DNA of 43,625 nt, from positions 1-43,625 of IMG/VR virus record IMGVR_UViG_3300035183_000822; one strand, written 5' to 3'. Below are positions 1-43,625 of the stretch, in pieces; positions within the stretch are counted from its first letter, which is position 1, and every line of letters starts with the position of its first letter. The notes under the pieces were generated by a model. The model saw only the letters and a program-made list of their open reading frames with translations, had not been told where the DNA came from and ran no database searches. Position numbers and translations under genes: made by a program. Origin of the DNA: a virus.

Positions 1-1499
1 CGCTGCTCGGTTACGTAGAACAGCGCCTGGGCGCGGGTTGCCCAGTACGGGTCGGTGCGGTTCTCAAGGGTGGGCGCTAGCCCCAGCGCGGCGTAGTAGG
101 TCGCTGCCGTCTTGTCGAGCATCTGGTAGAGGCCCAACGCCGAGCTGTTGGGGTTCTTAGCCTTAGGGTCATAGTGGCTCTCGAGCTGCGCCACTAGCTT
201 CAGGAACTTTACGTCGGCTGGGCCAAGCTGCTGGGCAGGGGGTACGGCCGCGTTGTGGTCGGCGATCGCTTGGTCGATCGCGGTGATGACCGCCGAGAGC
301 TCCGGCGTTGGGGTGAAGGGGGTTGGCGCGGTTGGCGGCTCTGGGTTCACCCCGCTGGTGGCCGGGGCCTGGTTCGGCGGTTCAGCTGGGCACCCGCTGC
401 CAGCCCTGGCGTTGACTAGCTCCTTGGACAGCCCAGCCATCGCGCCGCGGGTGGTTGGCGGCACCGGCTTCGGCGGCGCTGAGGCGGCGTGCCCGTTTAC
501 GTAGGTGACTGGCGGTGGCACGGTGTTGTTGTATTGCTTCGGCGGGGTGACCAGCGTTTGCCCCCGCATGTAGGGCAGCGGGTCAGCCGGCAGCGTGCCG
601 GCTAAGCGGAGCTCAAAGTGCAGGTGGGGGCCAGTCGAGGCGCCGGTGCTGCCCTCGGTGGCGATCGCTTGCCCGGCAGCCACCTTTTGCCCTGGAACCA
701 CCAGGAGCTGAGCGCAGTGGGCATAGCGCGTCTCGCAGAGCAGCACGCCCTGCGGGTCATAGTGGTTCAGCTTGACCAGGTTCCCGTAGCCTCCAGCCTC
801 GCCAGCGAACGTGACCTCGCCGTCAGCGGCCGCCACGATGGTGCCTCGGCCCTTTGCCCCTGGGGCCTGCGCGACGATGTCGATGCCGGTGTGCAGCTTC
901 TGCACCCCGGTTATGGGGTGGTTCCTGGGGCCAAACGCCGACGTGACCAGCGGGTTGCTGCCGTCGGCCGCTACGTAGGGCTGCACCAGGGTGAGCGGGT
1001 CATCCCCGGTCCCGCTGGGGTTGAACCTCGGCACGAGCGTGTATTCCCTGGCGTCGACCTGCACCGCGGCCGCGTTCTTGGCCCTGATCATGAGCTTGAT
1101 GACCTTGCGGTCAAGGCTTGTCGGGAGCGTCCCAGTGAGGGCGCCGCTTGGCGTTAACGTTAGCCCCGTCGGCAGCGAGTCGGCGGTCCAGGTGATGGGC
1201 AGCGGCTCAGGTGGGTCAGAGGGAGAGAGCTCAAACTGCTCGCTCACCTGCCCGAGCCCATCGACCGCGACCGTGGTGTTGAGGATCCGCCCCCGCTTGG
1301 CTGGCGGGTCGCTGGGGGTGGCGCCAGGGGCAAGGCCGTACGGCGTGACCGTGGCGTCGTCGTGGCGCCCGGTCGAGTTCCCAGCGCGCCTGGCGTAGCA
1401 GTCAAAGTTCTCCTCTGGGAGGACCTCGGTTGGCTTGCTCAGCTCGGGGATCGGCGTCCACCCGCTAGCGCGCTGCGGCGCGTCGCACGCGCACCCCAT
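1..1499 (-). CDS. Modular lysin: M23 endopeptidase plus lytic transglycosylase (3' part cut by window edge)
   Basis: Cell-wall hydrolase, read from an ATG at 1499 and still open after 499 codons at position 1. Residues ~70-155 look like an Ig-type (He_PIG-like) domain with SLPTGLTLTPSGALTG. Residues ~185-305 are a peptidase M23 domain with zinc-site residues H203 and D207 (HTGID), H261 (YAHC) and the HxH pair H292/H294 in GPHLHFELR. A Pro-rich linker (~315-400) leads to a lytic-transglycosylase-like segment with E440 in LVAQLESHYDP and GLYQM at 456-460. The two activities would cut peptide cross-links and glycan strands. A Shine-Dalgarno AGAGG lies six bases before the ATG, and the gene starts three bases after the o-spanin stop, so it belongs to the lysis operon. 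No signal peptide is visible, so export would need a holin outside the window. It could instead be a virion-associated lysin. Domain calls are firm; role as endolysin is inferred from neighbours. Confidence 0.88.
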   Translation of the reverse strand, partial: MGCACDAPQRASGWTPIPELSKPTEVLPEENFDCYARRAGNSTGRHDDATVTPYGLAPGATPSDPPAKRGRILNTTVAVDGLGQVSEQFELSPSDPPEPLPITWTADSLPTGLTLTPSGALTGTLPTSLDRKVIKLMIRAKNAAAVQVDAREYTLVPRFNPSGTGDDPLTLVQPYVAADGSNPLVTSAFGPRNHPITGVQKLHTGIDIVAQAPGAKGRGTIVAAADGEVTFAGEAGGYGNLVKLNHYDPQGVLLCETRYAHCAQLLVVPGQKVAAGQAIATEGSTGASTGPHLHFELRLAGTLPADPLPYMRGQTLVTPPKQYNNTVPPPVTYVNGHAASAPPKPVPPTTRGAMAGLSKELVNARAGSGCPAEPPNQAPATSGVNPEPPTAPTPFTPTPELSAVITAIDQAIADHNAAVPPAQQLGPADVKFLKLVAQLESHYDPKAKNPNSSALGLYQMLDKTAATYYAALGLAPTLENRTDPYWATRAQALFYVTEQ

Positions 1500-1502
1500 G
1501 CG

Positions 1503-1883
1503 TTACCTCTGGGCGTCAGCTGGCTTGAGCACCTTGCCCGGGTCGCCGGCCGTGCCTGCCTGCTCGTTTTCCTTGCGCGCCTGCTCGTTCAGCTTGCTCT
1601 GCTCGTCCTGGAGGAACTTCGCGATGGCCGCGAGCCGGCTGCGCAGCTCCTGCACCCAGCGCTCGTTCGCGATTAGCCACTGGGCGACGGTCGCCTGGGT
1701 CGCGGTGTCGGGGTCAATCGGCGCGGGCGGCGGCGGGAGCTCGAGCAGGGCCGCCGGTGGCACCCTCACGACGTACTCAACCCGGTTAGCGATGATTGGC
1801 TCCGGCCGCTCGGTGGGCCTTAGGGTGCCAAGGCAGCCGCTCAGCGGCAGCGCCATGGCGAGGGTGACTAGCTTAAGCTTCAT
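1503..1883 (-). CDS. Rz1-like outer-membrane spanin lipoprotein (o-spanin)
   Basis: A 126-residue protein beginning with a lipoprotein signal peptide: basic start, hydrophobic LVTLAMALPL and lipobox LSGC, so the mature protein would start at Cys17 and be anchored in the outer membrane. The mature part has a Pro-rich segment (VPPAALLELPPPPAPI), as Rz1 proteins do, followed by a predicted helix (~70-110) rich in Gln, Glu and Lys. It should pair in the periplasm with the i-spanin encoded just upstream and fuse the two membranes in the last step of lysis. Its ATG overlaps the i-spanin stop by four bases (ATGA), which indicates translational coupling. It is longer than lambda Rz1. Family assignment rests on lipobox, proline content and gene pairing, not on close sequence identity. 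Confidence 0.82.
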   Translation of the reverse strand: MKLKLVTLAMALPLSGCLGTLRPTERPEPIIANRVEYVVRVPPAALLELPPPPAPIDPDTATQATVAQWLIANERWVQELRSRLAAIAKFLQDEQSKLNEQARKENEQAGTAGDPGKVLKPADAQR

Positions 1884-2326
1884 CGCGTGCGCTCCTTCTG
1901 GATCTCCCTGATGACCTCCCGCAGCACCGGCGCCACAGGCCCGTCGTTCTTCGGGTCCTTCAGCATCTCTTCCACGCGCTTAGCTAGGCGGTCCAGCTTC
2001 TCGTTGCTAAGCTTGTTGACCTTCGCGAGGTTGCTGATCGCGTCAAGCGCCTTTCCCCGCTCCTCAAGCAGCTGCTTGGCGGTGTTGTAGTTGGTCAGGT
2101 TGGCCGAGGCCAGCTTCTTAAGGCCGTCCTTGAGGGTCTCGTTGTTCTCCTTCAGGATGGCGTTATCAACCTTGAGGGCATTGCTTTCCTCGGTCAGCTT
2201 GACGATGCGCTTCTCTAGGCTGGCGATGTGCACCTTTTGGACGCCAATGTACGCGCCGCTGGCGATAACGATGACGAGCAGGCCAATGCCCATCAGCTTG
2301 GTGCTTAGGCCTGGGAGCGGGAACAT
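1880..2326 (-). CDS. Rz-like inner-membrane spanin (i-spanin)
   Basis: A 148-residue protein with one N-terminal membrane segment (~residues 10-27, LMGIGLLVIVIASGAYIGV) and no cleavage site, followed by a long heptad-rich coiled coil (~33-130). The C-terminal part, GPVAPVLREVIREIQ, resembles the tail of Rz proteins. It would sit in the inner membrane with the coiled coil in the periplasm and bind the o-spanin. A good Shine-Dalgarno (AGGAG) stands eight bases before the ATG. It is the first gene of the unit that begins at the late-type promoter near 2464, ahead of the o-spanin and lysin. No holin is seen next to it, so that gene must lie elsewhere. Confidence 0.83.
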   Translation of the reverse strand: MFPLPGLSTKLMGIGLLVIVIASGAYIGVQKVHIASLEKRIVKLTEESNALKVDNAILKENNETLKDGLKKLASANLTNYNTAKQLLEERGKALDAISNLAKVNKLSNEKLDRLAKRVEEMLKDPKNDGPVAPVLREVIREIQKERTR

Positions 2327-2463
2327 GCTGGTATCTCCTGTCTTTTATCCTATGCGTTATGCTTGAGTAGCAGCGCCTTTGGGTGGCTAGCGGTGCGGCA
2401 AAGATTTGGCTAAAGCTTCCCCCAAGCATTGGGGTTAACGGCGCTAAGGCGCCGTCATAGCTA

Positions 2464-2471
2464 TATTTATC
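2464..2471 (-). promoter_or_regulatory. T4-type late promoter GATAAATA for the lysis cassette
   Basis: The minus strand reads GATAAATA, seven of eight bases matching the T4 late promoter TATAAATA. It lies just past the terminator of the fibre operon and about 140 bases before the i-spanin ATG, so it would start a separate lysis transcript. Identification is by motif and position only. Confidence 0.6.
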
Positions 2472-2500
2472 GCTTGGCTCAAGATCCTACAAATCAGGTG

Positions 2501-2537
2501 AATAAAAAAGAGGGTAGGGGATTGCTCTCCCACCCTC
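2501..2537 (-). terminator. Rho-independent terminator after the tail-fibre gene
   Basis: On the minus strand a 12-base arm (2537-2526) pairs with 2521-2510 with a single internal mismatch around a GCAA loop. It is followed directly by TTTTTTATT. It sits about 40 bases past the fibre stop codon at 2579, so it closes the fibre operon. Confidence 0.85.
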
Positions 2538-2578
2538 TTAGCTTACCTTCAGCTCGTTTGCTTAGCAGCCGTTACCTA

Positions 2579-5080
2579 TTAGACGCCCATCACGACTACC
2601 TTAATCGCCAGCGCCGAGGTCAACGTAACGGTCAGCTGGTTAGCGTTGTTGAACGTAATCGTTTGCGGAACGATCACCTGATCAGTGGCCGCATCCACAA
2701 CGGTAACGTTGCAATACTTTTGGCCCAAGTTGTGGGCAACGGTGTGGTTTGTCGCAGCAGCGCCGTTGTACAGATAGTAGATGGGACGACCTTCCCACTG
2801 GGTGCCGTCAGCGATCAGCACGTTCCCTGTCTGGGAAGCATCGGCGGTGCCAACGTCATTAAGGTTACCCAGGTTGATGGAGCCGGCCAGGGAGAGGCGG
2901 CTGATCGGCTGCCAGTCGCCAGCGGTTTTGGTCAGCAGGTCGCCAGTGGCCGCTGTGTCAGCGTTGGACACGTTGGCCAGGTCATCCAGCGTGGCGTTCA
3001 GGCTTACCGCGCCCGCGGTCACCGAGAAGTGGTTAGCGTCAAAGCTGGCAACGCCCTTCTGGGTGGTTGACGCGTTGGCCGCGGTGATCGTCAGCGTGCT
3101 GCCCGTAACAGAGGTGCTGATGCCCTGCGCGGCGGTGCCGGCGATAAGCAGCGTGCTGCCAAGCGCGATGGCGGCGTTACCAGAGTCGGAGTTGAACGTG
3201 ATAGAGCTGTTCTGCAGCATCGCGTTCGTGACGCCGGCATTAGCGATCTTCAGGCCAGCGCTGGACTGCGTCAAGCCGCCACCGCTCTCAAGCACCAGGG
3301 TCAGCTGGTCACCAGTTAGGTTACCTGTTAGCTGCACCGCAACGTTTGGCGCAACGTCAATGGCAACCTCATCGGTCGGCAGCTCCTTGATGCCGGCGCC
3401 CAGCTTGACAAACACGGTGTTGCCGCTGTTGCCAAGGCCAGTGCCCCAGACGTAGCTGCTCGACCCAGTGAACTGCACCCAGTTTACTGGGTCAGTGCCA
3501 AGGGTGACCACCTCAGCGGTTTGCGTCCAACCAGTGTCAGCGTTCGTGGTGCCCTCGGTGACGAACACCGCGGCGCCGGTGAACTCAGCGGCCGCATCCA
3601 TGTCGCTCGCGCGCACCAGGTCGGTGCCATCAAACACGTACACGCCGTTCTGCGCGGCGGAGGTTTGGTCCTTAACCAGGACGCGGTCATTGGTGGCCAG
3701 TGTTACGCCATCGATGCTAGCAGGGGCTGGCGTCAGCGTGATGTTGCCGGTGGTCGCGACGCGGACCGCTTTTTTCCAGGAAAGCCCAGCGATGGCGGCG
3801 TCAACGTACGCCTTGTTGGCCGCGTGCGTGGCCAGTGTGGGCGGGTTGTTCATCGTGACATAGTTGGTACCCATGTTTAGGTTACCGGTCATCGTGTCGC
3901 CAGTCGCGTTCACGTAAACTGCGTCAACGAGGGTCGTGATGTCACTTGCGGCCACGGCAGCAGTGCCGGTGACGCGCCCGTACGTGTCACGGGTGAACTT
4001 CAAGAACGAGCCCGTGCCCGAGTCAGCCACCGTAGCCAGGTCGATGGCGGTGTTTGACGCAACGCCGTCGCCGTTCGTGACAACGATATTGCCAGCAACG
4101 CCGTTGATGACGCGGGTAGCCCAGGTGCTCGAGCCGGTCCTGACCGCGTAGCCAGTGGTCGTTAGCCCTTCCACCGCGGCCAGGTCATCGGCCAGCGCGA
4201 AGGTCGGGTCACCAGCCACGCCGGCTGGGTTGGTGATGGTGATGCCAGCGCTTGGGGCAACCAGCGAGCGCTTGGTGAAGGTATCAGCTGCCGTCTCGAC
4301 GACCATGCCAGGCGTTGCATCTAGTGCCGCCAGGGACGTGAGGGTTGCATCAAGTGGTTGCTTGTTGTTCAGCTGCGTCTGGATGGGCGAGGTAACGCCA
4401 GCCAGGTGGCCAACCTCGGCGGGTGTCACGCCCATGGCCGCAACGCCCGACAGCACGTTCAGGTCGGCCGTGTTGCCGGTGAACGAGTCAAGCTTGTTCA
4501 GGTCGGCCGCGTTGGCGGTGAGGCCGCTCAACAGGTTGAGCTCGGCAGCCGTAACGGTTAGGTTAGAGATGTCAGCGAGAACCAGTGTGTGGTTGACCCA
4601 GTTGCTGCCGTTGTATCGCAGCACCTGGCCAGCGACCAAGGCCGACAGGGAAACGTCATTTAGCTCTGCCAGCGTGTCGTTGCCAACGGCGTAAGTGGCT
4701 AGCTTGTTGATGGCATCGGTGAAGCTAGACGGCGTGCCGCCGAGCGTGGTGAAGTCAGAGCTCCACGCGCCAGAGTTGTGCGTGCCATCGCTGTTGACAG
4801 CGGCGCCAAGCGTTGCCTCGACGGTATCAACCTCGGTCTGAACCGCCGCAGCGCTACCACCAGTGGCAAGCGGGACCCACGCCGTGCCGTCGCTAAAGTA
4901 GAAGGTGTTGGCGTTGAAGCCGCTGCCCGACGTGGTGACGAACACCACGCGACCACGGTTGTTGGTGGCGCCGATGGTGCCCAGCTGGGTGCCGGTCTTC
5001 TTCTCGATGTAGAAGTTCTGGATCTCAGTGCCAACGCCATCATTGACCTGCTGAAATACCAGATTACCGTTGATTTTCAT
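2579..5080 (-). CDS. Long tail fibre protein
   Basis: An 833-residue structural protein, low in Cys and rich in Ala, Thr, Asn and Gly, typical of trimeric fibres. The N-terminal part contains a TSGSGFNANTFYFSDGTAW segment. Residues ~173-240 hold four short tandem repeats of the type TAAELNLLSGLTA. Around residue 390 is a GDTMTGNLNMGTN / ANKAYVDAAI fibre motif. Residues ~437-540 form a module (DRVLVKDQ, NGVYVF, RASDMD, LGTDP) that also occurs in the 2,900-residue protein at 14406-23108. The last ~60 residues (VAHNLGQKYCNVTVVD) look like a compact beta tip. It probably carries host recognition or supports a receptor-binding tip. The Shine-Dalgarno is AAGGGAAGAG. It is the last gene of the fibre operon and is followed by a strong terminator. 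Which end binds the baseplate is not shown. Confidence 0.8.
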   Translation of the reverse strand: MKINGNLVFQQVNDGVGTEIQNFYIEKKTGTQLGTIGATNNRGRVVFVTTSGSGFNANTFYFSDGTAWVPLATGGSAAAVQTEVDTVEATLGAAVNSDGTHNSGAWSSDFTTLGGTPSSFTDAINKLATYAVGNDTLAELNDVSLSALVAGQVLRYNGSNWVNHTLVLADISNLTVTAAELNLLSGLTANAADLNKLDSFTGNTADLNVLSGVAAMGVTPAEVGHLAGVTSPIQTQLNNKQPLDATLTSLAALDATPGMVVETAADTFTKRSLVAPSAGITITNPAGVAGDPTFALADDLAAVEGLTTTGYAVRTGSSTWATRVINGVAGNIVVTNGDGVASNTAIDLATVADSGTGSFLKFTRDTYGRVTGTAAVAASDITTLVDAVYVNATGDTMTGNLNMGTNYVTMNNPPTLATHAANKAYVDAAIAGLSWKKAVRVATTGNITLTPAPASIDGVTLATNDRVLVKDQTSAAQNGVYVFDGTDLVRASDMDAAAEFTGAAVFVTEGTTNADTGWTQTAEVVTLGTDPVNWVQFTGSSSYVWGTGLGNSGNTVFVKLGAGIKELPTDEVAIDVAPNVAVQLTGNLTGDQLTLVLESGGGLTQSSAGLKIANAGVTNAMLQNSSITFNSDSGNAAIALGSTLLIAGTAAQGISTSVTGSTLTITAANASTTQKGVASFDANHFSVTAGAVSLNATLDDLANVSNADTAATGDLLTKTAGDWQPISRLSLAGSINLGNLNDVGTADASQTGNVLIADGTQWEGRPIYYLYNGAAATNHTVAHNLGQKYCNVTVVDAATDQVIVPQTITFNNANQLTVTLTSALAIKVVVMGV

Positions 5081-5129
5081 GTTGTTTCTCTTCCCTTAAG
5101 TAACTGTTAAAGCAGGCAGCCCCAGCCGG

Positions 5130-5372
5130 CTACGTTGGTCGTCGGCAAGCGGTTGTTAGCGCCTTTATCGCAGCGTTAAAGGCCATTGGTTCAACCAGTA
5201 GCTTCCCAAGATAGTAGTTGTTCAGCACTTCCTGGAGCTTCTCTTCGCCCTCGTCAGCGACAAAGAAGAAGATGCCTCTGCTGCCTACCCTTTCGATGTG
5301 GTCAAGTTTATAACCCATCACCTTCAACGTAGCAGCTAGAACGATGTCTCGGGTTTCCACGGTTTTACCCAT
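5130..5372 (-). CDS. Small DUF5659-like protein
   Basis: An 80-residue protein. The pattern TRDIVLAATLKVMGYKLDHI, then FFFVADE, then a Tyr-containing NNYYLGKLLVEPMAF segment, resembles the DUF5659 family, a small domain of unknown function found in phages and bacteria. I chose the ATG at 5372 because GAGGA stands seven bases before it. An in-frame ATG at 5396 would add eight residues (MHIHEEAP) but has no such site. It lies between two fibre genes, so it could be a fibre-associated factor, but nothing in it shows a function. Confidence 0.65.
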   Translation of the reverse strand: MGKTVETRDIVLAATLKVMGYKLDHIERVGSRGIFFFVADEGEEKLQEVLNNYYLGKLLVEPMAFNAAIKALTTACRRPT

Positions 5373-5434
5373 GGGCGCTTCCTCATGTATGTGCAATGCC
5401 AGATGAACAGCTCATTAGCATTAGGCCTTAAAGC

Positions 5435-5839
5435 TCAGAAAAAGATAGCCCTAAAAACTCCTGCCTGAGGGGCAGCAAAGTTGAGCTGGATGTTGTTCTG
5501 GTCAACGATCTGCATGGTATCAGGGATGATGATGAACCCGCTGCTGTCAGTTACCTGCATGATGACGTCCGTGGTGTTGAACGGATGGTTGATGTTCCAC
5601 ACCGAAGCAGCCGTGGTTACTGGGAATGACAGCTTATTTACGCCACCAAGCGCCGAGATGTTCAGGCCAACAACAACACCACCAACCTTAGCAACAACTT
5701 GGTTGTCAGCCAGCGTTAAGGGCTGCAGCTCGCGTGGCCCAATCCCTCGCCGCACCAGCACCGTCTCAAGCGGTGGGTCCGTGCTGATGAACGGCCGTTT
5801 TGGGAACTCGATCTGGATGAAGTTCTCAAACGCTGACAT
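5435..5839 (-). CDS. Small fibre-associated structural protein
   Basis: A 134-residue protein with no membrane segment. Its C-terminal ~60 residues (WNINHPFNTTDVIMQV, SSGFIIIPDTMQIVD, APQAGVFRAIFF) follow the beta-strand pattern W-x-I-x-H, D-x-x-G-x-x-I-x-P, hydrophobic end. This pattern is common at the tips of phage tail fibres and resembles the end of the neighbouring 833-residue fibre. The start codon overlaps the stop of the upstream 752-residue gene (TAATG), so the two are coupled. It may be a fibre tip, connector or decoration protein. Structural role is inferred from context and fold pattern; I do not recognise a named family. Confidence 0.6.
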   Translation of the reverse strand: MSAFENFIQIEFPKRPFISTDPPLETVLVRRGIGPRELQPLTLADNQVVAKVGGVVVGLNISALGGVNKLSFPVTTAASVWNINHPFNTTDVIMQVTDSSGFIIIPDTMQIVDQNNIQLNFAAPQAGVFRAIFF

Positions 5840-8097
5840 TAGACAACCTCCTCAATATCAAGCTGGAGCGTCCCAGAGGTGTTAGCGCCAGCGAACGCGG
5901 CGTCTGAGATGAATAGGTGATCGCCAGTTGGGTTAAATGTTCCGCCTGAGTTGACGATCGTGAAACCCTGAAAGTGGTCTCCAGTGTTGTTGAACCGTGT
6001 TAGCACCGATGAGCCAGTATACGCTGCCACCGTCTTGTTGAAATCGGTGACGACCGTGCCGATCGGTGCATAGCGCGCGAACGGCGGGAAGGTAATCGTT
6101 CTGGCTTGAAAGCCGCCAACAATGTAGCTCGCGCCGCTGGTGATGGTGGTACCAACCAGGCCAGCCAACCCAGTGACCGCCAGCGAGCTGAAGGTCTGTG
6201 GGCCTTTGGTATCGCTATCAAGGATGCGCAGCGCCCTCGACCACGTGGTTCCAGTTCCAGCCCAAGTGCCCTGGAACGTGCCAGAGGACGCTGAGAGCCC
6301 TGGGGCCGTGAGCAGCTGCTGGTCAGCCGTAACGGTAACCGTGTAGTCGATGCCTGACGGGCTAGACCGTAGCCGTGCCGGGCTACCGACAATGCTGATC
6401 GTGGCGGTCGGCGGCACGTCAGCGATGCTGATAGCTGCGCTGGCCGTGGTCGTTGCCCCGTTCGCGGCGCGGGTAGCGGTGATGGTGTAGTTATTGACGC
6501 CAACCACGTAGGTTCCACCGGTGCGCGTTACGGTCTTAGTCGCCGCGTAGATCGTCGGAGCGCTGACAGAGAGGTTGACGCCAGAGTAGGTCACGGTGTC
6601 AAAGTCCGTGATGGTGGCGCTAACTGTTGCCGACTCAGCGCCCTTGAGGGCCTGTTGGCCCGAGGGGTACGTGATGGTGATGGGGCCGATGGTTGGCGCC
6701 AGCTGGTCAAGCAGGACCGTGTTGGTTGACGTGAAGATCGCACCAGGGGTGTTGAAGGCGTTCTTCGCCTGGGCCTTTACCGCCTGGTTGCCGCTGAGCC
6801 CGCTGACGGTAAAGGTGCCGGTCACCGTTTTATACCCAAGGCCGCCTGAGTCGGGCGCGCCGAGCGTGAGGGTAACGAGCGTGGCGCAGGCCCCGAAGGC
6901 TAGCAGCTCCGCCGTAGTGGCCGAGTTCTCCACCGTGCCGGTGACGGTCAGCAGGTCGCCAGCCTTGACCGCGGTTTGCGTCCCAGGGTATGGCCCGATG
7001 GTGAGCGCGGTAAATGCTGGGCCAGCCGGTGCGCGGATCAGCTGCATGGTGGTGCCGGCGCCAGTACTGCTGGCTGCGTTGACCACGGTGTTGGCTGTGA
7101 TGCCAGTCAGCTGGGCCGTTGCGATCCAGGTCCGCTTATCGTAAGTGTCCTCCACGAGGGTAGCGGTGATCGGCCCGCCAACTTGGGGCGGCACCGTGGT
7201 TACCGTGATCGTCGGCGAGTAGGAGATTGAATTGCCCTCGACTAACAGGGTAACCGTCACGTTATCGGTGTCGGTGGTTGCCTGGGAGATCACCTTGTTG
7301 GCTGGGACGGTCCCAGGCACGTACTGCTTCAGGCCTACCTGCCCGGTGCTAGTCGGGACCGCGTCGATGAAGAATACGCCGCCAATTGAGCTGCTCGCCA
7401 ACGCGTCGAGGGCAACCAGCGCCTGCTCAACGTTGGGCGGCGCGCCGATCTTGGTAAACGGTCCCACCACGCTGACCTCTGAAGCCGCGTGCTTTGACGT
7501 CGAGGACAGCGTGGTGTGGTTAACAAAGTTAGTATTGAGCTGGGAAACGTCAACACCGTCCACCAGTCCGGTGAGGATGATGTTGCCGTCCTTGTCGATC
7601 TTGAGGACAGGCGTGCCGCCGTGGATCTTCCGAATCGTGAGGATGTCAACCTGGAACGCGCCGGCCGCGCTATCGGGCTCGATGGCGATGGCTGACGTAA
7701 AACCACTCGCCGGCGAGATGAGCCAGTGATCAGCGTCGGTGACAACCGTGTTGACGGTCGACGAGTTCCCAAGCACCTCAAGGTCACCCGTGATGGTAAC
7801 CTTGCCGGTCTCCGCGTCGATCCTGAAGTAGAGCGTGTTATCATCATCGTCGTAGATGGTCAGGTCCTTGCCCGTGGCCAGCTTGATGCTGGCTGGGGAG
7901 GACTTGTTGTAGACCTTCTGGAGCGTGATGCCACCGCCACCGCTTGTGCTGTCACCGGACTCAAAGAGTAGGCCTACCCCGTTGACCGTAAACGTGTTGC
8001 TCGTGTTCTCAACCCCGCCAGCGTTGATGATAGAGCCGGTTGGGAGCTGTGAGAAAACTCCCTGCGGAGTTAGGTAGATTGGTTTCTTTGCGCTCAT
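5839..8097 (-). CDS. Tail fibre-like protein with Ig-like domains
   Basis: A 752-residue virion protein. The N-terminal third has fibre-type repeats (LATGKDLTIYDDDDNTLYF, then GKVTITGDLEVLGN, then GTPVLKIDKDGNIILTG), a layout seen in baseplate-attached fibres and chaperone-dependent spikes. Residues ~270-660 are a chain of Thr/Val/Ser-rich beta-sandwich segments resembling bacterial Ig-like folds, for example around PTATISIVGSPARL and VTYSGVNLSVSAP. The last ~90 residues (RYAPIGTVVTDF, GDHFQGFTIVNSGG) form another beta domain. It overlaps the upstream gene by four bases (ATGA) and the downstream gene by one. It probably extends the fibre or binds host-surface glycans weakly, as Ig-like phage domains are known to do. 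I do not recognise a close named homologue. Confidence 0.65.
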   Translation of the reverse strand: MSAKKPIYLTPQGVFSQLPTGSIINAGGVENTSNTFTVNGVGLLFESGDSTSGGGGITLQKVYNKSSPASIKLATGKDLTIYDDDDNTLYFRIDAETGKVTITGDLEVLGNSSTVNTVVTDADHWLISPASGFTSAIAIEPDSAAGAFQVDILTIRKIHGGTPVLKIDKDGNIILTGLVDGVDVSQLNTNFVNHTTLSSTSKHAASEVSVVGPFTKIGAPPNVEQALVALDALASSSIGGVFFIDAVPTSTGQVGLKQYVPGTVPANKVISQATTDTDNVTVTLLVEGNSISYSPTITVTTVPPQVGGPITATLVEDTYDKRTWIATAQLTGITANTVVNAASSTGAGTTMQLIRAPAGPAFTALTIGPYPGTQTAVKAGDLLTVTGTVENSATTAELLAFGACATLVTLTLGAPDSGGLGYKTVTGTFTVSGLSGNQAVKAQAKNAFNTPGAIFTSTNTVLLDQLAPTIGPITITYPSGQQALKGAESATVSATITDFDTVTYSGVNLSVSAPTIYAATKTVTRTGGTYVVGVNNYTITATRAANGATTTASAAISIADVPPTATISIVGSPARLRSSPSGIDYTVTVTADQQLLTAPGLSASSGTFQGTWAGTGTTWSRALRILDSDTKGPQTFSSLAVTGLAGLVGTTITSGASYIVGGFQARTITFPPFARYAPIGTVVTDFNKTVAAYTGSSVLTRFNNTGDHFQGFTIVNSGGTFNPTGDHLFISDAAFAGANTSGTLQLDIEEVV

Positions 8098-9167
8098 ACC
8101 TGTATCAGGATCGATGGGAAGAGGTTAAAGTAGATTGAGGTATCATCGTAGACAAAACCAACCTGCTGGATGAACCCCGTGGGGGGCACTTGCAGCGTGA
8201 GCTGCCCGCTGGCATCGATGAACAGCGGAGCGTTGATGTTGTCCTTTAGGTAACCACCTCCAGCTAGCTGAGTCGTTGCCCATTGGTCGTTGCGCACTAG
8301 GCCGTTCGTGATCACTTGCCCAGTATCGTTCTCGAACAGGTGGTCAACCACGATGCCGCTCACGAAGCTAGTTGCGTCAAGGGACGAAGCCAACTTGATC
8401 TTCCGCTGCGGGGTAAACGAGACGCAAGAGAAGGCCGGAATCTCTTCCTGGGCGGTCGAGAACACGATGGCAGCGTCGAACTTGACGTTCTGCCCCGTGG
8501 TATTAGCGACGATGAGCTCATCCTCGGTCGTTACCAGCATGCTGCCGTTCTTCAGCGGGCGGCCGTTGGCGCCAAAGATGATGTTGCCAGCAGCAAAATT
8601 TCCAGGTGGGATGGCGACCTGGGACTGGTTGACTGGGTACGTGGCATAGTCGATATGCCCAGACGCGGCTGGGTCCCACACCGCGGCGAACACGCGGATC
8701 CGCTCTTGCCACACACCCATGGCCGTGGGGGAGTGCTTAACCCACACCTTCATGACGTTGTTGGTAACGTCAAACCAGTGCTGGCCGTGCAGCGGCGCTG
8801 GCGGCTCGCTGCTCCCGTACACCGGCAGCAGCGGCGTCCACCCACGCGTCAGCTCACCGGTGGCCAGGTTGATATCCCAGAACAAGTGCTTCTTCGTGGT
8901 GGTTCCGCTGACCACATCGTTGTTCTCACCCTTGGTAACCTCGCTTGTTGGCGACCAATAGGCTGGTGCCCCTGGGCCGTTGCCACCGCCCCAGGCGTTG
9001 GGCGTGGTCTTAGTTTCCTCGATCAGGTAGTTAGCGGTGTGGTGCGCCGCCGTGACGATGCACGGGGTTAGCGCCGTTGCGTTGAGCGTCACCGTGCCTG
9101 GGCCGCTGTTGTACTGCAAGAACGGCGGTACGGCTCGGATGATGCCCTGGCGGATAGCAACCTTCAT
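8094..9167 (-). CDS. Unidentified virion structural protein, fibre module
   Basis: A 357-residue soluble protein starting MKVAIRQGIIRAVPPFLQYN. It contains WDINLATGELTRGW and HGQHWFDVTNNVMKVWV, which look like beta-rich, Trp-containing strands of phage structural proteins, and its C-terminal half (LFIDASGQLTLQVPPTGFIQ) is also strand-rich. No catalytic motif is visible. Its Shine-Dalgarno AGGGA lies six bases before the ATG and its stop overlaps the next gene by four bases (ATGA), placing it in the fibre operon. Likely a fibre-anchoring or baseplate-periphery protein. Coding status is clear; function is not. Confidence 0.6.
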   Translation of the reverse strand: MKVAIRQGIIRAVPPFLQYNSGPGTVTLNATALTPCIVTAAHHTANYLIEETKTTPNAWGGGNGPGAPAYWSPTSEVTKGENNDVVSGTTTKKHLFWDINLATGELTRGWTPLLPVYGSSEPPAPLHGQHWFDVTNNVMKVWVKHSPTAMGVWQERIRVFAAVWDPAASGHIDYATYPVNQSQVAIPPGNFAAGNIIFGANGRPLKNGSMLVTTEDELIVANTTGQNVKFDAAIVFSTAQEEIPAFSCVSFTPQRKIKLASSLDATSFVSGIVVDHLFENDTGQVITNGLVRNDQWATTQLAGGGYLKDNINAPLFIDASGQLTLQVPPTGFIQQVGFVYDDTSIYFNLFPSILIQV

Positions 9168-9198
9168 GATCAGTCCCTGTTGGTTACCTAAGAAAGTC

Positions 9199-9768
9199 TT
9201 ATGACACTGAGAGCGTTAGCGTATAGGTGATAACCAGCTCACGGTTGGCCGTCTTAAGGATCGGCGAGAAAACCATGTGGGTCAACAGGCGGTCATCGAA
9301 CGTAAAGAGCCCAAGCTCGTCAAACGCAAACTGGGCATTGGGATCAGGGTTGGAGTCGTTCAGGTCCTGGCCAGTAGGTTCCCCCGCCGCGATCGTTGCG
9401 GTCACGATGACGATCGCCGTTTCATCCGGGTCCGTGCTCTCTTGGTAGGTCACTGAGTTCTCAGCCGGCGTGCCGGTAACGTTCTCATCTACCTGCTCGC
9501 TGTACGTAGTGTTGTACAGGTCAGCCCCGGCTCCAGTGACGTTAGGTGGCAGGTACGTGATCATGTTGAAGCTGTTGATAGACGACCCGCCATTCCCAAG
9601 CTTGAGCTTGAAGATTTGGCCGTTGGCCTCGTGCGCCAGCCCCCTTGCCAGGGCCACGGCGAGGTTCTTGTTGTGCACGGCGTTCCACTTGTCCAGCACG
9701 ACCTCGCCGTTGTCCTTATAGAAGGCTAGCACGTGCCCTTTAACCTTGATGTTAGCGGTATTGTGCAT
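9199..9768 (-). CDS. Unidentified virion structural protein
   Basis: A 189-residue acidic protein. The N-terminal part KVKGHVLAFYKDNGEVVLD followed by KWNAVHNKNLAVALARGLA matches a pattern often seen at the start of small phage tail proteins: a short beta hairpin, then a helix after an Asn-His. The middle holds an acidic DETAIVIVTATIAAGE segment and the end (ELVITYTLTLSVS) is strand-rich. It is the first gene after the late-type promoter at 9803-9810, about 35 bases upstream, so it probably heads its own transcript of fibre genes. Only weak Shine-Dalgarno (GGA) is present. Function unknown. Confidence 0.6.
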   Translation of the reverse strand: MHNTANIKVKGHVLAFYKDNGEVVLDKWNAVHNKNLAVALARGLAHEANGQIFKLKLGNGGSSINSFNMITYLPPNVTGAGADLYNTTYSEQVDENVTGTPAENSVTYQESTDPDETAIVIVTATIAAGEPTGQDLNDSNPDPNAQFAFDELGLFTFDDRLLTHMVFSPILKTANRELVITYTLTLSVS

Positions 9769-9802
9769 TTTTGTTCCGTTATAAGCTGCGGGGACTTTGG
9801 GA

Positions 9803-9810
9803 TATTTATC
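9803..9810 (-). promoter_or_regulatory. T4-type late promoter GATAAATA for fibre genes
   Basis: The minus strand reads GATAAATA, with the following bases TCC. It sits 34 bases before the ATG of the 189-residue gene, immediately past the stop of the gene upstream. Spacing fits a T4 late promoter with a short leader. Confidence 0.65.
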
Positions 9811-10284
9811 TTAGATCAGCCTTATTTTGAACGGCACGGGCACTCCAGGCGCAGAAAACCTGAGCTCCTTGCGCCCAGGGTCGCGCGTGAGCACCACCTC
9901 GGTGACGATCTCAGGGTTAGCTAGCGGCTGGATGATAGCCGTTGGCGTTTTGGCTAGCGCGTGCTGGCACACCACCAGGTACTCCTTTGCCTCGAACGTT
10001 ACCAGGACACCCCCAATCGAGCTTGGGGGTTGGATCGGTGGTTCTGGCACCTTCCCGTACAGCACGTAGCCAACCTCAGTTGGTCCACCGTTAGGGCGAA
10101 GCTGGAGAGCTAGCCCCTCAACTACCTTGGGCTTAACCTGCTCGCTTGGCGGCTGGGGGGCATGAAGCCTCAGCTCGTGCTGCTGCACGTCCATGGTGCC
10201 GGTTGCCCGCACCCGGATCAACTCGTTTAGCCTAAGCTTCTTGATAGGCGGCTTGCTGGCTAGCGGCTTACTGGGTGAACTCAT
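9811..10284 (-). CDS. Unidentified small structural protein
   Basis: A 157-residue basic, Pro-rich protein. It starts with a Lys/Pro tail (PSKPLASKPPIKKL), then two similar beta-rich halves: LRLNELIRVRATGTMDVQ near the start, and TRDPGRKELRFSAPG near the end. No known motif is visible. It begins 17 bases inside the end of the 1,383-residue gene and ends right before the late promoter at 9803. It probably belongs to the baseplate transcript as a small accessory or joining protein. Function unknown. Confidence 0.55.
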   Translation of the reverse strand: MSSPSKPLASKPPIKKLRLNELIRVRATGTMDVQQHELRLHAPQPPSEQVKPKVVEGLALQLRPNGGPTEVGYVLYGKVPEPPIQPPSSIGGVLVTFEAKEYLVVCQHALAKTPTAIIQPLANPEIVTEVVLTRDPGRKELRFSAPGVPVPFKIRLI

Positions 10285-13200
10285 AGAGCGTTACCTCCAC
10301 CGTTTCACCCCCCGTGAGCGGGGCAACGATGACCTGGTTGGCAGGGTAGTTAACGGTGAACGGCACCGCTACCGAGTTGACCAGCACCTGCACCACCGCG
10401 AAGGGCGGCGGGGTGGTCAGCGTGAAGGTCGTTTGGCCCGCTAGCGCGGTGAACACCTCGTCAACGCCCGCGCTGGTGTCTAGGCTGTACACCATGACGC
10501 CGCCGGCTGGCTCAACTACCACTAAGCTAAGCACGTCGTTCAGGTTGGCGTTAACGGTCAGGTTGAGCAGCTTGTTCGTGTGGTCTACGTCATAGTCGGT
10601 GCCAGGCACCAGCGGGGCGCCGGAGTTGAGCCTGACCTCCACCACCTCAAAGTTGGCCTGTACCGGTAAAGCAAAGTTGTTGAGCGCCGGGTTCGCGATG
10701 ATCGTGAGGTTGCGGTAGTTGCCAACCTGCGTGAAGTTGCCGTTCTGGTGCCAGTTGTTAACCAGCGGGTTAACTGGCGTCAGGTAGTACAGCTGGGTCA
10801 CGCCGTCGAGGTAACGCACCCACGGGCGGTCAGCCGGGGTAGTGCTGAACGCCACGATGCCCTGCGCCGTCCGGCCTAGGCCAAAGATCCCGGTATCATA
10901 CGGGATCTCATCGTACTCGAGCAGGTCGTACCCTGAGATGGGCTGGATGGAGCCTTCCAGCGCGTGCAGCGTGAAGGGGTGAGGGTGGGGCGTCGTGACC
11001 AGGGTCAGCGGGTACCACGAGGCCGGGTTGGTCTTGGTTATGTCAGCGTTGTAGGCCGCTTGGCTAAATTGATGGGTGTATGAGCCCTTGATGATGGGCG
11101 GGTCAAACGGCCCGCGGCCAACGCGGTTATCGTTGGCATACGGCGGGCCATCGAAGAAGAACAGCCTAAAGCGAACGTAGATGCTCAGGTCCTCCGACAC
11201 CTTCACGTTGACCCGTTGCGTGTACTGCTGATCTGGCACGATGCGCACCGTAAACTTTGTGCCAACGGGCAGGTACGTGCTGAAGAAGCTGCTAGAGAAC
11301 GTGAGCGTGCAGCTGCCGGCCCGGTTGGTGCACATAAACTTCGGCTGCGTCAGCGTGAACACCAGGTAGCTTGGGTCTCCTGCCAGGTAAGCGTCGATCC
11401 TGGTTGCCAGGTCCGAGAACTCGGCGGTGGAAATCGGGTTGTTGGCAGCGTTGACGCGGTCAGAGTACCTGAACTCAAGCGGGATCCAGCCATCCTCCAT
11501 GGCGAGCTCAGGGTGCAGCCCAGCCAGGGTTGCTGGCAGGCGCAGCCGGATCAGGTCAAAGTAGGCCTTGTCGATCACCAGCTTTTGGCCGACTGACAGC
11601 TGCCTGACTGGATCAGCCAGGTTAAAGTCGCCAACGATCACGGTGCCTTGGCTGTGCACAAGCGGCAGGTACTCGCGCAGGTAGTCTGGAATCGGGAGCT
11701 CGTTTACCCCTACGTCATACGGCCAATCCTCATAGGGGAGGGTCTCATACCCCCCGGTAACGGAGAGCTGGAAGTTGTGGGCAACGTAAACCTTGACGAC
11801 GTCCCCAGGCTGGAACGGGGACGGCGTGCTCGTGAGCTTAAAGCTAACGAACTCATCGGCCCATGGCTGATCAACCTCTAGCCCCCTGCGGTACCCATAG
11901 ATGTTGTGCTTGACGGTAGCCTTCGTGGTCGTGACAAATGTCACGGTGTAGACCGAGGGCGGCAGCATCGGGTGCACCGGTGCGAGCGGCTGGAACTGAA
12001 CCAACGGCCGCAACCCGCCGCCGACGGCGACGAAGACGTTTTGGCTAGTGCCGAACGTTATCGACCTGAACGGTGCCCCGTTGGTGAGCGTCCACGCAAA
12101 GCCACCGTCTATCGCGGTCAGGTGGGCTCCGTTTTGGCCGATGATGGCGATCCTGCCTTGCGGCAGCAGCGGCATCGTGATAGGCTGAAAGGCGAGGTCA
12201 AGCAGGTTCTCCGTCGTGCCGCTCACCCGCTGGGTCCAGGTGATCCCGTCGGGGGACACGAGGATGGTGCCATGATCGCCGACCGCCATGAAGATGCCAA
12301 GGTCCTCTAGCCACTCCACCGCGTTCAGGTTGTTGGTAGTGCCAGAGACCTGCAGCGTCCACGTTAGGGCATCGGTTGAGCGCACGATCGTTCCGCCGTT
12401 CCCCACCACGACGATGATGTTTAGCGGCGCGCCAGCCCAAGCGATGTCATTCAGGTTATTTGATGTCACCGGCGCGTGGTTCATCCACGCGTCGCCGTTT
12501 GCTGAGGTAAGGATGGTGCCAGTGTTCCCGACAACCACGAACAGCCCTGGGATGGTTGAGGTAATGATGAGGCCCGGGATGAACGTAATGGCGTTGAGGT
12601 CCTCGTACGTGTGGCTGTTGCGTGGGTACCACGTGTATGGTGGCGGACCGGCCACCAGCTCAGTCATAGCGATGAGCCCGTTCTGCCCGACAACGAGCGC
12701 CCGTTCGCCGTTAACCGCGATGGCGTCGATGTCGTTCTGCCAGCTCACGGCACTGAGCGAAGAGGCCACGACGTTCGCGTTGCCAGAGATCAAGAACCCG
12801 TTAGTGTCGCCAACGTATGTCACCTCGGTGAGAATGTTGTCATTGCTCAGCACCGTGGTCCACGCGTGCCCATCTAGGGAGGTGGCGATAGTTGGCGTGT
12901 ATGCCAGGGCACTCAGGCGTAGCTCTGGGACCTTGAAGCCGATTTGCCCGTTCCAGAACCACTTGCCAACCTCTGCCCGCCCAACGAAGCCAGATTGGTC
13001 ACCGAAGACCAGGTACGTCGGCTTGCGACGCCCAATCTTGAAGTAGAACTGGTCGCCTGCCAGGAAGCCCCGCGTGGTCGGAAGGAGCGTAAAGTGGATC
13101 AAGCTATCCTTATACGAGCAGCCATCTAGCAGGTTTATTGTTTTGGGGTAGCCAGGCAGCGCTGAGCCGATCAGGTCAAGGTTCTCGTCATAGTTATAGC

Positions 13201-14419
13201 CGGCGAGCTGGTACTGGGTTGGGGACGTGAACGTTATGGTCCAGTAGCTAGCTGGCGTGAACGCGAGGCTGCGCGCGTACACTTGCAGGTCAGGGGCGTT
13301 AAGCGTGGCGGCCGGCGTGAACGTTACCGGCGAGACGAACGCCATTGGGTTGACCTTGATCAGCGACCACCGCTGCTGCAGGGCCCCAGGGTGAACCGTG
13401 ATCTTTTCGCTCGGGGTCAGCACGAACTTGTCGCCAACCTGGATTGGCGGCGGGGTGCTGGGCGGGTCCCCTGCAGCCTCGATGAACTTAAAGTGAATGT
13501 CTTCGTTAGCGGTGGTGTAGTTGAACGGCACCAGGAAGGTAGCCGTGCCAACCACGATGTACGTACCAGTTACATCGTCGATGTACCCGACTGACAGCTG
13601 CGGGGTAGGTCCAGCTACGGTGCACTCAAGCACCCACTCACGGTAGATCGGCTTGGTGATGTCGCTCCAGATGTCAGTGATGGTGCCGTACGGTTTTCGC
13701 AGCTCACCAAGCGGCTGGCTAGCGTTGATTGGGCTAGGAGTAACTGGTGTCTTAGTCGACGCGTAGCGTAGCGTCCCCGCGCTCTCTGGAAACTTGTTTT
13801 CAAACTGGACTAGCGGGTAGAACGGGTTATCCTTCAGCTGCGCGGGCTTCCAGCGTGTCCCAAGGCCACTGGGTGGGCCAGCAACGATAACGTTTGGCTT
13901 GATGTCAAGCGAGAAGACCCCGTGGCTGATGGCAAAGTCCCACCCTTCTTGGAGCTGCTTGCCTGCCCGGGTGACCCGCGTGATGCCTGGGCCATCCCAG
14001 CGCCGTTGGCTGAAGCCGGCGGTGTGCGGTGACTGCGGGGAACCGAGGACCAACCCAGAGATCTGGACGTCATCGTCTACCCCGGCTTCAAACTCCTGCT
14101 GGTTAAGGTGGCTGAGAAACTTCGGGTGGGAGACGAGCGGCAGCTGGAAAGTTCGCACCGTGCCGTTTGACCGTATCTCCCGTTGCCATGAAGCGCTTCG
14201 CAGCCGGTTGCCTGCTGGGACGGTTTGGTCAAGCAGGTCAGCGCCAAGGAACGTTACTAGCTGGTGGTCCTCCGTAACCTCGACCTTGATGGTGTCCTCG
14301 AACAGGTACTCTTCGCCTACCTGTAGCAGCTTGACGTGGTACGGTTTTACGTCAAGGACATAGCTAACTAGGGCATCAACGTGCCCGTTAGTTACCGAGA
14401 GGAAGTTAGAAGATGTCAT
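10268..14419 (-). CDS. Large baseplate/tail protein with a beta-propeller
   Basis: A 1,383-residue virion protein. The N-terminus (VDALVSYVLDVKPYHVKLLQ) is a signature I associate with large phage tail proteins. Residues ~505-805 form a repeat array with Asp-box-like S-x-D-G-x-x-W units: TSLDGHAW, TSANGDAW, RSTDALTW, VSPDGITW and AIDGGFAW. They alternate with VVGNTGTIL-type strands, as in BNR/YCF48-like beta-propellers. Residues ~885-900 and ~1160-1175 carry a related segment (PYEDWPYDVGVNEL and EYDEIPYDTGIFGL), which points to internal duplication. The C-terminus is strand-rich and contains VVQVLVNSVAVPFTVNYPAN. The start overlaps the end of the 2,900-residue gene by 14 bases. It probably forms part of the baseplate periphery; the propeller may bind glycans or another tail protein. 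No sialidase catalytic set was identified. Confidence 0.7.
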   Translation of the reverse strand: MTSSNFLSVTNGHVDALVSYVLDVKPYHVKLLQVGEEYLFEDTIKVEVTEDHQLVTFLGADLLDQTVPAGNRLRSASWQREIRSNGTVRTFQLPLVSHPKFLSHLNQQEFEAGVDDDVQISGLVLGSPQSPHTAGFSQRRWDGPGITRVTRAGKQLQEGWDFAISHGVFSLDIKPNVIVAGPPSGLGTRWKPAQLKDNPFYPLVQFENKFPESAGTLRYASTKTPVTPSPINASQPLGELRKPYGTITDIWSDITKPIYREWVLECTVAGPTPQLSVGYIDDVTGTYIVVGTATFLVPFNYTTANEDIHFKFIEAAGDPPSTPPPIQVGDKFVLTPSEKITVHPGALQQRWSLIKVNPMAFVSPVTFTPAATLNAPDLQVYARSLAFTPASYWTITFTSPTQYQLAGYNYDENLDLIGSALPGYPKTINLLDGCSYKDSLIHFTLLPTTRGFLAGDQFYFKIGRRKPTYLVFGDQSGFVGRAEVGKWFWNGQIGFKVPELRLSALAYTPTIATSLDGHAWTTVLSNDNILTEVTYVGDTNGFLISGNANVVASSLSAVSWQNDIDAIAVNGERALVVGQNGLIAMTELVAGPPPYTWYPRNSHTYEDLNAITFIPGLIITSTIPGLFVVVGNTGTILTSANGDAWMNHAPVTSNNLNDIAWAGAPLNIIVVVGNGGTIVRSTDALTWTLQVSGTTNNLNAVEWLEDLGIFMAVGDHGTILVSPDGITWTQRVSGTTENLLDLAFQPITMPLLPQGRIAIIGQNGAHLTAIDGGFAWTLTNGAPFRSITFGTSQNVFVAVGGGLRPLVQFQPLAPVHPMLPPSVYTVTFVTTTKATVKHNIYGYRRGLEVDQPWADEFVSFKLTSTPSPFQPGDVVKVYVAHNFQLSVTGGYETLPYEDWPYDVGVNELPIPDYLREYLPLVHSQGTVIVGDFNLADPVRQLSVGQKLVIDKAYFDLIRLRLPATLAGLHPELAMEDGWIPLEFRYSDRVNAANNPISTAEFSDLATRIDAYLAGDPSYLVFTLTQPKFMCTNRAGSCTLTFSSSFFSTYLPVGTKFTVRIVPDQQYTQRVNVKVSEDLSIYVRFRLFFFDGPPYANDNRVGRGPFDPPIIKGSYTHQFSQAAYNADITKTNPASWYPLTLVTTPHPHPFTLHALEGSIQPISGYDLLEYDEIPYDTGIFGLGRTAQGIVAFSTTPADRPWVRYLDGVTQLYYLTPVNPLVNNWHQNGNFTQVGNYRNLTIIANPALNNFALPVQANFEVVEVRLNSGAPLVPGTDYDVDHTNKLLNLTVNANLNDVLSLVVVEPAGGVMVYSLDTSAGVDEVFTALAGQTTFTLTTPPPFAVVQVLVNSVAVPFTVNYPANQVIVAPLTGGETVEVTLYEFTQ

Positions 14420-17400
14420 CTTCTAGCTCCCCGCTAGTAACCGATTCAGGCTTCGTGCTCGATTGAACCGTGATGAATGATGTCTTAAAGATATCAGTCA
14501 TCTCGTAGTTGTTGGCCAGCGCGTCCTCGAGCGCTTCAAAGAAGATCTCATTTATTTGGCGTGCCCGGGCCGTTGCCCAGATCAGGTCCATCGTTGCCCT
14601 AGCTGCCGTTGGGTCCTTAAACCACTCCCCGCTCTTGCTCCTGTCCAGCGCGGTGATGTAATCCGTGATAACGGTGTTGCCTACCTTGATGGTTAGCTTG
14701 GTATTTAAGATAGTGTTGGTGATCGATGCCCTGACTAGCTCGGTGTCGGCAAAGATCTGCCCTTGGCCAAACCCAAAGCGAAGGTTGGTGCCGTATTTTT
14801 CATCGTAGTCGATTCTGGCCTGGCTCGGCACCGGGTTGCCCCCAGCGTCAACCCCAGCCGCAGCATCGGTCAGCTTGTCCCAGAGCTGCTTGGGGATCCT
14901 GGATAGCTGGTTGCGCCGTAGCAGCGTCCACTCGGTATGCGTGTTCTTCAGGTTGATCCCTTCTGGGTCATCGCGCAGCGTGAAGTCCCGCAGAAAGCGG
15001 AGCTTATACGCGTTGTTCTTGGTCACGTACCGCCGGAGCCCAGCGATGGCGCAGGAGTCAAAGGCTGCTTTACCGCTGCTCACGAGCGCCCGTGCTAGCA
15101 GCGCGTAAGTGTCTGGGCCATCCTTCAGGAGCCGTGCTGCCTGCTGGATCGACATGTTCTTGTTTGCCCCCGCGGTTACTTTGTCAGCAACCCAGAAGTA
15201 GTAGCGCTTGCCAACGACGTTGCCGATCTCATCGCGGACCTCAAGCTGCGTGTACTGGTAGTCTTTCCGGTACTGTACTTGCACCTCCGGGTCATCCTCT
15301 ACGGCCGGGTCAAACGCTAGCTGGGCTGCGGTTGGCTGCGGCGCGCGGTAGATGAGCAGCACCGAGGCGCCCTCTGGTACCACGTTAACGACTTGAACCA
15401 TGGGCTGGTTAGCTAGCACGTCAAATCCAACTACGTACCCAAACCTCGGGTTCGGGTTCAGCTGCACGCCGTTGACGAACACCTGCAGCCGGTTGGTGTC
15501 GATCTCCTCAGCCGGCACGCTGATGAACTCGCTCTTCAAGAAGGTAACTTGGGTTGCGCCATCCGAGATCTTCTCAAGCTTTACGTTCTGGAGCAGCTGC
15601 CAGTCCGACCACGTCGACCGGTAGCGCTCCACCTTTTCACCCGTCCGGAGCGTCAACGCCGGCTCCTTCATCAGGGCTACCACCTCGCTCGTGACATTAG
15701 TTGGTAACCAATCACCAACGTATGGCTTCCAGCTGTTGCGCGGGGGCACCAGGTCAACGCTCAGCTCAGCCTGGGATGGGACCGTCCACGTGCGCCACTC
15801 CTGGTCAACCGTGGCGTAGTCTGGGTCGAGCGGGTCGTTGATGAACGCGTTGAAGGGGGTGAGCGGGAGCGGGAGCACCTCGGTGTACCTAACGCCCTCG
15901 CGCACGTAAACGTCCTGGAGGATGCCGTCGAGCTCGGTTGCCAGGCTTGCCGCGGTGATGGGGGCAGCGACGGCCTTTGTCAGGACCAACCGTACCCCAA
16001 AGTCACGGAAATCGAGGTGGAGTAGCTCCCCGACTGGCCCCTCCCAATCTTGAAGCTCGACGTCCTCGAACGACCCGCCAGCGTCGCTTAGCCGTGCGTA
16101 ATAGTTGGCGCCAGCGCCGGTGGATCGGCTGCTTAGCTGCAGCTGCCCAATGCTGTGCCCCATGGCTCCAGTTGGCAGCGGCACCAGCGCAACCGTTAGC
16201 AGGGTGGAGACCCCATACACTGGGGCTGAGAGCTGCGCAGAGCTACCGATGTTGTAGACCAGCTCGTCGTTGATGATGACCTCGCCAACCGGCTTGTCTG
16301 GGACGCCAAGCACCACGTTGCCGAGCACCCAGCCGCCAAAGCGGCGCCCAGCGATCAGGTTGATGGCGGCAGCGCGCCCAGCATCCGCGTATATTGCGCC
16401 GCCAACGTTATACACCCGCATCAGCTCAGCTGGGCCAAAGGAAGGGTGAGAGACGGGTGAGCCAACGGCAGCCTTTGACCACGCGATTGGCCGGATGCTA
16501 ACGCTGCGCTCCCTAGCATAGAGCTGCTGGCGCGCGGCCCGACCAGAGGCGCGCTGCTGAACGGGGATATCACTTCGACCCTGCTCCGCTGCGGCCTTAG
16601 CGTCGTACTCGTTTGGCGGCACCGTGGCTTCAATCCACTCATAAACGTCCACCGATGCCCACTCGGCTAGCTTGCCCCAGCGGGCTTGCCGCTCTTGCCG
16701 GTCCGGGAAAACCTGCGCGTCGTAGTAAGGAATGTACCCGAGGTTGCTGGTGTCCCACCAGACCCGCCCAACCTCGCGTTGGGCCCATGGTTTGGTCGTG
16801 TGGTAGTTCTGGTTGTTTACCTGCTTCAGCGCGTAGTTATACAGCGCTGGGTCATCTGAGCCGATTATGTTGATGACCTGGAGAGGCTCCGGCGCGTGCA
16901 GCCCAATTGCCGGGTGCCACAGGGAGATCTCCTTGATCACCACCTTGTTTACATAATCGATCAGCTTGAGCGGTGAGAACTTAGTCGGGTTCAGCCACGT
17001 GTAGCCGCTGACGGTGTAGGTGCCGGGCGCAGTGACCTTTAGCAGGTTGGCCCCGATCACGGTAGCACCTCCAGGCGTGACGGTAGGGCTGGCGCCATCG
17101 CCGTTGTGATAGATGTTCTGGAGGCGGATGTACGCTGGGTAGCTTGGCAGCGCGTTGGCGTTGACAACCTCGGTGATGGGCTTAGCTTCAAACTTAAGCC
17201 CCTTACCTAGGTCATTGATCGAGAACCAGCGCTCATCGTCGCTGCTCTCGATCAGCGTGTAGAGCGGCAACGGAGCAGGCGCCGTCTGGGTGTAAAATTG
17301 AAACTGCGCGTAACGTTGCGAGACGTCGGTAACGTTGAGTTTAATCTCTGGGTTGCTCTTTTCCCTAGCATCGCCGTATTCCGCAAGCTTGTACGCCCAG

Positions 17401-20400
17401 TACTCATCGGTCAGCGCGTCGGAGAACTTAGTGTAGTTCACGAACGCATCGATCGTCATGTTTGTACCCTTGGCTTGGATCAAGCCACGCCAGTAGTTAA
17501 ACTGGGTAACGTCGGCAACGTTGAGCTTGGTAAAATAGTCTTTCTTAGAGAACCCAAGCAGCGCCATGGCGTTCTTGGCCGTCGTTGGTTCGTTAAATGA
17601 GCGCAGCGCATCATAGTAGAGATGTACCTGATCAACGCTGCCCATGATGTTTCTGGCAACGTCGTTCCCCTTCAGCACGAAGCCGCTAAAGGCTGGCTTG
17701 CGCGTCAGCTCCTCTTGCCGTGCATAGCTAAGGTACGCTGACTGCAGCGCTCCACCGAGGAACGGCACAAAGATTGCCGCAGACGCGGGATCATCGCTTA
17801 GGCGCTGGTTGAACAGGATCGCGTGCTCAAACTCATCGTTGAACACGCGCGCAGAGTACATTGGGGTATTTGAGTACACGATGGTCCGGTCATCGGTCCT
17901 GATGACCTGGAGCTGCCGTAGCGGGATTGTTTCCCCAATGACGTCATACGCTGCCTGTTGCGCGTATGCCTCTAAAAAAGCTGGCTCGGTGAAGCGCGAC
18001 AGGATCCCAACGTTGGTTTCAACGTACAGGGCCTTGTAGAAAGGGTTAAAGATGTGGCCTTCGCCAGCGCTCATCCCCGAGTACACGCGGTCGATGAATT
18101 TCTCAACCTCTAGCTGCCAATCCAGGTTGCGGCCAGTTTCCTCATCGGTGATGATGAGGTCCGCCTGGTTAACCCTGAACCCAAGTTCCTCTAGCCGGTC
18201 GACGTACCCGTATACTATGTTGAGCACGTTCTGGATGCCAGTGACGGTGAGCGGCAGCACGTCGGTGACGAGCGCCGTGCGTTGTGTGTACCTGCGCCAC
18301 TCAAGCTGCGAGTGCGCTTTGTTCAAGGCGTAGAATGTTTCATAATCGCCTGCCGTGTTAAGCGCATAGCGCTCGATGGTTGGGTTGAAGCTGTTGTAGC
18401 CTTCAAGCCGGAACACCCAGTCGCTACCATCGGTCTTGGGAATAAAGGCACCGTTGGCGTTGAGCACCCGCGTGCCCATGTCCAGCAGCTGGACGCGGAT
18501 GCCGCTGATCCAGCGCGGGTTGACCTGCTCTGCCCGCTTCAGCAAGATGGAATACGACGTGGTTGGTAGCTGACCCAGCGTGGTTTTAATGATGAGTGAA
18601 TCGGGGCGCATGAGGGCGCCGAACCGGTGCATCAGCCTGAGCTGCCAGCCCCTGAAGGCGTCGCTAACCCCCGAGACGTCGGTGTCGATGGAGTTATACC
18701 GCAGCAGGTTTGTAAACAGCTGGCCCAAGCCAACGAGCTGCTTGGCGGTAGCTGGGAAAAATTCAAAGGTTGGCTGGACTTGGACCATCGGGGTTGAAGG
18801 CCCAGCTGCGCTCCCTGGTGCCACGCACCCTTCACACCCTAGCGCAAGCGGCGTTGGTGGCGGCGCCAGCGGGTCAGGGATATCATCGTGAAACGTTATC
18901 TTGAAGGTGTCCCCAACGCTGAACGGGATGCCAAGATCATCGATCTTCAGGTTAAGTACCTTGTTCGCGGCGTCCTTGATAACGTTGAACGTTGCACCTT
19001 CCTGCACGAGGTTGACGGTTGCCCCGTCGACCTTGACGTAGAAGAAGGTCACGTTATCGGCAACGAACGTGCACTCAAGCTCAAGCTTCCAAGTATGGGT
19101 CCACGCGATCGTGGTGTAAGAAAGGTGCTCAGTTGGGTTGCGCTTAAGAACGAAGTGCAACCGTTCCCCGTGCAACTGGAACGCCGTGTGCGGTAGCGGC
19201 CTGACCAGGTTCCGCTCTAGCCGGACGCCACCCGGGGTAGCCTGGACGTATGTTTCGCCCCAGGCGCGGTCAAGGAAGCGCAGCGGGTCAACCCTAAACG
19301 CGGTCCTAGCTGCGCCGTACGGGTACTCTAGCGACTTCCGCCACACGAGCTCAACCGGCCCCTCATCACCGAACTGGTAACCATCTTGAACTCCCGGTGG
19401 GATGGTGGTCAGGAGCGCGTGGGCGCTCTCCGGCAAGCTGGGCGAAACGTACGGCGGCAACAACTGGTCAGTGTTTGGGTTAACGCATAGCTTTAGCCCC
19501 GGCCTTGCGGTCTGGATATCGTTCCACATCGTGTTTGACCACGGCCGCGCGGGCAGGCCAGAGTACAAGCCATCCCAGGTAGCCGGGAAGAGCGCCAGGT
19601 CAGCGGCGGCCTTGGTGGGGTAGTTCAGGAGCCGCCAGGGCTCTAGGTCAGGGCGGCTAGTTGGCAGGGTTAACCCTGGCTGGTCAAAATAGTCAAGGTA
19701 GATCTTGTGCCACCTTGCGGTTCCAGGCGTGACGCCTGGGATAACGGCGAGGTGGTAGTTCCAGGTGAAAGCATCGCCGGCAACGTAGTTGGACGCGTAC
19801 GTGTCATAGCCGTACTTCATGCTGAAGCGGGCGAGCTCTTGCTGCTGCTCATCAGCGCTGGCTGGCTGGCTAGCTTTGGCTAGCACGTTGTACGTCAGCG
19901 GGAGCAGCGCCCTGGCTGGGTGCACGCTTTGGTAGAGCAGCTGCTCAACGGCGAGCACCAGGCTGTTCTGGATAGCCGTTACGTCAAGCTGCTTCCACAG
20001 CGAGGCTAGCGGCGTGATGGTATCAAGGACCCACGTGCTGGTTAGCGGGTCCCACACGTAGAGCTGGTTTGTGCTGCGCTTGTACCAAAAATCGCCAGCA
20101 TTGCCAGTTGCTGGCGGAGTAGCTCCATCTGAGACCACGTCAAAGATGAAGACCTCAAGGGTGACCGTGTTTTGCCACAGCTGGCGGGCATAGGGAAAAT
20201 ACAGCGGCGGGACAGGCACCGTGGTGCTGAAGATGCCTGGCGTGCTGCTGCCGTCGCTGCGCTTTCTTGGCGTGGTGATGAGCGCGTGGGTGAACGCTGG
20301 ATCGTTCTGCACCACCGGTAGCCGGTGGCCATCGTGGTACACGATGACGTTGATGTTCAGCTCATGGTCGAGCTCAACCCGCGGCACCTCAGGCGGCACT

Positions 20401-23108
20401 AGCCCCATCATCGGCAGCGTGATGGGCCAATTAGGAACCAGCGCGGTGGTGTCCCCAAAGATCAAGCGGAGGTTAACGTCCTCAGCCCGGCGCGCTTTGT
20501 AGGCGGCAAGCAGCCGCTGGATCCTGGGATCTGCTGGGTTAATGGTAGTGATCGGGATAGCCTCAACGTTGGTAAGGTAAGTGCCTAGCTCCTCGACCAC
20601 AAACCGCTCAACGCTAGCGCTAGCTACTCGGTACTGCTGCTCAGCGAAGTCCAGCACCCCAAGCGGCGACATGCTCGGTTGGATGAGCATGGAGAGCAGC
20701 AGCGGGAAGTTGCTGTCAAACTCGCGGATCGAGCCACCTAGCCCGACGTCTGGCGTCAGCGTGTAGTAGTTGTTGCGGCCGAACGAGGTGCCGCTAAAGC
20801 CGTCTTGGGCCCGAATGATGCTCCTAAAGTGGTTTAGCAGGTCGCCGAAGTTGAGCTCAGGCAGGAGCTCGCGCTGCAGGTTCTGAAACAGCCTGGCGGG
20901 CGTTAGCCATACGCCGGTTTCCACGCCGTCATCCAGGCGGTCCTGCGCTGGGCCACCAGCGTAGGTCACGACCTGCCCGCTTGGCAGCTTCTTCACGTAG
21001 CGCGGCGCCGCGCGGTTGCGGACCGTGAACGTAAACCGCTCGCCCTGGACGAAGGGGTTAAGCCCTGGGTTAACCGTTAGCGTTAGCTCTTCCAGGACGG
21101 TGAAGGGCGTGCTCAGGGTTGCGGGCGCGGTGGCCGTAACCGTGCCGCTCCTGGTGCCCACAACCTCGAAGGTGGTAGGGGTTAGCGCGGTGACCGTCCA
21201 CGTCTGGTTATCCGCCAGCGGGTCCAGCAGGACGGTGAGCGTGCCCTTGTTGGCACCGCCCTGAAACGTGATCGGGCCGTGCTGCGGGCCGACTGGCCCA
21301 GGCCACCACACGGTTCTCAGCTGCCCAGCCTGCTTGTAGAACAAGAGGCGCTCGGCCTCATCGGTGATGCCGAGCCCAAACACGTAGTCAGCGTTCTCAG
21401 TTACCTTAACCCGCCGCAGCAGCACCGGGTCGATCGGGTAATCTGGGTCCTCGACGTAGAAGAACGTAGCGCTTACCTTCTTGGCGTGGGTGCCGTCGTA
21501 CCTGAAGAGGTCAAACAGCGGGGGCTGGTTAAAGCGCGTCTTCCGGAACGAGCCGCTGATGGTTCCTGGGGTCTCAGTTGGGAGCCCGCTCGCGGTGTAC
21601 CTATTGAGCTGCAGGTCAGGAAGGTACTCAAGGATCGGCCTGGTCGCTTGGACAGCCTGCTTGATGTCTAGAAAGTTGTCCGCTAGCAGCTCATCGCGGT
21701 GGTACCAGAAGTTGTACTCCTGCCAATCGTTGGTTGGGCGGGCATCCTCAGCGACTAGCCCGTTGTCAACGAAGATTAGCGGGTCAGTTCCCAGGTTGAG
21801 CGTGGGGTTCGGCGCGAGCGTAAAGAGCTTCCCAGCGTTGGTCTGCCCGTTCCTGACATAGACCTCAACCCCTTGGGCAAGCTTGGCGGAGGTATCGGCA
21901 TCGCTAGCGCGCTTCCACTTAGCCGCGCTAAAGACGTAGATGCCGTTCTGTGCTGGGTTTGCCTGTTGCCAGACCAAGATTCGGTCGCCATCCTTTGGCC
22001 GCACGCCGTTGGCCACGGTCGCCTGGTCGATGAACGTACGGTTGGCGATCGAGGAGACGTTCTTGATGAACCCCTTGTTAGCCCCTGGCGCGTTGATCGA
22101 TGGCGCTGCGGAGATCTGGATGCTGCTGGTAAGGTGGATGATGCTGATCTCGAACCACTCCCCGGCGACAAATGGGGTATTACCGCTCACCAGGGTAAAC
22201 TCGACCAGGGGCTCTAGCGTTGAGTTTGCATCGCCAACCGAGTCAGGCTCAACGATGAAGAAGCGTCGCTGGCTGCCAGGTACCGGGTTAAAGGGCACGG
22301 TAACCGTGTTCTCAGTGTTAGGACCCAACGTGTAGTAGCGGTCGTCGCCGCCGAGCTGAACCGACGGGCCAATTTGGCCGTCGCCCAGCAGGTCTTGGTT
22401 TGTGGGGTTACGGTCCCAGATGATGAAGGCGGTTCGGTTTTCTGGCAGCTTCCAGTTATCGCTCGTTGCCGAGATCGTAAAGGTGTTGATGCTGGTAAAC
22501 GTGATCGTGAAGCGTTCGCCAGCGATTGAGCCATCGAGGTTGGTGATGCCGGGACGGTCAGCACCCCAGAGCGCGAGCGTGCGGCCAGCCTCGACGGCCC
22601 AGTCAACCGACAGCTTCTTCCTGTCAGTGGCTGGTGGGCGCTTCATCACGTAATACTCAGGCGCCGCGGCCGGGTTCCAGCTCATCTTGGCCCGGCTATC
22701 CTTTAGCTGAGGGCCAACCCAGTAGTAGCTCGCATAGTTGATGAACCGATCGAGGTCAATCGGGGGCGCGAAGTTTAGCCACTGCTCCGCCAGCACCTCA
22801 CGCAGGCGGTCAACGTCGCAGCCAAGCGCCTTTAGCCGGTTCACCAGGTCAGCGAAGACGTATGCGTTCTCGACGGTTGAGGTCTTGACGTAGGCGGCCG
22901 GGACCAGCGCGTTCAGTTCCCGGTCTAGGTCAGGCGCCTGGATCTCAGCGGTCGACTGGAGGTTGTCCTTCTTTCCAACTTCCCCGGCAACAAAAACCGT
23001 GCGCTCCTCTGACAGGAAACGGTTAAAAAGGTTGGCAACCAAGCTATCAAGGGTCTCGTTCTTGAGGCCGCTTGGGAGCAGCTTGGTAAGGTCAAGCTTT
23101 TGCTTCAT
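14406..23108 (-). CDS. Giant baseplate/tail structural protein (2,900 residues)
   Basis: The longest gene here, fully open for 8.7 kb. The N-terminus (MKQKLDLTKLLPSGLKNETL) precedes helical segments and YASYYWVGPQLKDSRAKMSW near residue 130. Residues ~369-447 hold a module (DRILVW, NGIYVF, RASDAD, LGTDP) shared with the 833-residue tail fibre. Several short beta units follow the pattern P-F-x-x-G-x-x-F-x-(I/V), such as TPFVAGEWFEIS and NPFVQGERFTFTV. The middle is helical (around LLPELNFGDLLNHFRSII). The C-terminal third includes RDFTLRDDPEGINLK and an acidic end. It follows the gp6-like gene, the place where T4 has gp7 and other wedge genes, so it may take over several wedge or fibre-attachment roles. 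A late-type promoter lies about 35 bases upstream. I do not recognise a named family. Confidence 0.7.
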   Translation of the reverse strand: MKQKLDLTKLLPSGLKNETLDSLVANLFNRFLSEERTVFVAGEVGKKDNLQSTAEIQAPDLDRELNALVPAAYVKTSTVENAYVFADLVNRLKALGCDVDRLREVLAEQWLNFAPPIDLDRFINYASYYWVGPQLKDSRAKMSWNPAAAPEYYVMKRPPATDRKKLSVDWAVEAGRTLALWGADRPGITNLDGSIAGERFTITFTSINTFTISATSDNWKLPENRTAFIIWDRNPTNQDLLGDGQIGPSVQLGGDDRYYTLGPNTENTVTVPFNPVPGSQRRFFIVEPDSVGDANSTLEPLVEFTLVSGNTPFVAGEWFEISIIHLTSSIQISAAPSINAPGANKGFIKNVSSIANRTFIDQATVANGVRPKDGDRILVWQQANPAQNGIYVFSAAKWKRASDADTSAKLAQGVEVYVRNGQTNAGKLFTLAPNPTLNLGTDPLIFVDNGLVAEDARPTNDWQEYNFWYHRDELLADNFLDIKQAVQATRPILEYLPDLQLNRYTASGLPTETPGTISGSFRKTRFNQPPLFDLFRYDGTHAKKVSATFFYVEDPDYPIDPVLLRRVKVTENADYVFGLGITDEAERLLFYKQAGQLRTVWWPGPVGPQHGPITFQGGANKGTLTVLLDPLADNQTWTVTALTPTTFEVVGTRSGTVTATAPATLSTPFTVLEELTLTVNPGLNPFVQGERFTFTVRNRAAPRYVKKLPSGQVVTYAGGPAQDRLDDGVETGVWLTPARLFQNLQRELLPELNFGDLLNHFRSIIRAQDGFSGTSFGRNNYYTLTPDVGLGGSIREFDSNFPLLLSMLIQPSMSPLGVLDFAEQQYRVASASVERFVVEELGTYLTNVEAIPITTINPADPRIQRLLAAYKARRAEDVNLRLIFGDTTALVPNWPITLPMMGLVPPEVPRVELDHELNINVIVYHDGHRLPVVQNDPAFTHALITTPRKRSDGSSTPGIFSTTVPVPPLYFPYARQLWQNTVTLEVFIFDVVSDGATPPATGNAGDFWYKRSTNQLYVWDPLTSTWVLDTITPLASLWKQLDVTAIQNSLVLAVEQLLYQSVHPARALLPLTYNVLAKASQPASADEQQQELARFSMKYGYDTYASNYVAGDAFTWNYHLAVIPGVTPGTARWHKIYLDYFDQPGLTLPTSRPDLEPWRLLNYPTKAAADLALFPATWDGLYSGLPARPWSNTMWNDIQTARPGLKLCVNPNTDQLLPPYVSPSLPESAHALLTTIPPGVQDGYQFGDEGPVELVWRKSLEYPYGAARTAFRVDPLRFLDRAWGETYVQATPGGVRLERNLVRPLPHTAFQLHGERLHFVLKRNPTEHLSYTTIAWTHTWKLELECTFVADNVTFFYVKVDGATVNLVQEGATFNVIKDAANKVLNLKIDDLGIPFSVGDTFKITFHDDIPDPLAPPPTPLALGCEGCVAPGSAAGPSTPMVQVQPTFEFFPATAKQLVGLGQLFTNLLRYNSIDTDVSGVSDAFRGWQLRLMHRFGALMRPDSLIIKTTLGQLPTTSYSILLKRAEQVNPRWISGIRVQLLDMGTRVLNANGAFIPKTDGSDWVFRLEGYNSFNPTIERYALNTAGDYETFYALNKAHSQLEWRRYTQRTALVTDVLPLTVTGIQNVLNIVYGYVDRLEELGFRVNQADLIITDEETGRNLDWQLEVEKFIDRVYSGMSAGEGHIFNPFYKALYVETNVGILSRFTEPAFLEAYAQQAAYDVIGETIPLRQLQVIRTDDRTIVYSNTPMYSARVFNDEFEHAILFNQRLSDDPASAAIFVPFLGGALQSAYLSYARQEELTRKPAFSGFVLKGNDVARNIMGSVDQVHLYYDALRSFNEPTTAKNAMALLGFSKKDYFTKLNVADVTQFNYWRGLIQAKGTNMTIDAFVNYTKFSDALTDEYWAYKLAEYGDAREKSNPEIKLNVTDVSQRYAQFQFYTQTAPAPLPLYTLIESSDDERWFSINDLGKGLKFEAKPITEVVNANALPSYPAYIRLQNIYHNGDGASPTVTPGGATVIGANLLKVTAPGTYTVSGYTWLNPTKFSPLKLIDYVNKVVIKEISLWHPAIGLHAPEPLQVINIIGSDDPALYNYALKQVNNQNYHTTKPWAQREVGRVWWDTSNLGYIPYYDAQVFPDRQERQARWGKLAEWASVDVYEWIEATVPPNEYDAKAAAEQGRSDIPVQQRASGRAARQQLYARERSVSIRPIAWSKAAVGSPVSHPSFGPAELMRVYNVGGAIYADAGRAAAINLIAGRRFGGWVLGNVVLGVPDKPVGEVIINDELVYNIGSSAQLSAPVYGVSTLLTVALVPLPTGAMGHSIGQLQLSSRSTGAGANYYARLSDAGGSFEDVELQDWEGPVGELLHLDFRDFGVRLVLTKAVAAPITAASLATELDGILQDVYVREGVRYTEVLPLPLTPFNAFINDPLDPDYATVDQEWRTWTVPSQAELSVDLVPPRNSWKPYVGDWLPTNVTSEVVALMKEPALTLRTGEKVERYRSTWSDWQLLQNVKLEKISDGATQVTFLKSEFISVPAEEIDTNRLQVFVNGVQLNPNPRFGYVVGFDVLANQPMVQVVNVVPEGASVLLIYRAPQPTAAQLAFDPAVEDDPEVQVQYRKDYQYTQLEVRDEIGNVVGKRYYFWVADKVTAGANKNMSIQQAARLLKDGPDTYALLARALVSSGKAAFDSCAIAGLRRYVTKNNAYKLRFLRDFTLRDDPEGINLKNTHTEWTLLRRNQLSRIPKQLWDKLTDAAAGVDAGGNPVPSQARIDYDEKYGTNLRFGFGQGQIFADTELVRASITNTILNTKLTIKVGNTVITDYITALDRSKSGEWFKDPTAARATMDLIWATARARQINEIFFEALEDALANNYEMTDIFKTSFITVQSSTKPESVTSGELEDDIF

Positions 23109-23141
23109 TGATTAGTCGGCGCGCTGGTGGTCCTTTACCCA

Positions 23142-23149
23142 TATTTACT
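23142..23149 (-). promoter_or_regulatory. Possible late promoter AGTAAATA
   Basis: The minus strand reads AGTAAATA, matching TATAAATA at six of eight bases, including all of TAAATA. It lies between the gp6-like stop and the giant gene's ATG, 33 bases before it. The hairpin just upstream of it (about 23157-23178 on the minus strand, CTCC/GGAG core) might be a weak terminator, but it has no U-run. Confidence 0.45.
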
Positions 23150-23180
23150 TAAAGGCACCAACTCCCCGGAGTGGGGGCCC

Positions 23181-26100
23181 TTATCGCTGCCGCAGCACCG
23201 TTGGCGTCAAGGCGTCGACGAGCTCAACGTCGCTCACGGTCGCGCAGGACTGGAGGATCTCGTCAAGCCCAGCCTCTACCGTAAACAGGGACCCAAAGGA
23301 GTTGACCGAGTAGGTTGGCACTAGCACGACCGAGGCAATGTGCCCCGCGAGGCGCTGGTGGATCAGGGCGATCAGCTCGGTCGCGTAGAACGTGTCCCCG
23401 AAGTCCCAGTTCTGGATGTCAAAGAAGGCGTTGATGACCGCGATGACCTCGGCCTTGATCCGCTCGTTGGACATGGTCGTGGTAGGCTGCTTCACAACCC
23501 TGAACTTGGCCCGCAGGGGAGCATCGGCCAAGGCGCCAAACAGCAGCTTGATCCGGCCAGGGTGCAGCACCACCGTGTCCGATAGCATCTTGTTCTTCAG
23601 CAGGTAGCCGTACGCGGTCCTCAGCTCAAGCGGCGTTGGGGGCGTCGGCGGCGTTGTCGTTTGGCCACGGATGAAGCTCTGCAGGGCGGTGTAATAGCCC
23701 CGCGTCATGATGAACGCGTCGTGGATGTTCGTGACCGACGGGTCGATGAGGTTCGTGTTGGGGCTAAAGTGCTGCCACATAAAGTCTAGCCCCTGGTTCG
23801 CGTTGCAGACCGATTGGCTGAGGTTTGCATCGTACAGCGCTGGCGGCGGCACGCGCCGGCGGCGCCCAAGATAGTATGGGGTGCCGTCAATCACGTGATA
23901 GTTGAGCGAGATGAAGCTGCCTTGTTCAAAGTTGAACTGGACTGACTGGTACGTCACCCACGCGTCGTCGTAGTTATCGACATCGAACGGCAGCACGTCA
24001 AACCCAGTCTCTACCTGATAGTCCGTGCACGAGAGGTAGCCAGCAAAGGTCGGGTTGCTCGGGTTGGTGTTATCGATAAGGAAGAACTGGAAGGCGCCGC
24101 GCGAGAAGTCCAGGAACTGGAGGATGTTGTCAGGCAACCCGTCGCCGGCCGTGGTAAACCCGGTGGTGTCCGTCGGTAGCACCTCTAGCTGGTTGAAGTT
24201 AATGTTGCCATCGGCATCCTGCACGAAGCCAACGACGTCATACACGTCGTTCTGCAGCAGTGGCAGGCCATCGGGGTCAAGGTTTGAGCGAAGCACGCTC
24301 AGCTTATCGTAAACCGGCTTCTTCGTCTGCGGGTCAATGATCTGCGTTGTCTGGTTAAACCAGAACTTCGTGGTCGGGCTCTCGGCCACCAGGCGCATGT
24401 TGCGGTAAAAGACTCGCCAAGACTTGACGTTGCCGATGGTGTCATAGTCAGCAGCTACCAGGATCAGCCAGCTGTTGACGGGGTCGTTCGGGTCAAAGTT
24501 GAGCACCTGCGCCAGCGTCGGCTTACCGCCGCTGCTGAGGTCGATGTTGTAAGTGGGGTTGGATAGCTCGCTTGGTGAGATGATTTGCCACCACCCCTTC
24601 AGGTTGGCCTTTTTAGCGCCGCTGATGTCCCGGACGGTTGTCTCCCAGTTGGCGCCGTTCTTCTTTAGCTCAACGATGAACGCGTCACCTGGCTCAAAGC
24701 TGGTTGTTCCCTGCTCAACCCTAAAGTTGATCGGTGCCTTCGGGTTCTGCTGCAGGTAATATTGGTTAGTTGACAGCAGGCTGTAGCTTGGGAGCCGGCC
24801 GCGCAGGTTAGAGATGACCGTGAAGGTCGTGCGGTCGTCCTGAAGCTCGATGGTAAACACCTCGATGCGCTTAGGATACTGCGTCAGCGCGTGCGCAGGG
24901 GCAATGGTAACCGGCCCGTAGTTTGCGTCGATGTTGTTGGTGTCTGCTAGCCAGATCCGACCGTTTCCCAAGGCCGCCATGAACCGGTTAAAGCGGAGCC
25001 CAAAGTAGCTCGAGGCGCTTGTCGTTTGCAGCCCGGAGCCAACGTCCCCTGGCGGGTAAGTGTTAACGCCGTCGATGGTGCGCGGCAACGTGTCATCATA
25101 GAGCTTTCCATCGTCTTCGGGAACCAAGATCGGGTCAGGGATGATGCCGTGCCTCACGCCGCCGATCGTGACGAAGCCAAGTGGCTCACCGTACCAGTGC
25201 CCGTCAAGGTTGGCCTGGATCGCGCTCTTCTCGGTCAAGGACCCGGCTGTCACGTCGCTTGGCGACAGCGAGCTGCCATACGGCGTCACGTTGGTTCCGT
25301 TTAGCTTCTTGTACAGGCTTTGGTTGTCCTCGATGAACCTAGTGCGGGGGTTGGAGATGATGCCGTACCCGTCCTCCACCATGTCCGAGATGTAGTTCAG
25401 CGCGTTGAACACGCCGAACTTCGACAGCAGCGGCTCAATGACCGCGTCGATGAGACCCTTAGCTGAGGTAGCTGTTTCCAGCGCACCGAGCGAGATGTCA
25501 TAGAACATCACCAGGTCATCGCCAAACAGCTTGATGTTCTGGTAGTTGCCAGATGCATCGTTCCACTCGATGTACTTCGGCTGCCCGGCAAAGGTCCGGT
25601 TGATGGTCTTTAGCCGCAGGATGGTTGGGTCCTTCAGCATGAAGGTGTTATAGTCCTGCGCGTTAACCATCCGGTTCTGGGCGTAATAGGTGGCTGGCGC
25701 GGCTTGACGGATCTGCTCGGCTGTCTCGGAAGCAGCGTTATTGGTGAGTGGTGAGGTCAACGAGAACGTGCAGCTGAACGTTTGCGGCTGCCCGCTAGCG
25801 TTCTTGTAGCTGAAGGCCATCGGCTGGTTCAGCACGGCACCGCGCTCGATGGTAATGTTCTGGTTCAACGAAACGCGCGCCCAGATCTGGAAGTTGCCAA
25901 CCGGGGCATCGCTGAAGTTGTTGTCACCGAACAGCAGGGCTACACGGTCGTTCTCTAGCGTTTCGACCTCAAACTTCTTGCGCGTTGAGCTGTCATCGTT
26001 GAAGAACAGGTTCTGCTCGTTCAGCGATTCAACCCGCTTCCAGACCTCGATGATGTTCTGGAGGTCGTCAACCCGGTAGACCCAGATGTCAGTATCATTG

Positions 26101-26939
26101 ATGTTGGCCGCGTCTAGCTCCAGGCGCCTGTTCTCGGTGGGCTCCAGGATGGTGTAATCCGTCCTGGTTAGCGTGCCCTGCTTGATGAACAGCAGGAACC
26201 CGGTGTAGTCAGACGAATCGCCCCGCCCATCGCTAGCGTACAAGAGGTTTAGCTGCGAGTTAAGGTCGGGCGCCCGCTCGAACGGCCCGTTCTCGTCAAG
26301 GTCCGCCGGCACAACCTCTAGCGGAGCCCTGGTGCCAGTTGATGGGGTAAACGAGAAAACGCCGTTGGTGAACGTGCCGACGTCGTTGTTGAACGTGTAC
26401 AGCTGCAGCAGCACGTCATTGACCTGGAAGGACTTTTGCGGTTGACCGAACTTCGACGTCATGACCTTGTTCATGACCAGGAAGAACTGCTCCTTCCAGT
26501 TCGGGTTGTTGGGGTCGTTCCAGGTAATCGAGACGTTAGCAAGGTTGTTGCCAAGCGAGTCGACCACGGTCTCAGTGGTTCGGACGGTGGTTAGCTTAAC
26601 TAGCCCCCTTGCCGGGATGTTGCGGCTCGCGCGGTAGGACACCAGCCTCGCCAGGCGCAGGACGGACTGCTTGCGCTGGGCCGTAGTGATGAAGTTCTCG
26701 TGGGCTGCCAGGTCGATCCGGTAAGCTAGCTGCTCGGCTACGTACGCGAAGAGCTCAAGGATGGCGATCAGCTCGGAGCTCTCGATGAAGTCGTTAAAGC
26801 TCTCAGCGTAGTAGATCTTGAGGTACTGGAGCAGCGACTCCTTTACCGTATCATAGTCATATGACGTAAAGTTGATCTGGGTAAAGGCGTCATAAACCTT
26901 GTCCCAGGTCTCGGCTGCGTACGTGTTTCGGATGGTCAT
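23181..26939 (-). CDS. 6: Baseplate wedge protein, T4 gp6-like (baseplate J family)
   Basis: A 1,252-residue protein. The first ~150 residues match the start of T4 gp6-type wedge proteins: a helix with SFNDFIESSELIAILELFAY, then EQLAYRIDLAAHENFITTAQ, RKQSVLRLARLVSYRASRN and the beta segment IPARGLVKL. Further on are VALLFGDNNFSDAP (cf. the FG-G segment of baseplate J proteins) and a region with PATYYAQNRMVNAQDYNTFM, characteristic of gp6-like proteins. gp6 forms the inner wedge ring that closes around the hub. T4 gp6 has 660 residues, so this one is about twice as long, with extra beta-rich domains in the second half. Shine-Dalgarno AAGGG lies six bases before the ATG. The gp25-like gene is just upstream, as expected for wedge partners. 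Confidence 0.85.
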   Translation of the reverse strand: MTIRNTYAAETWDKVYDAFTQINFTSYDYDTVKESLLQYLKIYYAESFNDFIESSELIAILELFAYVAEQLAYRIDLAAHENFITTAQRKQSVLRLARLVSYRASRNIPARGLVKLTTVRTTETVVDSLGNNLANVSITWNDPNNPNWKEQFFLVMNKVMTSKFGQPQKSFQVNDVLLQLYTFNNDVGTFTNGVFSFTPSTGTRAPLEVVPADLDENGPFERAPDLNSQLNLLYASDGRGDSSDYTGFLLFIKQGTLTRTDYTILEPTENRRLELDAANINDTDIWVYRVDDLQNIIEVWKRVESLNEQNLFFNDDSSTRKKFEVETLENDRVALLFGDNNFSDAPVGNFQIWARVSLNQNITIERGAVLNQPMAFSYKNASGQPQTFSCTFSLTSPLTNNAASETAEQIRQAAPATYYAQNRMVNAQDYNTFMLKDPTILRLKTINRTFAGQPKYIEWNDASGNYQNIKLFGDDLVMFYDISLGALETATSAKGLIDAVIEPLLSKFGVFNALNYISDMVEDGYGIISNPRTRFIEDNQSLYKKLNGTNVTPYGSSLSPSDVTAGSLTEKSAIQANLDGHWYGEPLGFVTIGGVRHGIIPDPILVPEDDGKLYDDTLPRTIDGVNTYPPGDVGSGLQTTSASSYFGLRFNRFMAALGNGRIWLADTNNIDANYGPVTIAPAHALTQYPKRIEVFTIELQDDRTTFTVISNLRGRLPSYSLLSTNQYYLQQNPKAPINFRVEQGTTSFEPGDAFIVELKKNGANWETTVRDISGAKKANLKGWWQIISPSELSNPTYNIDLSSGGKPTLAQVLNFDPNDPVNSWLILVAADYDTIGNVKSWRVFYRNMRLVAESPTTKFWFNQTTQIIDPQTKKPVYDKLSVLRSNLDPDGLPLLQNDVYDVVGFVQDADGNINFNQLEVLPTDTTGFTTAGDGLPDNILQFLDFSRGAFQFFLIDNTNPSNPTFAGYLSCTDYQVETGFDVLPFDVDNYDDAWVTYQSVQFNFEQGSFISLNYHVIDGTPYYLGRRRRVPPPALYDANLSQSVCNANQGLDFMWQHFSPNTNLIDPSVTNIHDAFIMTRGYYTALQSFIRGQTTTPPTPPTPLELRTAYGYLLKNKMLSDTVVLHPGRIKLLFGALADAPLRAKFRVVKQPTTTMSNERIKAEVIAVINAFFDIQNWDFGDTFYATELIALIHQRLAGHIASVVLVPTYSVNSFGSLFTVEAGLDEILQSCATVSDVELVDALTPTVLRQR

Positions 26940-26974
26940 TGGCTGGCTGCCCTTGCCGGGTGGTCAGTTCTTGG

Positions 26975-26982
26975 TATTTAGC
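26975..26982 (-). promoter_or_regulatory. Possible late promoter GCTAAATA for the gp6-like gene
   Basis: The minus strand reads GCTAAATA, in the 46-base gap before the gp6-like gene. Its last base is 36 bases before the ATG. The same eight bases recur at 37263 on the plus strand, also in front of a gene. Confidence 0.5.
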
Positions 26983-26985
26983 TTG

Positions 26986-27270
26986 TTAGGCTTTTTGCCC
27001 GGTGGCTGGCCTCTTAGCGCGCGCGAGCACCTTGGCATGCGCGTTGCCACCCTCTAGCGCTTGCTTAACCGTGGCCTCAGCCAAGAGCAGGTTCCGGGCG
27101 GCCTGCAAGCGGTTGATGAGGTTGTCAAGCAGCCGTACTTTTTCCTTGATAGGAACGACATCGCTTGGAGCAGCTAGGTGCTCTAGCAGGGGCTGCAGGT
27201 CATCGACCCACGCTCGCAGCACGGCTACCGTGATGGCAGCCCCGCTATCAAGCGTTGGCCTAGCGCTCAT
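26986..27270 (-). CDS. Small helical protein between gp25- and gp6-like genes
   Basis: A 94-residue, mostly helical protein (VLRAWVDDLQPLLEHL, then KVRLLDNLINRLQAARNLLL) with a basic tail. It overlaps the gp25-like gene by four bases (ATGA), so it is translated with it. No membrane segment or catalytic motif is visible. Its location between two wedge genes suggests a small wedge component or assembly helper. I do not recognise a family. Confidence 0.6.
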   Translation of the reverse strand: MSARPTLDSGAAITVAVLRAWVDDLQPLLEHLAAPSDVVPIKEKVRLLDNLINRLQAARNLLLAEATVKQALEGGNAHAKVLARAKRPATGQKA

Positions 27271-27638
27271 TGAGTTGGCACCTCGATCCGCAGCACGTCC
27301 CTTACCTGGAACTCGACGTAGAACAGGTCGGCAAGCGCGAGGATCGCGTTGTTGTTCGGGAGCGAGGTGACGGCCAGGTCAAGCAGCTTGACGCGGGGGT
27401 CGTAGTCAAATACCTCCCGGAGGTCAGTCTCCACGATCGCGCGGGTCTGTTCATCGTTGGGCTCAAAGGCCAGCAGCGGGATCCGCGTGCCAAAGTTTGG
27501 CATGTACAGGCGTTCGCCCTTGAGCGTGAAGATGTGGTTGAGCAGGTCCCGCTTCACCAGTTCAAGGTTGGTGAGCTTGAAGGTTCGCCGGTTCCCCCAG
27601 TCTGCCGTGGAGAAGCCCTTGTAGATCGCGTTGGCCAT
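27267..27638 (-). CDS. 25: Baseplate wedge protein, gp25-like (GPW/gp25 family)
   Basis: A 123-residue protein matching the GPW/gp25 fold. KRDLLNHIFTLKGERLYMPN and FGTRIPLLAFEPNDEQT near the start, and FDYDPRVKLLDLAVTSLPNN in the middle, are the family's core. The latter holds a DPR triplet where many gp25/TssE members have EPR. gp25 joins the wedge to the gp6 ring and starts sheath assembly. T4 gp25 has 132 residues, so length agrees. AGGA stands six bases before the ATG and a late-type promoter lies about 30 bases upstream. It is followed by the 94-residue gene with a four-base overlap. Confidence 0.92.
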   Translation of the reverse strand: MANAIYKGFSTADWGNRRTFKLTNLELVKRDLLNHIFTLKGERLYMPNFGTRIPLLAFEPNDEQTRAIVETDLREVFDYDPRVKLLDLAVTSLPNNNAILALADLFYVEFQVRDVLRIEVPTQ

Positions 27639-27668
27639 GCCGGTTCCTGCAGCTACTTGAGATGCGGT

Positions 27669-27676
27669 TATTTATG
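27669..27676 (-). promoter_or_regulatory. T4-type late promoter CATAAATA for the gp25-like gene
   Basis: The minus strand reads CATAAATA, seven of eight matches to TATAAATA. It sits between the stop of the gp5-like gene and the gp25-like ATG, 30 bases before the latter. Confidence 0.65.
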
Positions 27677-27694
27677 CGCGCCGGCGGCCTCCAG

Positions 27695-28963
27695 CTAGGG
27701 CCGCCAGTTTTGGCCTCTCGTGCCCTTGGTTGGAGGACGGTCCCAGGGCTCGTGCCCAGGCACAACTGGCGGCTCCTGCGCGGGGGTAGCGCAGGCTGCC
27801 TTTTCAGCCTCGCGAGGCTGCGCGCGGCTGTTGAGGAAGATCCTAGCGGCGCGGTGCCGCTCCACGTCCCCCGCCAACACATCATAGGTGCTGCCTGCCA
27901 GCTGCGCGATGCTGCCGGCCGCGTAGATGTCCATGTTCCCGGCGGCTGTCAACAGGATACCCTGCTCGGCCGAGGCGTTCAGGCTAGCGCAGGCCGTCAC
28001 GAAGGTGCTGGCGCCTGAGCGGAGGTGCAGCGCCGCGCTAGCATCGACCCGAACGTCGCCGCCAACTGCCTTCACGTTGACGCCGCGCCCAGCCTCCAGG
28101 TTGATGTCCCGGTCAGCGCGCACGTTCAGGTCCTCCCCCGCGCGGACGCTGACCGAGGCCGCCCCGAAGACGTGGACGTGCCCGTCCTGGTCGAGCTCTA
28201 CCCAGGTTTTCCCCTTCGCGGTGCTGACGTAGATGCGCTCGTTGGTGTCATCGAGGATGACCTGGTGGCCTTCGGCGGTCTTCACACGCACCCTGGCCCC
28301 CTTAGGGTGATCCTGCATGATGATGGCGTGGTGCCCTGGGGTAACCCACGCGTACGTCTGCGGGTCGAGGTAGCCCTGGCCGGGGATGGGGGACGGCGCA
28401 TACCCGTCCTCACCGGTCTTGTTGGCGCCCGCTTGGGCCACCGCGCGCTCAAAGGCGCCGCGCGTCTGCGCCTGCGGGGCGGTGATCTTCCCGGCGAACT
28501 GCTCGCGCAGGTTGCTGTAGGCGGGTTCTAGCTTAACGAGGTTGCCATTGGCGTCGCCGGCGTCCCCAAAGGGACCATGGTTGCCGTTGGCATCCACGTT
28601 GCGCCCAGCTGGCAGCGATCGGTTCCGGTGCAGCCGGATGGCGGCGGCGAAGTAGAACCTGATGGCTGGGTCGCCGTTGAGGAAGAAGACGAGCACCGTA
28701 GCGCCAACCTTTGGAACCGCCCAGAACCCGTACGAGGCGTGCGTCTTGTTGGCGGTCGGGCCAGCCCCAGCTGGGTAATTGACCGTGAAGCCGAAGAACG
28801 GGGTAGCGTACTCGGCCCAGGGCAGCTGCTCGATGTCAAACGTGTCCCCGTCGAGCGCTGGCACCCACACGCGGACGCGCCCCATCTGGTCGGGGTCATC
28901 CGTGGCCACCACCTGGCCCTCCATGATGAAGGGGATGTAGTTGGCAAACGGCCCGCTGATCAT
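27695..28963 (-). CDS. 5: Baseplate spike protein, gp5-like, without lysozyme domain
   Basis: A 422-residue protein. Residues ~12-110 form an OB-fold as in gp5/VgrG/gpV (EGQVVATDDPDQMGRVRVWV, then GFWAVPKVGATVLVFFLNGD). Residues ~210-360 are the triple-stranded beta-helix needle: GHQVILDDTNERIYVSTAKG, then repeating eight-residue units such as VSVRAGEDLNVRADRDINLE. T4 gp5 (575 residues) has a lysozyme domain between these two parts; here there is only a ~90-residue linker with no glycosidase motif. So this spike pierces but probably does not digest. The Pro-rich C-terminus could hold a tip protein. It overlaps the upstream hub-like gene by four bases (ATGA), matching the gp27-gp5 complex. Confidence 0.88.
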   Translation of the reverse strand: MISGPFANYIPFIMEGQVVATDDPDQMGRVRVWVPALDGDTFDIEQLPWAEYATPFFGFTVNYPAGAGPTANKTHASYGFWAVPKVGATVLVFFLNGDPAIRFYFAAAIRLHRNRSLPAGRNVDANGNHGPFGDAGDANGNLVKLEPAYSNLREQFAGKITAPQAQTRGAFERAVAQAGANKTGEDGYAPSPIPGQGYLDPQTYAWVTPGHHAIIMQDHPKGARVRVKTAEGHQVILDDTNERIYVSTAKGKTWVELDQDGHVHVFGAASVSVRAGEDLNVRADRDINLEAGRGVNVKAVGGDVRVDASAALHLRSGASTFVTACASLNASAEQGILLTAAGNMDIYAAGSIAQLAGSTYDVLAGDVERHRAARIFLNSRAQPREAEKAACATPAQEPPVVPGHEPWDRPPTKGTRGQNWRP

Positions 28964-31074
28964 CTGATTACCTTTTGCCCCTGGCTGCCAGCCCCCTGGC
29001 GCGCCTCAGGCACCCCGGTCGGCACGTCTGGGTGCGGCACGAGCGAGAGCGTTTGCCTGAACTCGCCCTCGATGAAGCTGTGCTTGATGAACAGCACGTG
29101 GTATGGCCCTCCAAAGAACTGCGTGGACGTGAACAGGTTGTTTCGGTCAATGAACTCACCGTCCCAGTTGGTGTTAGGGGACCGGATGTCCAGCTGGACG
29201 TAGATCGGGTAAGCGGCGACGTCTAGCTCGTTATCTAGCAGCGGGTCCCGCCCGAGCTCGATCGGCGAGATCACCTGCCCCCGCCAGGCGGCGGCCACGC
29301 GGGGCTCATAGTAGAGCTGCCGGTACTGGGCCCTGGCGGCGTTGAAGGCTGTCGCCACGCGCTGCGCAAAGTCCCCCTGCTGGGAGGCGCTAGCTGGGTC
29401 GAAGTTAAAGCCGGCCGTGTGGGGCGGCATGCCGCCGCGCTGCTGGCGGTCAGCGTACTTCTTCAGCAGGTTGGGGTTGCCCCGGATGGTGAGCTCGAGG
29501 TCGATCGAGCTGGCCATGTGGAAGAACGCGACGGTTGACTTGTACTCCTGCAGCCGCTGGATCAGCTCCTGGGCAACGGCTGGTGGGTACTGCTCGATGT
29601 CCCGCTGCGCGGCAAAGTTGGTCTGCTGGGCGGTGGTCAGCGCCGTTGGAAAGATCGGGTCGTTTGGCCTCAGGGTGGAGAACCGGTCAAGCGACCGCTG
29701 GTCCCTGAGGGAGCTCTTGTCGACCAGGTCCAGGCGCTGGCCAACGCCGGCAACCTGCGCCATCCGCCAGGAGCCGAGCGGGACGCGCGTATCGAGCGCG
29801 ATGGCGCTTTCTGGCAGGTAGTTGATCCTCAGGTCCTCGATGTGGCTGTTCTTGCCAGTAAAGATGTAGCTGTAAAAGATGTGGTTCTGGTACCTTGTCC
29901 CGTCAGTGGCGCGCGGCTTGGGCGGAGGCATCACGTACGGGTAGACGTCGAAGTGCACGATGTAGGTGCCCCCGTCGCTGGTGATGCTTGACACGATCTT
30001 GAAGGTGGACGCGGTGCCCCTGGCCCTGGCGTCGGCGCCAGCGTGCGCCAGCACCTGGTCGCAGGCCTCAAGGATCCTGGTTAGCGCGTCGGTGATGCTC
30101 ATCCGCTCCGAGAACGAGATCTGGACTGAGCTGTCCTTCGCCACGTTGATGCCCCTCGCCGCCGTGGTTGCTTGCGCCTGCTGGGCAGCCTCGCTGGCGG
30201 TTTGTCCCGCGGCGATGAAAACCTGCTCCAGGCGCTTCGTGTAGCCGGCGGCGGTCACCTTATAGTTGTCGCCCATCCACTCTCGCGGCAGGTTGATCAT
30301 GTACTGGACTAGCTTGCCGGCGACGGTCGTGCCAGGCGGCTTGAGCAACGCTTCGGCCTGGTAGTTACGGTAGAAGCTGAGCGAGTTGGCGTTGAGCTGG
30401 TCTTCAAACGCCTGCACCAGGTCAGCCAGGCTGTTCTTGCCAGGCGGGGTAACCGCTGTCACCTTTGTCGCGAGGTGGTTGAGCTGCCACAGCCGCGTGT
30501 TTTGCCCAAAGCCGCCCTCAACTTCAGAAAACTCCAGCTCAAACGTTGACCCGCTTGAGTTGTACTCGGCTGACATCAGCTGCAGGAGAAGCGGCATGTA
30601 GCAGGAGGTCACCAGCGTGGTGGTGCCGTCCGTCCGGTGCCCGATGAAGATGATGTTCAGCAGGAAGAACGCCGACGCGCGGGCTGACTTAACCCGCACC
30701 TGCAGCAGCTCCATCATGTAGTTGAAGAAGTTGAACCCAGTGGTATCGATGATTTTCATCCGCGCGAACGAGGTTTGCGCGGTCGGGTTGTTGGGGTTTC
30801 CGGTACCGTACACGTGCTCGCTCTCGAACTCGGTAACCGAAAACTGCGAGAAGCGGCGGGTGTCGAGCACGAGGTAGGCAACGTCCTCGTTGCCAAGGTT
30901 AAGCTCGCCTAAGAGGGGGAGCGACTGCACCAGCGAGTACAGCTTTTGCCCCCCAACGCCATCGAGCTGCTTGCGCAGGGCCTCAGTTGTCGAGGCCACC
31001 GTCATGATGAAGTGGTAGCTGTAGCTCCTGAACTCGTCGAGCGGGTTCGGGTAGTTTGACGCCTGGTCACTCAC
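28960..31074 (-). CDS. Baseplate hub protein, probably gp27-like
   Basis: A 704-residue protein. The start codon is GTG, supported by GAGGT six bases upstream. N-terminal segments (YSYHFIMTVASTTEALRKQL, SQFSVTEFESEHVYG) and the end (GGPYHVLFIKHSFIEGEFRQ TLSLVP, shown here in two parts) have the pattern of hub proteins of the gp27/gpD group, whose last domain usually ends in a Y-x-V-x-x-x-x-H-x-F segment. The middle contains Ala/Gln-rich helices (~300-350). Its place immediately before the gp5-like spike, with overlapping codons, supports hub function: a ring binding the spike below and the tail tube above. T4 gp27 has 391 residues, so this would be an enlarged version. Assignment is mostly by context and pattern. 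Confidence 0.65.
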   Translation of the reverse strand: MSDQASNYPNPLDEFRSYSYHFIMTVASTTEALRKQLDGVGGQKLYSLVQSLPLLGELNLGNEDVAYLVLDTRRFSQFSVTEFESEHVYGTGNPNNPTAQTSFARMKIIDTTGFNFFNYMMELLQVRVKSARASAFFLLNIIFIGHRTDGTTTLVTSCYMPLLLQLMSAEYNSSGSTFELEFSEVEGGFGQNTRLWQLNHLATKVTAVTPPGKNSLADLVQAFEDQLNANSLSFYRNYQAEALLKPPGTTVAGKLVQYMINLPREWMGDNYKVTAAGYTKRLEQVFIAAGQTASEAAQQAQATTAARGINVAKDSSVQISFSERMSITDALTRILEACDQVLAHAGADARARGTASTFKIVSSITSDGGTYIVHFDVYPYVMPPPKPRATDGTRYQNHIFYSYIFTGKNSHIEDLRINYLPESAIALDTRVPLGSWRMAQVAGVGQRLDLVDKSSLRDQRSLDRFSTLRPNDPIFPTALTTAQQTNFAAQRDIEQYPPAVAQELIQRLQEYKSTVAFFHMASSIDLELTIRGNPNLLKKYADRQQRGGMPPHTAGFNFDPASASQQGDFAQRVATAFNAARAQYRQLYYEPRVAAAWRGQVISPIELGRDPLLDNELDVAAYPIYVQLDIRSPNTNWDGEFIDRNNLFTSTQFFGGPYHVLFIKHSFIEGEFRQTLSLVPHPDVPTGVPEARQGAGSQGQKVIR

Positions 31075-31112
31075 CTGCTTACCTCAGGGGAAAGGGAGCT
31101 TCGAAAAAAAAG

Positions 31113-31496
31113 CTAGAACACCACCGGCGGCACCAACGGCACCGCCTCGCGCTTAGAGTCAACGCCCCCTTGCCGCCCGCTCAGCAGCGTCACCAGCCGC
31201 TCGCGCGTTGGGACGTAGAGCACGCGGCCTGGTATAACCTCGGTGGCTGGGTCAAGCACGTTGTTGACCATAGCAATGACCCACCAGTAGCGCGGCTCGT
31301 TGTAGAACACGGAGGCCAGCAGGTCGAGGCGCCCAGCATACTGGTTCTCGACGACGTAGGCGATGTCCGAGGGATCGACCGTGAAGATGGCGCGCTCAAA
31401 CCACTCTAGCCGCTGCCCGTTGACCTCGGTCGTCCCCCCGTGCACGTACCTGGAATGCTTGTTAAAAACGCTGTTCGCCGCCATTTGGGTTATCAC
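31113..31496 (-). CDS. 53: Baseplate wedge protein, gp53-like
   Basis: A 127-residue protein. Its core RLDLLASVFYNEPRYWWVIA followed by MVNNVLDP and IPGRVLYVP is the pattern of T4 gp53-like wedge proteins and of LysM-like baseplate proteins: helix, YWW, Asn, then a Pro-Gly turn. gp53 completes the wedge and links wedges to each other around the hub. The frame can begin at GTG 31496 or ATG 31484 (MAANSVFNKH); neither has a convincing Shine-Dalgarno. It follows the 386-residue gene by a few bases and precedes the hub gene. T4 gp53 has 196 residues, so this copy is shorter, mainly at the C-terminus. Confidence 0.7.
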   Translation of the reverse strand: MITQMAANSVFNKHSRYVHGGTTEVNGQRLEWFERAIFTVDPSDIAYVVENQYAGRLDLLASVFYNEPRYWWVIAMVNNVLDPATEVIPGRVLYVPTRERLVTLLSGRQGGVDSKREAVPLVPPVVF

Positions 31497-31503
31497 TTAG
31501 GGG

Positions 31504-32664
31504 TTAAGGTGCAAAGTAGGGCGCATCAGCGGCACCTATGCTGGCGATCTCGGCTGGGTTCATACCAAGCCCAACGAGCTCTTGTACTGTGAGTTTGGTG
31601 CTGGTATTGTTAAAAGCCGGCGGCACCTGTGGCAGCTGCTCGACGCGCCTGAGCGCGTTGCCTCCGGCCACAAAGTTAACGCTCGTGCCCGTCGCAATGG
31701 GCGGTCCCTTGCTGCCAGTCGGGGGGAGAACCTGCGTTGGGACGTAGTAGAAGGCCGAGTTCTGGTTGCCAAACAGGTTGCCCTGCCGGTAGGCTGCCAG
31801 GTTGAAGCTGCTGAACTCGCTCGGAGCCCAGCTTTCCTTGAGGTTCAGGCTGACGTCAAGGATGACCGGGAAGGGCTCGTTGGCGAGCGTCGGGATGTAG
31901 TCAACGTCGTTGGGGAACGTCCACCCAAAGCTCTCCAGCACGCACTTTACGGGCCCAATCATCCTTGGCCCAAAGGCCTGCAGGGTGATGATTGGCGGTG
32001 GCGCGCCCAGGGTGGCTGTAACGGTCCGGCTGCCGTACTGGGGCATCACCCAGGACCGGATGATGTTCAGGTAACGGAGGTTCTGCTCAGCCTCCTCCCT
32101 AGTTCTGGAGATGAGCTTGCCGCTGACTGTCCAGGTTCTCGCGGAGGTTTTGCGGTACTTAAGGATCGACCCTGGGTGATGCACTGGGTTAAACTCAACG
32201 TACTCCGCGGACTGCCCCTCCTGGATAGTCGGCATCACGGTTAGAACGATGGTGTCCTCCTGCGTGCCAAGCACGTTGCTCGCGCTCAGCTTGACCTTTA
32301 GCTCGGCAGTGTCGGCGATCGGCTGGTCCTTGATCAGCTCCACTGGCAGCAGGTCTTCATCGTTCCTGACGGTCAGCTGCTGGAGGGGAGCCCCGGTTGT
32401 TGAGTCCACCAGGAAGGTCCCCGGTAGCCCCTTGGAAGCTAGCCCAAGGTTGGCCGACATGGCGCTAAAGTCGGTGATGTTGCCGGCCTTGATTGTCTTG
32501 TTGGTGGCTTCGCCCAGGCGCTGGGCTATGGTAGGCAGCGCGTGGTTGGTTACCTGCTGTAGCCCGCCGCTGAGCAGGTTGATCGCGTTGTTGGCCGCGC
32601 CCTCTGCCTGGCGTTGAACCGTGGGCAGCAGCTGCGTGTTGACTAAGATATCACGCGCTGGCAT
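31504..32664 (-). CDS. Probable tail-tube initiator/cap protein (gp48/gp54-like)
   Basis: A 386-residue protein. The centre has HHPGSILKYRKTSARTWTVS, REEAEQNLRYLNIIRSWVMP and IGPVKCVLESFGWTFPNDVD. Short helices flank strand pairs that end in FPVILDVSLNLKESWAPSEF. This arrangement is typical of tube-like proteins that sit on the hub and start tail-tube polymerisation. The C-terminal tail (LTVQELVGLGMNPAEIASIG) could be a flexible binding segment. It overlaps the nucleotidyltransferase gene by 14 bases and precedes the gp53-like gene, so it is in the baseplate operon. The gp48/gp54 comparison is a fold-pattern judgement, not clear sequence identity. Confidence 0.5.
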   Translation of the reverse strand: MPARDILVNTQLLPTVQRQAEGAANNAINLLSGGLQQVTNHALPTIAQRLGEATNKTIKAGNITDFSAMSANLGLASKGLPGTFLVDSTTGAPLQQLTVRNDEDLLPVELIKDQPIADTAELKVKLSASNVLGTQEDTIVLTVMPTIQEGQSAEYVEFNPVHHPGSILKYRKTSARTWTVSGKLISRTREEAEQNLRYLNIIRSWVMPQYGSRTVTATLGAPPPIITLQAFGPRMIGPVKCVLESFGWTFPNDVDYIPTLANEPFPVILDVSLNLKESWAPSEFSSFNLAAYRQGNLFGNQNSAFYYVPTQVLPPTGSKGPPIATGTSVNFVAGGNALRRVEQLPQVPPAFNNTSTKLTVQELVGLGMNPAEIASIGAADAPYFAP

Positions 32665-33349
32665 CTGTACCCTCTTGCAGCGCTGCCTTGACGGCGTTGA
32701 ACAGCCGCCGCGCTAGGGCCTCCTTGCCCTCGAGCCCGGTCAGCTCCATGAACTCCGGGAACAGATCGTGCTCGACGGCCGCGCGCACCACCGAGGCCGA
32801 GATCTGCTCAACGTCAAGCGTGCCGCGCTTCTCCAGCTGCTGGAGCGCCGCGTCGACCGCTGACTTGGGTGCCGGGTCTCCGTCCCGGTCAAGCGTTAGC
32901 GCGTGGTGCTTGATCGGGGACCCGTCCGTGGCCGTAAAGTACCTGTCAAGGAGCTCGACGTACTTAGCGGCCCGGTCGTCCCCGGCTACCACGAGGATGG
33001 GCTCCAGCCCAGCTTCGCGCATGGCTGCAAACCCGGCCAACGGGTCCGTGGCCGTCATGAACTTTACCCCGTTGGCGTGCCCCGAGGCCTGCATGAACTT
33101 GATCCGCTGCTCCGCCGTCAGCGGGTTGCGGCGGCGGTCCTCGCTTGACTTAATCCCAGCGATGACGATGACGACCGGGCTAGCCAGGAGGTTGAGCTTG
33201 GGGTGCTTCCGGATGTGCGCCTTGGCAGCGCTGATCAGCGCGTAGTGCCCCTTGGTCGGGGGGTTGAACCGGCCAACGATCACGGCAGCCCGTTCCTTGC
33301 CAGGAGGCGGGAGCTTGGGCTCTGGGCTGGTTGCCTTCGGGTTAACCAT
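32651..33349 (-). CDS. Nucleotidyltransferase (cytidylyltransferase/NMNAT-like)
   Basis: A 232-residue enzyme of the nucleotidyltransferase alpha/beta phosphodiesterase superfamily. AVIVGRFNPPTKGHYALI carries the HxGH-type signature (here T-x-G-H), and EQISASVVRAAV near residue 185 corresponds to the ISxTxxR motif. Such enzymes join a nucleotide to a small phosphate compound, for example NMN to AMP in NAD synthesis; substrate cannot be told here. The frame stays open to an ATG at 33394, but that codon overlaps the late promoter GATAAATA at 33385-33392. A transcript from there would start after it, so I chose the ATG at 33349. No strong Shine-Dalgarno is present. It is the first gene of the baseplate transcript, an odd position for a metabolic enzyme. 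A protein-modifying role is possible. Confidence 0.75.
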   Translation of the reverse strand: MVNPKATSPEPKLPPPGKERAAVIVGRFNPPTKGHYALISAAKAHIRKHPKLNLLASPVVIVIAGIKSSEDRRRNPLTAEQRIKFMQASGHANGVKFMTATDPLAGFAAMREAGLEPILVVAGDDRAAKYVELLDRYFTATDGSPIKHHALTLDRDGDPAPKSAVDAALQQLEKRGTLDVEQISASVVRAAVEHDLFPEFMELTGLEGKEALARRLFNAVKAALQEGTDASA

Positions 33350-33384
33350 GCGTTGTGGGCTCGCGGGGGGACATTGTTCTTGTT

Positions 33385-33392
33385 TATTTATC
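33385..33392 (-). promoter_or_regulatory. T4-type late promoter GATAAATA for the baseplate operon
   Basis: The minus strand reads GATAAATA, 35 bases before the chosen ATG of the nucleotidyltransferase. It would drive the genes from 33349 leftwards. It lies back to back with the sigma70-like promoter of the gp55-like gene on the other strand. Confidence 0.6.
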
Positions 33393-33420
33393 ATCCGTGG
33401 GCATTCGCGGGAGAGCGCGC

Positions 33421-33449
33421 TTTTTACCCGCGCAGCGGCGTGGTATAAT
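33421..33449 (+). promoter_or_regulatory. Sigma70-like promoter for the gp55-like gene
   Basis: A perfect -10 hexamer TATAAT lies at 33444-33449. Seventeen bases upstream is TTTTTA (33421-33426), a poor -35. The expected start point, about 33456, is directly before the ribosome-binding-site hairpin. An ordinary host-type promoter suits a regulator that must be made before late genes. Confidence 0.6.
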
Positions 33450-33456
33450 AAGCTTT

Positions 33457-33485
33457 ATCTCCGAGCGTAGCTACGTCTGGGAGAT
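33457..33485 (+). promoter_or_regulatory. Leader hairpin masking the ribosome binding site of the gp55-like gene
   Basis: ATCTCC at 33457-33462 can pair with GGAGAT at 33480-33485, which contains the Shine-Dalgarno GGAG. Between them CGTAGCTACG (33466-33475) is self-complementary and can form an inner stem. The start codon, TTG at 33491, follows seven bases after GGAG. The fold would limit translation of the sigma factor; this is inferred. Confidence 0.55.
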
Positions 33486-33490
33486 TAGCT

Positions 33491-34267
33491 TTGAAAAAAA
33501 TAAAGCGGGTAAAGCGGGAAAAGAGCACCACCACGAAAGGGCACTATGTAACAAACGCCCAACTTCTGCCAGCGGTGATCGAGGCTAAGCAGCTTGGCCG
33601 GGTAACGAACCGGCTCGCGAAGATGCTGCTGCTCATCGCTGAGCGCTATTCTAGAAAGTCCTGGTTTTCTGGGTACTCATACCGTGAGGACATGGTCGCC
33701 CACGCGGTGGCGAACTTGTGCCAAAACGCGCTCAAGTTCGATCACACAAGGTTCAATAACCCGTTCGCCTATTATACAACAGCGATCCATAACTCTTTTC
33801 AGCAGTACAAGGGGGAAGAAAAGAAGCACCGCGACACGCGGGACGCCCTGCTGGTAAAGGCTGGCGCCAATCCTTCTTTCACCTACCTCGAGGAGCATGA
33901 GCGTGAAGAGCATGAAGCTGCCCTGAAGCCTGAGGAAGAGAAGGAGCTGCCTGAGAGCGAGGCTGTTGACCAGATCGATGATGATCTCGGCTTGATTGCT
34001 AGCAACCTTGATAAAGCTAAGAAAGAAGGCAAGCGAAGCAAAGTTACCCCTAAGAGCACCGTAAGAGCTGAAGCTCACGCCTCTGGTCCCGTCAAAGTTT
34101 ATAAGCCAGGAGCGTTTGTACAGGATGAGAACGGTAACCTTTCGTTCCTCGATGAGGAGCTTGTCAACGTAAAAAAGGTTACCAAGCATGAGCTGGTGAT
34201 TACCCCAAAGAAAAAACCGCGCGTTGATGATAGTAAGCTGAGCAAGAAGCGCGCGTTGAAAAAGTAA
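33491..34267 (+). CDS. 55: Late-gene sigma factor, T4 gp55-like
   Basis: A 258-residue sigma-70-family protein related to T4 gp55, which directs host RNA polymerase to TATAAATA late promoters. Residues ~40-115 hold the conserved core: [14 protein letters not shown], then [18 protein letters not shown], then [20 protein letters not shown] and [13 protein letters not shown]. These align with gp55's FSGYT...EMIADGIEA and [30 protein letters not shown] at 216-224 resembles the sliding-clamp-binding end of T4 gp55 (SLDFLYE). Here it is followed by ~35 further, Lys-rich residues instead of being terminal. T4 gp55 has 185 residues. The frame has no ATG near its start; a TTG at 33491 with GGAG seven bases upstream fits. 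It heads the plus-strand group with gp47 and gp46. Confidence 0.9.
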   Translation: [258 protein letters not shown]

Positions 34268-34284
34268 CGGAGTGGTAAACCGCT

Positions 34285-35316
34285 ATGCCAAGCAAAAAGC
34301 TAGCGATGTTCACGGACATCCACTTTGGGAAGAAGAACAACTCACCCCAGCACAACCAGGACTGCCTTGACTTCGTTGACTGGTTTTGCCGCCGGGTAAC
34401 TGAAGAGGGCAACGTAACGCACATCCTTTTCCTAGGCGACTGGTTTGAGAACCGCAACTCAGTTAACGTGTTAACCTTGACATACGCGCACGAGGCGCTG
34501 CGTCGGTTGACGAGCTTGGGTCTCCCGATCTACATGCTGGTAGGTAACCACGATCTCTACTACCGTGAGAACCGGAAGATCTATTCGACTAGGATCTTCG
34601 GGGACTTCAAGCACATCACCATGGTCAACGAGCCAACCGTGCTTGATCGTGACTTGCTGCTTTGCCCGTTCATCTTCAAGGAAGAGGGTGGTGAGCTGGC
34701 AAAGTTTAGGACCGTGCCGTTCTGGTTTGGGCACTTTGAGTTCAAGAACTTTATCATCACCGGGTCTGACCGGCGGATGGAAACCGGCCTCGAGCACACG
34801 TTGTTCAAGGAGCAGCGCTACATCTTCACGGGGCACTTTCACAAGCGTCAAGCCCAGGACAACGTCATCTACATCGGCAACACTTTCCCTATGGACTACG
34901 GGGATGCTGGCGATGATGCGCGAGGGTGCTGCTTTTTCGACGTTGCCGCTGATAAGGTCTGGTTTGAAGATTGGGTCGAAGCCCCGACATACAGGAAGAT
35001 CCGGTTATCGGAGGTGCTAGGTGGTAACATCGCCTTCCCTAGCAAGTGCCGGGTTCGTTGCCTGGTCGATACCGAGATCCTTTATTCAGAGGCGCAGGCA
35101 CTGCGCGAGGAGATGGTGAAGCTATATGACCTGCGGGAGTTCTCCCTGGAAGAGAACGAGGAAGAAAAGCGCGCTGTCCTTGAGGGTGAGGACGTGATCG
35201 AAACGTTCGAGCTTAGCTCGTTGAATGACGCCGTAGTCAAGATGATCAAGACAGGCATCCAAGGCACCAACGCGATCAACCCTGATCGACTGGTTGACAT
35301 CTACCTAGCACTATAA
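34285..35316 (+). CDS. 47: Recombination nuclease subunit, gp47 (SbcD/Mre11-like)
   Basis: A 343-residue metallophosphoesterase nuclease. Motifs in order are TDIHFG (D11, H13), FLGDWFENRN (D52), VGNHD (N88, H89), FGHFEF (H150) and TGHFHKRQ (H184, H186), the full Mre11 active-site set for two metal ions. The C-terminal ~100 residues are helical and charged (EENEEEKRAVLEGEDVIETF) and should bind the gp46 ATPase. With gp46 it resects DNA ends for recombination-dependent replication and host DNA breakdown. T4 gp47 has 339 residues. It starts 17 bases after the gp55-like stop, with a GGAG about 12 bases before the ATG, and ends 13 bases before gp46, so the three form one operon. Confidence 0.95.
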   Translation: MPSKKLAMFTDIHFGKKNNSPQHNQDCLDFVDWFCRRVTEEGNVTHILFLGDWFENRNSVNVLTLTYAHEALRRLTSLGLPIYMLVGNHDLYYRENRKIYSTRIFGDFKHITMVNEPTVLDRDLLLCPFIFKEEGGELAKFRTVPFWFGHFEFKNFIITGSDRRMETGLEHTLFKEQRYIFTGHFHKRQAQDNVIYIGNTFPMDYGDAGDDARGCCFFDVAADKVWFEDWVEAPTYRKIRLSEVLGGNIAFPSKCRVRCLVDTEILYSEAQALREEMVKLYDLREFSLEENEEEKRAVLEGEDVIETFELSSLNDAVVKMIKTGIQGTNAINPDRLVDIYLAL

Positions 35317-35329
35317 GGGAACGAGCGCT

Positions 35330-37123
35330 GTGACAGCCACTGTGACAGCAGCTGTGACTGCTAGGCTTGTGCTCAAGCAGCTACAGCTGCGTAACTTCCT
35401 TTCCTTCGGCAATAACTTGACTGAGATCGATCTCAGCCAACCAGGCAGCACCCTCATCCAAGGCGAGAACCTGGACGCGAACACGGCCAACGGCGCCGGC
35501 AAGACCACGATCTTCAACGCTATCTGCTACGCCATCTACAACAAGCCGTTTGACAACATCTCCCTCCAGCGCCTCATCAACTCGACGAACTCCCCGAAGA
35601 ACACCTTGATGGAGGTTAGGTTGACCTTCACTAAGGGGAACGATGAGTACGAGGTTTACCGGTGCCGTGGGGAAAGCACCAACGTGCGGGTTGTCCGCAA
35701 CGGGGAAGATATAACGCTGGACAGCATCGCCGAGACCGACGCCGTGATCGAGGAGATCGTCGGGCTCTCATATGACCTGTTTACCAAGATCATTATCTTC
35801 TCTGGCAGCTCTACGCCGTTCTTGCAGCTGCCGGTGCAACCGCAGCGCCAGCTCATCGAGGAGCTGTTCAACATCACCCTGCTCTCCGAGAAGGCGGTCC
35901 GCCTCAAGGAGATCATCAGGGAAACAGAAAAGGACATCGTTGTTCAGGCCGCCGTTATCAAGGAGCAAGAGGGCGCCATCAACCTTTACAACCGGCAGCT
36001 GAAAGAGGCGCAGGGCCGGCGGGACCGGTGGGAGCAAGAGCGGGCTGCCCAGCTCAGCGCCCTGAAGGAGCAGCTAGAGCTGCTATCGTCGCTTGACCTT
36101 GAGCAAGAGCGCCAGCTGCACGAGCAGGTGGAAGAGCTCAAGGCCGCAAAGCGGGAGCGCGACCTGGCCTGCTCCATCCTCAGCAAGGACCACCGGCAGC
36201 TAACCAAAGACGTGAGCACCCTAGAGGGTGAGGTCAAGCACCTCCTGGAGGATAAGTGCCCATATTGCCTGCAGCGTTACGCTGGCGCCGCGGAGAAGCT
36301 GCACCAGCAGGAGGAGTTGCTGGAGCAAAAGCGCGAGCAGCTGCGGGCGCTCAGCGAGCAGCTAGGGGCCGCCCAAGCCGACGTTACCGAGCTGACCGCG
36401 GCGCTCAAGGAGCTAGAGGCAAAGCTCACCCTGCCGTCCCACCGCGCCGTGCTTGAGGCCAAGGCCAACCGCGAGACCATAGCGCATCGGCTTCAAGAGC
36501 TGGCTACCGCTACGAACCCGCACGAGGAGGCGCTGGCGCTGCTTGAGCAGCACCGCCCAGCGCCGGTTGCCTATGAGCGGCTAGATGAGCTTAAGCGCGA
36601 CCTTGAGCACCAGGAGTTCCTGCTGAAGCTGTTAACTGACAAGAACTCGTTCATCCGGCGAAAGATCATCAACCGGATGATCCCGTTCCTGAATGCCCGG
36701 CTTGAGCACTACACGAGGAGCCTGGGAGTAACCCACCTCATCCGGTTCGATGACAACATGACGTGCACGGTCTCGGAGTATGGGCGGGAGCTGGACTTCG
36801 GTAACCTGTCAAGCGGGGAGAAAAAGCGGGTCAATTTTTCGCTCTCGCTCGCCTTCAGGGACGTGCTCCACCACCTCCACTACAAGGTCAACGGTCTATT
36901 CATTGATGAAATTGACGGCTCACTCGATGCCACCGGCGTTGAAGCCATCTTCAAGCTGCTCAAGCAGAAAACGCGCGATGAGCGTCTCTCGCTGTTTATC
37001 ATCTCCCACCGGCCAGAGGCAGTTGGCCGGTTTGACCGGCAGCTGCTCATCCGCAAGCAGAACGGGTTCTCCCGCGTGATTAACCCAGGCGAAGAAGAGG
37101 GCGCCGCTGGCTTAGCCCTGTAG
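35330..37123 (+). CDS. 46: Recombination ATPase subunit, gp46 (SbcC/Rad50-like)
   Basis: A 597-residue SMC-type ATPase. It has LQLRNFLSFGNN at ~18-29, Walker A NGAGKTT at 54-60, a long coiled coil with a zinc-hook CPYC near residue 308, the ABC signature LSSGEKKRVNFSLSLAF (~490), Walker B GLFIDEIDGSLD (~520) and an H-loop FIISHRPE (~560). It partners gp47 in DNA-end processing. T4 gp46 has 560 residues. The first codon I accept is GTG at 35330. Two more in-frame GTG codons follow at 35342 and 35354 within a 12-base imperfect repeat, and the conserved region only begins after residue ~12, so the exact start is uncertain. Confidence 0.95.
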   Translation: MTATVTAAVTARLVLKQLQLRNFLSFGNNLTEIDLSQPGSTLIQGENLDANTANGAGKTTIFNAICYAIYNKPFDNISLQRLINSTNSPKNTLMEVRLTFTKGNDEYEVYRCRGESTNVRVVRNGEDITLDSIAETDAVIEEIVGLSYDLFTKIIIFSGSSTPFLQLPVQPQRQLIEELFNITLLSEKAVRLKEIIRETEKDIVVQAAVIKEQEGAINLYNRQLKEAQGRRDRWEQERAAQLSALKEQLELLSSLDLEQERQLHEQVEELKAAKRERDLACSILSKDHRQLTKDVSTLEGEVKHLLEDKCPYCLQRYAGAAEKLHQQEELLEQKREQLRALSEQLGAAQADVTELTAALKELEAKLTLPSHRAVLEAKANRETIAHRLQELATATNPHEEALALLEQHRPAPVAYERLDELKRDLEHQEFLLKLLTDKNSFIRRKIINRMIPFLNARLEHYTRSLGVTHLIRFDDNMTCTVSEYGRELDFGNLSSGEKKRVNFSLSLAFRDVLHHLHYKVNGLFIDEIDGSLDATGVEAIFKLLKQKTRDERLSLFIISHRPEAVGRFDRQLLIRKQNGFSRVINPGEEEGAAGLAL

Positions 37124-37127
37124 CGCC

Positions 37128-37256
37128 ATGGGGCTTATGGTAAAGGTTGGCATTGCCGTGCTTGCGCTAGCGCTCCTCGTGGTCAGCTTGGGGGTGATCT
37201 GGGTAGCCACTATCCAGCGGTACCTCCCGCCCAACAGGCCCGGCCCGTGGCGTTGA
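37128..37256 (+). CDS. Small single-span membrane protein
   Basis: A 42-residue frame starting ATG GGG CTT ATG, too short for most gene finders. It has one strong hydrophobic segment (VGIAVLALALLVVSLGVIWV, residues ~7-26), then TIQRYLPPNRPGPWR. It begins four bases after the gp46 stop, which suggests co-transcription. A second ATG three codons later has GGGG before it. One-span peptides like this can be lysis regulators, superinfection or envelope factors; none is shown. It may also be a chance frame. Confidence 0.45.
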   Translation: MGLMVKVGIAVLALALLVVSLGVIWVATIQRYLPPNRPGPWR

Positions 37257-37262
37257 ACGGCA

Positions 37263-37270
37263 GCTAAATA
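37263..37270 (+). promoter_or_regulatory. Possible late promoter GCTAAATA for the nuclease gene
   Basis: Plus-strand GCTAAATA lies just after the small membrane gene and 99 bases before the nuclease ATG. The same octamer occurs at 26975-26982 (minus). The ~100-base leader that follows shows no other gene. Confidence 0.45.
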
Positions 37271-37369
37271 ACGTTAAACCTGGATGAACAGCTAACGGTC
37301 CCTCGCGCGTGCCCACCCAGCACTGCTCCAGGGCGCAACTCTCTCCCCTAAGCAAGGATTAACTTAAGC

Positions 37370-37909
37370 ATGAAACCTGGTGGTGGCAAGGCCAAAGGGA
37401 ACGCCTTTGAGGCGTCCGTGGCTAAGCTCTTGTCAAAGCACCTAGCGCCCCTTAACTTTGTGCGCACCCAGTCGTCTGGCGCCAGGGTGGGCGGGAAGAA
37501 CTTTGGGACGATCGGCCAGCTGTTCGGGGAGGACGCGCTTAAGCTCTTCGTCGGCGACGTCGTGCCAGTTAACGAGCGGGCCGTTGGGCTGCGCTTCAGG
37601 TTCAGCGTCGAGTGCAAGTTCTATAAAACCCCAGACAGCTTCCCAGCGCTGGTGGCTGGTACGGCCAACATCTTCAAGTGGTTCAACGAGGCGCGCGTTG
37701 ACGCAGAGAAGGTTGACAAGGAACCGGCGCTGATCTTCAAGTGGAATAACACCAGGATCTTCGTCGCGATGCCGCTGCAGCCAGCGCCAACCGTGGACCT
37801 GCGCCGGGTCATCATCAGCGACGGCAGCAGCACTGAACGGCTCTTGGCGGTCTACGACCTGCAAGCGCTCTTGCAGTTTCCAACTTTTTGGTACGCTTCT
37901 AGCAGCTAG
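37370..37909 (+). CDS. PD-(D/E)XK nuclease, Holliday-junction-resolvase-like
   Basis: A 179-residue protein. Active-site-type residues appear in the order found in Hjc/RecU-like nucleases: GKAKGNAFEASVAKLL (E14), RTQSSGA (~32-38), LFVGDVV (D63) and FSVECKFYK (E81, K83). Hjc-type enzymes cut four-way DNA junctions; related ones cut branched or abnormal DNA during packaging or repair. T4 uses the unrelated gp49 (endonuclease VII) for this, so this could be its functional substitute. AAGGA lies 11 bases before the ATG and a late-type promoter about 100 bases upstream. The next gene starts three bases after its stop. A restriction- or tRNA-type nuclease cannot be ruled out. Confidence 0.65.
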   Translation: MKPGGGKAKGNAFEASVAKLLSKHLAPLNFVRTQSSGARVGGKNFGTIGQLFGEDALKLFVGDVVPVNERAVGLRFRFSVECKFYKTPDSFPALVAGTANIFKWFNEARVDAEKVDKEPALIFKWNNTRIFVAMPLQPAPTVDLRRVIISDGSSTERLLAVYDLQALLQFPTFWYASSS

Positions 37910-37912
37910 CAG

Positions 37913-38572
37913 ATGGATACCCAACCAACGATCACGTGGAGCGCGCGGTGCGACGTGCTGAGGCCGGTTGGCGAGCATGATTTCAGCGACCTTAACCGGA
38001 TCATCGCGGCCTACTTTGAAGCGTACAGCCGCCTCAGCGCCTTCATCGGGCCGTGGAACGCCAAGCAGGTTGGCTCCACGTTCCCGTACCGCCCGCCCGA
38101 GCGGCAGCAGCTGCTAGCGGTGCTCGGGCGCCCGCGCCCGTACGTTAGCGAGCGGGCCTACGCAGCGATGGTTGAGGCAGCGATCGACTTCTGCGCCAGG
38201 ACGAAGGGCCGGCGGCAGCTGATCCTGCCAAGCGCGGTCACCCACCACTCGGCCCAGTTTTTGCCGGGGCTGTTTAGCTTAAAGCGCGCTGAGCCCCAAC
38301 CAGAGCTGTTTAGGCCAAGGGGGCACCGTCAGCCCCAAAGCGTGCGCTCCGTGACCGAGCTCACGCTCTTTGGGGCGAGCTCGCCGGTATACGTGGAGAA
38401 CCTGACCATGCACCCCAACGACGTGAAGCTCATCATCGTCCGGCCTAGGCTGGGCAAGCTGGCGACGCCCAACCTGCTGAGGTGGGAGGCCCTCTTCTTC
38501 AGGCGAACCGGTGGTTACCTGATCGAGCACGTGGACACCGCCATCAACCCGCGGTGGTCTGGGATCATCTAG
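37913..38572 (+). CDS. Unidentified protein downstream of the nuclease
   Basis: A 219-residue soluble, Arg-rich protein. The N-terminal half is helical (DLNRIIAAYFEAYSRLSAFI, then YAAMVEAAIDFCARTKGRR). The second half is strand-rich with NDVKLIIVRPRLGKLATPNL and RWEALFFRRTGGYLIEHVDT. No known catalytic motif is visible. It starts three bases after the nuclease stop, so the two share a transcript and perhaps a pathway. The tail of the gene is followed by a plus-strand terminator at 38651-38677. I do not recognise a family. Confidence 0.55.
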   Translation: MDTQPTITWSARCDVLRPVGEHDFSDLNRIIAAYFEAYSRLSAFIGPWNAKQVGSTFPYRPPERQQLLAVLGRPRPYVSERAYAAMVEAAIDFCARTKGRRQLILPSAVTHHSAQFLPGLFSLKRAEPQPELFRPRGHRQPQSVRSVTELTLFGASSPVYVENLTMHPNDVKLIIVRPRLGKLATPNLLRWEALFFRRTGGYLIEHVDTAINPRWSGII

Positions 38573-38650
38573 CTCAGCGCCATAGTCACGCTTGGCCTGC
38601 GGCAACCTTAGGTAGCGCTTAGCTTGAGCGCCTGGCAGCAACCAAGTTTC

Positions 38651-38677
38651 CCCGCAACTCAAATGGCGGGTTTTCTT
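38651..38677 (+). terminator. Rho-independent terminator after the 219-residue gene
   Basis: CCCGC (38651-38655) pairs with GCGGG (38666-38670) around a 10-base loop, followed by TTTTCTT. The stem is short, so efficiency may be moderate. It separates the nuclease group from the small gene at 38691. Confidence 0.65.
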
Positions 38678-38690
38678 ACGAGGTTTTAAC

Positions 38691-38945
38691 ATGAACCTGA
38701 AAGCGGCAAAGAAGCTGAGAAAGCTTGTTCACCTGCTCCAAGAGAAGGGCACCATCGAGAGCAAAGCCTGGGTGGAGTATGGCGTGCGTAACCGCACGCT
38801 GACGCGGGTAGCTAGAGATAAGGAAGGGCACCTTAAGGAGGTTCGCGTGCCGGACCAAACGGTTTGGCTGCTCCCCAGCTGCGGCCGGGGCGTCTATCAA
38901 CAAATGAAACGGCAGGCTAAGCGGGAGCGCCGGTTCGGACGCTAA
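38691..38945 (+). CDS. Small basic phage protein
   Basis: An 84-residue, strongly basic protein (LKAAKKLRKLVHLLQEKG, then WLLPSCGRGVYQQMKRQAKR). The ending, a Leu-Pro-x-Cys-Gly-Arg stretch before a basic helix, is a pattern I have seen in small phage proteins of unknown function. GAGG stands seven bases before the ATG. It lies just behind a terminator, so it is expressed separately or by read-through. Nucleic-acid binding is possible from charge alone. Function unknown. Confidence 0.6.
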   Translation: MNLKAAKKLRKLVHLLQEKGTIESKAWVEYGVRNRTLTRVARDKEGHLKEVRVPDQTVWLLPSCGRGVYQQMKRQAKRERRFGR

Positions 38946-39004
38946 CCATTATTGACCGGGTGCGCGACAAGCCCTGAGAAGGCTAGCGCTGTCAGTGTAA
39001 TTGC

Positions 39005-40447
39005 ATGCACAGCTGCGGGACGAACTTCTGCCTTTTAGGTTGGGAAACGTGCCAGGTGCCGGTGACCAGCCCCCTGCACGTGAGCAACTTCCTCAAGGGG
39101 CGCCGGATGTGGTGGCGGACGAGGCGGCAGCGGCAGGCGCTGATCATCGGGCTGGCGCTGGCCTGGCGCCGGGCCGTCCAGCGCGCTGAGCACGCCCCAG
39201 CGCTCCTCGAGCAGACCATCTACCTCTCCGCCCTGGCGCGCCAGGCGCCCGACGCCAAGGAGATCCTGCAGCGGTTCTTCAAGATCGAGCGGCTGGGCTA
39301 CCGGTTCGCCAACGGGCGAGCGGCGCCCACCACCATCACCCCGAGGAAGCTCCCCGGGGAGCTGGTCAAGGAGATCGAGCAGCTGAAGGACGCGGTGGCG
39401 TTTAACCCTGGGCCGCCGCCCCAAGCTCAGCCCGACCTCGTTGCCTCGCGCGTGCAGGTTTGCTCCTCAGCGGGCGAGGACCTGCTCGTGGTCCTTGAGG
39501 CTACTGGCCGGCTCGACCTGGTGCCAGCCGTCAGGTGGCTGCTGGCGCAGCAGGGTCCCATCACCTTCTTCTTTAAGCCCAGCGGCAAGCTTGGCGCGCG
39601 GGACACCTCGGTCTGGCCGATCAGGGCCATCGAGACGTGGCCGGCCTGGCTGCGCTCCCAGCTCTTCGGCACCGCCATCGACCTTAACGTGGCGTTCTGC
39701 CAGTTCCTCATGACAGGGCTCACGCAGAAGCATGGCGCCTCGGCGCGCCAGCTCGCGCTGAAGTACCCTGACCTCGTGCGGCTGCTGGAGGACAGGACCG
39801 CGTTCAGGGCTGAGCTTTGCCGCGAGGTGCTGCACGCTGAGCCAACGCCCGAGAGCACCAAGCTCATCAAGCGGGTGCTCATGGCCATCGCTAACGGGGC
39901 GCCAGTTTCACCCATGCTGCTGGCGCGGCGGTCGCCCAAGAGCAGCGTGGCTGCCGTCTTGGCGCAAGAGGCGCCGTGGCTGACCGAGGCACAGCTGCTC
40001 GCGGCTGGGCAGCGCCTCAAGCGCTTGGCTGACCAGTTCAAGCGGGCCAGGCGGGAGCTTTGCACCTACCTGCTGCGCGAGCGCCCGACCAAGGCGGCCC
40101 AGCGGCGGCTCTTCTGGCGGTACTTTGAGTGGGAGCGCGAGGCGCGCCACAAGCTCTGGCTCGCCGTGGGCCGCACCGGCCTAATGCTGCACGATGGGCT
40201 AGATGGCGTGCAGGTTGACCCTGCGCGCGCCGCCGCCGTGGCCGCTGAGCTCGAGGAGGTTACCGGGCTAAAGATAAGCATTAAGGATAGCAAAAGGGGG
40301 TCAGCTACTGACCCCCTTGCTAAGCGTCCCTTCCAAGTGGCTGAATTCCGGGACCGATCAGATGAACGTCATGCCAGTCTGCGTCTTCTTGGCCGCCTCG
40401 ATGCGCGAGTTGATGAACTCAAGCGCGATCTCCCGCTCGCCGGCTGA
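39005..40447 (+). CDS. Unidentified protein with single-subunit-polymerase-like motifs
   Basis: A 480-residue protein. Three segments occur in the order and style of the A, B and C motifs of family A/T7-type polymerases: AIDLNVAFCQFL (D226), STKLIKRVLMAIANGA (K289, R290, G299) and LMLHDGLDGV (H396, D397). Before motif A, KPSGKLGARDTSVWPIRAIE and PAWLRSQL resemble the R-x-S-S ... lR stretch of family A enzymes. The second motif shares K-R-x-x-M-x-x-A-x-G with T7 RNA polymerase. Spacing is much shorter than in T7. The ATG at 39005 has no Shine-Dalgarno; ATG 39107 has AAGGGG six bases upstream and may be the true start. The last ~55 codons run through a terminator hairpin and into a convergent gene, so the true end is also doubtful. 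Function unproven. Confidence 0.5.
   Translation: MHSCGTNFCLLGWETCQVPVTSPLHVSNFLKGRRMWWRTRRQRQALIIGLALAWRRAVQRAEHAPALLEQTIYLSALARQAPDAKEILQRFFKIERLGYRFANGRAAPTTITPRKLPGELVKEIEQLKDAVAFNPGPPPQAQPDLVASRVQVCSSAGEDLLVVLEATGRLDLVPAVRWLLAQQGPITFFFKPSGKLGARDTSVWPIRAIETWPAWLRSQLFGTAIDLNVAFCQFLMTGLTQKHGASARQLALKYPDLVRLLEDRTAFRAELCREVLHAEPTPESTKLIKRVLMAIANGAPVSPMLLARRSPKSSVAAVLAQEAPWLTEAQLLAAGQRLKRLADQFKRARRELCTYLLRERPTKAAQRRLFWRYFEWEREARHKLWLAVGRTGLMLHDGLDGVQVDPARAAAVAAELEEVTGLKISIKDSKRGSATDPLAKRPFQVAEFRDRSDERHASLRLLGRLDARVDELKRDLPLAG
40291..40318 (-). terminator. Strong terminator hairpin at the convergence point
   Basis: AAGGGGGTCAG (40294-40304) and CTGACCCCCTT (40308-40318) pair perfectly, eleven base pairs with a three-base loop. 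On the minus strand TTTTGCT follows, so it mainly ends the gp26-like transcript. On the plus strand there is no U-run, but it may still slow the opposing transcript. Confidence 0.8.
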
Positions 40448-40588
40448 CATGCGCAGCACCGTCTCGTAGCTCCACGCTCCACGCGAGAAGTACGAGAGCT
40501 CGATCGCGGACCGCACGAGCTGCTTGACCTCCGCGCCAAGCTGCTCGATGATCCGGCGAACCTCGTGCATGTTGCCGTCCCTGATCAT
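40358..40588 (-). CDS. Small protein paired with the gp26-like gene
   Basis: A 76-residue helical protein: IEQLGAEVKQLVRSAIELSY, SRGAWSYETVLRM and SAGEREIALEFINSRIEAAK. This EREIA-x-x-FI pattern occurs in small proteins encoded beside baseplate-hub assembly genes in T4-like phages. Position after gp26 would suit a gp51-like hub-assembly factor, but similarity to T4 gp51 itself is not visible. Its ATG overlaps the gp26-like stop by four bases (ATGA). It is followed by the strong terminator at 40291-40318. Ninety bases of it overlap the end of the opposite-strand frame. Confidence 0.7.
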   Translation of the reverse strand: MIRDGNMHEVRRIIEQLGAEVKQLVRSAIELSYFSRGAWSYETVLRMSAGEREIALEFINSRIEAAKKTQTGMTFI

Positions 40589-41373
40589 TCGGTGAAAAAA
40601 GACACGGGGTTCAGCGGTAGCTGCACGTCAAACTGCTCCCCGCAGTCCTTGCAGGCGACCTGCCAGCGCATGGTCGGTCCCCACTCGTTCAAGCCATCGA
40701 GCTTCTCGATGATGCGGTTGGCCCACGTAACCTGGAGCTGCTCCAGCCACTCGCCGATGAGCCGTGGGTCAGTGACGTTGTCCACGCTCTCGATCACGCT
40801 GAGGAGCAGGGCCTTCAGGTTGCGCTGCATGTCCTGTGCCGTCAGCTCGTGCTTCTCGTGGTTCTCCTTGACCATCTCGATGACGTCGGCGTACCGGTTG
40901 GGGCGGAGCTGGACGAGCTGCCCGTTCGGCAGCGTAACGCTGAACGCCGTCTTAACCGTGGTGGGGTCGATCATCTTCATGCCCACGATCATCTCGTCAA
41001 GGTTTGCGGTGTATGAGTGCTCTTTGGCTTGCGGGCACGTGTGCTTGACGGAGAAGTCGAACATCGGGCCGTACGTCACCACCCGCAGGAACATGGTGAT
41101 GGCGTCGACGTCCTTCGACAGGAGCTGCATGGGACGGTTGACCCCCCGCACGCACGTCTTGAAGACGGTCTCGACGGCGTTGCCGCTGAACAGCTGGTCC
41201 GGGTTCTTCATGATGATCTCATCAAGGGCGGACATCGGCTGCACGTGGACCTCGCCGTTCTTGACCGTGTCATCGAGCTCACCGTGGGTATAAAAGAGCC
41301 CCCGCGATGGGAGCTGAAAGATCCGCCCCGGCAGCTTAGCGTTGGCCAAGAGCGGGTTTGCTTGCTCTGTCAT
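40585..41373 (-). CDS. 26: Baseplate protein, gp26-like (T4 baseplate family)
   Basis: A 262-residue protein. It opens with the segment LPGRIFQLPSRGLFYTHGEL, then PMSALDEIIMKNPDQLFSGN and FKTCVRGVNRPMQLLSKDVD, characteristic of the T4 baseplate/gp26 family, which helps assemble the hub. HTCPQAKEH in the middle and CKDCGEQF near the end provide Cys/His residues that could bind a metal ion. T4 gp26 has 208 residues. No clear Shine-Dalgarno precedes the ATG at 41373. The likely promoter is far away (41693-41700), giving a leader of about 310 bases. The 76-residue gene follows with coupled translation. Confidence 0.82.
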   Translation of the reverse strand: MTEQANPLLANAKLPGRIFQLPSRGLFYTHGELDDTVKNGEVHVQPMSALDEIIMKNPDQLFSGNAVETVFKTCVRGVNRPMQLLSKDVDAITMFLRVVTYGPMFDFSVKHTCPQAKEHSYTANLDEMIVGMKMIDPTTVKTAFSVTLPNGQLVQLRPNRYADVIEMVKENHEKHELTAQDMQRNLKALLLSVIESVDNVTDPRLIGEWLEQLQVTWANRIIEKLDGLNEWGPTMRWQVACKDCGEQFDVQLPLNPVSFFTE

Positions 41374-41691
41374 AGTTTGCTATCAAGAAAGCACGCGCTT
41401 GCATGCGTGGTTTTCTTCCTGCCAAGCCAGTGTCGTGCCTGGCAGGCGTGACCTTCCCGACTGCGCTGGGGACCATCCCCTGCGCAGCGCCGCCCTTACG
41501 GGACGGCCTCGCCACGGGTAGGGCAGTTACGGTTGCCAGCCGTTGCACCTTCAGCGTTGTACTGCCCAAAACACCAATGGGCATTTTACCTTGCGATAAT
41601 ATCCCATCGAGAGCGCTATGTTTAATGCTAGAGCTCAGCTTCGGGTGGCGTTATGGGGACAGGCTGCTGGGGATAAATAGCTCATCGCCCC
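41374..41691 (-). other. Long, hairpin-rich untranslated leader of the gp26-like gene
   Basis: The only gene-free stretch over 300 bases. It holds a series of stems. 41392-41396 pairs with 41405-41409. CCTGCCA (41418-41424) pairs with TGGCAGG (41440-41446). 41461-41472 pairs with 41476-41487, eleven pairs with one T-T mismatch. 41489-41495 pairs with 41500-41507, with a bulged A. 41521-41527 pairs with 41561-41567. On the minus strand GGGCAGT (41567-41561) can pair either with TGCCC just before it (41583-41579) or with ACTGCCC further on (41527-41521), so the two folds exclude each other. This could be a regulatory leader or a small RNA. A weak 82-codon frame (41336-41584, minus) overlaps it. 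Read on the plus strand, the last hairpin (41563-41583) is followed by TTTT. Confidence 0.45.
41672..41679 (+). promoter_or_regulatory. T4-type late promoter GATAAATA for the right-hand gene
   Basis: Plus-strand GATAAATA lies 51 bases before the ATG at 41731. It faces a minus-strand copy 14 bases further right. Confidence 0.65.
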
Positions 41692-41692
41692 A

Positions 41693-41700
41693 TATTTAGG
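41693..41700 (-). promoter_or_regulatory. Possible late promoter CCTAAATA for the gp26-like gene
   Basis: The minus strand reads CCTAAATA. It is the only TAAATA element I find upstream of the gp26-like gene, about 320 bases from its ATG. It points towards the plus-strand promoter at 41672-41679, so the two start points would nearly coincide near 41686. Confidence 0.4.
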
Positions 41701-41730
41701 GCCAACGGTGACCCCTACCCAGCGCGTTCA

Positions 41731-43625
41731 ATGGCAGATCTTTCACCCAAGGACATCAACCAGCTCTCCGCGGCTATCACCCGGCTAGAGCAGTTCCTGC
41801 GTGGGAGCGGGCTGAACGTTGGCAGCGCCAAGCGGAGCCGGCCGAGCCTAGCTGACTATGAGCCGGAGGAGCTTACCAGGGCCACCAAGCGGCAGGTGCG
41901 TTCGCTCGCCGATTACCAGCGGAGCCTGACCACCCTCTTGACGGCGCAAGTGAGCTCAACCAAGCAGCTCAGCGCGCTCAGCAAGGAGGTCGCCGCGTCG
42001 GCTTCCTCGCTCAAGCAGATGAACACCTACCTGCGCCGGCTGCATGGCAAGGAGCTGGTAGAGGCCACCGTTGCCGTCGGTGACCTGAGCAACGCTTACT
42101 TCAAGGCCAGCAGCGAGGCTGCCAAGGCCAGCCGCGCCAGCTCGATGCTGACGCAGGCGATGCTGCAAAACGCCGAGCAGCTGTCCGACACCAAGCGGGG
42201 CGACGTGATGGTCAAGCTGCACCGGTCGATTAACGACCTTGTCCGGTCCTCGGCGACGCTGAGCGACATCGCCAAGTCCCTGAAGCTCTATGATGATGAG
42301 CTTGGTCAGCTGCGGTCAGACCTTGAGCTTGAGGATTACGCCAAGCTGGCGCAAACGATGGGCGAGGTGCAGGCCACCATCGCTGAGGCCAACAAGGAAG
42401 CCGCTAACCTCCTCGAGGAGCTCGTCCAGGGCGCCGCCGGGAACAAGCAGCTGCAGCTCAAGATCAACGAGCTCCTTGACAAGGAGGGGCGGGGGCTGCA
42501 TGGCCTGTACGCCGTCACGAACCAGCTCAGCGATGACCTGCAGGCGCTCTCCATCGAGGTGCGGGAGCGCGTGCTGCCAGTGGCCGCGGCTCTGCCCTAC
42601 AGGACAGCCGAGGCGCTGGGCGCCCACGGCGTCAACTCAGCCGCTCTCCAGCAGCTGCCTACGAAGGACTTGCTCGCTGAGCTAGGGCAGCTGAGCCGCG
42701 GCGCCAGCGCTGCTAACGGCGCGCTGCTCGAGACGGCCATCAACGCCAGCAAGCTTTCCATCAGCGCCAAGAGCGCCACTGAGTGGCTAAAGCGGCACGC
42801 TGGGCAGCTCGCTAACTCAACTGCCGTCGCAGCCAACCTCAACAAGGCGTTCCACGCGCTGCTCCAGACCTACCAGCAGATAGTGCGGTTCAACACCGCC
42901 AACATCGCGACCAGCTTCCTTAACGTCTACCGTCAGGCCATCAAGCTTGGGTTGTCGTTTGAGGAAACCGCCAAGCTGCTGAGCGAGAACGGGCAGATCG
43001 CGTCGCTTTGGCTCGGCGACAAGCTTGACGCTGCGTTTTCGACCTTCAAGGAAAGCTTCGAGAAGGCTGGGTACACTGCGCCAGAGGCGGCCGAGTCACT
43101 GTCTGGCATGTTGGAGGTCTTCACCGCGAAGGGCATCAACCTGCGGAGCATCTCGGAGCTTGGCCAGGCTACGGACAAGTTCACAGCGTACGCCAAGCAG
43201 CTGGGCGCGATGACCGGGCTGACGGTGCAGCAGGTAGCCCGGCTTGACCAGGAGCTGCTCTCGACCGAGGACATCTTCAAGACGCTGATGGGCATGGACG
43301 TCGAGCGGCGCAAGGCCTACGCCGACGAGCTGGTCCAGCTGCGCAACCTTTACGTGCAGCAAGGCCTGAGCATCGACCAAGCCCAGGAGCTGGTCAAGCA
43401 GCAGCAGGCCCAGCTGCGGGCGCCAGTCAGGGAGCGCTTCAGGCAGGCAGCAATGCTGCAGATGGCAGCGGCCCAGGCCGGCATCTCGCCTGAAGCCGCT
43501 GCCATGGCGGGGGCCATCATCCGGCGGGGCCGCGCTGGGCAGACCCCAGAGAACCTGGCGTTCCTGAACCAGGTGCTCGGGCAGGTGCAGCAGAGCTTTG
43601 AGCAGCAGGTCCAGCAGGGCAACCT
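41731..43625 (+). CDS. Long helical virion protein, possible tape measure (3' end cut by window edge)
   Basis: The frame starts MADLSPKDINQLSAAITRLE and is open for 631 codons to the window edge. It is almost wholly helical, rich in Ala, Gln, Leu, Lys and Ser, with heptad stretches (SSTKQLSALSKEVAASASSL, then LLEELVQGAAGNKQLQLKIN). A regular series of helices with YTAPEAAESLSGMLEVF and AYAKQLGAMTGLTVQQVARL follows; such segments are common in tape-measure and internal tail proteins, which set tail length. T4's counterpart is gp29 (590 residues). It is next to the gp26-like gene and behind a late promoter, which supports a tail role. A head-injected internal protein is the alternative. No Shine-Dalgarno is clear. 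Confidence 0.55.
   Translation, partial: MADLSPKDINQLSAAITRLEQFLRGSGLNVGSAKRSRPSLADYEPEELTRATKRQVRSLADYQRSLTTLLTAQVSSTKQLSALSKEVAASASSLKQMNTYLRRLHGKELVEATVAVGDLSNAYFKASSEAAKASRASSMLTQAMLQNAEQLSDTKRGDVMVKLHRSINDLVRSSATLSDIAKSLKLYDDELGQLRSDLELEDYAKLAQTMGEVQATIAEANKEAANLLEELVQGAAGNKQLQLKINELLDKEGRGLHGLYAVTNQLSDDLQALSIEVRERVLPVAAALPYRTAEALGAHGVNSAALQQLPTKDLLAELGQLSRGASAANGALLETAINASKLSISAKSATEWLKRHAGQLANSTAVAANLNKAFHALLQTYQQIVRFNTANIATSFLNVYRQAIKLGLSFEETAKLLSENGQIASLWLGDKLDAAFSTFKESFEKAGYTAPEAAESLSGMLEVFTAKGINLRSISELGQATDKFTAYAKQLGAMTGLTVQQVARLDQELLSTEDIFKTLMGMDVERRKAYADELVQLRNLYVQQGLSIDQAQELVKQQQAQLRAPVRERFRQAAMLQMAAAQAGISPEAAAMAGAIIRRGRAGQTPENLAFLNQVLGQVQQSFEQQVQQGN

Follow-up and report, generated by a model that had tools for sequence, protein, structure and literature searches.

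The TV-Pols were defined by Iyer, Abhiman and Aravind (2008; PMC2579912), who predicted them to be primase-polymerases of mobile elements and small viruses. Extra divergent PolAs that stand beside a regular polymerase, divPolA1 and divPolA2, were reported by Yutin et al. (2024; PMC11348598), and repair or RNA synthesis was suggested for divPolA2. The PolA-SSB primases, among which CcPol primes de novo together with MP, were described by Rice (2023; PMC10061031). A comparison of jumbo phages (PMC7824862) reports that one group has a minimal Pol III alpha in addition to PolB. With divPolA1, divPolA2 and this Pol III alpha as examples, a second polymerase in a large phage has precedent.

The replisome of phage T4 is the textbook example and contains a single family B polymerase and a single primase. 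A clade of its giant relatives keeps a second, quite different polymerase (here called pol) beside the normal replicase. The copy described below lies in a window of 43,625 nt, which is the whole stretch of DNA analysed (positions 1 to 43,625 of IMG/VR record IMGVR_UViG_3300035183_000822). No description of the pol family was found in the open-access PMC papers searched.

Motifs, conservation and structure model of pol

The initial annotation gave the ORF as 39005-40288. The start and the product length of 480 aa were right, but the end was set too early, as the frame runs on the + strand from the ATG at 39005 to 40447 (stop included). It had also pointed to AIDLNVAFCQFL, LIKRVLMAIANGA and LMLHDGLDGV, with D226, K289/R290 and H396/D397, all of which are present in the 480-aa product in that order, and the spacing it gave is that of the window protein (63 residues from motif A to B, 107-108 from B to C). 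The gene and its motifs are as follows.

39005-40447, +: pol, compact 480-aa polymerase of the family A superfamily (PolA/T7 RNAP-type), from a 48-member alignment, an AF2 model and Foldseek matches to Taq polymerases
39560-39616, +: beta-hairpin (186-193/199-204) with G194, L196 and invariant R199, in the region equivalent to the PolA GRL..PNLQN hairpin (model DSSP, invariance)
39671-39712, +: motif A, strand 223-227 with D226, then D(I/L)(E/D)xA(Y/F)xQ(F/Y) (model, alignment)
39869-39904, +: motif B, fingers helix 282-296 with K289xxxM293xxAN297G298(S/A), in the register of T7 RNAP K631-G640 (model, alignment)
40181-40210, +: motif C, hairpin 393-395/398-402 with H396-D397-G398 at the turn, HDGxDG (model, alignment)

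Relatives of pol occur in at least 61 IMG/VR viral contigs and one MAG contig (counted from the search lists). Direct searches of IMG/VR gave a copy 98% identical (L002) and a protein 37% identical (L003). Many further relatives came from searches with degenerate DNA patterns, one set covering the region of motif C and the other the hairpin preceding motif A, and were confirmed by HMM search with E values far under 1e-50. The resulting alignment (A3) holds 48 distinct proteins with 30-98% identity to the window protein and a median length of 418 aa. Nineteen positions are invariant in 48/48: G194, L196, R199, S202, R217, D226, R268, K289, M293, N297, G298, W376, E377, R381, H396, D397, G398, D400 and G401. 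These include both aspartates, D226 and D397, whose conservation had been named as a check. R290 is variable (R in 18, K in 14, others in the remainder). Many members read DIENAY, VKxLIMALANGS and HDG, and the spacing is 60-65 residues from motif A to B and 106-108 from B to C. The motif pattern is far beyond chance, and the gene is under purifying selection even among near-identical copies (dN 0.0075 and dS 0.053 between the window and L002).

No match to pol was given by Pfam, PHROGs or NCBIfam models or by a sequence search of the PDB, and tblastn found no homologue in INPHARED phages or PLSDB plasmids. Weak tblastn matches in Streptomyces and Aeromonas phages (E 2-5) were discarded, the Streptomyces one being antisense to an annotated gene. 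Pfam detected neither PolA (PF00476) nor RNA_pol (PF00940) in the 48 members, no exonuclease in their N-terminal region, and no AEP or D5 domain in pol; PF00476 was also absent from all 25 larger contigs surveyed below. A weak PF00940 match in contig G004 (E 0.006) lies elsewhere on the contig and is not pol.

The AF2 model computed with A3 has a pLDDT of 85.6 and a pTM of 0.76, confidence being low at the N terminus (15-20 residues) and in the C-terminal extension; it supersedes an earlier run on three sequences, which was poor (pLDDT 51.6). An N-terminal region of about 180 residues is followed by the hairpin 186-193/199-204, the motif A strand 223-227, helices, and the fingers helix 282-296, which carries K289. 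A helical stretch as far as residue 387 then leads to the hairpin 393-395/398-402, with H396-D397 in its turn, a helix (406-420) and a strand (424-427). In family A polymerases, palm and fingers begin with a hairpin and the motif A strand; the O helix comes next, then the hairpin of motif C, and finally a helix and a strand. The model of pol shows this palm layout, and the features of the superfamily are present in it: the motif A Asp ends a palm strand, HD sits at a hairpin turn, and a Lys lies on the fingers helix between motifs A and C.

In a Foldseek search of 350,542 PDB chains, the two top matches were Taq-type DNA polymerases, namely 8xk7_A (described as DNA polymerase SFM4-3, which we take to be a Taq derivative; E 4.6e-4, probability 1.00) and Taq 1tau (E 0.014, probability 0.99), while T7 DNA polymerase (1sl2) ranked 10th of 105. 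Global TM-scores were low (0.32-0.34, rmsd 10-11 A), so that the match spans the core and not the whole arrangement. The best BFVD matches were uncharacterised phage proteins (E 8.5e-10 and 2.5e-7); others were a Pyramimonas virus replication protein, a virophage helicase/primase/polymerase (probability 1.00) and a phage PolA (probability 0.98). A palm fold had been proposed as the structural check, and both the modelled topology and the leading PDB matches agree with it. Together with the invariant residues, the palm model supports the original suggestion of a compact polymerase with Pol A/T7 RNAP-type motifs A, B and C in a T4-type phage.

That pol is an unrelated protein whose motifs match by coincidence, as read by eye, might be argued from the lack of a significant profile match in Pfam, PHROGs, NCBIfam and the PDB. 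This is largely refuted, and we give it next to no weight, because exactly these residues are invariant, a palm topology is modelled, and Taq and T7 DNA polymerases are among the leading fold matches in the 350,542 PDB chains. Scarcely more credit is due to the idea that pol keeps the palm fold for some other action, either as a transferase that needs no template or in a structural or regulatory capacity. The unusual N297 in motif B and the novel N-terminal region would suit it, but the predicted catalytic residues are all invariant (48/48), and a dead enzyme would not need them.

Replication genes, the conserved block and the proposed role of pol

Replication genes were surveyed in 25 larger contigs with pol (87-368 kb), in each of which pol was found once. 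A T4-type family B polymerase was matched in 20 of these, as expected from the earlier proposal of a second polymerase beside a family B replicase. A gp61-type primase was present in 21 and a gp41/DnaB-type helicase match in 22 (one marginal, E 6.7e-5); the D5 helicase domain (PF08706, D5_N) was found in 0/25. Contigs without a PolB, primase or helicase match belong to the smaller part of the set, at 87-141 kb, and are possibly incomplete. Since T4-type PolB, primase and helicase co-occur with it, pol is not the replicase and is not needed as the only primase. Because it is strictly conserved in this clade of giant T4 relatives, its retention beside the replicase suggests a separate job, such as DNA repair or replication restart.

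Two irregularities were seen among the replication genes. The PolB match is divided between two open frames in G005, G008 and G022 (contigs L131, L145 and L070), which suggests a split gene 43 or an inserted element. In-frame stops occur within the helicase matches of G004, G009, G010, G017 and G018 and within the primase match of G002, where introns, frameshifts or assembly errors are possible.

In nearly all loci with enough sequence, pol is the last gene of a same-strand series in the order gp55 - gp47 - gp46 - PDDEXK - u219 - u84 - pol. On the opposite strand it is followed by a small protein and then a T4-type baseplate protein, with extra genes in between in some contigs. In the window these genes are:

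33491-34267, +: gp55-like late sigma factor (phrog_234, 2.9e-28)
34285-35316, +: gp47-like SbcD subunit (phrog_100, 3.1e-61)
35330-37123, +: gp46-like SbcC subunit of the recombination nuclease (phrog_77, 1.5e-98)
37370-37909, +: PDDEXK_15 endonuclease, RusA-like in PHROGs (Pfam 2.3e-21; phrog_244, 6.2e-19)
37913-38572, +: u219, conserved basic protein of a new family
38691-38945, +: u84, small basic protein (pI 11.0) of a new family, directly upstream of pol; candidate nucleic-acid-binding partner
40358-40588, -: m76, small conserved protein after pol (40/48 loci)
40585-41373, -: T4-type baseplate hub protein, right border of the block (PF12322, 6e-07; phrog_150, 8.6e-10)

The gene u84 was found in 43/48 loci, u219 in 32/48 within the available sequence and PDDEXK in 31/48; many loci end short of the farther genes, and upstream sequence is limited in several of the loci without u84. 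The u84 proteins are strongly basic across loci (median pI 10.3). No helicase was found among the conserved neighbours of pol (48 loci). The window copies of u219 (37913-38572) and u84 (38691-38945) are without a PHROGs match, and u219 has strongly conserved motifs, e.g. FLGPYNARQR and RPKLSKLGTAS. The MAG contig, L150, which had been binned as Omnitrophota, carries pol with gp46, PDDEXK, u219, u84 and baseplate genes and is thus a phage contig.

Judged by gp46, the nearest isolates belong to the PA5oct group of Pseudomonas jumbo phages, together with Phosso, a phage of Sinorhizobium. In these, gp55, gp47, gp46 and the baseplate gene are arranged alike, while u219, u84 and pol are absent from the equivalent site, and the A3 profile found no pol anywhere in the whole genomes of the PA5oct group and Phosso. 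Pairwise identities of pol track gp46 identities (Mantel r 0.90, p 0.001) and u219 identities (0.92). Most simply, this clade would have acquired the block a single time, between the gp46 and baseplate genes, and would then have inherited it with the core.

Two other genes near the block may be mentioned. At the end of the structural cluster the window has a cytidylyltransferase/nucleotidyltransferase-like gene (32651-33394, -), and Phosso has an adenylyltransferase at the matching place. In L003, an ORF that resembles GIY-YIG homing endonucleases by eye (385-1170, -) follows gp46, within the interval of the block.

The function we favour, as probable though well short of certain, is that of an exonuclease-less DNA polymerase of the family A superfamily which serves recombination-dependent replication or repair and perhaps takes part in priming with u84. 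D226 and D397 would coordinate the pair of catalytic metals; contacts to the incoming nucleotide would come from K289 in the fingers helix, and contacts to the template from the R199 hairpin. For replication the phages have a T4-type PolB as well as a primase and a helicase of their own, leaving pol as an accessory enzyme, inherited with the gp46-gp47 recombination nuclease block. Its neighbourhood points to DNA synthesis during recombination-dependent replication or repair, where it may carry out gap filling, repriming or restart. The basic u84 could be its template-binding partner.

Of the possible tasks, DNA synthesis for repair or for recombination-dependent replication seems to us the likeliest; priming with u84 comes second, and transcription is given little weight. 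It is rather doubtful that pol starts chains by itself, whether as a primase of neither the DnaG nor the AEP type or as a small single-subunit RNA polymerase. If it did, the phages of this clade would operate two systems for priming or transcription in parallel. Somewhat less likely again is the more specific case of a primase or primase-polymerase for which u84 provides ssDNA binding, on the model of the SCCmec-encoded PolA-SSB primases (CcPol-MP). The gene just upstream of this small A-type polymerase does encode a small basic protein (43/48 loci), CcPol primes de novo with MP (PMC10061031), and the family A-like mini-polymerases of the TV-Pol group are predicted primases (PMC2579912). However, a gp61-type primase (21/25) and a gp41-type helicase match (22/25) are already there, pol does not adjoin a helicase, and D5 helicases are absent from the 25 contigs.

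With its palm, about 180 unexplained N-terminal residues and no exonuclease, pol widens the idea of a minimal family A polymerase. It could also be of use as a compact enzyme where priming or strand displacement is wanted.

Comparison with known polymerases

Profile comparisons (hhalign), none of which reached significance, gave pol a score of 24.0 against T7-type RNAPs (shuffles 17.5 +/- 2.5, 1 of 60 as high) and, with only three sequences on the other side, 21.7 against TV-Pol-like proteins (shuffles 16.0 +/- 2.2, 2 of 60 as high); against PolA there was no signal above shuffles. In these tests, motif B of T7 RNAP and TV-Pol scored near the top of the null. Direct alignments were not significant with seven T7-type RNAPs, six PolAs, the TV-Pol-like proteins of Ma-LMM01 and Polaromonas, a divPolA2 protein or the short family A protein of phage immuto_3-5A.

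Pol I and Taq (PF00476) are the best fold match, sharing with pol the palm topology, the two Asp, the HD of motif C and the Lys on the fingers helix. Pol differs in lacking an exonuclease and in having N for the motif B tyrosine, and PF00476 misses it. The motif B aromatic is Y766 in E. coli Pol I and Y639 in T7 RNAP; in pol the invariant N297 stands in its place, and the Ma-LMM01 protein also has N. The position five residues after the motif A Asp holds the steric-gate Glu in Pol I and a Gly in T7 RNAP. In A3 it is aromatic in 48/48 (Y in 41, F in 7), and a bulky residue at the steric-gate position would therefore favour the choice of dNTPs.

The likeness to T7 RNAP drawn in the initial annotation holds for motif B, the D-x6-Q spacing of motif A (D..Q spacing 7) and the HD of motif C only; PF00940 and PF00476 both leave the family undetected. 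Motif B, K(R/K)xxMxxANG(S/A), is in register with KRSVMTLAYGS of T7 RNAP, and a role as RNA polymerase was left open for the comparable divPolA2 by Yutin et al. (PMC11348598), so that a compact single-subunit RNA polymerase transcribing a subset of phage genes might be considered. We regard this as improbable. T7-type enzymes (PF00940) are about twice as large (about 800-900 aa against a median of 418) and have an N-terminal promoter domain that pol lacks, N replaces Y639, an aromatic replaces the Gly after the motif A Asp, and the gp55-type late sigma factor points to use of the host RNAP.

With the TV-Pols, pol shares the size range (400-600 aa), the lack of a nuclease domain, a palm with two conserved Asp and the ability to stand alone. 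The motifs are also alike: D(I/V)(E/D)N-like in A, K..(L)(L/M)A..(N/Y)G(A/S) in B and HDG in C, as read from the Ma-LMM01 and Polaromonas proteins, which are taken as TV-Pol by motif match. The former, Microcystis phage Ma-LMM01 MAP_030 (L186:22746-24266), lies beside a transposase and has VKTAVLAVINGA in motif B and QHDG in motif C; it is a hypothetical protein, unannotated as a polymerase, and probably corresponds to the TV-Pol that Iyer et al. named. The latter, from Polaromonas plasmid pH8NP1 (L208:787-2292), has YDIENCH, VKQALLALIYGA and QHDG, and is annotated as a 'Clp protease N-terminal domain-containing protein', apparently a misannotated polymerase. The likeness of pol to these motifs is clear by eye and is a lead, not proof of membership. 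The hairpin Arg is absolutely conserved in TV-Pol; the hairpin of pol (186-204) has the invariant R199, but the position of the GRL Arg is K/R/T/S. Of the TV-Pol RxxxK, K289 is invariant in pol and the R is not conserved (position 285 is I in 27 members, R in 7, others in the rest). TV-Pols are linked or fused to a D5-like helicase or a resolvase, integrase or transposase and occur in small mobile elements, whereas pol is a core gene of giant T4-type phages with phage core and new genes as neighbours. Pol was not filed as a TV-Pol, because the RxxxK and the helicase/recombinase linkage are absent.

CcPol-MP of SCCmec is likewise a small A-type polymerase beside a small basic gene. Its partner is an OB-fold SSB, whereas the u84 adjacent to pol is a candidate partner only, and its operon includes a helicase (COG3378/DUF927) and a recombinase, neither of which was seen among the conserved neighbours of pol. 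The divPolA2 of barbaviruses and relatives is, like pol, a second divergent PolA beside PolB, without an exonuclease and with a novel N-terminal region and an active-looking palm. It differs in its motif C (FDE in AUR84708, HDG in pol) and in its variable neighbourhood, that of pol being fixed; hhalign of pol with the barbavirus-type AUR84708 aligned no motifs and gave no detectable sequence match. TV-Pol, the PolA-SSB primases and divPolA2 are the nearest kinds to pol, and it agrees fully with none of them. What is new here is the pol family itself, together with its constant position inside a conserved recombination block and its presence throughout the clade of giant T4-type phages.
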